Of a stretch of DNA of 64,000 nucleotides, positions 1 through 64,000 are shown one piece after another (the first letter of the stretch is position 1; each line of letters starts with the position of its first letter). The DNA lies in contig NZ_JADGMI010000001.1 in the NCBI RefSeq assembly GCF_015234305.1, positions 868,001-932,000 of the forward strand, read 5' to 3'. A program made the translations under genes and the position numbers. The notes beneath the pieces are model-generated. The model saw only the letters and a program-made list of their open reading frames with translations. It ran no database searches and was not told the origin of the DNA. This stretch comes from Superficieibacter sp. 1612_C1. GTDB taxonomy: Bacteria > Pseudomonadota > Gammaproteobacteria > Enterobacterales > Enterobacteriaceae.

Positions 1-42
1 GCCGCTGACGATCAGCGCGGCGGCAACAACAATCTTCTTCAT
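1..42 (-). CDS. yceB: YceB lipoprotein, first 14 codons only (partial)
   Basis: Fourteen codons run off the left edge of the window. The visible peptide MKKIVVAAALIVSG is the start of a signal sequence and resembles the start of E. coli YceB, a putative outer-membrane lipoprotein. The cysteine of the lipobox would lie just outside the window. An AGAGGAAA ribosome site precedes the ATG. YceB lies just downstream of grxB on the same strand in E. coli, which supports the call. Function is not well established. Confidence 0.75.
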   Translation of the reverse strand, partial: MKKIVVAAALIVSG

Positions 43-134
43 GGGTTTCCTCTGCATCATGCCTGTCATCTATCCTGACACAGGCAGCATGTACTGTCAG
101 CACAGAAATTAACAGAGGAAAAGGCTTAAAAGTA

Positions 135-160
135 CTGGCGGACGGACGTCCGTCCGCCAG
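135..160 (-). terminator. 26-bp perfect palindrome after grxB, probable terminator
   Basis: The stretch CTGGCGGACGG-ACGT-CCGTCCGCCAG reads the same on both strands. It begins 4 bp past the grxB stop. On the minus strand it is followed by TACTTTTAAGCC, a modest T run, so an intrinsic terminator for grxB (or the mdtH-grxB transcript) is plausible. The perfect symmetry also allows a binding-site role. Confidence 0.6.
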
Positions 161-164
161 ATGG

Positions 165-812
165 TTACGACGCGATAGAAGAGAGCAGATTGATTTGTGT
201 CTGTTTCGCCATGTTGTCGCGATAATCAGCAACCCGGGTCGGCCAGTTAATCCCGGCGACGATGGTCAGATTACGCAACAGCGGAAACAGGTGAATGTCA
301 TCTTCCGAAAGCTCACCGTTCACCGCGTTGGGTTTCACAATGTGTTTATCCAGAATGCGCAGATCGTCGCTGATATTCTTAATAAGCCCGGCGGAATGGG
401 CAAGGTGATCGGCAAAGCTGCCCAGCTGGGCCTCTTTTTTCTCCGTGAAATAACGACGTGCTTCCGGGGTGGAAAATTCATCAAACGGTGATTTCGCAAA
501 ACGCGGGATCAGCAAACGGTTAGCGTAGCCGTTCACTTTACGCAGCCACTCTTCAATAGCAGGGTTGCGATCGCCGGTCAGCAGCGGTTTTCGGTCAACG
601 TTATCGACGTAATGCACGATGTCGAGGCTTTCCGGCAGGTAACGGCTGTCATCTTTTTGCAGGATAGGAGCCATCTTCTGACCGATCATTCTGACCGGCG
701 TTGCCTCGTCGTCGCTGAGCAATGTGTTCAGCTCAACAGGGATATTTTTGAGGCCGAAGATCATTCGGGCTTTTACACAGTAAGGGCAGTGGTCGTAAAT
801 ATAAAGCTTCAC
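165..812 (-). CDS. grxB: Glutaredoxin 2
   Basis: A 215-residue GST-like glutaredoxin, the same length as E. coli Grx2. The N-terminal thioredoxin fold carries the redox motif CPYC at residues 9-12 and is followed by the all-helical C-terminal domain typical of this atypical large glutaredoxin. It reduces protein disulfides and glutathione mixed disulfides in the cytoplasm using glutathione. GGAGGAGAAACG precedes the ATG. It lies between mdtH upstream and yceB downstream on the same strand, as in E. coli. Confidence 0.97.
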   Translation of the reverse strand: MKLYIYDHCPYCVKARMIFGLKNIPVELNTLLSDDEATPVRMIGQKMAPILQKDDSRYLPESLDIVHYVDNVDRKPLLTGDRNPAIEEWLRKVNGYANRLLIPRFAKSPFDEFSTPEARRYFTEKKEAQLGSFADHLAHSAGLIKNISDDLRILDKHIVKPNAVNGELSEDDIHLFPLLRNLTIVAGINWPTRVADYRDNMAKQTQINLLSSIAS

Positions 813-875
813 GTTTCTCCTCCAGGTATTACCGTCCAGACCTTCAGTATGGAAGAGAAACAGAGGCTAATCAAA

Positions 876-2084
876 TCAGGTCCACGGCTCCAGCATACCC
901 GGCGCGGCGCGTTTCTGGCTGAATTGCCACCACAGGGCCAGCAGCGTCATCAGGCCAATCATCGCCAGCATAAACCAGGGAAGCTCGGCCTGGCCGGAGG
1001 CTTTGCCGGCGTCAAACAGCCAGCCGCCGCCGGCGTAGCCCAGTGCGCCGCCAAAGGCTAATCCCAGACGGCTGAAGCCCATATAGCTACCGCGTGCGCG
1101 GGCATCCGCCAGCTCGGCACTCAGCGTTTCGCGCGCCGGTTCAGCGATAATCGAGCCAATGTAGAAGGTGCAGATCAGCGAGAAAAGCTGTTGCAGGCTG
1201 CCCACCAGCCCGATGGGCAGCATACTGAGCGTCATGATCAGCAGGCCTGCCATTAAGCGATGTTCAAGACGAAACCGTTTTTCGCTCCAGCGCGCCAGGG
1301 GGTAAAGCAGGCTAAGCGACAGCGTGGCTTCAATCGCATACATCCACTTAACCGCCGACGGGGTGCCGGCAATGTCGTTGACCATAATCGGTAGCATCAG
1401 CATCACCTGCACGGCCAGCATATAGTAACCGGTCAGGGTCAGAACATAGGTGACAAAACGCTTGTCACGCAGCACGCGAGCAAGCCCTTCACGCACCGGC
1501 ACCTTCACCGTTGACAGCTTCCAGGCAGGAAGATACCAGGCATTAAACGCGGCGCAGGCAATAAACAGCACCGCGCCGACGCTGCACACCAGACTAAAGT
1601 TGTACTGTAAAAGCCAGCTGCCCAGCAGGGCACCAATCACCGCGCCTGCGCTGTCCTGCATCATGAGTAGTGAGAAAAAGCGACCACGCTGATGCGGTCG
1701 AACTAATTTCACCACCAGCGCCGAGCGCGGCGGGTCGAACAACGTGCCGCCAAGGCCCGAAAGCAGGCAGGAAAGCCACAGCATCCACGGCTCCTGCGCG
1801 ATTGCCATGGTGGCAAAACCGGCGGCGCGCATCAGCATTCCGGTGACAATCATGGGTTTCGCGCCAAAGCGGTCGGCAATGGCTCCGCCAAAAATACCGA
1901 GACCCTGCTGGATAAGCTGGCGCAAACCGAGAGCAATACCGACCATCAATGCGGCCCAGCCCATTTGATCGACAAAGCGAATCGAAATCAGCGGAAAGAC
2001 CACGAAAAAGCCGAGCACGACCAGCATGTTATCTATCAGCAGGAAATATTTACCCAGGCTCCGTGCCTGCGAGATACGGGACAT
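876..2084 (-). CDS. mdtH: Major facilitator multidrug efflux protein MdtH
   Basis: A 402-residue inner-membrane MFS transporter with about 12 hydrophobic segments. The loop between TM2 and TM3 has the MFS signature [11 protein letters not shown]. The family is linked in E. coli to quinolone efflux. I start at the ATG at 2084 ([16 protein letters not shown]), which has GGAGGGGAA just upstream and gives the E. coli length. An in-frame start 22 codons upstream has no family support. It is divergent from rimJ. Confidence 0.95.
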
Positions 2085-2311
2085 TTCCCCTCCGGGAAAC
2101 AAAAAGGCGAGTACCCGCCTATTTTGCGGCCCGTCCACCATTTTTCCCACCTTTTGCGCGACGATATTTTTTAATCAAACGGCCGCTTTGATTGATACCT
2201 TTTATCGAAAAAGGGACCTGGCGCAGAAAATGGTATGTTGTTGTTTTCACACCAGCCCTGTGGGCAGGTATAGTGAAGTGACCAGGGCAAGAAGTAAGTG
2301 AAGGAGTCTAC
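2085..2311. promoter_or_regulatory. mdtH/rimJ divergent intergenic region
   Basis: These 227 bp separate two divergent genes and must hold both promoters. I see AT-rich tracts around 2160-2240 but no binding site I can name. A ribosome site (AAGGAG) precedes the rimJ ATG. Confidence 0.5.
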
Positions 2312-2896
2312 ATGTTTGGCTATCGCAGTAACGTGCCGAAAGTACGCCTGACCACGGACCGGCTGGTCGTGCGTCTGGTTCACGACCGTGATGCCTGGCG
2401 GCTGGCGGAGTATTACGCGCAGAATCGACAGTTTTTAAAACCCTGGGAGCCGGTGCGCGATGACAGCCACTGTTATCCCTCAGGCTGGCAGGCGCGGCTT
2501 GGCATGATTAACGAATTCCACAAACAGGGCACGGCGTTTTATTTTGCGCTGCTCGACCCGGAAGAAAAAGAGATTATCGGCGTAGCTAACTTTTCTAACG
2601 TGGTTCGCGGATCGTTCCACGCCTGCTATCTCGGCTACTCCATCGGCCAGAAATGGCAGGGGCAGGGGCTGATGTTCGAGGCGCTTACCGCCGCCATCCG
2701 CTATATGCAGCGGACCCAGCATATTCATCGCATCATGGCGAATTACATGCCGCATAATCAGCGCAGCGGCGGACTGCTGGCACGGCTGGGTTTTGAGAAA
2801 GAGGGTTACGCCAAAGACTATCTGTTAATTAACGGCGAGTGGCGCGATCATGTACTGACGGCACTGACTACCCCGCAATGGACCGCCGGTCGATAA
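2312..2896 (+). CDS. rimJ: Ribosomal protein S5 N-terminal alanine acetyltransferase
   Basis: A 194-residue GNAT-fold acetyltransferase, the E. coli RimJ length. The acetyl-CoA binding segment is the [14 protein letters not shown] stretch around residues 110-125, with the [17 protein letters not shown] helix near the C-terminus. RimJ acetylates the N-terminus of ribosomal protein S5 during assembly and also acts in 30S maturation. It begins a tight plus-strand group: yceH follows after 10 bp. Confidence 0.96.
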
Positions 2897-2906
2897 GGAG
2901 AAAAAA

Positions 2907-3554
2907 ATGAAATATACGTTAACCGTAACGGAAGCGCGCGTTATCGGTTGTCTGCTGGAAAAGCAGGTGACTACCCCTGAACAGTACCCGCTGTCCGTTA
3001 ATGCGGTCGTTACCGCCTGCAATCAGAAAACCAACCGTGAGCCGGTGATGTCGCTGAGCGAACAGGAGGTTCAGGAGGTGCTGGATGCGCTGGTGAAACG
3101 CCACTATCTGCGCACCGTCAGTGGCTTTGGCAATCGGGTGACTAAGTACGAGCAGCGTTTTTGTAATTCTGAATTTGGCGATCTGAAATTGTCTCCGGCG
3201 GAGGTTGCGCTGATCGCCACGTTGCTGTTACGCGGCGCGCAGACGCCGGGAGAATTGCGCAGTCGCGCCCAGCGCATGCACGAATTCAGCGATATGAACG
3301 AAGTAGAAAATGCGCTGGAAAAACTGGCCAGCCGGGAAGATGGCCCTTTTGTCGTGCGGCTGGCACGGGAGCCGGGACGGCGCGAAAGCCGTTTTATGCA
3401 TCTGTTTAGCGGGGAGGTCGACATCGCCACGGCAGCGCCTGACGCTGCCCCTGCGGCGTCTGACGATCTCTACGCCCGTGTCGACGCGCTGGAAGGCGAA
3501 GTCGCTGAACTTAAACAGCGGCTTGAATCGCTGCTGGCGCATTTGGGAGAGTAA
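2907..3554 (+). CDS. yceH: YceH, UPF0502 family protein
   Basis: A 215-residue member of the YceH/UPF0502 family, which folds as tandem winged-helix domains. The sequence starts with [16 protein letters not shown] and ends in a predicted coiled coil ([20 protein letters not shown]). Molecular function is not established. AAGGAGAAAAAA precedes the ATG. The stop is 2 bp before the mviM GTG, so the two are probably translationally coupled. Confidence 0.93.
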
Positions 3555-3556
3555 AC

Positions 3557-4483
3557 GTGACCAATAAATTACGCATTGGTGTGGTCGGGCTGGGCGGGAT
3601 CGCCCAGAAAGCCTGGCTGCCGGTATTAAGCGCGGCGACGGACTGGACGCTACAGGCGGCCTGGTCGCCGACGAAAGAGAAAGCGCAGCGGATCTGTGAG
3701 AGTTATCGTCTGCCCTGTGCGGATTCACTCCCGCAACTGGCAGCCCAGTGTGACGCCGTATTTGTCCACACCTCCACCGCATCGCATTATGCGGTGGTCA
3801 GTGAGCTGCTCAACGCAGGCGTTCACGTCTGCGTGGATAAGCCTCTGGCGGAAAACCTGGAAGATGCTGAGCGGCTCATCGCCCTGGCTGAGCGTAAGCA
3901 TCTGACATTGATGGTCGGTTTCAACCGGCGTTTCTCGCCGCTCTACCGAGAGCTGAAAGACAACATGGGCGCGGCGTTCTCGCTGCGGATGGACAAACAC
4001 CGCAGCAACAGCGTCGGCCCGCACGATTTACGCTTTACGCTGCTGGACGATTATCTGCACGTGGTGGATACCGCACTGTGGCTGGCGGGCGGTGAAGGTG
4101 CGCTTAAAAGCGGAACCCTGCAAACCACGGAACAGGGCGAAATGCTGTATGCCGAGCACCATTTCAACCACCGTCAACTGCAAATCACCACCAGTATGCA
4201 TCGCCGCGCGGGTAGCCAGCGCGAAGCGGTACAGGCGGTGACCGACGGCGCGCTGATCGATATCACCGATATGCGCGAATGGCAGGAAGAGCGGGGGGCA
4301 GGCATCGTTACCCGGGCTATTCCCGGCTGGCAGACGACTCTGGAACAGCGCGGCTTCGTCGACTGCGCGCGCCATTTTATCGAGTGCGTGCAAAATCAGA
4401 CCGTTCCGCAAACGGCGGGCGAACAGGCCATTCTGGCTCAGTCCATCATTGAAAAATTGTGGCGCGAGCGGGCACAGGGATAA
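3557..4483 (+). CDS. mviM: Gfo/Idh/MocA-family oxidoreductase MviM
   Basis: 308 residues with a GTG start 2 bp after yceH. The N-terminal Rossmann fold shows VGLGGIAQKAW, then the family signature CVDKPLAEN near residue 95 (a lysine that lines the active site). The C-terminal alpha/beta domain follows. It is a putative NAD(P)-dependent sugar-type dehydrogenase with unknown substrate. It was named for a mouse-virulence locus in Salmonella and is placed directly before murJ. Confidence 0.93.
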   Translation: MTNKLRIGVVGLGGIAQKAWLPVLSAATDWTLQAAWSPTKEKAQRICESYRLPCADSLPQLAAQCDAVFVHTSTASHYAVVSELLNAGVHVCVDKPLAENLEDAERLIALAERKHLTLMVGFNRRFSPLYRELKDNMGAAFSLRMDKHRSNSVGPHDLRFTLLDDYLHVVDTALWLAGGEGALKSGTLQTTEQGEMLYAEHHFNHRQLQITTSMHRRAGSQREAVQAVTDGALIDITDMREWQEERGAGIVTRAIPGWQTTLEQRGFVDCARHFIECVQNQTVPQTAGEQAILAQSIIEKLWRERAQG

Positions 4484-4591
4484 CCCGCTGTAACATCTGG
4501 CAGTAGTAATTCACGGCAATCCAGGTAGACTAATCGCCTTTTCCAGCGCCTGCACGCAGGCGTTCTGCTCTGTGTTGTGGAAAACACATTA

Positions 4592-6127
4592 ATGAACCTA
4601 TTAAAATCGCTGGCTGCCGTCAGCTCTATGACCATGTTCTCTCGGGTGCTGGGATTTGCACGCGATGCAATCGTGGCGCGCGTTTTTGGTGCGGGTATGG
4701 CAACGGACGCCTTTTTTGTCGCCTTTAAATTGCCCAACCTGTTGCGGCGTATTTTTGCCGAAGGGGCATTCTCTCAGGCGTTTGTGCCGATCCTCGCGGA
4801 ATATAAAAGCAAGCAGGGTGAAGAGGCTACGCGAGTTTTCGTGGCCTATGTTTCGGGAATGCTGACGCTGGCGCTGGCGATTGTCACCGTTGCCGGGATG
4901 CTGGCCGCGCCGTGGGTGATCACCATTACCGCACCAGGCTTTGCGGATACTGCCGATAAATTCCTGCTCACCACCCAACTGCTAAAAATTACCTTCCCCT
5001 ACATTTTACTGATTTCGCTGGCCTCGCTGGCAGGGGCGATCCTTAATACCTGGAACCGTTTCTCGGTACCGGCATTTGCGCCGACGTTTCTGAACGTCAG
5101 CATGATCGGTTTTGCGCTGTTTGCCGCACCGTACTTCCATCCGCCGATCCTGGCGCTGGCGTGGGCGGTGACGGTCGGCGGCGTGTTGCAGCTGTTTTAT
5201 CAACTGCCGCACCTGAAGAAGATCGGTATGCTGGTGTTGCCGCGTCTCAATTTTAAAGATGCTGGCTCAATGCGGGTGTTAAAGCAGATGGGACCGGCGA
5301 TCCTCGGCGTGTCGGTCAGCCAGATCTCGCTTATCATCAATACCATTTTCGCCTCCTTCCTGGTCTCCGGCTCGGTCTCCTGGATGTATTATGCTGACCG
5401 CCTGATGGAATTTCCCTCCGGCGTGCTGGGAGTGGCGCTGGGGACTATCCTGCTGCCGTCGCTGTCTAAAAGCTTCGCCAGCGGCAACCACGATGAGTAC
5501 AACCGCCTGATGGACTGGGGGCTGCGTCTGTGCTTCCTGCTGGCGCTGCCGAGCGCGGTGGCGCTGGGGATCCTGGCCAAGCCGCTGACCGTCTCGCTGT
5601 TCCAGTACGGTAAGTTCACCGCGTTTGATGCCGCCATGACCCAGCGCGCGCTGGTGGCCTACTCGGTGGGCTTAATGGGGCTGATCGTGGTGAAGGTACT
5701 GGCTCCGGGTTTTTACTCGCGTCAGGACATCAAAACGCCGGTCAAAATCGCTATTGTGACGCTGATCATGACCCAGGTAATGAACCTGGCGTTTATCGGT
5801 CCGCTGAAACACGCCGGGCTGTCGCTCTCAATTGGTCTTGCCGCCTGCCTTAATGCCAGTTTGTTGTACTGGCAGTTGCGTAAGAAAAAAATCTTTACTC
5901 CGCAACCGGGCTGGGGCAGTTTTCTGCTGCGCCTGATTGTTGCGGTTGTGATTATGGCGGCAGTGCTGCTGGGCGTGATGCATCTGATGCCGGAGTGGTC
6001 GCAGGGCGAGATGCCAGTGCGCATCCTGCGTCTGATGGGCGTGGTGGCGGCGGGCGTCGTCGCTTACTTTGCGACGCTTGCGGTACTGGGCTTTAAAGTG
6101 AAGGAGTTTGCGCGCCGGACGGCGTAA
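4592..6127 (+). CDS. murJ: Lipid II flippase MurJ
   Basis: A 511-residue MOP-superfamily inner-membrane protein with 14 predicted helices, the E. coli length. Conserved charged residues of the central cavity are present: Arg18, Arg24, Asp39, Arg52, and the [12 protein letters not shown] segment. MurJ (MviN) moves lipid II across the inner membrane for peptidoglycan synthesis and is essential. I chose the ATG at 4592 ([10 protein letters not shown]) over an in-frame start 5 codons upstream because it matches the family. The ribosome site is weak at either start. Confidence 0.97.
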
Positions 6128-6137
6128 GTGAGATTTG

Positions 6138-6162
6138 GGGAGTGGCCTCGCTGGCCGCTCCC
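6138..6162. terminator. Hairpin between convergent murJ and flgN
   Basis: GGGAGTGGCC-TCGCT-GGCCGCTCCC forms a 10-bp stem with one G-U pair in the 42-bp gap between convergent genes. No clear T run follows on either strand, so its strength as an intrinsic terminator is uncertain. Confidence 0.45.
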
Positions 6163-6169
6163 AATACCA

Positions 6170-6592
6170 TTAAATAGAGATTTTTTTGCCGCCGCGACTG
6201 GCGGATGACGCCTGACCATCGGCCCCATACAGGCCAGGTTCCTGGTGCGGCTTAAGCACCGCAAGCGCCTGCTGGTTACGCACGATCTGCCCTTCAAGCA
6301 GCCAGCCGTTATGCTGGTTCAACTCGCGCAGTTGCAGCGTTTTTTCGGTAATACTCTGCCAGCGGTCGGCCACATCATCATTAGCGCTACGCTGCGCGTC
6401 CTGCTCATGCCGACGCTGGCTTTCAAGGTAATCGAGCGTCGCCAGCAGCGAACTTTTTTGCTCAGTAATACGCTGTAATGCGCTGCCGTTGACGCTGCCA
6501 ACGGAAAGCTGCTGCTGCTCGGCATCCATAATGCCTTTAAGGGCATTAAGGGTAACGGTCATTTGGTCCAGTATTTCTGGCAGACGACTCAT
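6170..6592 (-). CDS. flgN: FlgK/FlgL export chaperone FlgN
   Basis: A 140-residue helical type III export chaperone for the hook-associated proteins FlgK and FlgL, whose genes are 8-10 kb to the right. E. coli FlgN is of similar size. I start at the ATG at 6592 (MSRLPEILDQM), 4 bp after the flgM stop, where E. coli FlgN begins. An in-frame start 12 codons upstream would overlap flgM. The C-terminus GGKKISI is conserved. Expressed with flgA and flgM. Confidence 0.96.
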   Translation of the reverse strand: MSRLPEILDQMTVTLNALKGIMDAEQQQLSVGSVNGSALQRITEQKSSLLATLDYLESQRRHEQDAQRSANDDVADRWQSITEKTLQLRELNQHNGWLLEGQIVRNQQALAVLKPHQEPGLYGADGQASSASRGGKKISI

Positions 6593-6596
6593 ACGG

Positions 6597-6890
6597 TTAT
6601 TTACTCTGCCAGTCACTCTGTGCTTCACGGATCAACGCGTCGGCGATTTTGCCGGTATCCATCTTCAGTTCGCCGTTACGAATAGCCGTTTTCAGCGCTT
6701 CGACGCGTTCAACGTTGATGTCATCTTTGCCCGCCTGCGTCAGTTTGGCCTGCGCATCACTCAGCGTGACGCTGGTGCTGTTAGCGGTAGTGGATTTCTC
6801 CGCGCGTGCTTTCGGCGTAGTGAGATCGCTGGTTTCGCGAGGCTGAACGGTGCTCACTGGCTTCAGGGACGATGTACGATCAATGCTCAT
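6597..6890 (-). CDS. flgM: Anti-sigma-28 factor FlgM
   Basis: A 97-residue FlgM: unstructured N-terminal half ([16 protein letters not shown], exported through the finished hook) and a helical sigma-28-binding C-terminal half ending [11 protein letters not shown]. It holds FliA inactive until the hook-basal body is complete, then is secreted, which turns on late flagellar genes. A sigma-28 promoter directly upstream adds autogenous class III expression to read-through from flgA. Confidence 0.97.
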
Positions 6891-6947
6891 TCTGTTGTCC
6901 TCATCGAGGTTATGGTGCTGCTGCCATCTATATCAATTGTTAGCTAA

Positions 6948-6974
6948 TTATCGGCAACGGTCGTTATTTCTTTA
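6948..6974 (-). promoter_or_regulatory. Sigma-28 (FliA) promoter for flgM
   Basis: On the minus strand TAAAGAAA, an 11-bp spacer, then GCCGATAA. The consensus is TAAAGTTT-N11-GCCGATAA, so the -10 element is exact and the spacing correct. It lies in the flgA-flgM gap, about 58 bp before the flgM ATG. Confidence 0.9.
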
Positions 6975-6980
6975 AAAAGA

Positions 6981-7640
6981 TTATAGGTTAATCAGAACAT
7001 TCCCATCCGCGTTCACCGTGCCGCTAATTACCTGGCCTGAGGACATCCGCACCCGGGCATTCTGGGCAATGGCGGCATTGTTGAGCGCCTGACCTTCACT
7101 ATTAATACTAAAACCCTCTCCGCTGGCAATGACCTGCACGCGCTGTCCGGCTTTGACCCGCCACGACTGGCGCAGCATAAATTGCTGTACGGGCTGGCCA
7201 GCCGCCAGATCGCGTAATGCCACCGCGTCCTGCACCTGGTTCATCTCCAGCAGCGTACGCGGCGGTAACTGATCGAGACGTCCGCGTTTTAGCGTCACGC
7301 TGGCGGGAGAGAGCGTACTCCCCCGGGACAACGGCGCGGCGGCTACCACATAATTTCCGGTCGCCTGAACCTGCACCTGAATATAACGCTTCTCGCCGCC
7401 GCACTGGGCCAGCACGTTCACGTTGCCCCACAGTTTGCCGTTGCCCTGGACGCTCAGCGCAGGCTGCTCACAGTGTGGCAGCAGGTTGCTCGCCGTTTTG
7501 ACCTTCACCACGACTTCATCGCTGAATCCCGTCAGACGATGAGCAAAAAATGCCGACAGTTGGGCATTAAGATCCTGCGCCTGTGCCAGAGGGCACAGAA
7601 CGAGCAGGGCAGCAGTGAGGGTGCCTTTCAGGGCGGACAT
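6981..7640 (-). CDS. flgA: Flagellar P-ring assembly chaperone FlgA
   Basis: A 219-residue periplasmic protein with a Sec signal peptide (cleavage predicted after PLAQA near residue 21) and a C-terminal SAF domain. FlgA assists FlgI polymerisation into the P ring around the rod. First gene of the leftward flgAMN operon, divergent from flgB and sharing its FlhDC-controlled promoter region. Confidence 0.96.
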   Translation of the reverse strand: MSALKGTLTAALLVLCPLAQAQDLNAQLSAFFAHRLTGFSDEVVVKVKTASNLLPHCEQPALSVQGNGKLWGNVNVLAQCGGEKRYIQVQVQATGNYVVAAAPLSRGSTLSPASVTLKRGRLDQLPPRTLLEMNQVQDAVALRDLAAGQPVQQFMLRQSWRVKAGQRVQVIASGEGFSINSEGQALNNAAIAQNARVRMSSGQVISGTVNADGNVLINL

Positions 7641-7695
7641 CGCGAACTCCAGCCGGTTAAGGAATGGAAGGATTTTACCCGTTGTCGCTTTCTAT

Positions 7696-7738
7696 CAACG
7701 CAACAAATAGCGACGCATTATGCGTTTATTCCGTCGAT
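7696..7738. promoter_or_regulatory. FlhD4C2 activator box, class II flgA/flgB promoters
   Basis: CAACGC-AAC-AAATAGCG at 7696-7712 fits the FlhDC half-site consensus YAAYGS-N2-3-AAATARCG at every position. After a 10-bp spacer, an imperfect inverted half-site CGTTTATTCCGTCGAT follows at 7723-7738. The geometry (two half-sites, 10-11 bp apart) is that known for FlhDC. It sits between flgA and flgB and should activate both operons. Confidence 0.85.
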
Positions 7739-7797
7739 AACGCGCGCGTAAGGAGAATTAAGCTACTGGCTGAAATTTTGCCATCAGCGGAGGAGAT

Positions 7798-8211
7798 ATG
7801 CTCGATAGACTCGACGCCGCGTTACGCTTCCAGCAGGAAGCGCTGAACTTACGGGCGCAGCGTCAGGAAGTCCTGGCGGCCAACATTGCCAATGCGGATA
7901 CCCCAGGGTATCAGGCGCGTGACCTGGATTTTGCCAGTGAACTGAACAAAGTGATGGAGCGTGGACGCCCTGAAGCCTCCGGAATGCAGCTGGCGGTAAC
8001 GTCGGCGCGTCATATCCCTGCCCAGACGCTATCTGCCCCTTCTGTTGACCTGATGTACCGTATACCCGATCAGCCTTCGCTGGATGGCAACACTGTCGAT
8101 ATGGATCGGGAGCGGACGCAGTTTGCTGATAACAGCCTGCAATATCAGACCGGGCTGACGGTATTAAGCGGACAAATTAAAAGCATGATGAGCGTGCTTC
8201 AGGGGAATTAA
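7798..8211 (+). CDS. flgB: Flagellar proximal rod protein FlgB
   Basis: A 137-residue rod subunit with the N-terminal flagellar rod motif [17 protein letters not shown] and a coiled-coil C-terminus. FlgB forms the proximal rod with FlgC, FlgF and FliE and is exported by the flagellar type III system. First gene of flgBCDEFGHIJ. GGAGGAGAT precedes the ATG. Confidence 0.97.
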
Positions 8212-8214
8212 TTC

Positions 8215-8619
8215 ATGGCGTTACTGAATATTTTCGACATCGCTGGTTCCGCGCTTACCGCGCAGTCGCAGCGGCTTAACGTGGCGGCCAGTAACCTGGC
8301 AAACGCCGACAGCGTAACCGGGCCGGACGGCGAACCTTACCGTGCAAAGCAGGTGGTTTTTCAGGTAGATGCGGCGGCGGGAGCGGCTACCGGCGGCGTC
8401 AAAGTTGCCAGCGTGATTGAAAGCGAGGCCGCTGACAAACTGGTGTATGAGCCAGGGAATCCGCTGGCTAACGCCCAGGGCTACGTGCGAATGCCTAACG
8501 TAGATGTAGTGGGCGAGATGGTGAACACCATGTCCGCTTCGCGCAGCTACCAGGCCAACGTCGAAGTGCTCAATACCGTTAAAAGCATGATGCTAAAAAC
8601 CCTGACGCTCGGACAATAA
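8215..8619 (+). CDS. flgC: Flagellar proximal rod protein FlgC
   Basis: A 134-residue rod subunit. The rod/hook N-terminal signature [11 protein letters not shown] is near residue 20, and the conserved C-terminal helix [18 protein letters not shown] polymerises with FlgB and FlgF. It begins 3 bp after the flgB stop. Confidence 0.97.
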
Positions 8620-8636
8620 CAATAAAGGAAACGCCC

Positions 8637-9317
8637 ATGTCTATCGCTGTAAACGTAAACGATCCAACCAATACTGGCGTCAGTACAACCAGTACCAGCA
8701 CCAGTACGGTGACGGGTAATAGCTCCGCCGACCTGCAAAGCAGCTTTTTAACGCTGCTGGTGGCGCAGTTAAAAAATCAGGACCCGACCAACCCGATGGA
8801 AAATAACGAGCTGACCACCCAGCTGGCGCAAATCAGTACCGTCAGCGGCATTGAAAAGCTCAATACCACCCTCGGCTCGATTTCCGGACAGATTGATAAT
8901 AATCAGTCTTTACAGGCCACAACGCTGATCGATCATGGCGTGATGATCCCCGGCACCACCGTGCTCTCCGGTAATAGCACCACCACCCCATTTGGCGTGG
9001 AACTTCAGCAGGCAGCGGATACCGTCACCGCCACCATTACCGATAAGAGCGGCAAAGTGGTGCGGACTATTGATATCGGTGCGCTAACCGCTGGGGTGCA
9101 TACCTTTAGCTGGGACGGCACCTCAACTGACGGCACTGCGGCACCGGAAGGCTCTTATAACGTCAGCATCGCCGCCAGTAACGGCGCGACGCAGCTGGTG
9201 GCCCAACCGCTGCAATTTGCACTGGTGCAGGGCGTGACCCGTGGCGATAGCGGTAGCCTGCTGGATCTGGGTACCTACGGCACCACCACACTCGACGAAG
9301 TTCGGCAGATTATTTAA
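8637..9317 (+). CDS. flgD: Flagellar hook-assembly scaffold protein FlgD
   Basis: A 226-residue hook cap needed for FlgE polymerisation and absent from the finished flagellum. The N-terminal part has SSFLTLLVAQLKNQDPTNPM, and the Ig-like and tudor-like domains follow, ending TTTLDEVRQII. It is about five residues shorter than E. coli FlgD because of a shortened loop around LSGNSTTTPFG. Confidence 0.97.
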   Translation: MSIAVNVNDPTNTGVSTTSTSTSTVTGNSSADLQSSFLTLLVAQLKNQDPTNPMENNELTTQLAQISTVSGIEKLNTTLGSISGQIDNNQSLQATTLIDHGVMIPGTTVLSGNSTTTPFGVELQQAADTVTATITDKSGKVVRTIDIGALTAGVHTFSWDGTSTDGTAAPEGSYNVSIAASNGATQLVAQPLQFALVQGVTRGDSGSLLDLGTYGTTTLDEVRQII

Positions 9318-9343
9318 GCCTCTTTACTTATCAGGAGTAAGTT

Positions 9344-10597
9344 ATGGCCTTTTCTCAAGCGGTTAGCGGCCTGAATGCTGCGGCCTCCAACCTCGATGTC
9401 ATTGGCAACAACATCGCCAACTCCGCCACCTATGGCTTTAAGTCGAGCACGGCGTCGTTTGCCGATATGTTCGCCGGTTCTAAAGTCGGTCTGGGCGTAA
9501 AAGTGGCGGGCATCACTCAGGATTTTAACGACGGCACTACGACCAACACTGGCCGTGGGCTGGACGTGGCTATCAGCCAGAACGGGTTTTTCCGTATGGT
9601 CGATACCAACGGTTCGGTTTACTACAGCCGTAACGGCCAGTTCAAACTGGATGAAAACCGTAATCTGGTAAACATGCAGGGGCTTCAGTTGACCGGCTAT
9701 CCGGCAACCGGCACGCCGCCTACCGTACAGCAGGGGGCAAACCCGACCGGCATTTCTATCCCTAACACCCTGATGTCGGCCAAAACTACCACCAGCGCTG
9801 CGATTCAGATCAACCTGAACTCCTCGGATGCGGTACCGGCGAAGACCACGTTTAGCGCCAGCGATGCCGACACCTACAATAAAAAAGCGGCGATCACCGT
9901 CTTTGATACCCAGGGTAACGCCCACGACGTCAACGTGTATTACGTTAAGACAGCGGAAAACAAATGGGATGTCTGGACTCAGGATTCCAGCGTGGCTGAT
10001 GCGGCGGTCGTGAAAGCTGCGCAGATGAACTTTGACAGTAATGGTCAACTGGAAGGCGTATACAACTACGCTGCCAACGGCACCCTGAGCGAGAACGCCA
10101 ATCCACAGCCGCAGATCGACGTCACTACCGGCGCGATGAACGGGGCAACCCCGGCGACCTTCGCCCTCAGCTTCTTTAATTCCATGCAGCAGAACACCGG
10201 CGCGAACAACGTCGTTGCCAGCTCGCAGAACGGCTACAAGCCGGGCGATCTGGTGAGCTATCAGATTAACGACGACGGCACGGTGGTGGGTAACTACTCC
10301 AACGAACAGTCGCAGGTACTGGGACAGATCGTACTGGCTAACTTTGCCAATAACGAAGGTCTGGAGTCTCAGGGCGATAACATCTGGGCCGCGACTCAGG
10401 CCTCCGGCGTGGCGCTGCTGGGCACCGCCAACAGCGGTAACTTCGGTTCGCTGACCAACGGCGCGCTGGAAGCCTCCAACGTCGATCTGAGTAAAGAACT
10501 GGTGAACATGATTGTCGCCCAGCGTAACTATCAGTCCAACGCGCAGACCATCAAAACCCAGGATCAGATCCTCAACACGCTGGTTAACCTGCGCTAA
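9344..10597 (+). CDS. flgE: Flagellar hook protein FlgE
   Basis: A 417-residue hook subunit. N-terminal signature LDVIGNNIANSATYGFKSS and C-terminal coiled coil (MIVAQRNYQSNAQTIKTQDQ) form the polymer core. The middle forms the outer D1/D2 domains. E. coli and Salmonella FlgE are about 402-403 residues, so the variable outer region is some 14 residues longer here. AGGAGTAAGTT precedes the ATG. Confidence 0.97.
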   Translation: MAFSQAVSGLNAAASNLDVIGNNIANSATYGFKSSTASFADMFAGSKVGLGVKVAGITQDFNDGTTTNTGRGLDVAISQNGFFRMVDTNGSVYYSRNGQFKLDENRNLVNMQGLQLTGYPATGTPPTVQQGANPTGISIPNTLMSAKTTTSAAIQINLNSSDAVPAKTTFSASDADTYNKKAAITVFDTQGNAHDVNVYYVKTAENKWDVWTQDSSVADAAVVKAAQMNFDSNGQLEGVYNYAANGTLSENANPQPQIDVTTGAMNGATPATFALSFFNSMQQNTGANNVVASSQNGYKPGDLVSYQINDDGTVVGNYSNEQSQVLGQIVLANFANNEGLESQGDNIWAATQASGVALLGTANSGNFGSLTNGALEASNVDLSKELVNMIVAQRNYQSNAQTIKTQDQILNTLVNLR

Positions 10598-10617
10598 GCG
10601 CCTGACGGGATAGCTTA

Positions 10618-12169
<1,552 letters not shown>

Positions 12170-12180
12170 GAGGCGGCCGG

Positions 12181-12195
12181 TGTGACGTTGTCACA
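12181..12195 (+). other. Small hairpin between flgG and flgH
   Basis: TGTGAC-GTT-GTCACA is a perfect 6-bp inverted repeat in the 55-bp gap between flgG and flgH. It resembles a CRP site, but the spacing between TGTGA and TCACA is 5 rather than 6. It is more likely an mRNA hairpin. Confidence 0.4.
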
Positions 12196-12224
12196 TCGGC
12201 GCTCTGATTTTAAAGATGAAGGCA

Positions 12225-12923
12225 ATGCAAAAATACGCGGCGTACCGTTATTCACTTCTGGCTGTGCTGGCAATGTCCGTTACCGGCTGTGCCCTGATCC
12301 CGTCAACGCCGCTGGTGCAGGGCGCAACGTCGGCACAACCCGTTCCCGGACCGTTGCCGGTGGCCAACGGCTCCATTTTTCAGTCGGCGCAGCCGGTGAA
12401 TTATGGCTATCAGCCGCTTTTCGAAGATCGTCGCCCGCGTAACGTCGGCGATACGCTGACTATCGTGCTCCAGGAAAACGTCAGCGCCAGCAAAAGCTCG
12501 TCGGCGAACGCCAGCCGCGATGGCAAAACCAATTTTGGCTTTGATACTACGCCGCGTTACCTGCAAGGGCTGTTTGGTAATGCCCGTGCGGATGTTGATA
12601 CCTCCGGCGGCAATACCTTCAACGGCAAAGGCGGAGCCAATGCCAGCAATACCTTTAGCGGTACGCTGACGGTGACGGTGGATCAGGTGCTGGTCAACGG
12701 CAACTTACATGTAGTGGGTGAAAAACAGATCGCCATTAACCAGGGCACTGAGTTCATTCGCTTCTCCGGGGTGGTTAATCCGCGCACCATCAGCGGCAGC
12801 AATACCGTCGCCTCAACGCAGGTGGCGGATGCGCGTATCGAATATGTCGGCAACGGCTATATCAATGAAGCGCAGAATATGGGCTGGCTCCAGCGTTTCT
12901 TCCTTAATTTATCGCCGATGTAA
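12225..12923 (+). CDS. flgH: Flagellar L-ring lipoprotein FlgH
   Basis: A 232-residue outer-membrane lipoprotein that forms the L ring. The signal ends at the lipobox SVTGC. The remainder ([20 protein letters not shown] and [15 protein letters not shown]) is typical FlgH. I start at the ATG at 12225 (MQKYAAY), which gives exactly the E. coli and Salmonella length and has AAGG just upstream. An ATG 9 bp earlier has no ribosome site. Confidence 0.96.
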
Positions 12924-12934
12924 GCGAGGTGGTT

Positions 12935-14029
12935 ATGTTTAAATCCCTGATGGGTATTGCCCTGATCCTGCTGGCAGGCGTGACGCAGGCCGAACGTATT
13001 CGCGACCTGACCAGCGTGCAGGGCGTGCGGGATAACTCGCTGATCGGCTACGGGCTGGTAGTGGGGCTTGACGGTACGGGCGACCAGACAACGCAAACCC
13101 CGTTTACCACCCAAAGCCTGAACAACATGCTCTCGCAGATGGGCATTACCGTGCCAGCGGGCACCAACATGCAGCTGAAAAACGTGGCGGCGGTGATGGT
13201 GACGGCGAAATACCCGCCGTTTGGCCGTCAGGGGCAGGCGATTGATATTGTCGTCTCCTCAATGGGTAACGCCAAAAGCCTGCGCGGCGGTACGCTGCTG
13301 ATGACCCCGATGAAAGGGGTCGATAACCAGGTTTACGCGCTGGCGCAGGGCAATATTCTGGTCGGCGGGGCGGGTGCGTCCGCTGGCGGTAGCAGCGTGC
13401 AGGTTAACCAGCTCAACGGTGGACGTATCACCGGCGGTGCGGTGATCGAGCGCGAAATTCCCACCCAGTTCGGCTCCGGCAATACCATTAACCTTCAGCT
13501 CAATGAAGAAGACTTCACTCTGGCGCAGCAGGTGGCGGATACCATTAACCGCAACGGCGGCTATGGTGCCACCGCGCTGGACGCGCGAACCGTGCAGGTT
13601 CGGGTCCCGGCAAGCAATAGCTCACAGGTGCGTGCGCTGGCCGACATTCAAAATATGAACGTCAACGTGACGCCGCAGGATGCCAAAGTGATCATCAACT
13701 CCCGTACCGGATCGGTGGTTATGAACCGTGAAGTGACGCTGGATAGCTGCGCCGTCGCGCAGGGGAATCTCTCGGTCACGGTTAACCGTCAGGCCAATGT
13801 CAGCCAGCCGGATACGCCGTTTGGCGGCGGTCAGACGGTGGTCACCCCGCAAACGCAAATCGATCTGCGCCAGAGCGGCGGCTCGCTGCAAAGCGTCAAC
13901 GCCAGCGCCAACCTGAATAGCGTGGTGCGCGGACTCAACGCGCTGGGCGCAACGCCGATGGAGCTGATGTCAATTTTACAGTCGATGCAAAGCGCCGGTT
14001 GCCTGCGGGCCAAAGTGGAAATCATCTGA
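12935..14029 (+). CDS. flgI: Flagellar P-ring protein FlgI
   Basis: A 364-residue periplasmic P-ring subunit with a signal peptide cleaved after VTQA, before [15 protein letters not shown]. Two cysteines (DSCAVAQ, and SAGCLRAK near the C-terminus) form the known intramolecular disulfide. I use the ATG at 12935 with GAGGT upstream; a GTG two codons earlier is less likely. The last base overlaps the flgJ ATG (TGATG). Confidence 0.97.
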
Positions 14030-14979
14030 TGTTAAGCGATAGCAAACTGCTGTCCAGCGCCGCATGGGATGCACAATCGCTGAACGAACTGAAAAACAAA
14101 ACCGGTCAGGATCCGCAGGCGAACCTGAAGCCGGTGGCGCGTCAGGTCGAAGGGATGTTTGTCCAGATGATGCTGAAAAGTATGCGTGAGGCATTGCCGA
14201 AGGATGGGCTGTTCGGCAGCGATCAAACGCGGCTTTACACCAGCATGTACGACCAGCAAATTGCCCAGCAGATGACCGCCGGCAAAGGACTGGGGCTGGC
14301 CGAGATGATGGTCAAACAAATGGTGGCGGGTCAATCCCAGCCGTCAGAGCAAACCGCGCAGACGCCGATGCGCTTCGACCTCGAAACGGTGACCAGTTAT
14401 CAGAATCAGACGCTGACGCAGATGGTGCGTAAAGCGCTACCGAAAGTACCGGAAACCACCGACACGGCGCTCTCCGGCGACAGTAAAGATTTTCTGGCAC
14501 AGCTCTCGCTTCCGGCGCGGCTGGCAAGCGAGCAGAGCGGCATTCCTCATCATCTGATTCTGGCGCAGGCGGCGCTGGAATCCGGCTGGGGACAGCGGCA
14601 GATCAAACGTGAAAACGGCGAGCCCAGTTTTAACCTGTTTGGCGTGAAGGCGACTTCCAGCTGGAAAGGGCCGGTGACCGAAATCACCACCACCGAATTT
14701 GAAAATGGCGAAGCCAAAAAGGTCAAAGCCAAATTCCGCGTCTATAGCTCGTATCTGGAAGCGCTTTCTGACTATGTCGGGCTGCTGACCCGCAATCCGC
14801 GCTATGCGGCAGTGACTACCGCTTCCAGCGCAGAGCAGGGCGCGCAGGCATTGCAGAATGCCGGTTATGCCACCGACCCGGCCTATGCCCGTAAGTTGAC
14901 CGGGATGATCCAACAAATGAAGGCCATGACTGACAAAGTCAGCAAGGCTTACGGTAACGCTCTCGAAAATCTGTTCTGA
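14029..14979 (+). CDS. flgJ: Flagellar rod cap and muramidase FlgJ
   Basis: 316 residues, the Salmonella length. The N-terminal half is the rod-cap domain (VEGMFVQMMLKSMREALP) and the C-terminal half is a glucosaminidase/muramidase domain (LILAQAALESGWGQRQIK, with the catalytic glutamate in ALES) that opens the peptidoglycan for the rod. Translation starts at 14029, overlapping the flgI stop by one base. The longer in-frame reading from 13999 lies inside flgI. Last gene of the flgB operon. Confidence 0.97.
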   Translation: MLSDSKLLSSAAWDAQSLNELKNKTGQDPQANLKPVARQVEGMFVQMMLKSMREALPKDGLFGSDQTRLYTSMYDQQIAQQMTAGKGLGLAEMMVKQMVAGQSQPSEQTAQTPMRFDLETVTSYQNQTLTQMVRKALPKVPETTDTALSGDSKDFLAQLSLPARLASEQSGIPHHLILAQAALESGWGQRQIKRENGEPSFNLFGVKATSSWKGPVTEITTTEFENGEAKKVKAKFRVYSSYLEALSDYVGLLTRNPRYAAVTTASSAEQGAQALQNAGYATDPAYARKLTGMIQQMKAMTDKVSKAYGNALENLF

Positions 14980-14985
14980 AACGTC

Positions 14986-15012
14986 TCAAGTTCAACGGAG
15001 TCCTGCCGATAA
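14986..15012 (+). promoter_or_regulatory. Sigma-28 (FliA) promoter for flgKL
   Basis: TCAAGTTC, 11-bp spacer, GCCGATAA: the -10 element is an exact match and the -35 element differs from TAAAGTTT at two positions. It is just after flgJ and 42 bp before the flgK ATG, so flgKL can be expressed as class III genes. Confidence 0.92.
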
Positions 15013-15054
15013 CTGTTAGCGGGACTCATGTCTGAAAGTGTAAAAGGAACCTCC

Positions 15055-16701
15055 ATGTCCAGTTTGATTAACAGCGCCATGAGCGGGCTTAGCGCAGCGC
15101 AGACCGCGCTCAATACCGTCAGTAATAACATTTCCAGCTATAACGTTGCGGGCTATACCCGTCAGACGACGGTATTTGCCCAGGCGAACAGCACTCTGGG
15201 GGCGGGCGGCTGGATCGGTAACGGGGCGACTGTCACCGGTGTTCAACGCGAATATGATGCCTTCATTACCAACCAGCTGCGTTCTGCGCAAAACCAGAGC
15301 GCCGGGCTGACCACGCGTTATGAGCAGATGTCAAAAATCGATGACATGCTCTCCAGCAGTACCAATACACTTTCAACGACGCTGCAAGATTTCTTCTCCT
15401 CGATGCAGACCCTGGTCAGTAACGCGGAAGATCCCTCTGCGCGTCAGGCCGTTATCGGCAAGGCCGACGGGCTGGTGAATCAGTTTAAAGTGACCGATCA
15501 GTATCTGCGTGACCAGGATAAGCAGGTCAATATTGCGGTCGGCTCCAGCGTCGAGCAGATCAACAACTACAGTAAGCAGATCGCCAATCTTAACGATCAG
15601 ATTTCGCGCCTGACCGGCGTTGGCGCGGGCGCATCGCCTAATGATTTGCTGGATCAGCGCGACCAACTGGTGTCCGAGCTGAATAAAGTGGTCGGCGTCG
15701 AAGTGAGCGTGCAGGACAGCGGCACCTATAACGTGACGATGGCGAACGGCTATACGCTGGTGCAGGGTTCCACGGCGCGTCAGCTGGCGGCCGTACCGTC
15801 CAGCGCCGATCCGTCGCGCACCACGGTGGCGTATGTTGACCCGACCGCCGGTAAAATTGAAATTCCCGAGAAGCTGCTGACCAGCGGTTCGCTCGGCGGC
15901 ATGCTGACGTTCCGCTCGCAGGATCTGGATCAGACGCGCAATACGCTTAACCAGATGGCGCTGACATTTGCGGATGCCTTTAATCAGCAGCATGCTCAGG
16001 GTATTGATGCTAACGGCGATGCGGGCGGTGATTTCTTTAACATCGGTAAACCGGCGGTGGTCAGTAACAGCCGTAATACCGGTACCGCAGCGCTTAGCGC
16101 AACGATTAGCGACAGCACCAGCGTGCAGGCTACCGACTATAAAGTGACCTATGACGGCAGCAACTGGCAGGTGACGCGTCTTGCTGATAATACGACGTTC
16201 ACCCCGACGCTGGATAAAAGCGATAACTCGCTCAGCTTTGATGGCCTGAAAGTGACCGTCAGCGGTACAGCCGCAAAAGATGACAGCTTTACGGTGAAGC
16301 CGGTGAGCGACGCCATCGTTAATATGAGCACCGCGATCAAAGATCCGGCCAAAATCGCTATGGGCCTGGACGATAGTGAAAGCGGTGAAAGCGATAACCG
16401 TAACGGCCAGGCGCTGCTGGATTTACAGAGTGCGAAAAAGGTCGGCGGTAGCAAAACTTTTAACGATGCGTATGCCACCCTGGTGAGCGACATCGGTAAC
16501 AAGACCTCAACGCTTAAGACCAGCAGCACTACCCAGACGAACGTCGTCACGCAGTTGAGCAATCAGCAGCAATCGATTTCCGGGGTTAACCTCGATGAAG
16601 AGTATGGCAACCTGCAACGTTACCAGCAGTATTATCTGGCGAACGCGCAGGTGATGCAGACCGCCTCGACGCTATTCGACGCGCTTCTCAATATGCGCTA
16701 A
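15055..16701 (+). CDS. flgK: Hook-filament junction protein FlgK (HAP1)
   Basis: 548 residues, close to the 547 of E. coli. The N-terminus MSSLINSAMSGLSAAQTALN and C-terminus YYLANAQVMQTASTLFDALL form the flagellin-like coiled-coil core, with a variable outer domain between. FlgK is the first hook-filament junction protein. I start at 15055, after AAGGAAC. The in-frame ATG at 15028 would add nine residues absent from the family. Its chaperone is FlgN. Confidence 0.97.
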   Translation: MSSLINSAMSGLSAAQTALNTVSNNISSYNVAGYTRQTTVFAQANSTLGAGGWIGNGATVTGVQREYDAFITNQLRSAQNQSAGLTTRYEQMSKIDDMLSSSTNTLSTTLQDFFSSMQTLVSNAEDPSARQAVIGKADGLVNQFKVTDQYLRDQDKQVNIAVGSSVEQINNYSKQIANLNDQISRLTGVGAGASPNDLLDQRDQLVSELNKVVGVEVSVQDSGTYNVTMANGYTLVQGSTARQLAAVPSSADPSRTTVAYVDPTAGKIEIPEKLLTSGSLGGMLTFRSQDLDQTRNTLNQMALTFADAFNQQHAQGIDANGDAGGDFFNIGKPAVVSNSRNTGTAALSATISDSTSVQATDYKVTYDGSNWQVTRLADNTTFTPTLDKSDNSLSFDGLKVTVSGTAAKDDSFTVKPVSDAIVNMSTAIKDPAKIAMGLDDSESGESDNRNGQALLDLQSAKKVGGSKTFNDAYATLVSDIGNKTSTLKTSSTTQTNVVTQLSNQQQSISGVNLDEEYGNLQRYQQYYLANAQVMQTASTLFDALLNMR

Positions 16702-16713
16702 GGGACCTGAACA

Positions 16714-17667
16714 ATGCGTGTTAGCACCCAAATGATGTACGAGCAAAATATGCGCGGCATCTCCAGCTCGCAGACCGAGTGGCTGAAGTATGGTGAGCAG
16801 ATCTCCACCGGTAAACGGGTAACCAAACCGTCAGACGATCCGATTGCCGCCTCGCAGGCGGTGGTGGTTTCTCAGGCGCAGGCGCAAAATAGCCAGTATG
16901 GTCTGGCGCGTACCTTCGCGACTCAGCGTGTTTCGCTGGAAGAAAGCACGCTCGATCAGGTGACCAAAGCGATCCAGAGCGCGCAGGAAAAAATCGTCAA
17001 TGCCGGAAACGGCACGTTAAGCGATGACGACCGCGCCTCGCTGGCAACGGACTTGCAGGGGATCCGCGATCAGATCATGAACCTGGCCAACTCCACTGAC
17101 GGTAACGGGCGTTATATCTTTGCTGGCTATAACACCGATAAAGCGCCGTTCTCACAGGAGGATGGCACCTACTCAGGCGGTAACACCAGCGTTACTCAGC
17201 AGGTGGATGCCGCGCGTTCGATGGTCATCGGCCATACTGGCACGCAGGTATTCGCCAGTCTGACCAGTAACGCCGTTGCTGAGCCGGACGGGTCCGCCTC
17301 CGAGAAAAACATTTTCTCCATGCTGGACAGCGCCATCGCGGCCCTGAAAGTACCGGTAGCGGATGATGAAGAGGCGCAGGCCCAGTCACAGGCGGCGATT
17401 GATAAGACTAACCGTGGCCTGAAAAACTCGCTTAACAACGTCCTCAGCGTGCGTGCAGAACTCGGTACTCAGCTTAATGAACTGGATGCGCTGGATGCAC
17501 TGGGCGACGATCGTAGCGTATCCCAGGCGCAGCAGATGAGCGATCTGGTTGACGTGGACTGGAACTCGGCCATCTCGTCTTACATGATGCAGCAGGCAGC
17601 GCTCCAGGCGTCGTATAAAACCTTCAGCGATATGCAGGGGATGTCCCTGTTCCAGCTAAATAAATAA
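16714..17667 (+). CDS. flgL: Hook-filament junction protein FlgL (HAP3)
   Basis: 317 residues, identical in length to E. coli FlgL. The flagellin-like N-terminus has GKRVTKPSDDPIAASQAV, and the C-terminus has LNELDALDALGDDRSVSQ. It is the second junction protein, to which the filament attaches. It is cotranscribed with flgK. In E. coli the 3' end of flgL mRNA is reported to yield the sRNA FlgO; the equivalent here would end at the terminator at 17703. Confidence 0.97.
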   Translation: MRVSTQMMYEQNMRGISSSQTEWLKYGEQISTGKRVTKPSDDPIAASQAVVVSQAQAQNSQYGLARTFATQRVSLEESTLDQVTKAIQSAQEKIVNAGNGTLSDDDRASLATDLQGIRDQIMNLANSTDGNGRYIFAGYNTDKAPFSQEDGTYSGGNTSVTQQVDAARSMVIGHTGTQVFASLTSNAVAEPDGSASEKNIFSMLDSAIAALKVPVADDEEAQAQSQAAIDKTNRGLKNSLNNVLSVRAELGTQLNELDALDALGDDRSVSQAQQMSDLVDVDWNSAISSYMMQQAALQASYKTFSDMQGMSLFQLNK

Positions 17668-17676
17668 TCGCCATTT

Positions 17677-17703
17677 CGCTCCGGTTCGCCGGAGCGTTTT
17701 TTT
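17677..17703 (+). terminator. Intrinsic terminator of flgKL
   Basis: CGCTCCGG-TTCG-CCGGAGCG followed by seven T residues: an 8-bp GC stem with a stable UUCG loop, 9 bp past the flgL stop. It would also be the 3' end of any FlgO-type sRNA from the flgL 3' region. Confidence 0.93.
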
Positions 17704-17830
17704 ACGTGCGATATGCCTGGCAGTGATGATGCGGCGGTTCGCCATCACCCTATCGTCAGCGCGATAATCCCCATCACCGTTGTTGCCCCTCGTCCAGCCC
17801 GTCAGATGATAAACGTTATACCGTGAAATT

Positions 17831-17921
17831 ATGCCTGGCGGCGCTACGCTTGCACAGGCCTGGATTTTGCTGCGTTCTACGTGCAAATTGTAGGCCCGGT
17901 AAGCGAATGCGCCACCGGGCA
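17831..17921. repeat. Two REP-type elements between flgL and rne
   Basis: Two palindromic REP-like units face each other: one at about 17831-17862 containing CTGGCGGCGCTACGCTTG and one at about 17889-17921 containing TAGGCCCGGTAAGCG. They sit in the 330-bp gap between convergent flgL and rne, which otherwise holds only the two terminators. Confidence 0.7.
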
Positions 17922-17965
17922 AAGGTGTACGAGGCTGGCGTTTTCGGGGTGTTGTTAGCGGGCGT

Positions 17966-17994
17966 AAAAAAGCCGACCCTGAGGTCGGCTTTTT
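17966..17994. terminator. Bidirectional terminator at the end of rne
   Basis: AAAAAA-GCCGACC-CTGA-GGTCGGC-TTTTT. The 7-bp stem is flanked by A and T runs, so it can work on both strands. It lies 3 bp beyond the rne stop on the minus strand. Confidence 0.92.
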
Positions 17995-17997
17995 AGT

Positions 17998-20900
17998 TTA
18001 CTCCGCTGACTGCGGTCGCGTTGGTGCGGCCGTAGCGTGGTGGGTGGCGCTGTGACCACCCGCTGAGCCTTTGCCGTCAAAGTCGAACGACGGGCGTACC
18101 CAGTCACTCTGACGTGGCGCTTCCGGCGTATATTCCGGCGCAGGGGCGCGGGTCATCGGCGCGGTTGCGTGGCTGCGAGCTTTCTTCAGCTCAGCGCTGG
18201 AAGCGACGATTGTTGGTTTAGCAACGAGCGCTGGCTCAACGACCGGCGTTGGCTCGACAGCTTCAACTGGCGGTTTAGCGACCGGTGCTGGTTCAACAGC
18301 CTCAACTGGCGGTTTAACAACCACCGCTCGCTCAGCCGCTACTTCTGACTCAACCGCAGGTTTGGCAACCGGGACATGTGCCGCAGGCTGTTCTGCCACT
18401 GGCGCAGCAGGTTCTTCCTCTGCCGGTGTCGCTTCAACAGGAGGCTGTGCAACGGGTGCCTCTTCCGTTACCGGCGCTTCTGCAACCGGTTCAGCAGGCG
18501 TTGCCGCCGCAGCGGTTTCTTCCGCCTTTGCTTCATCGGCATCGGCAATCAGCTGTGGCTGCTCGTCGACCGGTGCTGCAATCACTTCCGGATGCGTCGT
18601 TTCAATGGCCGGGGTCTGCGGTTCAGCGACCGGAGACTGCGGTTCTGCAACCTCTACCGCGGCTTCCGCCTGCGCTTCTTCGATGACGGCCACGATTGCC
18701 TGTTCAACTTCCGCAACAATCGGTGCTGACGCTTCCTGCTGCTCCATCTCGCTTTCCTGAGCGCGGGCAACCGGATAGCGGATCCACACTTTACCGGAGG
18801 CCATTTCTGGCGAGGCGCAGGCGACGGTCAACGGCATTGGCGACTGGGTCGGATAACGCTCATCACGATAGCGACGACGACGCTGACCACTCACGCGCAG
18901 ATGGCGCGGTGAACGGCGTGAACGACGTGGCATACCGTTGTTATCGCGGTTTTCACCGTTTTCATCCTGCTGCTCAGAAGAGGTTTCAACCACCGCTGGC
19001 AGGTCAATTTTTGCCAGTTCGGTACGCTGAGCCGGTGCGTTTTGCACGTGCCCAGTGACGGCAGAAGGCTGCGCGGTAACCACAGCTGGCTGTTCAGTTG
19101 TTTCAGTCGCTTCTGGTGCCACATCAAAACGCACCTTTTGATTCAACTGGCGCTGTTTACGGCGCGGCATTGTCTGAACGCGTTCTTCCTGCTCTGCTAC
19201 CTGAACTGGCTGTTCTTCGCGTTCGGTAACGTCCTGCTGATTCTGACGCTTATCGTCATTACGGCGGCGGTTACGCTCACGGCGAGGCTGTTGCTCGTCA
19301 CGCGCTTTTGGCTTCTCGGCCTCATCGCTTACCGCTGTCTGACGCACATCACGCGTTTCGGCATTCTGCGGTTTTTCACGACGGTTGCGACGGTTATCTT
19401 CGCGCGTTTCACGGGCTTCGCTGCCGTCGTTACGTTCGTTACGTTCGTTACGGTTGTCACGGCGGTCGTTGCGGTCGCGACGGTTGTTCTGACGTGGCTT
19501 ACGGCGTTCCTGAGGACGTTCCTGTTTCTCTTCCACCTTCACTGGCGGTTGTTCAACAGGTTTGCTCTCTTCTTCACCGGCAAACATTTTTTTCAAGGCG
19601 CTGATAATGCGCGAGAACAGTCCCGGGCCTTCAGCGCTCTGGCTGGCGGCAGAAGCAGGTTGCGCTGCCGGGGTTGCTTTGACAGTCTCTTCAGACACTG
19701 GCGGAGCAGGAGGAATATCCGGCATGGCAAAGGTTGCCAGTGCAGGCTGTTCCGGACGTTTACGCTCCGGCGTGTCTTCTTCAGACGGTAGCGCCATCGC
19801 TTCTTCGTGCAGTTTCGGCAGCAGATAGCTGAGCATCGGCGTTTCTTCGCCTTTACGCACGCGCAGCACGTGGTAGTGCGGGGTTTCCATCTGATCGTTC
19901 GGCACGATCACACAGCGCACACCGTCCTGACGGGTTTCGATGGCATTGACCGCGCTACGTTTTTCATTCAGCAGGTAGGAGGCAATGGGCACCGGAACAA
20001 TGGCATGCACTTCCTGAGTATTTTCTTTCAGCGCTTCTTCTTCAATCAGACGCAGAATCGACAGCGACAGGGATTCGTTATCACGCACGGTGCCGGTACC
20101 GCTACAGCGCGGGCAAACGTGATGGCTGGATTCACCCAGCGACGGGCTCAGACGCTGACGCGACATTTCCAGCAGGCCGAAGCGAGAAATATGGCTAATC
20201 TGAATACGCGCACGGTCCTGACGCACCGCTTCACGCAGACGGTTTTCTACCGCGCGCTGGTGGCGAACCGGGGTCATATCGATATAGTCGATGACAATCA
20301 AACCGCCGAGGTCGCGCAGACGCAGCTGGCGGGCGATTTCATCAGCCGCTTCAAGGTTAGTATTGAATGCGGTCTCTTCGATATCGCCGCCGCGGGTCGC
20401 GCGAGCAGAGTTGATATCAATGGCAGTCAGCGCTTCCGTAGAGTCGATAACAATGGAACCACCGGACGGCAGACGCACCTCACGCTGGAAGGCGGATTCG
20501 ATCTGCGATTCAATCTGGTAATGGCTGAACAGCGGGATTTCACCGGTGTACAGTTTAATTTTGCTGCTGAAATCCGGACGGCCCAGCGCAGAGATATGCT
20601 GACGCGCCATCTCCATCACTTTCGGGTTATCAATGAGGATTTCGCCGATGTCCTGACGCAGATAGTCACGGAACGCGCGAACGATAACGTTGCTTTCCTG
20701 ATGGATCAGGAACGGGGCAGGGCGGCTGTCAGCGGCTTTTTTAATCGCTTCCCAGTGCTTCAGACGGAAGCTCAGATCCCACTGCAATGCTTCGGCAGAT
20801 TTGCCAACGCCCGCGGTACGCACGATGAGGCCCATGCCATCCGGCAGTTCAAGACTGGCCAGCGCTTCTTTCAATTCGGTACGGTCGTCACCTTCGATGC

Positions 20901-21324
20901 GGCGTGAAATACCACCTGCACGCGGGTTGTTCGGCATCAGCACCAGATAGCTGCCCGCCAGACTGATAAAGGTGGTCAGCGCTGCGCCTTTATTACCGCG
21001 CTCTTCTTTATCAATTTGAACGATGACTTCCTGGCCTTCGCGCAACACATCTTTGATGTTCGGGCGGCCATGAGAGTTATAGCTGGCAGGGAAATACTCG
21101 CGAGCGATCTCTTTGAGGGGAAGGAAACCATGTCTTTCAGCGCCATAGTCAACAAACGCGGCTTCAAGACTGGGTTCAATACGGGTGATTTTACCTTTAT
21201 AGATGTTCGCTTTTTTCTGTTCGTGGCCCGGGCTTTCGATATCCAGGTCGTACAGGCGCTGCCCATCTACAAGGGCAACACGCAACTCTTCCTGCTGAGT
21301 TGCGTTGATTAACATTCTTTTCAT
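17998..21324 (-). CDS. rne: Ribonuclease E
   Basis: An 1108-residue essential endoribonuclease and scaffold of the RNA degradosome. Visible in order: S1 domain (about 35-125); 5'-phosphate sensor Arg169/Thr170; catalytic Asp303 (AIDINS) and Asp346 (VIDYIDM); zinc-link CPRC at 404-407; membrane-anchor amphipathic helix [18 protein letters not shown] at 568-584 (18 residues); arginine-rich RNA-binding and RhlB region (600-760); enolase region; an Ala/Pro/Val-rich stretch; and the PNPase-binding C-terminus near [15 protein letters not shown]. coli Rne has 1061 residues; part of the difference is a tandem repeat near residues 1000-1025. A long leader is expected to allow autoregulation. Confidence 0.98.
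18251..18328 (-). repeat. Two 39-bp tandem repeats inside rne
   Basis: Two adjacent imperfect 39-bp units (18251-18289 and 18290-18328) encode repeated PPVEAVEP-x-PV segments near residues 1000-1025 of RNase E, in the unstructured region before the PNPase-binding site. Confidence 0.8.
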
Positions 21325-21704
21325 CGTAACTTACTCATTATTCTTACATTGACGACTAAGCTACGGGCAGAGTATTGCCTTTCCGGGGATGACCGATGGC
21401 CTCGTGTCTGTTCACGTCGCCAACCTCACGGTTGTCGCTCGCTTATAGAGGCGCAGAGTGTCGGTTGCCTGTCTTTCATACGGAAACACAGCGCAATTAA
21501 CTGGGAAACAGCCTGGGGAAACTCTCCAGGGACGAATCCATTTACCGGTAAGGACTACAACCCGTAGCCCGCTAACTGTCTGAAAGGTCAATACGTCTTA
21601 CGCCATTGCTGCGTTGATGACCGGACAGACAAAACTGGTAATTCCGCAAAATTCCTTGTCTTAACAAGATTCAACACGGAAAACCGCATCATTATTCCAT
21701 TGCT
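21325..21704 (-). promoter_or_regulatory. rne 5' leader (RNase E autoregulatory UTR)
   Basis: About 380 nt separate the likely rne start point from the rne ATG. In E. coli the 361-nt rne leader folds into hairpins that RNase E binds and cleaves, adjusting its own mRNA level. Length and position match. I have not folded it. No supported gene lies here. Confidence 0.7.
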
Positions 21705-21710
21705 AACCTT

Positions 21711-21735
21711 ATTATAGCAAGCTGGCTTTTACCTT
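21711..21735 (-). promoter_or_regulatory. Probable rne promoter
   Basis: On the minus strand a perfect TATAAT (plus-strand 21711-21716) lies where a leader of about 380 nt would start, close to the known E. coli geometry. The -35 hexamer is weak (AT-rich GATAAA/ATAAAA). The remaining sequence to 21894 holds the rluC promoter; I see no gene in it. Confidence 0.6.
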
Positions 21736-21894
21736 TTATCACCCGGTTACTCACAGTTTTTACACGTCAGGGTCAGATTGTTCTAATAACAACCACAACG
21801 ACATCATGTAAACCCGATGAGATCGGATGATGTTAAATATAAGCACAGAAAAATGAGTGGCGCTAATGAGGATGGCTAATTAAAATCGCCGACT

Positions 21895-22848
21895 ATGAAA
21901 AATGAGAATCCATCCGTAAAAATGATTGCCATTACCGCTGATGACGCGGGGCAACGAATCGACAACTTTTTGCGCACCCAGTTAAAAGGGGTCCCAAAGA
22001 GCATGATTTATCGCATCCTGCGTAAAGGCGAGGTGCGGGTGAATAAGAAGCGCATCAAGCCTGAGTATAAGCTGGAGGCGGGGGACGAAATTCGTATTCC
22101 TCCGGTGCGCGTCGCTGAACGTGAAGAAGTGGCCGTCTCGCCGCGCCTGCAAAAAGTGGCCGCGCTGACGGATGTCATTCTTTATGAGGACGAGCATATT
22201 CTGGTGCTCAACAAGCCGTCAGGGACGGCGGTCCACGGCGGCAGCGGTCTGAGCTTTGGCGTGATTGAAGGTCTGCGTGCGTTACGCCCGGAGGCGCGCT
22301 TCCTTGAGCTGGTACACCGTCTCGACCGCGACACCTCCGGCGTGCTGCTGGTCGCCAAAAAGCGCTCGGCGCTGCGTTCGTTGCATGAGCAGTTGCGCGA
22401 CAAAGGCATGCAGAAGGATTATCTGGCGCTGGTACGCGGTCAGTGGCAGTCGCATATGAAAGTTGTCCAGGCTCCGCTGCTGAAAAATATTCTGCAAAGC
22501 GGTGAGCGCATTGTGCGAGTGAATCAGGAAGGCAAACCGTCAGAAACGCGGTTCAAGGTGGAAGAACGTTACGAGCATGCCACCCTGGTGCGCTGTAGCC
22601 CGGTGACCGGGCGCACGCACCAGATCCGCGTGCATACGTTACATGCGGGCCATCCGATTGCGTTTGACGATCGCTACGGCGACCGTGAGTTTGACAAGCA
22701 ACTGGCGGGAACCGGCCTTAACCGTCTGTTCCTGCACGCGGCAGCGCTGAAGTTCACCCATCCGGCCACAGGGGAGGTGTTGCGTATTGAAGCGCCGCTG
22801 GATGATGAGCTGAAGCGGTGTTTGCAGGTATTACGTAACGCGAAGTAG
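21895..22848 (+). CDS. rluC: 23S rRNA pseudouridine synthase RluC
   Basis: A 317-residue RluA-family enzyme that makes pseudouridines at 955, 2504 and 2580 of 23S rRNA (E. coli numbering). It has an N-terminal S4 RNA-binding domain (about 20-80) and a catalytic domain with HRLDRDTSGVLL, whose first Asp is the nucleophile. RTHQIRVH is the second signature. Divergent from rne. Confidence 0.97.
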   Translation: MKNENPSVKMIAITADDAGQRIDNFLRTQLKGVPKSMIYRILRKGEVRVNKKRIKPEYKLEAGDEIRIPPVRVAEREEVAVSPRLQKVAALTDVILYEDEHILVLNKPSGTAVHGGSGLSFGVIEGLRALRPEARFLELVHRLDRDTSGVLLVAKKRSALRSLHEQLRDKGMQKDYLALVRGQWQSHMKVVQAPLLKNILQSGERIVRVNQEGKPSETRFKVEERYEHATLVRCSPVTGRTHQIRVHTLHAGHPIAFDDRYGDREFDKQLAGTGLNRLFLHAAALKFTHPATGEVLRIEAPLDDELKRCLQVLRNAK

Positions 22849-22861
22849 CCCCGCAGCCGTC

Positions 22862-22986
22862 ATGCCCGGTGGCGCTGCGCTTACCGGGCCTACGATCAAG
22901 GCTTAACGATACCATCATTCGCACGGTACAAGGCCCGACGATACCGCTATTTGTAGGCCGGATAAGGCGAAGCCGCCATCCGGCAT
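22862..22986. repeat. REP elements after rluC
   Basis: Two REP units: 22862-22894 (TGCCCGGTGGCGCTGCGC...) and 22953-22986 (GTAGGCCGGATAAGGCG...), in opposite orientation, in the 182-bp gap between convergent rluC and yceF. No separate intrinsic terminator is evident, so the REPs may be the 3' ends. Confidence 0.8.
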
Positions 22987-23030
22987 ATAGTGCACCGCTG
23001 CCGGATATCAACTCCATACCCGCAGTTCTT

Positions 23031-23615
23031 TTATCCCAACAGCGGGTTCATCTCTTCACGACGCAGCATCTGGCACAGCGCAATAAGTGGCAGCCCCACC
23101 AGCGTATTGGGATCGCGTCCCTCCAGCCTGTCAAACAGCGCGATCCCCAGCCCCTCGCTTTTAAAACTACCCGCGCATTGCAGTGGATTTTCTCTGCGCA
23201 GATAATCGCCTATTTCCTGCTCACTCAGATGGCGGAAATGGACATCAAACGGCTCACATTCAGTTTGTAAATGCCCGGTCGCCGAATTATAAAGCGCCAG
23301 CCCGGTATAAAAAGTAACAATATTGCCACTGGCCTGCATTAATTGCCGCCGTGCGCGTTCTTCGGTTAACGGTTTACCGGCTATTTCACCGTCCAGAACG
23401 CATATCTGATCCGAACCAATGATCAAATGCTGAGGGAACCGCTTGGCCAGCGACTGTGCTTTAGCCTGCGCCAGACGCAGCACCAGATGACGCGGCGTTT
23501 CGCCGGGCATCGGCGTTTCATCGGTATCCGGCGCGGCACATTCAAAGGTAAGGCCAAGCTTTTCAAGCAGCATGCGCCGCCACGGCGAAGTGGAGGCAAG
23601 AATAAGACGGGTCAT
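23031..23615 (-). CDS. yceF: 7-methyl-GTP pyrophosphatase YceF (Maf family)
   Basis: A 194-residue Maf/HAM1-type nucleotide pyrophosphatase, the E. coli length. N-terminal [17 protein letters not shown] and [13 protein letters not shown] are the family motifs. In E. coli YceF hydrolyses m7GTP to m7GMP. I start at the ATG at 23615 (MTRLILAST), which matches the family. An in-frame ATG four codons upstream is possible; neither has a good ribosome site. Divergent from yceD. Confidence 0.94.
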
Positions 23616-23720
23616 ATATTTTTTCATTCAGATATAGCGTATCAGATGACCTCATTTTAAACTAAAGGCCGCAATGTGTGCGAATTATTGGCAAAAGGCA
23701 TCCTGAGGTTGCCTTTTTCT

Positions 23721-24280
<560 letters not shown>

Positions 24281-24319
24281 TAGGTGTTTCCCGCGAGCGC
24301 GGGGAGAAGCCGTAATTAA

Positions 24320-24505
<186 letters not shown>

Positions 24506-24523
24506 TCACGCGATCCTCAACGA

Positions 24524-24554
24524 CTTTCGCGTTACCGTTGCGGTGACGTGAAAG
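24524..24554 (+). other. Strong stem-loop between rpmF and plsX
   Basis: CTTTCGCGTTACCG-TTG-CGGTGACGTGAAAG forms an uninterrupted 14-bp stem (two G-U pairs) starting 19 bp after the rpmF stop. No T run follows, so it is not a typical intrinsic terminator. A second small hairpin (CCCCGT-GCAG-ACGGGG, 24593-24608) lies just before the plsX start. Confidence 0.75.
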
Positions 24555-24635
24555 ACGAAGAGTGGAAGCGTGGTGAAGCTTAGTGAGGAACTCCCCGTGC
24601 AGACGGGGATAACCAAACCGGGCAGCGACGATACC

Positions 24636-25670
24636 TTGACTCATCTAACCCTGGCGTTAGATGTCATGGGGGGCGATTTTGGCCCTTCCGTGACAGTGCC
24701 TGCAGCTTTGCAGGCACTGAACTCTAATTCGCAACTCACACTCCTCCTTGTCGGCGATCCCGACGCTATCACGCCATTACTTGCCAGAGCTGACTTTGAA
24801 CAACGTTCGCGTTTGCAGGTTATTCCTGCGCAGTCAGTTATTGCCAGTGATGCTCGACCCTCTCAGGCTGTGCGTAACAGCCGGGGCAGTTCTATGCGTA
24901 TTGCGCTGGAACTGGTGAAAGAAGGACGTGCCGAAGCCTGCGTCAGCGCGGGCAATACCGGTGCGCTGATGGGGCTGGCGAAATTACTGCTCAAGCCGAT
25001 TGACGGCATTGAGCGCCCGGCGCTGGTGACTATCCTTCCTCACCAGCAGAAGGGAAAAACGGTAGTGCTCGATCTGGGTGCTAACGTAGACTGCGACAGC
25101 AAAATGCTGGCGCAGTTTGCCGTTATGGGCGCGGTGCTGGCGGAAGAGGTCATCGGCATTACTCAGCCTCGCGTGGCGTTGCTGAATATTGGTGAAGAAG
25201 AAATCAAAGGACTTGATAATATTCGCCAGGCGTCCGAACTGCTGAAAAAAGTGCCCTCGATCAATTATATTGGCTATCTTGAAGCCAATGAACTGTTGAC
25301 CGGAAAAACCGATGTTATGGTCTGTGACGGATTTACAGGCAATGTCACATTAAAGACCATGGAAGGTGTTGTAAGGATGTTTCTTTCGCTGCTGAAGTCT
25401 CAGGGCGAAGGTAAAAAAAGGTCGTGGTGGCTGTGGTTATTAAAACACTGGTTACAAAAAAGCCTGACAAGGCGATTCAGTCACCTCAACCCCGACCAGT
25501 ATAATGGTGCCTGTCTGTTAGGATTACGCGGCACGGTGATTAAGAGTCATGGTGCTGCCAATCAGCGAGCCTTTAGCGTAGCGATTGAACAGGCAGTGCA
25601 GGCGGTGCAGCGACAAGTCCCCCAGCGGATTGCCGCTCGCCTGGAATCTGTATTAGCAAAAAGTGACTGA
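24636..25670 (+). CDS. plsX: Phosphate acyltransferase PlsX
   Basis: Makes acyl-phosphate from acyl-ACP for phospholipid synthesis. 344 residues from a TTG start giving [19 protein letters not shown]. coli PlsX begins at the same place; an in-frame GTG at 24570 would add 22 residues. Motifs: [35 protein letters not shown]. The C-terminus ends [11 protein letters not shown], about 12 residues shorter than E. coli PlsX, and the stop lies only 6 bp before fabH. No obvious ribosome site; coupling to rpmF is possible. Confidence 0.92.
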
Positions 25671-25676
25671 GCGTAC

Positions 25677-26630
25677 ATGCATACGAAGATTATTGGTACC
25701 GGCAGTTATCTGCCCGAACAAGTGCGAACCAACGCCGATCTGGAAAAAATGGTCGACACGTCTGACGAGTGGATTGTCACTCGTACAGGTATTCGTGAAC
25801 GCCGTATCGCCGGGCCGAATGAGACCGTTGCTACAATGGGCTTTGAAGCTGCAAAACGTGCGCTTGAGATGGCGGGCGTTAATGCCGAACAGATCGAACT
25901 GATTATTGTTGCCACCACCTCGGCAAGCCATGCGTTTCCGAGCGCGGCCTGCCAGATCCAGAACATGCTGGAGATCAAAGGCTGTCCGGCTTTTGATATT
26001 GGCGCAGCCTGTGCAGGTTTTACCTATGCACTGAGCGTGGCTGACCAGTATGTAAAATCCGGGGCGGTGAAACACGCGCTGGTGATCGGCTCTGACGTAC
26101 TGGCACGTACCTGCGATCCCACCGATCGCGGTACGATCATCATCTTTGGCGACGGTGCGGGTGCGGTGGTGCTGAGCGCGTCTGAAGAACAGGGAATTAT
26201 TTCTACCCATCTTCACGCTGACGGCCGCTACGGTGAACTGTTGACGCTGCCGAACCTCGATCGCGTGCATCCGGAAAATTCTACTTACCTGACGATGACC
26301 GGTAATGAGGTCTTTAAGGTAGCGGTCACTGAACTGGCGCACATCGTCGATGAAACGCTGGAAGCCAATAATCTGGACCGTTCGCAGCTGGACTGGCTGG
26401 TGCCGCATCAGGCTAACCTGCGTATTATCAGCGCGACCGCGAAAAAGCTGGGTATGTCAATGGACAACGTGGTAGTGACCCTTGACCGCCACGGCAACAC
26501 GTCAGCGGCCTCGGTGCCTTGTGCGCTTGATGAAGCCGTGCGCGATGGACGCATCAAGGCAGGACAACTGGTGCTGCTGGAAGCCTTCGGCGGCGGTTTC
26601 ACCTGGGGTTCGGCGCTGGTTCGTTTCTAA
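25677..26630 (+). CDS. fabH: Beta-ketoacyl-ACP synthase III
   Basis: 317 residues, the E. coli length. Catalytic Cys112 lies in GAACAGF, and the His and Asn of the triad are in PHQANLR and GNTSAAS. FabH condenses acetyl-CoA with malonyl-ACP to start fatty-acid synthesis. Starts 6 bp after plsX with a poor ribosome site, which suggests coupling. Confidence 0.98.
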
Positions 26631-26644
26631 AAAAGGATAATAAC

Positions 26645-27574
26645 ATGACGCAATTTGCATTCGTTTTTCCGGGACAGGGCTCGCAGACCGTTGGGATGCT
26701 GGCTGATATGGCCGCTGCTCATCCGGTTATTGAAGAGACCTTCCGCGAAGCCTCTGCGGCGCTGGGCTACGATCTGTGGGCACTGACCCAGCAAGGTCCG
26801 GCAGAAGAACTGAATAAAACATGGCAGACGCAGCCTGCGCTGCTGGCCGCTTCGGTTGCACTGTATCGCGCGTGGCAGCAGCAGGGCGGTAAAACGCCGG
26901 AACTGATGGCGGGTCATAGCCTGGGTGAATACTCGGCGCTGGTCTGTGCTGGCGTGATTGATTTCGCCGACGCGGTACGTCTGGTTGAACTGCGCGGTAA
27001 ATTTATGCAGGAAGCTGTACCCGCAGGAACCGGTGCGATGTCTGCCATCATTGGCCTTGACGACGCGGCGATTGCTAAAGCCTGCGAAGAGTCAGCGCAG
27101 GGTGAAGTCGTCTCTCCGGTGAACTATAACTCGCCGGGCCAGGTGGTTATCGCCGGGCATAAAGACGCCGTTGAGCGCGCTGGCGCGGCCTGTAAAGCTG
27201 CCGGAGCCAAACGTGCACTGCCGCTGCCTGTCAGCGTTCCGTCTCACTGCGCGCTGATGAAACCCGCCGCAGAAAAACTGGCAGCCGAGCTGAAAAATAT
27301 CACCTTTAACGCGCCGTCCGTTCCCGTTGTCAACAACGTCGACGTTAAGTGCGAAACCACGCCGGACGCCATCCGCGATGCGCTGGTACGCCAGCTCTAC
27401 AGCCCGGTCCAGTGGACGAAAAGCGTAGAATTTATGGCTTCACAGGGCGTTGAGCACCTCTATGAAGTCGGTCCAGGCAAGGTATTGACCGGCCTGACCA
27501 AACGTATTGTTGACACCCTGACCGCATCGGCGCTTAACGAGCCGGAAGCACTGTCAGCGGCGATTGCACAATAA
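26645..27574 (+). CDS. fabD: Malonyl-CoA:ACP transacylase
   Basis: 309 residues, the standard length. Active-site serine is in GHSLGEYSAL (Ser92 by family numbering) and the catalytic His in VPSHCALMKPA. N-terminal FPGQGSQTVGM is the oxyanion motif. It loads malonyl groups onto the ACP encoded by acpP. AAAAGGATAATAAC precedes the ATG. Confidence 0.98.
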   Translation: MTQFAFVFPGQGSQTVGMLADMAAAHPVIEETFREASAALGYDLWALTQQGPAEELNKTWQTQPALLAASVALYRAWQQQGGKTPELMAGHSLGEYSALVCAGVIDFADAVRLVELRGKFMQEAVPAGTGAMSAIIGLDDAAIAKACEESAQGEVVSPVNYNSPGQVVIAGHKDAVERAGAACKAAGAKRALPLPVSVPSHCALMKPAAEKLAAELKNITFNAPSVPVVNNVDVKCETTPDAIRDALVRQLYSPVQWTKSVEFMASQGVEHLYEVGPGKVLTGLTKRIVDTLTASALNEPEALSAAIAQ

Positions 27575-27587
27575 AAAGAGGAATATC

Positions 27588-28322
27588 ATGAGTTTTGAAG
27601 GAAAAGTCGCACTGGTAACGGGCGCAAGCCGTGGCATTGGCCGCGCGATTGCGGAAACCCTCGTTGCACGCGGTGCAAAAGTGATCGGTACCGCGACCAG
27701 TGAGAATGGCGCGCAGGCCATCAGCGAATATCTGGGCAGCAACGGTAAAGGCTTAATGCTGAATGTGACCGATCCTGCATCTATCGAATCTGTGCTGGGA
27801 AATATTCGCGCAGAGTTTGGTGAAGTCGATATTCTGGTGAATAATGCCGGCATCACGCGTGACAACCTGTTAATGCGCATGAAAGATGACGAATGGAATG
27901 ACATCCTGGAAACCAACCTTTCATCGGTTTTCCGTCTGTCAAAAGCAGTATTGCGCGCTATGATGAAAAAGCGTCATGGGCGTATCATCACCATCGGTTC
28001 TGTCGTTGGAACCATGGGAAATGCAGGTCAGGCCAACTATGCTGCGGCAAAAGCGGGTCTGATCGGCTTCAGTAAATCGCTGGCGCGTGAAGTGGCGTCT
28101 CGCGGGATTACTGTAAACGTTGTTGCTCCGGGCTTTATTGAAACGGACATGACGCGTGCGCTCTCTGACGAGCAGCGTGCGGGTATTCTGGCGCAAGTTC
28201 CGGCGGGTCGCCTTGGTGATGCAAAAGAGATCGCCAGCGCGGTGGCATTCCTGGCGTCTGACGAAGCAGGTTACATCTCTGGTGAAACCCTGCACGTCAA
28301 CGGCGGAATGTACATGGTTTAA
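27588..28322 (+). CDS. fabG: 3-oxoacyl-ACP reductase
   Basis: A 244-residue short-chain dehydrogenase, the E. coli length. NADPH motif TGASRGIGRAIAE, NNAG, catalytic Ser, and Tyr/Lys in YAAAKAG. FabG reduces 3-ketoacyl-ACP in each elongation cycle. I start at 27588 (MSFEGKVALV), after AAAGAGG, not the in-frame ATG at 27564 that lies inside fabD. Confidence 0.98.
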   Translation: MSFEGKVALVTGASRGIGRAIAETLVARGAKVIGTATSENGAQAISEYLGSNGKGLMLNVTDPASIESVLGNIRAEFGEVDILVNNAGITRDNLLMRMKDDEWNDILETNLSSVFRLSKAVLRAMMKKRHGRIITIGSVVGTMGNAGQANYAAAKAGLIGFSKSLAREVASRGITVNVVAPGFIETDMTRALSDEQRAGILAQVPAGRLGDAKEIASAVAFLASDEAGYISGETLHVNGGMYMV

Positions 28323-28459
28323 CCACGATGCACCCGAAATGCTCAGGAACCGCGCAAACCGCACGTTTTAGAGCATAAACAGGTGCAAAATAGTTTGCGT
28401 TATTGAGGGGTTCACCCGCAAAATAGCGTAAAATCGTGGTAAGAACTGCCGGGATTTAG

Positions 28460-28487
28460 TTGCAAATTTTTCAACATTTTATACACT
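28460..28487 (+). promoter_or_regulatory. acpP promoter
   Basis: TTGCAA (28460-28465), 16-bp spacer, TACACT (28482-28487), in the 210-bp fabG-acpP gap and about 45 bp before the acpP ATG. A dedicated promoter fits the very high expression needed for ACP. AGGAAATTTAAG is the ribosome site. Confidence 0.65.
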
Positions 28488-28532
28488 ACGAAAACCATCG
28501 CGAAAGCGAGTTTTGATAGGAAATTTAAGAGT

Positions 28533-28769
28533 ATGAGCACTATCGAAGAACGCGTTAAGAAAATTATCGGCGAACAGCTGGGCGTTAAGCAGGAAGAAGT
28601 GACCAACAATGCTTCCTTCGTTGAAGACCTGGGCGCAGATTCTCTTGACACCGTTGAGCTGGTAATGGCTCTGGAAGAAGAGTTTGATACTGAGATTCCG
28701 GACGAAGAAGCTGAGAAGATCACTACCGTTCAGGCTGCCATTGATTATATCAACGGCCACCAGGCGTAA
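28533..28769 (+). CDS. acpP: Acyl carrier protein
   Basis: A 78-residue acidic four-helix protein. The phosphopantetheine-carrying serine is in [14 protein letters not shown]. Identical in length to E. coli AcpP. It carries acyl chains between FabH, FabD, FabG, FabF and the acyltransferases. Confidence 0.98.
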
Positions 28770-28780
28770 GTGAACATCTC

Positions 28781-30087
<1,307 letters not shown>

Positions 30088-30112
30088 TGAAACGCTAGCG
30101 CTCCCTCTTAAA

Positions 30113-30135
30113 GGCCCGCCTCGGTGGGCCTTTTC
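30113..30135 (+). terminator. Terminator after fabF
   Basis: GGCCCGCCTCGGTGGGCC followed by TTTTC: an 8-bp stem (one G-U) with a tight loop, 25 bp past the fabF stop. It separates the fab genes from pabC. Confidence 0.8.
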
Positions 30136-30203
30136 AATTCAGTTTTCTCCGCTTGTTCTTCGTCAGTCATCCTGCCAAACTGTCCGGCCAAAAAGGAGCC
30201 TCC

Positions 30204-31019
30204 ATGTTCTTGATTAATGGCTGTGAACAGAACACCTTAGCGGCGGCAGACCGGGCAACGCAGTATGGCGATGGCTGCTTTACCACCGCCAGAATCGTCG
30301 CGGGCGGTATCGCGCATTTTGATGATCACGTGCAGCGTTTGCGCGTCGCCTGCGAACGACTGTGGATCCCGTTTGATCAATGGGACTCGCTTACGCAGGA
30401 AATGCAGCAGCTTGCCGAGGTGAAGGGCGATGGCGTGCTTAAAGTCATTATCAGCCGGGGAACGGGGGGGCGTGGTTATAGCGCCGCTACGTGCCATAGC
30501 CCGACGCGCATTCTCTCTGTCTCCGATTATCCTGCCCACTTTGCCCGCTGGCGTGAAGAAGGCATTACGGTGACGCTCAGCCCGATACGGCTGGGGCGCA
30601 ATCCGCATCTGGCCGGGTTAAAACATCTCAATCGTCTTGAGCAGGTGCTGATTCGCACGCATCTTGAGCAGACAGAGGCTGACGAGGCGCTGGTGCTTGA
30701 CAGCGAGGGGGCGTTAACGGAATGCTGTGCCGCCAATATATTCTGGCGTAAGGGCCAGCAGGTCTTTACCCCGCGCCTCGACAATGCTGGCGTGGCAGGA
30801 ATTATGCGTCAACGCTGTCTCGATCATCTGGTCGCATCGGCCTATCACGTTGTCGAATCAGAGACACCGGTTACGGCGCTGCACGAAGCCGATGAAGTCA
30901 TTATTTGCAACGCGCTGATGCCGCTGGTGCCGGTTCGTCGCTGGGAAGATACCGTCTGGTCGTCGCGCGAGCTTTATCATTTTTTAGCCCCACTTTGTGA
31001 GCCATTGATTACATCATGA
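30204..31019 (+). CDS. pabC: Aminodeoxychorismate lyase
   Basis: A 271-residue PLP fold-type IV enzyme that makes p-aminobenzoate for folate. [13 protein letters not shown] and the PLP lysine in [14 protein letters not shown] are seen. I start at 30204 (MFLINGCEQ), after AAAAGGAGCC, which matches the family; the in-frame ATG at 30153 lacks support. It overlaps mltG by 4 bp (ATGA). Confidence 0.96.
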
Positions 31020-32038
31020 AGAAAATGTTGCGTTTTATCCTCCTGTTGCTGGTTGTGCTGGGTATTGCCGCTGGCGCAGGAGCCTGGAAAGTTCGCCACC
31101 TGGCAAACAGTAAGTTGCTGATTAACAACGAGACCATTTTTACCCTGCAAGCAGGCACCGGTCGGCTGGCGCTGGGCGAACAGCTTTATAAAGAGAAAAT
31201 CATTAACCGTCCGCGCGTGTTTCAGTGGCTGCTGCGCCTTGAGCCCGATCTGTCGCACTTTAAAGCCGGGACCTACCGCTTTACGCCGGGGATGACCGTC
31301 CGCGAGATGCTAAAACTGCTGGAGAGCGGCAAAGAGGCGCAGTTCCCGCTGCGTCTGGTAGAGGGGATGCGCGTCAGCGATTACCTGCGCCAGCTTCGCG
31401 ACGCGCCCTATATTAAACATACGCTGAAAGACGACAGTTACTCCGCCGTCGCCGACGCGTTAAACATGGAGCATGCGGACTGGGTCGAAGGCTGGTTCTG
31501 GCCGGATACCTGGATGTATACCGCCAATACTACGGATGTGGCGCTCCTTAAGCGTGCACATAATAAAATGGTTGCCGCCATTGATAAGGCCTGGGAAGGG
31601 CGAGTCGACAATTTACCGTACGCGGATAAAAACCAGATGGTGACCATGGCGTCAATCATCGAAAAAGAGACTGCCGTCGCCAGCGAGCGCACGCGGGTCG
31701 CCTCCGTATTTATCAACCGTCTGCGCATCGGGATGCGCCTGCAAACCGATCCGACCGTGATTTATGGGATGGGCGAGAGTTATCATGGCAATCTGACGCG
31801 TAAAGATCTGGAGACGCCAACCGCGTATAATACCTATATCATCGCGGGATTACCGCCGGGGCCGATTGCCGTGCCGGGCGAAGCATCGCTTAATGCTGCG
31901 GCGCATCCGGAAAAAACGCCGTATCTTTATTTTGTTGCCGACGGGAAAGGCGGGCATACCTTTAATACCAACCTTGCCAGCCATAACCGCTCGGTGCAGG
32001 ATTACCTGAAAGCACTTAAGGAAAAAAATGCGCAGTAA
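31016..32038 (+). CDS. mltG: Endolytic murein transglycosylase MltG
   Basis: A 340-residue inner-membrane protein: one N-terminal transmembrane helix (about 5-25) and a periplasmic LysM-like plus YceG catalytic domain, with the catalytic glutamate in [11 protein letters not shown] (Glu218 in E. coli). MltG cleaves nascent glycan strands and sets their length. It overlaps pabC by 4 bp and tmk by 11 bp. Confidence 0.97.
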
Positions 32039-32669
32039 ATATATCGTCATTGAAGGGCTGGAAGGCGCGGGAAAAACTACCGCGCGTGACGTCGTGGTGC
32101 AAACGTTGCAACAGCAGGGCATCAGCGACCTGCTGTTTACCCGTGAACCCGGCGGTACGATACTGGCTGAAAAACTGCGCAGCCTGGTGCTGGACATTCA
32201 GTCCACGGGCGATGAAAAAATTGACGTTAAAGCCGAAGTGCTTATGTTTTACGCCGCCCGCGTGCAGCTGGTTGAGACGGTGATTAAACCGGCATTAGCG
32301 AACGGGCAGTGGGTTATCGGCGACCGTCACGATCTCTCGACCCAGGCTTATCAGGGGGGCGGACGCGGCGTTGACCGTACCATGCTCGCCACCATGCGCG
32401 ATGCGGTGCTCGGCGATTTTCGCCCGGATCTCACCCTGTATCTCGATGTAACGCCTGAAGTGGGGCTAAAACGCGCCCGCGCCCGCGGTGAACTGGATCG
32501 CATTGAGCAGGAGTCGCTGAACTTTTTCAACCGTACCCGTGCGCGTTATCTGGAACTGGCGGCGCAGGATGCCAGTATTCGCACTATTGATGCGACACAA
32601 CCGCTGGAGAAGGTGATGAGCGATATCCGTGACACCATTATTGCCTGGGTTAGGGAGCAGGGGGCATGA
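32028..32669 (+). CDS. tmk: Thymidylate kinase
   Basis: A 213-residue kinase that phosphorylates dTMP to dTDP. P-loop GLEGAGKTT at the N-terminus, the DR-type motif in [17 protein letters not shown], and the lid segment. Overlaps mltG (11 bp) and holB (4 bp), so translation is tightly coupled. Confidence 0.98.
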
Positions 32670-33670
32670 AATGGTATCCGTGGCTGCGCCCGCATTTCGA
32701 ATCGCTGGTCGCCAGCTATCAGGGCGGGCGCGGCCATCATGCGTTACTGATCCACGCCTTGCCGGGGATGGGCGCGGAGTCGCTGATGTATGCCATCAGC
32801 CGCTATTTAATGTGCCAGCGTCCGGAGGGGCATAAAAGCTGCGGCCAGTGTCATAGTTGCCAACTGATGCAAGCGGGAACGCATCCGGATTATTACGCGC
32901 TGGCTCCCGAAAAAGGCAAAAGTTCGCTTGGCATTGATGCGGTGCGCGAACTGAGCGAAAAACTGTATGAACACGCGCGGCTTGGCGGGGCGAAAGTGGT
33001 CTGGTTAAGCGACGCGACGCTTCTGACCGATGCTGCCGCCAATGCATTGCTGAAAACGCTGGAAGAGCCGCCGGCAAATACCTGGTTCCTGCTGGCCTGC
33101 CGTGAACCGGTGCATCTGCTGGCCACCTTGCGTAGCCGCTGTCGAATGCATCACCTCGCACCGCCCGGGGAGCCGTATGCGCTGGCCTGGCTGGCGAGAG
33201 AAGTGACAGCGTCACAAGAAATGCTGCTTACGGCGCTGCGCCTGAGCGGCAACGCGCCAGCCGCGGCGCTTCAGCTTTTGCAGACCGACGCCTGGACGGC
33301 TCGCCAGCAGCTCTGTCAGGGGCTGGAAAACGCGCTCACTCGCCGTGACTGGCTGTCACTTCTGCCGGTACTGAATCACGAAGATGTCGCTTCGCGCCTG
33401 CACTGGCTGGCGACGCTGATGCTTGATGCGCTGAAAGTGAATCAACATATTACCCGCTTAACCAATGCGGACGTCGTCCCGCTGGTTACTCTTCTGGCGC
33501 GGGAACTTACCGGAGCCAGATTGCGGACCCTGGTGCAGGAGATCTGCGCATGCCGTCAACAGTTGCTTAACGTGACGGGCCTTAATCGCGAATTGACGCT
33601 GACCGATTGCTTGCTACGCTGGGAGCACTACCTGCAACCCGGCGTGACGCTCCCTGTTTCACACCTCTGA
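32666..33670 (+). CDS. holB: DNA polymerase III subunit delta prime
   Basis: A 334-residue AAA+-fold clamp-loader subunit. The zinc-binding cysteines are in [16 protein letters not shown]. The P-loop is degenerate, as in known delta-prime proteins, and the sensor motif is near [14 protein letters not shown]. Works with delta, tau/gamma, chi and psi to load the beta clamp. Confidence 0.97.
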
Positions 33671-33680
33671 GAGAGACATT

Positions 33681-34475
33681 ATGTTTTTAGTCGACTCACA
33701 CTGCCATCTTGATGGCCTTGATTATCAATCTCTGCATAAAGACGTCGATGACGTGCTGGCGAAAGCCGCCGCCCGCGATGTGAAATTCTGCCTTGCGGTC
33801 TCGACCACGCTGCCGGGCTATCGCGGTATGCGCAAGCTGGTGGGCGATCGCCCGAACGTGGTGTTCTCCTGCGGCGTTCACCCGCTTAATCAGGACGAGG
33901 CGTATGACGTTGAAGAACTGCGTGCGCTGGCGGCGGAAGAGGGCGTGGTGGCGATGGGGGAAACCGGCCTCGATTACTTTTACACCCCAGAAACCAAAGC
34001 GCAGCAGCAACGCTCTTTCCGCGATCACATCCGCATCGGGCGCGAGCTTAATAAGCCGGTTATTGTCCACACGCGCGATGCGCGAGCTGACACCCTGCAA
34101 ATCCTGAGTGAAGAAAAGGTGACGGAGTGCGGCGGGGTACTACACTGTTTTACGGAAGATCGCGAGACGGCAGGTAAGCTCCTGGATATGGGGTTCTATA
34201 TCTCGTTTTCCGGCATCGTGACCTTCCGCAACGCAGAGCAGCTGCGCGACGCCGCGCGCTACATTCCTGTCGATCGTCTGCTGGTGGAGACGGATTCGCC
34301 TTATCTGGCACCCGTTCCGCATCGGGGTAAAGAAAACCAGCCTGCCATGACGCGCGACGTGGCGGAATATATGGCCGTGCTGAAAGGGGTAACGCTTGAA
34401 CAACTGGCGCAGCAGACCACACAGAACTTCGCCAGCCTGTTTCACATCGATCCGCTTCGCCTTCAGTCAGTCTGA
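33681..34475 (+). CDS. ycfH: TatD-family metal-dependent hydrolase YcfH
   Basis: A 264-residue TatD-like TIM-barrel deoxyribonuclease/hydrolase. Metal ligands: HCHLD at residues 7-11, the glutamate in GETGLDYF, VHTRDA, LHCFT and TDSPYLAP. Substrate in vivo is unknown. It lies 10 bp after holB and is probably in the same operon. No strong terminator is visible before the ptsG leader. Confidence 0.96.
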   Translation: MFLVDSHCHLDGLDYQSLHKDVDDVLAKAAARDVKFCLAVSTTLPGYRGMRKLVGDRPNVVFSCGVHPLNQDEAYDVEELRALAAEEGVVAMGETGLDYFYTPETKAQQQRSFRDHIRIGRELNKPVIVHTRDARADTLQILSEEKVTECGGVLHCFTEDRETAGKLLDMGFYISFSGIVTFRNAEQLRDAARYIPVDRLLVETDSPYLAPVPHRGKENQPAMTRDVAEYMAVLKGVTLEQLAQQTTQNFASLFHIDPLRLQSV

Positions 34476-34651
34476 GCCACTAATTTTTTTAGTACTCGTA
34501 ATTAATGTCAGAAACGAGTAAAGTCCACCGCCTGAAAACAGGCGGTGAAGTTAATTTATAAGCTTCTTTGTTATCAAGATTGTAAATATATGCAAAGTTT
34601 CTAATCATTGATAGTGGAAACGTGATTGTCGTCAAACAAAGATCCTATGAA

Positions 34652-34673
34652 TTATTTTACTCTGTGTAATAAA
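34652..34673. promoter_or_regulatory. Mlc operator upstream of ptsG
   Basis: The AT-rich TTATTTTACTCTGTGTAATA region (starting at 34652) matches in sequence and relative place the Mlc repressor site of E. coli ptsG, about 100 bp before the ATG. Mlc is released when EIICB-Glc is dephosphorylated, so glucose induces its own transporter. Confidence 0.65.
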
Positions 34674-34743
34674 TAAAGGCCCTAAGAGGCCTGGTTAACG
34701 ATGAGGCTCTCCCCCCTCATCCAGGCGCGAAAGCGTAAAAAAA

Positions 34744-34763
34744 GCACAAATACTCAGGAGCAC
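34744..34763 (+). promoter_or_regulatory. SgrS target and ribosome-binding site of ptsG
   Basis: CACAAATACTCAGGAGCACT covers the ptsG Shine-Dalgarno sequence (AGGAG) and matches the E. coli ptsG region that base-pairs with SgrS sRNA during glucose-phosphate stress, apart from the CACAAAT in place of CACCCAT. The sgrS gene is not in this window. Confidence 0.75.
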
Positions 34764-34770
34764 TCCAATT

Positions 34771-36204
34771 ATGTTTAAGAATGCATTTGCTAACCTGCAA
34801 AAGGTCGGTAAATCGCTGATGCTGCCAGTCTCCGTACTGCCTATCGCAGGTATCCTGCTGGGCGTCGGGTCGGCAAACTTCAGCTGGCTGCCAGAAGTTG
34901 TTTCGCACGTTATGGCGGAAGCTGGCGGATCTGTTTTCGCTAATATGCCTCTGATCTTCGCCATCGGCGTTGCGCTGGGTTTCACCAATAATGACGGTGT
35001 TTCTGCCCTGGCTTCCGTTGTCGCTTATGGCATCATGGTTAAAACCATGGCTGTAGTTGCGCCGCTGGTGTTGCATTTACCCGCCGAAGAAATCGCGGCT
35101 AAACATCTGGCAGATACCGGCGTATTAGGCGGTATTATTGCGGGTGCGATTGCGGCATATATGTTCAACCGCTTCTACCGTATTAAGCTGCCTGAGTATC
35201 TGGGCTTCTTTGCCGGTAAACGTTTTGTGCCGATCATCTCTGGCCTGACGGCGATCTTTTTGGGTATCGTGCTCTCCTTCATTTGGCCACCTATCGGTAC
35301 GGCTATTCAGACCTTCTCGCAGTGGGCTGCTTACCAGAACCCGGTAGTCGCTTTCGGTATCTACGGCTTCATTGAGCGCTGCCTGGTGCCGTTTGGTCTG
35401 CACCATATCTGGAACGTTCCTTTCCAGATGCAGATTGGTGAATACACCAACGCGGCAGGTCAGGTGTTCCACGGCGATATCCCGCGCTACATGGCAGGTG
35501 ACCCGACGGCGGGCAAACTGTCCGGCGGCTTCCTGTTCAAAATGTACGGTCTGCCTGCTGCTGCCATTGCTATCTGGCACTCTGCGAAGCCGGAAAACCG
35601 CGCGAAAGTCGGCGGTATCATGATCTCCGCGGCGCTGACCTCGTTCCTGACCGGCATCACCGAACCGATTGAATTTTCGTTCATGTTCGTTGCGCCGATC
35701 CTGTATGTGATCCATGCGATTCTGGCCGGTCTGGCTTTCCCGATCTGTATCCTGCTGGGAATGCGTGACGGTACCTCGTTCTCACATGGTCTGATCGACT
35801 TTGTGGTTCTGTCTGGTAACAGCAGCAAACTGTGGCTGTTCCCGGTAATCGGTATCTGCTATGCGATCGTGTACTACACGGTTTTCCGCGTGCTGATCAA
35901 AGCGCTGAACCTGAAAACGCCGGGTCGTGAAGACACCAGTGAAGATGCCAAAGCGGGCGCGACCAGCGAAATGGCTCCGGCTCTGGTAGCGGCGTTTGGT
36001 GGTAAAGATAACATCACCAACCTTGATGCCTGTATCACCCGTCTGCGCGTAAGCGTGGCTGACGTGGCTAAAGTCGATCAGCCTGGCCTGAAACGTCTGG
36101 GAGCAGCAGGTGTGGTGGTGGCAGGCTCTGGCGTGCAGGCTATTTTCGGCACCAAGTCTGACAACCTGAAAACTGAGATGGACGAATATATCCGTCACAG
36201 CTAA
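34771..36204 (+). CDS. ptsG: Glucose-specific PTS enzyme IICB
   Basis: 477 residues, exactly the E. coli length. An N-terminal membrane EIIC domain of about 380 residues binds and moves glucose (includes [14 protein letters not shown]). A linker leads to the EIIB domain with the phosphorylated cysteine in [10 protein letters not shown] (Cys421 in E. coli). It is the main glucose transporter and the sensor for Mlc. The leader is long with Mlc and SgrS control. Confidence 0.98.
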
Positions 36205-36226
36205 GCAGTCAGTTGGGGAGATAAAA

Positions 36227-36250
36227 GGCAGCGGAAACGCTGCCTTTTTT
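36227..36250. terminator. Terminator after ptsG
   Basis: GGCAGCG-GAAA-CGCTGCC plus TTTTTT. An AAAA run precedes it, so it may also end the convergent gene at 36268-36696. Confidence 0.92.
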
Positions 36251-36267
36251 ACGTCAGGATCGGGAGG

Positions 36268-36696
36268 TTATTTACCTTCCTGCTCCAGATAATCCGTCAG
36301 GAAATGTTCGGCATTGCCTTCCTGTGATAGCGATTGACTATAAGCGACCCAGGTCGATGAAGATTCGCCAGGCAGGTAAAGCTCACCTGAGCCATCTTTT
36401 ACACGCAGCAGTTCCCACGATTTGCCATCAATTTCCGTTTTATAACTGGTTGCGCCGCCGCTCGCTGGCTCCACTTTGCAACGAATAATCTTCTTATCCA
36501 GCGCGTTATCAACATTCGCAATCTGTACTAACGACTCGTTAGCCTCTTTTGGTCCAATACGCAGCGTCCATACCTGAATGCCTTCCTGACCTTCATAGCC
36601 TTTGACGTATTTAGCAATTTCAGGACGGGAAGCGTCTGCGAAGGCCGATTGGATAATCATTAACGAGCCGAGGATGGCAATAATAAAGCGAAACAT
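36268..36696 (-). CDS. Uncharacterised small secreted (periplasmic) protein
   Basis: I do not recognise this gene, and E. coli K-12 has none between ptsG and fhuE. 142 residues from the ATG at 36696, preceded by AACAGGAGAAAAC. The first 20 residues form a Sec signal (MFRFIIAILGSLMIIQSAFA), with cleavage before DASRPE; there is no lipobox. The mature part of about 122 residues is acidic near the C-terminus, has a single cysteine (IIRCKVE), no further membrane segment, and no motif I can name. Codon use looks like its neighbours. It lies downstream of fhuE on the same strand but behind a probable fhuE terminator, so it is likely transcribed alone. Confidence 0.85.
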   Translation of the reverse strand: MFRFIIAILGSLMIIQSAFADASRPEIAKYVKGYEGQEGIQVWTLRIGPKEANESLVQIANVDNALDKKIIRCKVEPASGGATSYKTEIDGKSWELLRVKDGSGELYLPGESSSTWVAYSQSLSQEGNAEHFLTDYLEQEGK

Positions 36697-36806
36697 GTTT
36701 TCTCCTGTTGAAGTCGATCCCTGCACAAAGATGCGTCAGAGCAGGGAAGTATCCCCTGAAAATATAAACTGTAACAACATCAAAATTGGTGGGCAGTAAA
36801 GGCTTG

Positions 36807-36833
36807 AAAAGCAGGGAGCCGGGCGGCCCCCTG
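36807..36833 (-). terminator. Terminator after fhuE
   Basis: On the minus strand CAGGGGGCC-GCCC-GGCTCCCTG followed by CTTTTC: a 9-bp stem with one G-U pair, 14 bp beyond the fhuE stop. Confidence 0.75.
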
Positions 36834-36846
36834 TAGAAGATGACAA

Positions 36847-39042
36847 TCAGAAGCTGTAATTGGCAGTAATTGAGAAGTTACGCGGTTCGCCGTAAACGAT
36901 AGAGCCTTCGATATTAGTATCGTAAGTTTTATCAAGCAGGTTATTAACGTTACCCTGCACGGAGAAGTTTTTGGTGACCTGATAACGGGTAAACAGATCT
37001 ACCAGCGCGTAGCTGCCCTGTTCTGCACGGAAGGTACCGAATGGGGTCGCGGTATCGGTGTAAACGCGGTTCTGCCAGTTCACGCCGCCGCCAACGGTCA
37101 GTTCCGGTACAGCCGGTAGACGGTAGCTGGAGAACAGCTTCACGCTGGTGCGTGGCAGGTTAGGATTCACCGCGTTGCCTTCGCTGTCCTCAGCAACATA
37201 GCGCGTTGCACCAAAGGTCATCTGCCAGTTATCGGTTATCGCGCCGTTAATTTCAAATTCGACGCCTTTGCTTACCGTGCCGTCCACCGCTTTGTACGCG
37301 GTCTCATTGTTGCTGCCAGCGATAGGTGAGCCGGTAGACTGTGCGACGTTATCCTGTTCAATACGGAACACGGCCAGCGTGGTGGTCAGACGGCTGTCCA
37401 TCCAGTCTGATTTCAGGCCCACCTCGTAGTTATTACCCGTGATTGGCTCAAGGTATTTACCTGAACTGTCGCGGGAATTCTGCGGCTGGAAGATAGAGGT
37501 ATAGCTGGCATAGGCCGACCAGTTATCATCAATGTCGTAAACCAGTCCCGCATAAGGCGTGGTGTGGTTTTTCTCCATGCTGTAGGTCAGCGTATCGATC
37601 TGCCAGTTGGTATAGCGGGCACCGAGGATCAGGTGTAGCGGGTCGGCCAATGAAATGCGCGTCGCAGCATACAGCGATTTCATATGGGTGGTATCATCCT
37701 GCGCCAGAGACTGCTGTCCCCAGTTGGTTTCCGGGAAGTTGCCGTCGTAGTTATAGAAACTACCCAGCTCATCCGGGAACACGTTGGCCCAGGTGTTCAC
37801 GTAGCGGTTATTCTGCTTACTGTAGCTTCCGCCGATCATCAGGTTATGCTGACGGCCGAACAGATCGTAGCTGCCGTCGGTAAAGAGATCCACCGCGTCG
37901 ACTTTACGCTTGCCGCTGTTCCAGCCGGTGCCGCCGACATAATCATAGCCCGGACCATAGCTGCTGTAAGGGCCAACCAGCATTCCATCGGCTTTGTTGA
38001 CATACGCATCAACGTACATCGTTTTACTGTCGAACTTCACTTCGGAGTGGGTCGCGTTCAGTGTGGCTTGCCAGGTTTCGGCGAAACGCTGTTTAAGCGT
38101 CACAAAGACTTTATTAATTTCTTTATTATTGTAAGCCCAGTCCGGCGCGGTGCTGCGCGAGCGATCATAGTGATTAGTACTGCCGTCAGTATTCCAGCGC
38201 GGCAGACCGCCCCAGGTCGGGCTGTTGACATCTATGCTCTGGTATTCATAGCCTGCGGAAAGGGTGGTGAGATCACCCAGATCGGCATCGATAATGCCGG
38301 AGAAGAATTTTTTTTCATTGTTGTAGCGATCGAGCCAGGAGTCATTATTCTGATAACCCGCCACAATGCGACCACGCACTTTACCATTATCGGTCAGCGG
38401 GCTTTGTAAATCCGCGACGTAGCGCTGTTTGTTCCAGCTTCCGTACTCCGCAGAAACGTTGCCTTTAAATTCCTGACTGGTCGCATGCTTACGGATCATA
38501 TTGATGGAGGCGGAGGGATTCCCCGTTCCGGTCATCAACCCGTTCGCGCCGCGCACCACTTCCACTCGCTCGAACAGGGCGGTATCAGATAAGGCATCGC
38601 CCAGGTTCCAGCGGGACTCAAAATAGGTTGGAATGCCATCAACCATGTAGTTATCAATCTGGAAGCCACGCGAATAATAAAGACTGCGATCGGAGTCCGC
38701 CTGACTTTTACTGATGCCTGTGGTGTTGTCCATCACCTCCCCCAGGGATTGCAGTTGCTGATCTTCCATGCGCTGCTCGCTAATAATGCTCACCGACTGT
38801 GGAATATCACGCTGTACCAGCATCATTTTCGTGCCGGCGGTACTGGCTTTAACGCTGTAATCCTGCTCCTGCGTATCCGCTGCGGCCTGAGCGGCAGCAT
38901 CAACCACAATGGTATCTTCTTTTTTAGTATCAGCAGCGAAAACGGCGGAAGGCATCAGCGCAAAGGCGATGCAGGCGGCCAGACGAGTTGGGGTGGTGGC
39001 AGGCGTATGCTGGTCATCCCTGGTTGAATGAGTGAAAGACAT
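36847..39042 (-). CDS. fhuE: TonB-dependent ferric coprogen/rhodotorulate receptor FhuE
   Basis: A 731-residue outer-membrane siderophore receptor; E. coli FhuE has 729. Signal peptide to about residue 37 (PSAVFA), a TonB box near EDTIVVDA, the plug domain with RDIPQSVSIISEQRM and ALFERVEVVRGANGLM, then a 22-strand barrel ending in Phe (NYSF). It imports ferric coprogen, rhodotorulic acid and ferrioxamine B. I start at the ATG at 39042 with AAAGGG upstream; the upstream in-frame ATG at 39171 would put 43 extra residues before the signal peptide. Confidence 0.97.
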   Translation of the reverse strand: MSFTHSTRDDQHTPATTPTRLAACIAFALMPSAVFAADTKKEDTIVVDAAAQAAADTQEQDYSVKASTAGTKMMLVQRDIPQSVSIISEQRMEDQQLQSLGEVMDNTTGISKSQADSDRSLYYSRGFQIDNYMVDGIPTYFESRWNLGDALSDTALFERVEVVRGANGLMTGTGNPSASINMIRKHATSQEFKGNVSAEYGSWNKQRYVADLQSPLTDNGKVRGRIVAGYQNNDSWLDRYNNEKKFFSGIIDADLGDLTTLSAGYEYQSIDVNSPTWGGLPRWNTDGSTNHYDRSRSTAPDWAYNNKEINKVFVTLKQRFAETWQATLNATHSEVKFDSKTMYVDAYVNKADGMLVGPYSSYGPGYDYVGGTGWNSGKRKVDAVDLFTDGSYDLFGRQHNLMIGGSYSKQNNRYVNTWANVFPDELGSFYNYDGNFPETNWGQQSLAQDDTTHMKSLYAATRISLADPLHLILGARYTNWQIDTLTYSMEKNHTTPYAGLVYDIDDNWSAYASYTSIFQPQNSRDSSGKYLEPITGNNYEVGLKSDWMDSRLTTTLAVFRIEQDNVAQSTGSPIAGSNNETAYKAVDGTVSKGVEFEINGAITDNWQMTFGATRYVAEDSEGNAVNPNLPRTSVKLFSSYRLPAVPELTVGGGVNWQNRVYTDTATPFGTFRAEQGSYALVDLFTRYQVTKNFSVQGNVNNLLDKTYDTNIEGSIVYGEPRNFSITANYSF

Positions 39043-39142
39043 GTTGAACCCTTTGTTATGTTTACTATTTGCCTCAAACCGATGCGGTGCCGGTAGTAAG
39101 TGCAAGGTAATAATTCTGATTTGCATTCGCGCATGTAAATGC

Positions 39143-39163
39143 AAATGCGAAATATACGCATTT
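39143..39163. promoter_or_regulatory. Perfect 21-bp inverted repeat upstream of fhuE, possible operator
   Basis: AAATGCG-AAATATA-CGCATTT lies about 100 bp upstream of the fhuE start. The fhuE gene is Fur-repressed in E. coli, but this repeat is not a good Fur box. The remaining 345-bp fhuE-hinT gap carries both divergent promoters and no gene. Confidence 0.4.
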
Positions 39164-39387
39164 ATGCTCATGCTGTAAACAGATGTTACACCGCTTTCCA
39201 GAACGTTGTTTTGATCGCGCGGACCGCGTTTCGGCAGGATTTCTGCTTAAACCAGCAGCGCCTGAGCGAGAAGGGGAAAGAAAACGTCGGATAAAGTTGA
39301 AAGAGCGGGAGTAAGTCGCTCATACTCTTATGGATGTTGTATTCTGTATGTCAGGTTTGCGCACTCATAATGAATTAAGGAAATGTC

Positions 39388-39744
39388 ATGGCCGAAGAGA
39401 CCATTTTTAGTAAGATTATCCGCCGCGAAATCCCGTCGGATATCGTGTATCAGGATGAACTTGTCACCGCGTTTCGTGATATCTCCCCGCAGGCTCCCAC
39501 CCATATCCTGATCGTTCCTAACATTCTGATCCCAACGGTGAACGATGTGACAGAAGCGCACGAGCAAGCCCTGGGCCGGATGATCACCGTCGCGGGCAAG
39601 ATCGCTCGCGATGAAGGCATTGCCGAGGATGGCTACCGGCTGATCCTGAATTGTAATCGTCATGGCGGGCAGGAGGTTTACCACATCCATATGCACCTGC
39701 TGGGTGGCCGCGCATTGGGTCCTATGCTGACGCAGAAAGGTTAA
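39388..39744 (+). CDS. hinT: Purine nucleoside phosphoramidase HinT
   Basis: A 118-residue HIT-family protein with the histidine triad in [12 protein letters not shown] near the C-terminus. It hydrolyses AMP-lysine and other nucleoside phosphoramidates. AAGGAAATGTC precedes the ATG. It starts the hinT-ycfL-lpoB-thiK-nagZ-ycfP group. Confidence 0.97.
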
Positions 39745-39745
39745 T

Positions 39746-40126
39746 ATGATGAGAAGAGGACGTTATGCTGCGTTGCTGACGATGGTTCTGCTGGCTGGCT
39801 GCGTTTCCTCGCGTCCGGAAATTCCGGTCGGCGATAACCAGACGCTGGTTATGGAAGCAACGGTGCTGGCCGCCGGGATCAGCGCTCAGCCGCCTGAAGT
39901 TAAAAACTCCGATATTCAGGCGATTGCGTCCTCTGCTCTGTTTAATGAACGACGCGAACCGGTCACCGTACACTACCGTTTTTACTGGTACGACGGTCGG
40001 GGTCTGGAGATGCACCCGCTGGAGGCACCGCGCAGTGTGATCATTCCTGGACATTCCGGCGTAACGCTGTTCGGGACGGCAAACGGTCTGGGTGCCGAGA
40101 AGGTCAGACTTTATCTCTATTTATAA
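39746..40126 (+). CDS. ycfL: YcfL family lipoprotein
   Basis: A 126-residue lipoprotein with lipobox LLAGC at about residue 19. The body includes HYRFYWYDGRGLEMHPLE, typical of the YcfL family. No firm function; its position beside lpoB suggests a cell-envelope role. Two ATGs (39746 and 39749) are possible; I list the first. It begins one base after hinT ends. Confidence 0.93.
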   Translation: MMRRGRYAALLTMVLLAGCVSSRPEIPVGDNQTLVMEATVLAAGISAQPPEVKNSDIQAIASSALFNERREPVTVHYRFYWYDGRGLEMHPLEAPRSVIIPGHSGVTLFGTANGLGAEKVRLYLYL

Positions 40127-40147
40127 CAATATAACGGGGTAACCTTG

Positions 40148-40795
40148 ATGATAACTATGCGTCGCTTTGCGCTGATTAGCGCCCTCGCGATTTTTCTTGC
40201 AGGGTGTGTGACCAAAGAGCAACAACCTGCCCCAGTGGATACCGCCCAGCCGGGCGCGCAGCCGCAACCGACCCAGCCGCAGCAGCCGGTGCCGGTCGTG
40301 CCGACGGTGCCGACCATCCCTGAACAGCCAGGACCGATTGAGCATCAGGATGATACCGCCGCACCGGCACCGCGTGAGCGCCACTATGACTGGAACAGTG
40401 CGATTCAGCCGCTGGCCGGAAAAATGCTTCAGGCAGACGGCGTGAACAGCGGCAGCGTTCTGCTGGTAGACAGCGTGAACAACCGCACTAACGGTTCCCT
40501 TAACGCGAGTGAGGCGACCGAGGCGCTGCGTAACGCGCTGGCTAACAACGGTAAATTTACGCTCGTTTCCGCTCAGCAGTTGTCTGTGGCAAAACAGCAG
40601 CTTGGCCTGTCTCCGCAGGACAGCCTCGGTAGCCGCAGTAAAGCCATAGGCATCGCCCGTAACGTTGGCGCGCATTATGTGCTGTACTCAAACGCGTCGG
40701 GTAATGTGAATACGCCAACTCTGCAAATGCAGCTGATGCTGGTGCAGACTGGCGAGATTATCTGGTCGGGTAAAGGTGCAGTTCAGCAACAATAA
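40148..40795 (+). CDS. lpoB: PBP1B activator lipoprotein LpoB
   Basis: A 215-residue outer-membrane lipoprotein (lipobox FLAGC). A proline- and glutamine-rich disordered spacer (about 25-70) leads to a globular domain ([16 protein letters not shown] to the end). LpoB reaches through the peptidoglycan to stimulate PBP1B. I start at the ATG at 40148, where the E. coli protein begins, with a GGGGT sequence upstream. It overlaps thiK. Confidence 0.96.
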
Positions 40796-41606
40796 GCTGT
40801 CACGTGACCAGCTACTGTCACGCTTTTTTCCGCAGTATCATCCCGTCGCGCCGGGGTCCTCCTCCGGGTTAGGCGGCGGGAGTTGCATCATTGAGAAGGG
40901 CTTGCAGAGAAGGGTGCTACGTCAGCACCACGATCCGCAGGCCCCTGAATTTCACTTTCTGCGCCAGTACCATGCGCTTCGCCGCCTGCCTGCCACGCTC
41001 GCGCCGTCGGCGTGTTTTTACACGCGCGGCTGGATGGTCGTCGATTATCTGCACGGCGCAGTAAAAAGCACGCTGCCCGCGACTGCCGAACTGGTAAAGG
41101 TGCTGTATCATCTCCATCAGCAGCCGCGTTTTGGCTGGCGCATTACGCTTCTCCCGCTGCTGGAGTATTACTGGCAGAACAGTGCCAGCGAGCGGCGCAA
41201 TCCGTTCTGGCTCAGGCAGTTAAAACGGTTAAAACGCGGCGGCGAACCGCAGCCGTTGCGGCTGTCGCCGCTGCATATGGATGTTCACCCGGGCAATATC
41301 GTGCACACCGCCAGCGGACTGCGGCTGATTGACTGGGAATATGCCGGTGATGGTGATATCGCGCTGGAGCTGGCGGCAGTGTGGATGACAGAACAGGCGG
41401 AAAGACGCCAGCTGGTTAAGGACTATGCGGCAGCGGCGGGCATAGCGCCCTCGTTGCTCTGGCGACAGGTCAGACGCTGGCACCCGTGGGTGCTGATGCT
41501 GATGGCGGGCTGGTATGAGCGCCGCTGGCAGCAAACCGGTGACGGGCAGTTTATCGTCCTCGCCGATGAAACATGGAAACAGCTACATAAAATACAGGAG
41601 AGATAA
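40776..41606 (+). CDS. thiK: Thiamine kinase ThiK
   Basis: A 276-residue aminoglycoside-phosphotransferase-fold kinase (salvage of thiamine to thiamine phosphate). Catalytic loop [11 protein letters not shown] and metal motif [14 protein letters not shown] start within lpoB, a 20-bp overlap, with N-terminus [20 protein letters not shown] as in the E. coli protein. Confidence 0.95.
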
Positions 41607-41608
41607 GC

Positions 41609-42634
41609 GTGGGTCCGGTAATGTTGGATGTCGAAGGTTTTGAACTGGATGCGGAAGAGCGTGAGATTCTGGCGCATCCGTCGGTAGGCGGATTAATTCT
41701 TTTTACCCGCAACTACCACGATCCCGCGCAGTTGCGCGAGCTGGTGCGCCAGATCCGCGCCGCCTCGCACCATCGGCTGGTGGTGGCCGTCGATCAGGAG
41801 GGTGGACGCGTTCAGCGTTTTCGCGAGGGTTTTACCCGCCTGCCTGCCGCCCAGTCTTTTGCTGAATTGCACGGTCTGGAGGCGGGTGGCAAGCTGGCCG
41901 AAGAGGCGGGCTGGCTGATGGCGAGCGAAATGATCGCCATGGACATTGATATCAGTTTTGCCCCAGTGCTGGATGTCGGCCATATTAGCGCCGCGATTGG
42001 CGAGCGTTCTTATCATGACGATCCGCTGAAGGCGCTGGCAATGGCCCGCCGGTTTATTGACGGTATGCACGCGGCGGGAATGAAAACAACCGGTAAACAC
42101 TTCCCCGGCCACGGCGCGGTGACGGCGGACTCGCATAAAGAGACGCCGCAGGACCCGCGCGCTGAAGCGGAGATTCGCGCCCGGGATATGACCATCTTCC
42201 GTACCCTGATTGACGAAAATCGTCTCGACGCCATTATGCCCGCGCATGTGATCTACACGCAGGTCGATCCGCGTCCGGCCAGTGGTTCGGCGCACTGGCT
42301 GAAAACCGTCCTGCGTGGTGAACTTCATTTTGACGGCGTGATTTTTTCCGACGACCTGTCGATGGAAGGTGCGGCGATCATGGGAAGCTACGCCGAGCGC
42401 GGTCAGGCATCGCTGGATGCAGGTTGCGATATGATCCTGGTCTGCAATAATCGTAAAGGAGCGGTCAGCGTTCTGGATAATCTGTCGCCGATCAATGCAC
42501 AGCGTGTTACGCAATTGTATCATAAAGGGACGTTTACTCGTCAGGAACTGATGGATTCCGCCCGCTGGAAGACGATAAGTGCGCAACTGAATCAGCTGCA
42601 CGAGCGCTGGCAGGAACATAAAGCAATCCATTAA
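41609..42634 (+). CDS. nagZ: Beta-N-acetylglucosaminidase NagZ
   Basis: A 341-residue GH3 cytoplasmic enzyme, the E. coli length, GTG start after CAGGAGAG. Signature [16 protein letters not shown] contains the catalytic dyad histidine, and the nucleophile Asp is in [11 protein letters not shown]. NagZ removes GlcNAc from anhydro-muropeptides in peptidoglycan recycling and feeds the AmpR/AmpC signal. Confidence 0.98.
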
Positions 42635-42667
42635 TCCCTGCGGGATACAGAGTATGGTGAGGATGCG

Positions 42668-43210
42668 ATGATTATTTATTTACACGGTTTTGACTCAAAC
42701 AGCCCGGGCAATCACGAAAAGGTATTGCAGTTGCAGTTTATCGATCCGGATGTGCGACTGATTAGCTACAGTACGCGTCACCCGAAGCATGATATGCAGC
42801 ATCTGCTGAAAGAGGTCGATAAGATGCTCCAGTTGAATGCGGACGATCGCCCGCTGATTTGCGGCGTCGGGCTGGGCGGTTTCTGGGCAGAACGCATTGG
42901 CTTCCTCTGCGATATCCGCCAGGTGGTGTTCAACCCGAACCTGTTCCCGGCGGAGAATATGGAAGGCAAAATCGATCGCCCGGAAGAATATACCGATATT
43001 GCCACTAAGTGCGTGAGTAATTTCCGGGAGAAGAACCGCGACCGGTGTATGGCGATCCTGTCGCGCCGGGATGAGGCGCTTAACAGCCAGCGCAGCGCAG
43101 AGATTTTGTGCCCGTGGTACGAAATCGTCTGGGATGAAGAGCAGACTCACAAGTTCAAAAATATCTCGCCACACTTACAGCGTATTAAGGCGTTTAAAAC
43201 ACTCGGATAA
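42668..43210 (+). CDS. ycfP: YcfP, UPF0227 alpha/beta-hydrolase-like protein
   Basis: A 180-residue UPF0227 protein. [17 protein letters not shown] resembles an esterase oxyanion region, but the nucleophile elbow reads GVGLGG, with no serine, so a classical catalytic triad is doubtful. Function is unknown. Often linked with nagZ and ndh. Confidence 0.94.
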
Positions 43211-43227
43211 ACGTTCTGTCAGATAAA

Positions 43228-43257
43228 GGGTCAGCCATCGGGCTGGCCCTTTTTTTT
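43228..43257 (+). terminator. Terminator after ycfP
   Basis: GGGTCAGCC-ATCG-GGCTGGCCC followed by eight T residues: a 9-bp stem with one U-G pair. Confidence 0.93.
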
Positions 43258-43296
43258 GCCTGTGTCTACAGTTGTTCATCTTTTCAGCGGCAAAAC

Positions 43297-43310
43297 TTGA
43301 TGTACATCAA
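43297..43310. promoter_or_regulatory. FNR site upstream of ndh
   Basis: TTGATGTACATCAA fits TTGAT-N4-ATCAA exactly. With the -10 element TATTCT at 43340-43345, its centre lies near -50, the place of the FNR site that represses ndh anaerobically in E. coli. Confidence 0.88.
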
Positions 43311-43445
43311 TTTTGGTATGACCAATGACCCTGACGTGTTATTCTCATGGGAGTGATACGGTTTCATAGCGGTAACTTGTTGTTAACTAAAAGTTATTCT
43401 CATAACCTTTAGTTAACAATTGGTTAATAATTTTAGGGGGTCACG

Positions 43446-44750
43446 TTGACTACACCATTGAAGAAGATTGTGATTGTAGGCGGTGGTGCTGGCGGTCTTG
43501 AACTGGCAACGCAGCTGGGCAAAAAGTTAGGGCGGGGTAAGAAAGCCAAAATCACCCTTGTCGATCGCAACCACAGCCACCTGTGGAAGCCGCTGCTGCA
43601 TGAAGTGGCGACGGGTTCACTGGATGAAGGTGTGGATGCCCTGAGCTATCTGGCCCACGCGCGAAATCACCATTTCCAGTTCCAGTTGGGGTCGGTTATC
43701 GATCTTAATCGTGAAAGTAAAACGTTGACCCTGTCTGAACTGCGCGATGAAAAAGGCGAGTTACTGGTGCCTGAGCGCAAACTGCCTTACGACACGCTGA
43801 TCATGGCGCTTGGCAGTACCTCTAACGACTTCAATACGCCGGGCGTTAAAGAGCACTGTATTTTCCTCGACAACCCGCATCAGGCGCGTCGTTTCCATCA
43901 GGAGATGCTCAACCTGTTCCTTAAGTTCTCGGCGAATCTGGGGGCTAACGGCAAGGTGAATATCGCGATTGTCGGCGGTGGGGCGACCGGGGTTGAGTTG
44001 TCGGCGGAGCTGCATAATGCGGTGAAACAGCTCCACAGCTACGGCTACAAAGGGCTGACCAATGAAGCGCTGAATGTGACGCTGGTGGAAGCCGGCGAGC
44101 GTATTCTGCCTGCGCTGCCGCCGCGTATTTCGGGTGCGGCGCATAACGAACTGACCAAACTCGGCGTGCGTGTCCTTACTCAAACGATGGTGACCAGCGC
44201 CGACGAAGGCGGATTGCACACTAAAGAAGGCGAGTATATTAAAGCCGATTTGATGGTCTGGGCCGCAGGCATCAAAGCTCCGGACTTTATGAAAGAGCTG
44301 GGAGGACTGGAAACAAACCGCATCAATCAGCTGGTGGTCGAGCCGACACTGCAAACGACGCGCGATGCGGATATTTACGCCATTGGTGACTGCGCCTCCT
44401 GCGCTCGTCCGGAAGGCGGATTTGTACCGCCACGCGCGCAGGCCGCGCACCAGATGGCAACCTGCGCGCTGCATAACATCCTGGCGCAGGTGAAGGGGAA
44501 ACCGCTAAAAGCGTACCAGTATAAAGATCATGGTTCGCTGGTGTCGCTGTCTAACTTTTCGACCGTCGGTAGCCTGATGGGGAACCTGACCCGTGGCTCG
44601 ATGATGATCGAAGGGCGCATTGCACGCTTTGTGTATATCTCGCTATACCGTATGCATCAGATCGCGCTACACGGCTATTTTAAAACCGGTCTGATGATGC
44701 TGGTCGGCAGCATTAACCGGGTGATCCGTCCGCGCCTTAAACTGCACTAA
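43446..44750 (+). CDS. ndh: NADH dehydrogenase II
   Basis: A 434-residue single-subunit, non-proton-pumping NADH:quinone oxidoreductase. FAD motif [20 protein letters not shown] at the N-terminus, NADH motif [17 protein letters not shown] in the middle, and a C-terminal membrane-binding region. The start is TTG after TAGGGGG, as in E. coli ndh. Used in aerobic growth and repressed by FNR. Confidence 0.98.
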
Positions 44751-44753
44751 GGT

Positions 44754-44898
44754 ATGCAGCCGGGCGGCGCAAGCTCGCCCGGCCTGTGAATCCACCACAC
44801 GTTGCCTGAATACCGTAGGCCTGATAAGCGTAGCGCCATCAGGCATTCAGCCCACCCGACTACCTCCGTAGGCCTGATAAGCGCAGCGCCATCAGGCA
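44754..44898. repeat. Three REP elements after ndh
   Basis: Units at 44754-44786 (CCGGGCGGCGCAAGC), 44815-44846 and 44868-44898 (both CCTGATAAGCG-[T/C]AGCGCCATCAGG). They fill the left half of the 318-bp ndh-ycfJ gap. The right half (44900-45068) holds the ycfJ promoter region; no other feature is seen. Confidence 0.85.
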
Positions 44899-45068
44899 AT
44901 TTCCCTCCCTGGCAAAATATAATCCTGCCAAACAGGCGTACAGCACTAAGACTCCTCTGAATCATTCTGTTTTACCCGCCGATCCCCCGTTTTTAGGCGC
45001 TGTTCTGATTGGCGAAATATCCTCTTGATTGCAAAATTATGACCAACAGCAACGAAGGAGGAGCTCCC

Positions 45069-45608
45069 GTGAATAAATCAATGTTGGCGGGTATAGGGAT
45101 TGGCGTAGCCGCTGCGCTGGGTGTGGCAGCCGTGGCCAGTCTGGACGTCTTTGAACGTGGCCCGCAGTATGCGCAGGTAGTCTCAGCAACGCCGATAAAA
45201 GAAACGGTTAAAACGCCGCGTAAAGAGTGTCGGAACGTCAATGTGACCCACCGACGCCCGGTGCAGGACGAAAACCGCATTACCGGTTCCGTGCTTGGTG
45301 CGGTCGCAGGCGGAGTTGTAGGCCACCAGTTTGGCGGCGGACGTGGTAAAGACATTGCCACAATCGCGGGCGCGCTGGGCGGCGGCTATGCCGGTAACCA
45401 GATCCAGGGCTCAATGCAGGAATCGGATACGTACACCACCACGCAGCAGCGCTGCAAAACGGTGTACGACAAATCGGAAAATATGCTTGGTTATGATGTG
45501 ACCTATAAAATCGGCGATCAGCAGGGGAAAATCCGCATGAAAGACGATCCGGGAACGCAGATCCCGCTCGACAGCAAGGGGCAGCTGGTCCTGAATAACA
45601 AAGCATAA
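45069..45608 (+). CDS. ycfJ: Glycine-zipper protein YcfJ
   Basis: 179 residues with a GTG start (GTGAATAAATCAATG) after GAAGGAGGAG, which reproduces the E. coli N-terminus. It has an N-terminal membrane anchor or signal (about 3-25) and the glycine-zipper 2TM motif GSVLGAVAGGVVGHQFGGG near residue 80. Probably membrane or envelope associated. Function unknown. Confidence 0.93.
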   Translation: MNKSMLAGIGIGVAAALGVAAVASLDVFERGPQYAQVVSATPIKETVKTPRKECRNVNVTHRRPVQDENRITGSVLGAVAGGVVGHQFGGGRGKDIATIAGALGGGYAGNQIQGSMQESDTYTTTQQRCKTVYDKSENMLGYDVTYKIGDQQGKIRMKDDPGTQIPLDSKGQLVLNNKA

Positions 45609-45627
45609 AAAAGCGTTATTACTGTTT

Positions 45628-45659
45628 GCCCCTCATCGCTCAGGCTGAGGGGCTTTTTT
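45628..45659 (+). terminator. Terminator after ycfJ
   Basis: GCCCCTCA-N10-TGAGGGGC followed by six T residues, 19 bp after ycfJ and 5 bp before the convergent comR stop. Confidence 0.92.
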
Positions 45660-45664
45660 GTGGC

Positions 45665-46300
45665 TTACAGCGTAAGCATTTTTGGCCACAGGCAGAAGGT
45701 AGTGCGGATAATCTGCTGCAAATCCTCAAGGCTTGCGCCTTCGCGCGCGCTAATCGACATGCCCTGCAAAATACAGTTCAGAAACTGCGCCAGCGCCTGA
45801 ACATCTTTTTGCGCCGGGAGTTCACCGCGCTGCTGTCGGGAAAGCAGAAACTTGCAAAGCGTCTGTTCCTGCTGCGCATGGCGCGTTTTCAGCGTGCGGG
45901 CAATCTCTTTTGACGAGGCGGCAAGCGTCGCCGAGGTGTTGATCATAAAGCAGCCGGCCGGGGTTTCTTTGCTGGTAAAGCAGGTAGCAACCGCCGTGAA
46001 ATAGTCCTGCAACGACTGCTCTACGGATTTCTCCTCATTGAACAGAGCGGCTTCATGACGCGCGGCGAAACGCGAGATATAGCGATCGAGCACCGCCCGA
46101 AATAAACCCTCTTTATTAATAAACTCCGCATAGAGCGTCGGGGCTTTAGCGCCCGTCGCTTCGACCAGATCGGCGAGCGAGGTTGCTTCATACCCGTGTT
46201 CCCAGAAGAGTGTCATGGCCTTATCCAGCGCCGCGTCCCTGTCGAACACTTTTGGTCGGCCACGGCTTTTTTTTGTGCAACTTTGAACGTCAGCTGTCAT
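45665..46300 (-). CDS. comR: TetR-family repressor ComR
   Basis: A 211-residue TetR regulator. Helix-turn-helix at about residues 27-60 (ATSLADLVEATGAKAPTLYA) and a C-terminal ligand domain with AGCFMINTSATLA. In E. coli ComR represses the divergent bhsA (comC) and is relieved by copper. Two matching palindromes in the shared region are candidate operators. Confidence 0.94.
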   Translation of the reverse strand: MTADVQSCTKKSRGRPKVFDRDAALDKAMTLFWEHGYEATSLADLVEATGAKAPTLYAEFINKEGLFRAVLDRYISRFAARHEAALFNEEKSVEQSLQDYFTAVATCFTSKETPAGCFMINTSATLAASSKEIARTLKTRHAQQEQTLCKFLLSRQQRGELPAQKDVQALAQFLNCILQGMSISAREGASLEDLQQIIRTTFCLWPKMLTL

Positions 46301-46429
46301 GGTGCCGTTGTACCTGAGTCAGTTAAGTGAATAACCATTATAAAAATAAATGTATCGCGGTGCCACCTCAGAACCAACAAAAATTTAATAAGCTTATGTT
46401 TATGAAAGATAATGGTTTTTATTTTATTA

Positions 46430-46441
46430 TAACGATCGTTA
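46430..46441. promoter_or_regulatory. Candidate ComR operator 1
   Basis: TAACGATCGTTA, a perfect palindrome, extended to 16 bp TATAACGATCGTTATA (46428-46443). It lies just upstream of the bhsA -35 element. Confidence 0.6.
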
Positions 46442-46451
46442 TAGAATAAAC

Positions 46452-46480
46452 TTGACTGTGATATTGATCACATTTATGAT
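46452..46480 (+). promoter_or_regulatory. bhsA sigma-70 promoter with internal CRP-like site
   Basis: TTGACT (46452-46457), 17-bp spacer, TATGAT (46475-46480). The spacer contains TGTGA-TATTGA-TCACA (46457-46472), an exact match to the CRP consensus halves. CRP bound there would overlap RNA polymerase. Confidence 0.7.
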
Positions 46481-46485
46481 TTACC

Positions 46486-46497
46486 TATCGATCGTTA
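46486..46497. promoter_or_regulatory. Candidate ComR operator 2
   Basis: TATCGATCGTTA, one mismatch from the TAACGATCGTTA of operator 1, with its centre 56 bp away and at the likely bhsA start point. Confidence 0.55.
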
Positions 46498-46538
46498 ATT
46501 AAATGCGGTCCACCGTTCATCTGCATAAGGTCAATATT

Positions 46539-46796
46539 ATGAAAAACGTCAAAACCCTCATCGCCGCCGCTGTACTGAGTTCACTTTCTTTTGCAAGCGT
46601 TGCTGCCGTTCAGGTGCAGTCCACCCCAGCCGATCAGCAAAAAGCTGGCGTTATCTCTGCGGATGCCGGGACAAATTTAGGCTCGCTGGAAAATCAGCTG
46701 GCGCAAAAAGCGGATGCAATGGGCGCGAAATCTTTCCGCATCACCTCCGTAAGCGGTCCGAATACGCTGCATGGCACCGCTGTGATTTACAAATAA
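46539..46796 (+). CDS. bhsA: Outer-membrane stress protein BhsA (DUF1471)
   Basis: An 85-residue YhcN/BhsA-family protein. Signal peptide of about 22 residues (MKNVKTLIAAAVLSSLSFAS to VAA), then the DUF1471 domain with AGTNLGSLENQLAQKADAMG and GTAVIYK at the C-terminus. In E. coli it affects copper permeability, biofilm formation and stress resistance. I start at 46539, matching E. coli; an in-frame ATG 12 codons upstream lies in the leader. Confidence 0.96.
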   Translation: MKNVKTLIAAAVLSSLSFASVAAVQVQSTPADQQKAGVISADAGTNLGSLENQLAQKADAMGAKSFRITSVSGPNTLHGTAVIYK

Positions 46797-46824
46797 GATA
46801 ACCCTCTACCTGGTATTTACAGGA

Positions 46825-46856
46825 AGCCCCACGGTGATTACCGTGGGGCTTTTTTT
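46825..46856 (+). terminator. Terminator after bhsA
   Basis: AGCCCCACGGT-GATT-ACCGTGGGGCT followed by T residues: an 11-bp perfect stem ending 9 bp before the convergent mfd stop. Confidence 0.95.
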
Positions 46857-46865
46857 ATCACAGAC

Positions 46866-49800
46866 TCAGGCTATTGCATTTTCCTCAAGCTGGCGCATAA
46901 AGTTGCGCACCCAGTCCATACGGACTTTCCGCTCGTTGAGATCCTGGAAAAACTTTAGCCGCGTCGGGCCATCAAGCCGGAAATGCTGCGGCTCCTTTTG
47001 CAGCAGGCCAATCAGCCAGGCAGGGTTAACGTGATTATTCTCCGCAAATTCGATCTGCCCGCCTTTATCATTGCCCTCAAGCTTACGGATCCCCAGCCGC
47101 TGCGCCTGCTGACGCAGACCCGCAATATCCAGCAGATTACGCGCCGGATCAGGCAGCAGGCCAAAGCGATCAATCAACTCGACTTTAATCTCTTCAAGCG
47201 CATTATCATTTTTGGCGCTGGCAATGCGTTTATAGAAGGAGAGGCGGGTGTTAACGTCCGGAATAAAATCATCCGGCAGCAGCGACGGCATTCGCAGTTC
47301 GACCTCCGTTTGCTGACTGGTGAGATCCTCAAGCGACGGCTCGCGACCCGCTTTCAGGGCGTCTACCGCATTTTCCAGCAGATCCATATACAGCGAGAAG
47401 CCGATGGTTTCCATCTGACCGCTCTGATCTTCCCCCAGCAGTTCACCGGCACCACGAATTTCCAGATCGTGCGTTGCCAGCGCAAAGCCCGCGCCTAAAT
47501 CTTCCAGCGAGGCAATCGCTTCCAGCCGTTTCTGCGCGTCGGTGGTCATCGCCTTCGGATGCGGCGTCAGCAGCCACGCATAGGCCTGATGGTGCGAACG
47601 ACCGACGCGCCCGCGTAGCTGATGTAGCTGCGCCAGTCCGAAATGATCGGCGCGTTCGATGATGATGGTATTGGCGGTCGGAATATCAATCCCGGTCTCA
47701 ATGATGGTGGTACACACCAGCACGTTAAAACGCTGGTGGTGAAAGTCGTTCATCACCCGTTCCAGTTCGCGCTCGCGCATCTGACCGTGACCGATGGCAA
47801 TGCGCGCCTCCGGCACCAGCTCGGCGAGGCGCGCCGCCGCTTTCTGGATGTTTTCGACGTCGTTATAGAGATAATAGACCTGCCCGCCGCGCAGGACTTC
47901 ACGCAGGATCGCCTCACGGACCACCAGATTATCGTACTCGCGCACGAAGGTTTTCACCGCCAGACGGCGGGCCGGTGGGGTAGCGATAATCGACAGATCG
48001 CGCATTCCGCTCATCGCCATGTTCAGCGTGCGCGGGATTGGCGTGGCGGTCAGCGTCAGAATATCCACGTCAGAACGCATCGCTTTAATACGCTCTTTAT
48101 GCCGCACACCGAAGCGGTGCTCTTCATCGACAATCAGCAGGCCCAGATCGCGCCATTTGACATCCGCCTGCAACAGTTTGTGGGTGCCGATCAGAATATC
48201 GATTTTTCCTTCGGCCGCCTGTTCGAGAATTTGCGCCTGCTCTTTGGCGCTGCGAAAGCGCGACAGCATCTCGATACGCACCGGCCAACTGGCGAAACGG
48301 TCGCGGAAATTGTCAAAATGCTGCTGGGCGAGCAGGGTAGTGGGAACCAGTACCGCGACCTGCTTATTATTTTCTATCGCGAGAAAGGCGGCGCGCATGG
48401 CGACTTCAGTCTTACCAAAACCCACATCGCCACAGACCAGACGATCCATCGCCAGCGGCTGACACATATCACTCAATACGGCATTGATTGCCAGCGCCTG
48501 ATCGGGCGTGGTCTCAAAGGGGAAACTGTCGCAAAACAGCTGATACTGTTCGCGGTTATGCTTAAAGGCAAAGCCTTTTTTCGCCGCGCGCTGGGCATAA
48601 ATGTCCAGCAGCTCTGCCGCCACGTCGCGCACCCGCTCGGCGGCTTTCTGCCGGGCGCGGGTCCAGACATCGCTGCCCAGTTTATGCAGCGGCGCATTCT
48701 CTTCTGCACCGCCCGCATAGCGGCTGATCAAATGCAGGGAGGAAACCGGAACGTACAGTTTGGCCTCGTTGGCGTAGGTCAGCATCAGGTATTCCGCGGT
48801 GATGCCGCCTGCTTCCAGGGTGGTCATGCCCGCGTAGCGGCCCACGCCGTGTTCCAGATGTACTACCGGTTGCCCGATATGCAGCTCAGCGAGGTTGCGG
48901 ATCAGCGTATCCGGGTTGATGGTGCGGCGACTATCCTGGCGACGACGCGCCACGCGCTCGCCCAGCAGATCGCTTTCGCAGATCAGGGCACGGTTGCGCA
49001 GGGTGTCGATAAAGCCGTGCTCGGCCGCACCGATCATCACGTAGCGTCCTTTGTCCGTCGCCTCATCCAGCCGCAGGATGCGTTTTGGTGACAGCTTGAT
49101 ACGGGCTACCAGCTCGCCGAGCGCTTCACGGCGTCCTTCACTTTCCACCGAGAAAATCACCGGACCGTCGAAAGACTCCAGAAACTTACGCAGATTGTCG
49201 AGCGGGGACTTTTGCTGCGCCTGTACCGACAGGTCGGGCAATGTGCGATAGCCCAGATTAGTAAAGGCCGCTTTATCTGCCAGACTCTCGGTTTTTAACT
49301 GTATGCGCGGCCAGCGTTTTAATTCGCCGAGCAGCTCATCGGTGCGCATCCACAACTGTTCTGGCGGCAGCAGGGGACGCATCGGATCCACGCCCCGGTT
49401 CTCATAGCGGGCATGGGCATCGGCCTGAAAACGGGTGGCGCTACCTTCGACGTCGCCGGTATTGATAATCAGCGTATTGGCCGGGAAATAGCTGAACAGC
49501 GGCGACAGCGGCTCGCTAAAAAATAAAGGCTGCCAGTATTCGATCCCGGCAGGCAATGTACCTTTACTCACCTGCTGATAAATATGCTCGGCGTCGCGTT
49601 TTACATCGAACTTATCGCGCCACTGGCTGCGAAAAAGTTCGATCGCTGCTTTATCCGTAGGAAATTCGTGCGCGGGCAGCAGGTTGATGGCGTCGACTTC
49701 TTCCAGCGTGCGCTGGGTATCGGCATCAAAAAGGCGCAGGCTGTCGATTTCGTCATCAAAAAAATCCAGACGATAGGGCTGCACGCTACCCATCGGGTAG

Positions 49801-50312
49801 AGATCCAGCAGCGCGCCACGGGTGGCATATTCACCGTGCTCCATGACCTGATCCACATGACGATAGCCTGCGGATTCCAGCTGCGCGCGTAGCGCATCGC
49901 GCGACAGGCGCTGCCCTTTTTTCATCACCAGCGCATGACCGTGCAGATAGCTGTGCGGACAGACGCGCTGCATCAGCGTATTCACCGGCAGGATCAACAC
50001 GCCGCGCTGCATGGTGGGAAGCTGATAGAGCACCGAAAGGCGCGAGGAGATGATCTCCTGGTGCGGTGAAAAACTATCGTAAGGCAGCGTTTCCCAGTCG
50101 GCGAGGTTGATAACCAGGTTATCCGTAAACTGGGTGATTTCGTCGTGCAGGCGCAGGGCGTTTTGCATGTCGGGCGCAACCAGCACCACCGGCCCAGAAT
50201 GGCGCTCGACGATCCCGGCGATCTCTGTCGCGCAGGCCGCGCCGGTTAACTCTCCCAGTTGGCGTTGATCGCCTGCTTTGACAGGCAAGGAATAACGGTG
50301 TTGTTCAGGCAT
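46866..50312 (-). CDS. mfd: Transcription-repair coupling factor Mfd
   Basis: 1148 residues, exactly the E. coli length. The N-terminal UvrB-like region recruits UvrA; the RNA polymerase interaction domain lies near residues 470-545; the SF2 translocase motor has Walker A CGDVGFGKTEVAMRA and DEEH in IVDEEHRFGV; the TRG motif and C-terminal D7 follow. Mfd removes stalled RNA polymerase and brings in UvrAB. In E. coli K-12 it is flanked by ldtC and ycfT, both missing here. Confidence 0.98.
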   Translation of the reverse strand: MPEQHRYSLPVKAGDQRQLGELTGAACATEIAGIVERHSGPVVLVAPDMQNALRLHDEITQFTDNLVINLADWETLPYDSFSPHQEIISSRLSVLYQLPTMQRGVLILPVNTLMQRVCPHSYLHGHALVMKKGQRLSRDALRAQLESAGYRHVDQVMEHGEYATRGALLDLYPMGSVQPYRLDFFDDEIDSLRLFDADTQRTLEEVDAINLLPAHEFPTDKAAIELFRSQWRDKFDVKRDAEHIYQQVSKGTLPAGIEYWQPLFFSEPLSPLFSYFPANTLIINTGDVEGSATRFQADAHARYENRGVDPMRPLLPPEQLWMRTDELLGELKRWPRIQLKTESLADKAAFTNLGYRTLPDLSVQAQQKSPLDNLRKFLESFDGPVIFSVESEGRREALGELVARIKLSPKRILRLDEATDKGRYVMIGAAEHGFIDTLRNRALICESDLLGERVARRRQDSRRTINPDTLIRNLAELHIGQPVVHLEHGVGRYAGMTTLEAGGITAEYLMLTYANEAKLYVPVSSLHLISRYAGGAEENAPLHKLGSDVWTRARQKAAERVRDVAAELLDIYAQRAAKKGFAFKHNREQYQLFCDSFPFETTPDQALAINAVLSDMCQPLAMDRLVCGDVGFGKTEVAMRAAFLAIENNKQVAVLVPTTLLAQQHFDNFRDRFASWPVRIEMLSRFRSAKEQAQILEQAAEGKIDILIGTHKLLQADVKWRDLGLLIVDEEHRFGVRHKERIKAMRSDVDILTLTATPIPRTLNMAMSGMRDLSIIATPPARRLAVKTFVREYDNLVVREAILREVLRGGQVYYLYNDVENIQKAAARLAELVPEARIAIGHGQMRERELERVMNDFHHQRFNVLVCTTIIETGIDIPTANTIIIERADHFGLAQLHQLRGRVGRSHHQAYAWLLTPHPKAMTTDAQKRLEAIASLEDLGAGFALATHDLEIRGAGELLGEDQSGQMETIGFSLYMDLLENAVDALKAGREPSLEDLTSQQTEVELRMPSLLPDDFIPDVNTRLSFYKRIASAKNDNALEEIKVELIDRFGLLPDPARNLLDIAGLRQQAQRLGIRKLEGNDKGGQIEFAENNHVNPAWLIGLLQKEPQHFRLDGPTRLKFFQDLNERKVRMDWVRNFMRQLEENAIA

Positions 50313-50454
50313 AGGTCGTGTCGGGGTCTCTGATAGGTTTGCCCAGAAGATATGGGGACAACGTGCTGATTCTCAATGCAGATTATTATCCGCGTTCAGT
50401 TTACATAAGCAAATGGTAGATCAATCTGCGCCTGCGCGCGTGAATCAATAATAG

Positions 50455-52467
<2,013 letters not shown>

Positions 52468-52468
<1 letters not shown>

Positions 52469-53712
52469 TGGCCTCGCCTTTATCCCTTCTTATCGGGTTG
52501 CGTTTTAGCCGTGGCCGTCGCCGTAGCGGCATGGTGTCGCTGATTTCGATTATCTCTACCGTCGGTATTGCGCTCGGTGTCGCGGTGCTGATTATTGGAC
52601 TGAGCGCAATGAACGGTTTTGAGCGCGAGCTGAACAACCGTATTTTAGCCGTGGTGCCGCACGGCCAGATCGAGCCGGTGAATCAGCCGTGGAACGGCTG
52701 GAACGACAAGCTCAGCAAAATTGAGAAAGTGCCCGGTATTGTCGCTGCCGCGCCCTATGTCGATTTCACCGGGCTGGTCGAGAGCGGCGCGAACATCCGC
52801 GCCATTCAGGTGAAGGGCGTCGATCCGCAGCAGGAAAGCCGTCTTAGCGCGCTGCCTCAGTATGTTCAGGGCAGTGCCTGGGCGAACTTTAAGGCGGGCG
52901 AACAGCAGATCATTATTGGTAAAGGCGTTGCCGACGCGCTGCACGTTAAGCAGGGCGATTCAGTGTCGATTATGATCCCCAACGCCAGTGCCGATCATAA
53001 GCTGCTCCAGCCGAAACGTATTCGACTCCACGTTACCGGTATTCTGCAACTCAGCGGTCAGCTCGATCACAGCTTTGCGATGATCCCGATGCAGGATGCA
53101 CAGCAGTATCTGGAGATGGGCAGCAGCGTGACCGGCATTGCGCTGAAGGTCAACGACGTCTTTAACGCGCCGGCGCTGGTGCGCTCGGCGGGTGAAGTGA
53201 CCAATGATTACGTCTATATCAAAAGCTGGGTAGGCACCTATGGCTATATGTATCGCGATATTCAGATGATCCGCGCCATTATGTACCTGGCGATGATTCT
53301 GGTGATCGGCGTGGCCTGTTTTAACATCGTCTCCACCCTGGTGATGGCGGTAAAAGACAAAAGCAGCGATATCGCGGTACTGCGCACCCTTGGCGCGAAA
53401 GACGGACTGATCCGCGCGATTTTCGTCTGGTACGGACTGCTCGCAGGACTATTTGGTAGCCTTATCGGGGTAGTTATCGGCGTGATTGGCGCGCTACAGC
53501 TGACGGCGATTATTGAGTTTATCGAAAAGCGGATCGGCCATCAGTTCCTGTCCGGCGATATTTACTTTATTGACTTCCTGCCGTCAGAATTACACTGGCT
53601 GGACGTGCTGTATGTTCTGGTGACGGCGCTGCTGCTGAGCCTGCTGGCAAGCTGGTATCCGGCGCGACGCGCGAGTAACATTGATCCTGCAAGGGTATTA
53701 AGCGGGCAATAA
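52468..53712 (+). CDS. lolE: Lipoprotein-releasing system permease LolE
   Basis: 414 residues, the E. coli length. Same topology as LolC (FtsX/MacB-PCD), with [20 protein letters not shown] at the N-terminus. LolE takes up the lipoprotein substrate. Last lol gene; nagK follows closely. Confidence 0.98.
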
Positions 53713-53729
53713 TTTCAAAAGGAGTGGCG

Positions 53730-54653
53730 ATGTATTACGGATTTGATATTGGTGGCAGCAAGATTGCGCTGGGGGTATTTGATACCGAGCGACATATGCA
53801 ATGGGAAAAGCGCATCGCCACCCCACGAGACAGTTATGAATCCTTTTTACAGGCAGTAACCGGACTGGTTGCCGAGGCCGACGCCCGTTTCGCCTGTAAA
53901 GGCACGGTCGGTATTGGTATCCCCGGTATGCCGGAAACCGATGACGGCACGCTGTATGCCGCTAACGTCCCCGCCGCCAGCGGCAAACCGCTGCGCGCCG
54001 ATCTCAGTCGTTTACTGGACCGCGATGTGCGTCTGGATAACGACGCTAACTGCTTTGCGCTTTCCGAAGCCTGGGACGAAGAGTTTATCCAGTATCCGCT
54101 GGTGATGGGTCTGATCCTCGGGACCGGCGTCGGCGGTGGTCTGGTCATCAACGGCAAGCCCATCACCGGGCGCAGCTATATCACCGGTGAGTTTGGTCAT
54201 ATTCGCCTCCCGGTCGATGCATTTACCCTGATGGGCTTAGACTTCCCACTACGGCGCTGCGGTTGCGGTCAGATTGGCTGCATTGAAAATTATCTTTCCG
54301 GTCGTGGCTTTGCCTGGCTTTATCAGCATTATTACCACCAGCCGCTCAGCGGCGAGGAGATTGTGCACCTCTGGCAACAGGGCGACGAGAAAGCGCGTCA
54401 GCACGTAGAGCGTTATCTCGACCTGCTGGCGGTGTGCCTTGGTAATATCCTGACGATTATCGATCCTGATTTAGTGGTGATCGGCGGTGGATTGTCTAAC
54501 TTTAGTGCTATAGCTGAAGGACTCGCGGCGCGTTTACCGCGCCATCTGTTACCGGTTGCCAGCGTACCGCGCATTGAGCGCGCGCGGCACGGTGATGCAG
54601 GAGGAATGCGCGGCGCGGCGTTCCTTCACCTTACTGATACGCCCCAGAGGTAA
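53730..54653 (+). CDS. nagK: N-acetylglucosamine kinase NagK
   Basis: A 307-residue ROK-family sugar kinase. ATP site FDIGGSK at the N-terminus, catalytic Asp in [18 protein letters not shown], and the zinc motif [12 protein letters not shown]. It phosphorylates GlcNAc from murein recycling, the step after NagZ encoded at 41.6 kb. I start at 53730 with GGAG five bases upstream. Confidence 0.97.
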
Positions 54654-54655
54654 TT

Positions 54656-55474
54656 ATGCAGTCGCGCCGCCTACATCGATTAAGTCGTTTTCGCCGTAAC
54701 AAACGCCGACTGCGCGAGCGTCTGCGTCAGCGCATTTTCTTCAGAGACAGGGTGCCAGAAGAGATGGATAAACCAAGAGTCGTGGTTCTGACCGGTGCCG
54801 GAATTTCAGCCGAGTCGGGGATCCGCACCTTCCGTGCGGCGGATGGCTTATGGGAAGAGCATCGGGTCGAAGACGTGGCGACGCCGGAAGGTTTCGCCCG
54901 TGACCCGGCGCTGGTGCAGGCGTTTTACAACGCCCGGCGTCGGCAGCTCCAGCAGGCTGAAATTGTCCCTAACGCCGCGCATCATGCGCTGGCTAAGCTT
55001 GAAGAGGCGCTCGGCGATCGCTTTCTGCTGGTCACGCAGAATATCGATAATCTGCATGAGCGCGCGGGTAATAAACATATCGTGCATATGCACGGCGAAC
55101 TGCTGAAAGTCCGCTGCTCGTGGAGTGGGCAGGTGCTGGAGTGGACCGGTGACGTCACGCCAGAGGATAAATGCCACTGCTGCCAGTTTCCTGCACCGCT
55201 GCGCCCGCACGTGGTATGGTTCGGTGAAATGCCGCTTGGCATGGATGAAATCTACAGCGCGCTGGCAATGGCGGATGTCTTTATCGCCATCGGCACCTCC
55301 GGGCATGTTTATCCAGCGGCAGGCTTTGTCCATGAGGCCCGCTTGCACGGCGCACATACGGTGGAGCTGAATCTCGAACCCAGCCAGGTTGGTAGTGAAT
55401 TTGAAGAGAAGCATTACGGTCTGGCGAGTGAAGTGGTGCCGGAGTTTGTGGAGAAAATGCTGAAAGGTTTGTAA
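54656..55474 (+). CDS. cobB: NAD-dependent protein deacylase CobB (sirtuin)
   Basis: 272 residues. The arginine-rich N-terminal extension (to about residue 36) resembles the long form of E. coli CobB; a shorter form from Met37 ([13 protein letters not shown]) is likely too. Sirtuin motifs [25 protein letters not shown] and catalytic HMHGELL are present. It ends at MLKGL, several residues before the E. coli end. It starts 2 bp after nagK. Confidence 0.96.
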
Positions 55475-55483
55475 GGCACTTTC

Positions 55484-55508
55484 CAGGCGGAGCAGCCTGC
55501 TCCGCCTG
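55484..55508. terminator. Long hairpin between convergent cobB and potD
   Basis: CAGGCGGAGCAG-C-CTGCTCCGCCTG: two perfect 12-bp arms around one base in the 41-bp gap between convergent genes. T runs are poor on both sides, so termination strength is uncertain. Confidence 0.6.
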
Positions 55509-55515
55509 TCTGCTG

Positions 55516-56562
55516 TTAGCGTCCCGCTTTCAGCTTCTGATAATACTGCTCATAAATCGCGCTGGCGTCGCCGACATCGTTCTGCCACTCGCCTTTGCTG
55601 ATGGTCTCAGCGTCAGGATAGAGCGACTTATCGTTCGAGACTTCCGGACTCAGCAGCTTGCGTGCGGCGAGGTTAGGCGTCGGGTAACCGATAGTTTCCG
55701 CAACCTCTTTCGCCACGTCCGGGCGCAGCAGGAAGTTAATCAGCTTCAGCGCGCCTTCTTTATTTTTTGCGTTAGCCGGAATGGCGAGGCTGTCCATCCA
55801 GAAAATACCGCCTTCTTTCGGCCAGACTACCTGCAACGGCGTACCCGCCTGACGGGCGACATAGGCCGAACCATTCCAGACCATCCCCAGGTTCACTTCG
55901 CCTTCCATATACGGGTTGGCCGGGTTATCCGAGTTGAATGCCGCAACGTTCGGCATCAGCTTTTGCAGCTCTTTATAGGCCGCTTCGATCTCTTTGGGAT
56001 CGGTGGTATTGCCGGAATAACCAAGCTTGCGCAGGGCGATCTGGAAGACTTCGCGCGCGTCGTCAGTCAGCAGCAGACTGCTTTTATACTGCGGTTTCCA
56101 CAGGTCAGCCCAGCTGGTGACGCTTTTCGGATCGATTTCATCGCTGTTAATACCAATCGCGGTTGCGCCCCAGATGTAGGGAATGGAGTAGTCATTATTG
56201 GGATCGAAAGGCTTATTCAGCACTTCCGGATCGAGATTTTTAAAGTTGGTCAGCTGGGATTTGTCGATCTTCTGGATCATCCCTTCTTTGCGCATTTTAT
56301 CGACGAAATAGGTGGACGGGACCACCAGATCGTACGCGCCGTCTTTATAGGTCTTCAGCTTGGCGTACATGGTTTCATTCGACTCGTAGGTCGAATAGAT
56401 AACCTTGATCCCCGTCTCTTTGGTGAACTGCTCCAGCAGGCCCGGCGGCACATACTCAGTCCAGTTGTAGAAATAGAGCGTTTTGCCGTCGTCGGCATGG
56501 GCGGCGCTCATACCGAAGGCCAGTGCGCCCGCGGCCAGCAGGTGGCGTGACCATTTAATCAT
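55516..56562 (-). CDS. potD: Spermidine/putrescine-binding protein PotD
   Basis: 348 residues, the E. coli length. Signal peptide ends MSAAHA; mature protein starts DDGKTLYFYNWTEYVPPG. Periplasmic polyamine receptor for PotABC. I start at 56562 (MIKWSRHLLAAG), with AAGGGGACG upstream and 1 bp after the potC stop; upstream in-frame codons lie inside potC. Confidence 0.97.
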   Translation of the reverse strand: MIKWSRHLLAAGALAFGMSAAHADDGKTLYFYNWTEYVPPGLLEQFTKETGIKVIYSTYESNETMYAKLKTYKDGAYDLVVPSTYFVDKMRKEGMIQKIDKSQLTNFKNLDPEVLNKPFDPNNDYSIPYIWGATAIGINSDEIDPKSVTSWADLWKPQYKSSLLLTDDAREVFQIALRKLGYSGNTTDPKEIEAAYKELQKLMPNVAAFNSDNPANPYMEGEVNLGMVWNGSAYVARQAGTPLQVVWPKEGGIFWMDSLAIPANAKNKEGALKLINFLLRPDVAKEVAETIGYPTPNLAARKLLSPEVSNDKSLYPDAETISKGEWQNDVGDASAIYEQYYQKLKAGR

Positions 56563-56563
56563 C

Positions 56564-57343
56564 TTAACGTCCCCTTGTTTTATCACGTGCAATAAGCTGG
56601 CTGGCAATCACCATAACCAGCGACAAAACCAGTAAAATCGTCGCCAGCGCGTTCACTTCAGGTGACACGCCAACTTTGACCATCGAATAAATTTTCAGCG
56701 GCAGAATTTCATAGGCCGGACCGGTCACAAACGACGACACCACCACGTCATCCATCGACAGGGTAAAGCTGAGCAGCCAGCCGGCCGCTACGGCGGGCAT
56801 CGCCAGCGGCAGAATGATTTTACGCAAGATCGTCATCTCGCTGGCACCCAGATCTTTCGCCGCTTCCAGCATCCGCACGTCAAACCCTTTCAGGCGCGAA
56901 TAGACCGTGACCACCACGAAGGGCAGACAGAAGGTGATATGCGAAAAGAGCAGCGACCAGAATCCCAGTTCGATCCCCAGCATCATAAACAGCACCAGCA
57001 GGGAAATCGCCATCACAATATCCGGCGACATCATCACGACAAACAGCATCCCGCTGACGAAGGGTTTGCCGCGAAAACGGTAGCGATAGAGCGCAACGGC
57101 GGTCAATGAGCCAATCAGCGTCGCCAGGGTTGCCGAAAATACCGCCATGGTCAGCGAATGCTGTGCCGCCTGTAACAGGCTGTCATTATTCACCAACAGG
57201 CTATACCATTTGGTGGTAAAACCCTGCCAGTTAATGCCGAAGCGCGAACTGTTAAAGGAGTTCACGATCAGAATAATGATCGGAATATATAAATAAGCAT
57301 AGATGGCGGTCATAAAACCGCCGCGCAGCAGTCGGCCGATCAT
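56564..57343 (-). CDS. potC: Spermidine/putrescine ABC permease PotC
   Basis: A 259-residue inner-membrane permease with six TM helices and the EAA loop [21 protein letters not shown]. coli PotC is 264 residues, so the tail is slightly shorter. It overlaps potB by 4 bp. Confidence 0.97.
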   Translation of the reverse strand: MIGRLLRGGFMTAIYAYLYIPIIILIVNSFNSSRFGINWQGFTTKWYSLLVNNDSLLQAAQHSLTMAVFSATLATLIGSLTAVALYRYRFRGKPFVSGMLFVVMMSPDIVMAISLLVLFMMLGIELGFWSLLFSHITFCLPFVVVTVYSRLKGFDVRMLEAAKDLGASEMTILRKIILPLAMPAVAAGWLLSFTLSMDDVVVSSFVTGPAYEILPLKIYSMVKVGVSPEVNALATILLVLSLVMVIASQLIARDKTRGR

Positions 57344-58197
57344 TCCAGTTCCACCTTTTTATTCAGCAGGCGTGAGGCACGCCAGTAAACCAGCAGCATC
57401 AGTCCCATCACCACCGTCAGGGTAATGCTGGTGGCTGAACCGAACGGCCAGTCGCGAATATTGAGGAACTGACTCTTAATGACGTTGCCAATCAGCAGGT
57501 TTTTCGCGCCGCCCATCAGGTCTGAAACGTAAAACAGCCCCATCGCTGGCAGCATCACCAGCAGACAACCAGCAATAATGCCCGGCATGGTCAGCGGCAG
57601 AATGATGCGTACGAAGGTTTGCATCTTGTTAGCGCCCAGATCTTTCGCTGCTTCCAGCAACGGTTTATCCAGCTTCTCAATACTGGAGTACAGCGGCATC
57701 ACCATAAACGGCAGCAGGATGTACACCAGGCCGATGATCACCGCGCTGGGGGTAAACATAATGCGGATGGGGGTTTCAATGACGCCCAGCCACAGCAAAA
57801 ATTCGTTCAGATAGCCTTTGGTGCTGAGAAAAATCTTCAGGCCATAGATGCGGATCAGCGAATTGGTCCAGAAAGGAACAATCAGCAAAAAGAGTAGTAG
57901 CGGACGCACCTTTTGCGGCAGCCTCGCCAGGAACCAGGCAAACGGATAGCCCAGCGCCAGGCAGGCAACGGTAGCGATCAGCGCCATATTCAACGAGTGC
58001 AGCAGCACCTGGAAATAGAGCGGGTCCACCAGCCGGGCATAGTTATCCAGCGTAAAGACCAGCTTGACGAAATTGGCGTCGTCGCGGGTCAGGAAGCTGG
58101 TGCCGATGATCATCAGGTTGGGCAGAAAGACAAATAACACAAGCCAACCAACGATAGTGGCGATCACCACATTCTGGAATTTACTTGTGTTCTTCAT
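57340..58197 (-). CDS. potB: Spermidine/putrescine ABC permease PotB
   Basis: A 285-residue permease with six TM helices; EAA loop [21 protein letters not shown] start at 58197 ([11 protein letters not shown]), as in E. coli, which overlaps the end of potA by 17 bp. Confidence 0.96.
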
Positions 58198-59317
58198 CAG
58201 CCAGTACAACCTCCCAGCTCTCTACCCAGTTAATTGCCATTTTCTGATTCAGCGAGTGATCGAAATCCGGATCGTCTTCGTTAAAGAACTCGCTGACCAG
58301 CACCATCTTGCCATTTTCCAGCTCGACCACCGACTCCAGGGTCATGCCTTTGTAGTTACGCTCGCGCACGTAACCCACCAGCCCTTCGGCCTCGCTGCCG
58401 TCATTGATCTCTTCAACGCGCAGATCTTCCGGACGCAGCAGGACGTTCAGATTCTGGCCTTTTTCGACGGCAAAGTTGACGTCAATGTTACATTCCCGGC
58501 CTTCGACGCTGGCGCGTACGCGGCGTTCGTCGAGACGCTCGATTACCGTGGCGCTGAATATATTAATTTCGCCAATGAAACTGGCGACAAACAGGTTTTT
58601 CGGTTCTTCGTAGATCTCGCGCGGCGTGCCGTCCTGCTCAATGCGCCCGTCGCGCATCACCACGATGCGGTCAGACATGGTCAGGGCTTCCTCCTGATCG
58701 TGGGTGACAAAGACAAAGGTGATGCCGAGCTTACGCTGAAGCGCTTTGAGTTCATTCTGCATCTGCTTTCGCAGCTTGTAATCCAGCGCGGAAAGCGATT
58801 CATCCAGTAACAGCAGGCGAGGTTTGTTGACCACCGCGCGAGCGATGGCGACGCGCTGCTGCTGCCCGCCGGAGAGCTGATGCGGTTTGCGCTGGGCAAA
58901 TTCTTCGAGTTGCACCATATGCAGCGCTTCGGTGACGCGCGGTGTGATTTCAGCGGCAGGCGTTTTTTGCATCCGCAGGCCAAACGCCACATTTTCAAAA
59001 ACGGTCATATGCGGGAAAAGCGCGTAGCTTTGAAAGACGGTATTGACGTGACGGTTTTCTGCCGGAACATCGGTAATATCCAGATCTTCCAGACGAATGC
59101 GGCCGGTATCGACATTTTCCAGCCCGGCAATCAGGCGAAGAACGGTTGTTTTACCGCAGCCAGAGGGGCCAAGCAGCGTGAGGAATTCACCGTTGTTGAT
59201 GGTCAGGTTAAAATCTGCGATAACCTTCTTACCGTCAAAACTTTTATTAATTCCCGCCAGTTGCACCAGTGGTGAAAGCGAACGCGGTTGTGTATTCAAT
59301 TTATGACTCTGTCCCAT
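58181..59317 (-). CDS. potA: Spermidine/putrescine ABC ATPase PotA
   Basis: 378 residues, the E. coli length. Walker [10 protein letters not shown], signature [14 protein letters not shown], Walker [13 protein letters not shown], and a C-terminal TOBE regulatory domain. First gene of potABCD. The 254-bp gap to pepT (59318-59571) holds both divergent promoters and no other feature I can support. Confidence 0.98.
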
Positions 59318-59571
59318 GTAGACGCATCGGGAAGCTGACCGATACGGGGTTTGTGATTAACCACCTTTGGGTTCTGCACATGATTAAGGGCTGGCATTCT
59401 ACGGCAAACCATTGAAATCGCCAATCCTTGATACGTAATGGTACGCTACCTTTATTACAAAGGCTGGCGTAACGAAAAATATTCTCGTTTGCCAGCCTAA
59501 AAGTGACCTGACGCAATATTTGTGTTTTCGTGCTTATTGATAATGTTGTCACAAAAAGTGAGGGTGACCGC

Positions 59572-60810
59572 ATGGAAAAATTACTTGAGCGTTTTTTACA
59601 GTACGTTTCTCTGGATACGCAATCGAAGCCTGGCGTGCGTCAGGTGCCGAGTACCGAAGGACAATGGAAGCTGTTGCATTTGCTCAAAGCCCAGCTTGAG
59701 GAGATGGGGCTGGTTAACGTTACCCTTAGCGATAAAGGCACCGTGATGGGCACGCTGCCTGCCAATGTTGATGGCAATATCCCGGCAATCGGATTTATCT
59801 CCCACGTTGACACGTCGCCAGATTTTAGCGGCAAAAATGTCAATCCGCAGATCATCGAAGGTTATCGCGGTGGAGATATCGCGTTAGGCATTGGTGACGA
59901 AGTATTGTCGCCAGTGATGTTCCCGGTGCTGCATCAGATGCTGGGCCAGACGCTGATTACTACCGACGGTAAAACGCTGCTCGGCGCGGATGACAAAGCG
60001 GGGGTGGCTGAGATCATGACCGCGCTGGCGGTGCTGAAGGGCAAAAATATTCCACACGGCGATATCCGCGTGGCCTTTACGCCGGATGAAGAGGTCGGCA
60101 AAGGCGCGAAACATTTTGACGTTGAACAGTTTGGCGCGCAGTGGGCCTATACCGTTGACGGCGGCGGCGTGGGTGAACTGGAATTCGAAAACTTCAACGC
60201 CGCGTCAGTGACCATCAAAATCGTCGGGAATAACGTGCATCCGGGGACGGCGAAAGGCGTAATGGTCAATGCGCTGTCGCTGGCTTCACGTATTCACGCA
60301 GAAGTGCCTGCCGAAGAAAGCCCTGAGCGCACCGAAGGTTACGAGGGGTTCTATCACCTCACCAGCATTAAAGGCACCGTTGATCGTGCTGAAATGCACT
60401 ACATCGTGCGCGACTTTGACCGTAAGCAGTTTGAAGCCCGCAAGCGCAAGATGATGGAAATCGCCAAAAAAGTCGGCAAGGGGCTGCATCCGGATTGCTA
60501 CATTGAACTGATCATTGAAGACAGTTATTACAATATGCATGAAAAGGTGGCCGAACATCCGCATATCATTGAAATCGCGAAACAGGCTATGCTTGACTGC
60601 CATATCGAACCGGACATGAAACCCATTCGCGGCGGCACCGATGGCTCCCAGCTGTCCTTTATGGGATTACCGTGCCCGAATCTGTTTACCGGCGGCTATA
60701 ACTATCACGGCAAACACGAGTTTGTATCGCTCGAAGGAATGGAAAAGGCGGTACAGGTGATTGTGCGTATTGCGGAATTAACGACAAAGCACAACGCTAA
60801 CGTTGCCTGA
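59572..60810 (+). CDS. pepT: Tripeptidase PepT (peptidase T)
   Basis: A 412-residue M20B zinc aminopeptidase that releases the N-terminal residue of tripeptides. Metal ligands His78 and Asp80 (FISHVD), GADDKAG, catalytic EE in TPDEEVGKG, and the final His in [10 protein letters not shown]. coli PepT has 408 residues. I start at 59572 ([13 protein letters not shown]) after GAGGGTGACCGC. In Salmonella it is activated by FNR; I cannot see a clear FNR site here. Confidence 0.97.
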
Positions 60811-60839
60811 CAGGTTTGTCGGCCAGTGTTGAGGCCGGT

Positions 60840-61041
60840 GGGTTGAATGTCTGATGGCGCTGCGCTTATCAGGCCTACGTGGGGCTGGCGTTGGGTTGAA
60901 TGCCTGATGGCGCTGCGCTTATCAGGCCTACGTGGGGCTGGCGTTGGGTTAAATGCCTGATGGCGCTGTGCTTATCAGGCCTACGTCGAGGCTGGACGGT
61001 GTATGGACGTTGTAGGCCGGGCAAGCCTGCGCCGCCCGGCA
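60840..61041. repeat. REP/BIME array with 53-bp tandem repeat
   Basis: Three nearly identical 53-bp units begin at 60840, 60893 and 60946 (GGGTTGAATGCCTGATGGCG, then the REP palindrome, then GTGGGGCTGGCGTT). Each carries one REP palindrome (CTGATGGCGCTGCGCTTATCAG). An opposed GC-rich REP unit (TAGGCCGGGCAAGCC) closes the array at 61011-61041. It separates convergent pepT and roxA. Confidence 0.9.
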
Positions 61042-61063
61042 TGTTTAAGGAAAGAGGTTAACC

Positions 61064-62185
61064 TTAATCCTCGAAGAACCAGTATCCGCTATTGACCAGC
61101 GCGGCCAGCATCGCGAGGAAAGAGGGATCTTCCAGCGCGTCGCCAAAATGCTCGCCGCTCAGCACGATATGGCTGGAGAGGGCTTCGAGCGCCGGACGGT
61201 GAGGGGAGTCGATTTTCTCACCGTTGGCAAACACCTCGTCGCCAATACGCAGCACGCGCAGGCCGCCCTGGCGTACCAGTTTATCTCCCTGCTTCAGCGC
61301 ATCGTAAATTTCATCCGGCTGATAAGGCGGTTCCGGCGGGGCAATATCCAGCTCGTGACGCGCCTGGGTGATAAACTCGCCAAACCACTGGCTGAAATGC
61401 TCCGTCTGATTAATCAGATCCAGCATCATGCCGCGCAGTTTATCCAGCTCTTGCGGCAGAATATCTGCCGGATGGTCGCGTGACGGGATCTCCGGATCGC
61501 TGTAGCGGAAACTGCCCAGTTCGCGTTGCAGAACATAATCGGCAAACCCGCTGATCAGCTCCCGCGCGTTTGGCGCATGGAACCCCACTGAGTAATTCAT
61601 CGAGTTTTCCAGCGAGTAACCCTCATGCGGGAATCCTGGCGGAATATACAGAATATCGCCGGGCTCCAGCTCCTCATCGATAATCGCTTCGAATGGATCG
61701 ACCTGAAGCAGGTCAGGATGCGGGCAGTGCTGCTTCATTGGCACTTTCTCGCCGACACGCCAGCGGCGGCGTCCGGTACCCTGAATAATAAACACATCAT
61801 ACTGATCGAGATGCGGACCCACGCCGCCGCCCGGCACGGAAAAGGAGATCATCAGATCGTCCACGCGCCAGTCAGGGAGGGCACGGAAAGGACGCATCAG
61901 CGCCGCAGTTGGCTCATGCCACTGATTGACGGCCTGCACCAGCAGCGACCAGTCGTTTTCGCCCAGATGATCGTAGCTTTCAAAAGGACCGTGGCTGAGC
62001 TGCCATTTGCCATCCTGATGGCTTACCAGACGGCTGTCGACTTCGTTTTCCATCGCCAGACCGGCCAGCTCGTCGGGAGAGATAGGATCCACAAAATTGG
62101 CGAAACCCCGTTTCAGCACCACCGGGCGTTTTTGCCAGTAGCGTTCAATGAAATCGGGCCAGTTTAATGCTAATTGATAGTCCAT
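61064..62185 (-). CDS. roxA: Ribosomal protein L16 arginine hydroxylase RoxA
   Basis: A 373-residue JmjC/cupin 2-oxoglutarate oxygenase (YcfD), the E. coli length. Iron ligands His125 and Asp127 (GPHLDQYD) and His187 (PPGFPHEGY), with a C-terminal winged-helix domain. It hydroxylates Arg81 of L16. It lies 87 bp after phoQ on the same strand. Confidence 0.97.
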   Translation of the reverse strand: MDYQLALNWPDFIERYWQKRPVVLKRGFANFVDPISPDELAGLAMENEVDSRLVSHQDGKWQLSHGPFESYDHLGENDWSLLVQAVNQWHEPTAALMRPFRALPDWRVDDLMISFSVPGGGVGPHLDQYDVFIIQGTGRRRWRVGEKVPMKQHCPHPDLLQVDPFEAIIDEELEPGDILYIPPGFPHEGYSLENSMNYSVGFHAPNARELISGFADYVLQRELGSFRYSDPEIPSRDHPADILPQELDKLRGMMLDLINQTEHFSQWFGEFITQARHELDIAPPEPPYQPDEIYDALKQGDKLVRQGGLRVLRIGDEVFANGEKIDSPHRPALEALSSHIVLSGEHFGDALEDPSFLAMLAALVNSGYWFFED

Positions 62186-62272
62186 AATAGTTTCCCGCAG
62201 GCTCGTAACTGAAGCGATTATAACGGATGCCAGCCAGTTACGATGCAGGAGAAAAAAAGAAAAACGCGGCAG

Positions 62273-63739
62273 TTAACCGTTTTGATTACCGGGATGCTGT
62301 CGGCCAAAGATAATTTCCATTCGCGCGCCGCCGAGCAGACTCTCTTCGGTGACAATTTTACCATCGTATTGTTCGACGATTTCCCGCGCTACAGAAAGCC
62401 CCACACCCTGACCAGGACGCAGCGTATCAATGCGCTGCCCGCGATCAAACACCAGTTCGCGTTTACTTTGCGGAATGCCGGGCCCATCATCTTCAATCAT
62501 AATGTGCAGGTGGTCATCCGTCTGGCGAGCGGAGATTTCCACAAACTCGAGGCAGTATTTACAGGCGTTATCCAGCACATTGCCACAGACTTCCATAAAA
62601 TCGTTTTTTTCGCCGACGAAACTGATTTCCGGCGAGATATCCAGCGAAATGCTGACGCCTTTGCGTTGATAAACTTTATTCATCGCGGAAGTCAGATTAT
62701 CCAGCAGCGAGGCTACCGGATGCAATTCGCGGCTCAGCATAATATTGCCACCGCGCATACTGGCACGATGCAAAAAATAGCCAATTTGCTGTGAGATGCG
62801 GCTGATTTGATCCAGCATCACCGGCTCAGCCTCGGCAACGCTGATTTTTTCGCTGCGCAAAGATCGCAGCGTACTTTGCAGTACGGCGAGCGGCGTTTTC
62901 AAACTGTGTGTGAGATCGGTGAGGGTGGTGCGATATTTTTCGTTACGCTCGCGCTCCGTCTTCAGCAAGCGGTTGAGGTTGCGCACCAGATGGGTAAGCT
63001 CGCGCGTGGTTTCAGGATTTAGCGCCTCGCGGTGGTGCTCCTCAAGTTCGCGGACCTCTTTCGCCAGCGCCTCCAGTGGGCGTAAACTCCACCATGCCGC
63101 GACCCAGAGCAGCGGGATCACCAGCAGTAAGTTGGCAATCAGCACATAGAAGAACCAGTTCCAGACCATATAAGAGCTTTTCAGCTCAATTGGGATGGTG
63201 TCGATGATGACAATGGTTAAGCGTGGCATTCTGGCGGTTGCCGGATAGATATTGACCGCCACAGAGTGCGTCATTTCATCGTCAGGATCGGCTTCGCGGC
63301 GAATTTCCTCAAGCTTATCTTTCACGTCACGACCGTCACGCAGCAGGCTGCTACTGAAATCCACGTCCGCTTCGATTTCCTGAAATCCGTTAGTTTTTAG
63401 CCACTCCGGGTGGATGCGTTGAATAAGCCAGGGAACGTCGCGCTGCGCCCAGAGCAGTTTGCCGTTATCGTCATAAATCAGCGCGATAGACGGACTTTGC
63501 TGCGCCAGGTTTTCCGGCAGGTCAATGCTTAGCGTGCCATTCTCCCACCTGGCGAGGGTATAAAATAAGTTGCTCTCCCCGCGCAGCAGGCGATAGGTAG
63601 TTTTATCAAAACTCACGCTATAGCCGACCAGCGCCACCATGCCATAGGCCAGAGACAGAATTAATACGATGGCCGCCGTGGCCAGCAGAAAGCGGATCCG
63701 CAGAGAAAGCGGCAAAAAATGCCGTAGCAGACGGTTCAT
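62273..63739 (-). CDS. phoQ: Sensor histidine kinase PhoQ
   Basis: 488 residues (E. coli 486, Salmonella 487). TM1 at about 15-38, periplasmic PAS-like sensor, TM2 near 193-215, HAMP, dimerisation helix with phosphorylated His278 in [12 protein letters not shown], and ATPase motifs [13 protein letters not shown] and GQGVGLSVA. Senses low Mg2+, acid and cationic peptides. The acidic patch reads EADPDDE at 149-155 instead of EDDDDAE. It overlaps phoP by 4 bp (ATGA). Confidence 0.98.
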
Positions 63740-64000
63740 GCCGGCAGTTCGAAACGGTAGCCCTGGCCGCGCACGGTGGTGATAACCTCATGCGGATAGC
63801 GGGTCTGAATTTTTTTGCGCAGTCGCCCCATCAGCACATCAATGGTATGGCTCTCACGCAGTTCCGCATCCGGATAAAGCTGGAGCATTAGCGCGTCTTT
63901 GCTGACCACTTTACCGTGGTTGCGGATCAGCGTTTCCATAATCGTGTATTCAAAAGCGGTTAGCTTGATGGTTTCGTCGCTGACGGAGAGTTCACGGCGG
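63736..64000 (-). CDS. phoP: Response regulator PhoP, C-terminal part (partial)
   Basis: The last 87 codons of PhoP; the receiver domain lies outside the window. Present is the OmpR-type winged-helix domain: [20 protein letters not shown], recognition helix region [15 protein letters not shown] and the wing [17 protein letters not shown]. coli PhoP ends YLFELR, so the last residues differ slightly. It activates Mg2+ and antimicrobial-peptide response genes and overlaps phoQ. Confidence 0.97.

Follow-up and report, generated by a model that had tools for sequence, protein, structure and literature searches.

The window, a stretch of 64,000 nucleotides from Superficieibacter sp. 1612_C1, carries on its minus strand a gene for a protein of 142 amino acids (aa) that lies between ptsG and fhuE (Table 1). 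The gene is convergent with ptsG; fhuE lies upstream on the same strand, and the start of the 142-aa gene is 150 bp behind it. The reading frame translates into 142 residues plus a stop and is entered through CAGGAGAAAAC-ATG, in which the CAGGAG before the ATG is kept in all four Superficieibacter congeners. By eye, residues 1-20 end in AFA and resemble a Sec signal, leaving 122 mature residues. On this reading the protein is probably exported.

Table 1. Positions in the window of the 142-aa gene, its parts and the features that flank it.
Feature	Position	Strand	Basis
ptsG	34771-36204	+	
Bidirectional terminator common to ptsG and the 142-aa gene	36223-36248	both	hairpin folding
CDS of the 142-aa secreted protein, stop included	36268-36696	-	translation, homologs, dN/dS
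122-residue mature domain with eight predicted strands, then two helices at the C-terminus	36271-36636	-	AlphaFold2 model, repeated with a Pseudomonas sequence
Strand 4-5 loop with the start of strand 5, residues 78-85, ASGGATSY	36442-36465	-	model strand limits, column counts
Sec-type signal peptide, residues 1-20, MFRFIIAILGSLMIIQSAFA	36637-36696	-	sequence reading; modelled without structure and at low confidence
Shine-Dalgarno AGGAG, 5 nt before the ATG	36702-36706	-	sequence; CAGGAG kept in four congeners
Upstream block CCCACCAATTTTGATGTTGTT, promoter or operator candidate	36773-36793	-	four-congener comparison
Possible terminator behind fhuE, a hairpin whose T run is short	36812-36833	-	hairpin folding
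fhuE	36847-39171	-	

All four Superficieibacter genomes examined have the gene, the other three at 87-96% identity, and the closest named homolog is that of Superficieibacter electus BP-1 (91% identity). Among the four congeners, pairwise dN/dS is 0.028-0.058 for the full gene and 0.020-0.056 for the mature part, estimates that are rough because several dS values exceed 1 and are saturated. Such low ratios indicate strong purifying selection on the protein. Together with the reading frame, the ribosome site and the Sec-like signal, they confirm that the gene for an exported protein read here by the initial annotation is real and that it is under purifying selection in related genomes.

As far as the terminators show, the gene is also its own expression unit, as had been proposed. 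The hairpin on the ptsG side folds at -18.4 and -17.4 kcal/mol in the two directions, and none of 200 shuffles is as good on either strand. The hairpin on the fhuE side is weaker (-18.1 kcal/mol, with 4 of 200 shuffles as good), and its tail is only TTTT. A simple terminator scan listed neither flanking hairpin; its sole site falls within the 142-aa gene. The block CCCACCAATTTTGATGTTGTT upstream is mostly kept in the four congeners while the sequence on either side of it diverges, and it is a candidate promoter or operator, in which we recognised no clean sigma-70 promoter. Rfam gave no match at gathering thresholds over 34400-37400.

The earlier remark that this spot is empty in E. coli K-12 proved correct. 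The ptsG-fhuE gap measures 642 bp in the window versus 59 bp in both K-12 and E. coli ATCC 8739, neither of which has an annotated gene there, and window positions 36100-36900 find no place at 80% coverage in any of 5426 complete E. coli genomes. GC3 is 0.47 in the 142-aa gene versus 0.62 in ptsG and in fhuE, and because it lies below that of both neighbors it suggests that the gene arrived later than they did. Separately, the fhuE protein is just 70-72% identical to those of three congeners, whereas the adjoining ptsG reaches 97-99%; the receptor may have been exchanged.

The initial annotation also suggested that the protein is lineage-specific, which holds for its position but not for the protein itself. 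Among 88 neighborhood loci, ptsG and fhuE are both close to the family gene in five, all of them from Superficieibacter. Homologs, in contrast, place the family across Enterobacterales, Pseudomonas and Lysobacteraceae. In a family-level genome sample, matches come from 28 of 392 genomes and 14 of 154 genera, counts that include the four congeners; in a phylum sample, an alignment-based search that scored at most ten first-look candidates per genome found 8 of 398 genomes and 4 of 213 genera, all of the same class. A scan of genome contigs returned 68 named loci, 50 of them from Pseudomonas and the rest from Superficieibacter, Atlantibacter, Pseudocitrobacter, Pectobacterium, Lonsdalea, Proteus, Mixta, Kosakonia, Stenotrophomonas and one E. 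coli-labelled contig. That scan used one short peptide pattern, and the missing Citrobacter, Salmonella, Klebsiella and Enterobacter rows prove little. One congener (G003) has an additional copy, which shares 57% identity with the window protein and lies between ubiF and asnB, the same site as that of the Pseudocitrobacter and E. coli copies.

We aligned the window protein with 51 of the 68 scan loci, which gave ten invariant columns in 52 rows; another alignment holds 46 of the 68. A family-level alignment joins the window protein with 25 of 30 listed rows. The five left out are L001, whose protein is the same as that of the window, L012, and three that are broken or partial (L007, L029 and L030). 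A stop or frame break interrupts these last relatives (L007 in G029, L029/L030 in G130). In another relative (L006, the G007 copy), a long low-complexity stretch rich in Ala and Pro precedes the domain. A distant Pseudomonas group (L126, L129 and L179:6618-7613), 264 aa long in two members, has the domain as its N-terminal half; its C-terminal half contains Cys, and Pfam had no match for the two members scanned.

In a tree of 61 rows, several inner forks of which are weak, the Proteus rows are nested in a supported clade of mostly Pseudomonas sequences, and Lonsdalea falls among Pseudomonas. These placements argue for transfer of the family between lineages. Carriage on mobile DNA was considered and rejected: no phage record matches the family, and only three plasmid records do, two of which are E. 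coli-labelled but chromosomal in type (in one, chromosomal genes surround the copy; the other is 4.9 Mb long). The third is a 509-kb Xanthomonas plasmid.

The E. coli member, hypothetical protein WP_000943484.1, is a direct homolog of the window protein and belongs to the same family, but its gene has a different position, between a tRNA cluster and asnB. A supported branch of the tree joins it with the Pseudocitrobacter copies. Annotation gives it as intact in three of the strains looked at, one of them ST131, and as frameshifted in two more. At a query coverage of at least 80%, the C16EC0292 copy is found in 972 of 5426 E. coli genomes and the ST131 gene in 968, the latter a mixture of intact and frameshifted copies. 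With the ST131 gene as query, another 4384 genomes have a partial match only, bringing those with any match to 5352. Partial records made up 32 of 40 sampled down the E. coli ranking, and all 32 share the same query start position, which fits a single old deletion. Most E. coli, K-12 among them, have thus apparently lost the family member through one such event. In K-12, about 430 bp are missing and the last part of the gene remains between metT and asnB (NC_000913.3 697133-697513; L172). In the literature searched, we found no mention of three accessions of the E. coli member and recognised no paper that describes the family.

The initial annotation could assign no family, and our profile searches bear this out: no family model matched the window protein. 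Foldseek found no match in the PDB at E <= 0.001. Specifically, the protein has no match in Pfam (E <= 10), NCBIfam, PHROGs or PADLOC, and two further members have none in NCBIfam. When 26 members were compared with Pfam at E <= 1, only scattered weak matches to 11 families resulted, each from one or two members (best E 0.0055), with no consistent family and no MliC among them. Ecotin (PF03974), suspected by eye, was discarded, as Pfam gave no match at E <= 10 and no ecotin was found in the genome. A search of the PDB by sequence returned chance-level rows only.

Prediction with AlphaFold2 gave a model of the window protein with a mean pLDDT of 87 and block means of 92-96 over residues 31-140. 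It contains eight strands followed by two C-terminal helices, and a second, likewise confident model, built from a Pseudomonas lurida member, shows the same elements; the fold is most likely a small barrel of eight strands. The best Foldseek rows of the first model in the PDB are factor H binding protein barrels, and the second model has no match at E <= 0.001 in a viral structure library. Realigning the Foldseek candidates places structures of the MliC/PliC type first for both models. For the first, these are 4mir (Z 8.8, rmsd 2.1 over 80 residues), 4mis (8.6), 3f6z (8.2) and 3oe3 (8.1), with Brucella PhiA (7dpy, Z 7.7) as the fifth of the MliC/PliC/PhiA rows and the next row at 7.0. For the second, they are 4mis (8.4), 4mir (8.3), 3oe3 (7.7) and 3f6z (7.6), directly followed by a putative beta-lactamase domain (5hal, 7.5). 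An important caveat is that best Z scores of 7 to 8 are common according to the tool's note, so this top rank is a lead, short of proof.

Comparison with MliC/PliC (PF09864, COG3895) gives both likenesses and differences. MliC/PliC proteins form an eight-stranded antiparallel barrel. The window protein is likewise small and probably exported, it has eight predicted strands, and MliC/PliC structures rank first when its two family models are realigned, though other barrels follow within about 1-2 Z. MliC/PliC proteins are defined, in passages of PMC5507604 and PMC2267010, by a disulfide between strands 1 and 8 and by two motifs. In strand order, the loop at residues 78-85 corresponds to the one that MliC/PliC insert into lysozyme (motif definition in a passage of PMC5507604), and the Tyr at the start of strand 5, Tyr85 here (51 of 52 aligned sequences), is common to both families. 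ASGGATSY bears no more than a likeness to the motif SxSGAxY: Ser stands at position 79 in 23 of 52 rows and Gly at position 80 in 3 of 52, so the motif is not kept across the family and the likeness is confined to the window branch. The second motif, YxxxTKG on strand 6, is absent; the window protein has KSWELLRVKDG, and in the family column 94 is F, Y or W and column 100 mostly Q or R. SGELY, tried as an MliC motif, was rejected, as it sits between strands 6 and 7 by strand order and its Ser occurs in 6 of 52 rows. No aligned row among the 52 has a Cys pair for the strand 1-8 disulfide: 42 lack Cys throughout the mature part, and in the remainder it occurs only at 73, at 43 plus 73, or at 102 plus 103. 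The mature window protein has a single Cys, C73, on strand 4.

Unlike MliC/PliC, the window protein also has extra C-terminal helices and no match to PF09864. We compared the family by hhalign with a profile of 36 MliC sequences, from 40 loci (L131-L170) without L160, L165, L169 and L170 and with frames trimmed around the match. The score of 16.3 (probability 1.8%) is not significant, as 4 of 150 column shuffles score as high and the reversed comparison gives 14.4, although the local alignment does pair the family loop with the MliC loop. Because the disulfide is missing, the motifs are not kept and the profile comparison is non-significant, we do not file the window protein as a member of MliC/PliC. 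A canonical MliC is already encoded elsewhere in the same genome.

Three other proteins provide useful comparisons. Neisseria ACP is a lysozyme inhibitor with an MliC-like barrel that lacks the MliC motifs and has a longer loop 4 (passages of PMC5507604). It aligns with the two family models at Z 6.4 and 6.3, but it keeps the strand 1-8 disulfide, at which the window family has no Cys pair, and it has no significant match by sequence (the 5my7 row has E 0.91, mostly across the signal-peptide part). PhiA aligns at Z 7.7 and 7.4 and appears by fold only, being missing among the PDB sequence rows. The IltA/LiiA inhibitor system of Pseudomonas aeruginosa is an example of restraint on a lytic transglycosylase by a periplasmic protein (passages of PMC10746161); IltA is an alpha-helical Sel1-repeat protein of unrelated fold, and the parallel is one of analogy only.

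Our preferred reading, to which we give roughly one chance in three, is that the protein is a periplasmic inhibitor or sensor of a peptidoglycan glycosidase that works like MliC/PliC without being a member. It would be a soluble periplasmic protein of an unnamed gammaproteobacterial family, passed between lineages and retained by purifying selection. Like MliC/PliC, PliG and ACP, it would bind an enzyme that cuts the glycan strands of peptidoglycan, and binding would block that enzyme or report on it. The enzyme may be a lysozyme from a host or predator, a muramidase injected by a rival or a lytic transglycosylase of the cell itself. The strand 4-5 loop, together with conserved residues near Tyr85 and in the Gly104-Pro109 stretch, supplies the first candidates for a binding site. 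We infer the glycosidase binding, its site and its target alike.

In favor of this reading, MliC/PliC ranks first for two predicted models that were built from different sequences, and the loop ASGGATSY of the window protein resembles SxSGAxY. Patchy presence, apparent transfer and the deletion and frameshifts in E. coli would fit an accessory protection factor. The family may work like MliC/PliC without their motifs, for which ACP would be the precedent (passages of PMC5507604), and IltA is a case of restraint on a cell's own lytic transglycosylase (PMC10746161). Against it stand the non-significant Foldseek and profile results, the near tie of 5hal (Z 7.5) and a phenolic acid decarboxylase (Z 7.3) with MliC in the second model, the absent disulfide and motifs, the presence of the genome's own MliC and the fact that no gene for a peptidoglycan-cutting target was recognised beside the family gene.

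The neighborhoods in Pseudomonas bear both on this reading and on its main rival. Among 50 Pseudomonas loci, tblastn detects a divergent AraC-type regulator in 40, a 223-aa membrane protein in 40, an M48 metalloprotease in 30 and a DUF1176 gene in 16, although some of the loci stop less than 8 kb away on one side. These counts were made by tblastn because crude longest-ORF calling misread frames in GC-rich loci. One such module (L080:6866-11622) has Pfam matches to HTH_18 and Peptidase_M48. This company of metalloprotease and membrane protein is of envelope type and favors the inhibitor reading. In its fullest form, that reading describes a horizontally moving inhibitor family with an MliC/PliC-type barrel and a loop and C-terminal helices of its own, placed in an AraC-controlled M48 operon in Pseudomonas, present, intact or frameshifted, in 968 of 5426 complete E. 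coli genomes and lost from most E. coli, K-12 among them, by what seems a single old deletion; for so much at once, we consider the chances slimmer than for the inhibitor reading as such.

The same neighborhoods could mean instead that the protein is a chaperone, adaptor or substrate partner of the envelope M48 metalloprotease under the AraC-type regulator, the Pseudomonas module being ancestral and the enteric copies solitary derivatives. We think this unlikely, and less probable than either form of the inhibitor reading. The frequency of regulator, membrane protein and protease in Pseudomonas speaks for it, but the module is found in none of the 18 non-Pseudomonas loci of the scan, save for an M48 match of 31% in Stenotrophomonas, and the solitary Superficieibacter copies still have dN/dS values under 0.06.

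Outside Pseudomonas, the neighbors are unrelated from lineage to lineage. Pectobacterium has a GGDEF protein and a solute-binding protein there, Lonsdalea has UmuC/UmuD-like genes, Proteus has genes for nucleoside uptake, Mixta has a chemotaxis receptor and Kosakonia has a two-component system. The Xanthomonas plasmid copy adjoins a sigma factor, FecR and TonB-receptor set. A link to TonB receptors, as fhuE here and the Xanthomonas set might imply, was dropped because, of 88 loci, only five from Superficieibacter and four from Pseudomonas have fhuE-like genes, the latter at 28-35% identity. The connection to stress, iron or sugar phosphate that had been guessed from position is likewise unsupported, because the neighbors vary and fhuE is no conserved partner.

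A different possibility raised by the fold is a barrel of the calycin or avidin-like kind that carries a small ligand (a lipid, metabolite or metal) in the periplasm, which we regard as less likely again. The best Foldseek rows are other barrels, and in the realignments the places after MliC go to avidins, fatty acid binding proteins, phenolic acid decarboxylases and a lipocalin (4inn). These mostly have a lower Z and a larger rmsd than MliC/PliC, though one phenolic acid decarboxylase (Z 7.3) comes within 1.1 Z for the second model.

Improbable in our view is an orphan immunity protein, kept without the toxin that it counters, which would be a cell-wall hydrolase injected or delivered by contact. 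The patchy distribution, the apparent transfer between genera, the likely export and the solitary housekeeping surroundings in enterics all speak for it, as do the tandem copies in G744. Tsi3 acts as an immunity protein and would serve as the precedent. It is named as a PliG-type protein in a passage of PMC5507604. We recognised no effector or secretion gene beside any of the loci looked at, which are some of all loci, and the conserved regulatory neighborhood in Pseudomonas is atypical for such a gene. In the G744 locus (L178:6803-7604), the two family copies of one genome are tandem and divergent, with a gene for an AraC-type regulator nearby. An unrelated envelope role, such as stress-induced quality control of the outer membrane, is just as improbable, even though a tested function was found for no relative and several Enterobacterales copies adjoin unrelated genes.

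Taken together, these observations describe a real and uncharacterised family that is wider than the initial annotation supposed. It comprises a conserved, probably exported protein with no family model in the libraries searched; many Pseudomonas species have it, as do nearly one-fifth of complete E. coli genomes, in intact or frameshifted form. K-12 keeps only a scar of the gene, so studies of that reference strain in the laboratory could not have brought the family member to light. If the protein is an inhibitor of lysozyme or of a lytic transglycosylase, it would add to the known inhibitors a branch that, like ACP, does without their motifs, and the M48 protease operon of Pseudomonas would gain a testable function. 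If it is not, the family would still deserve an entry of its own.
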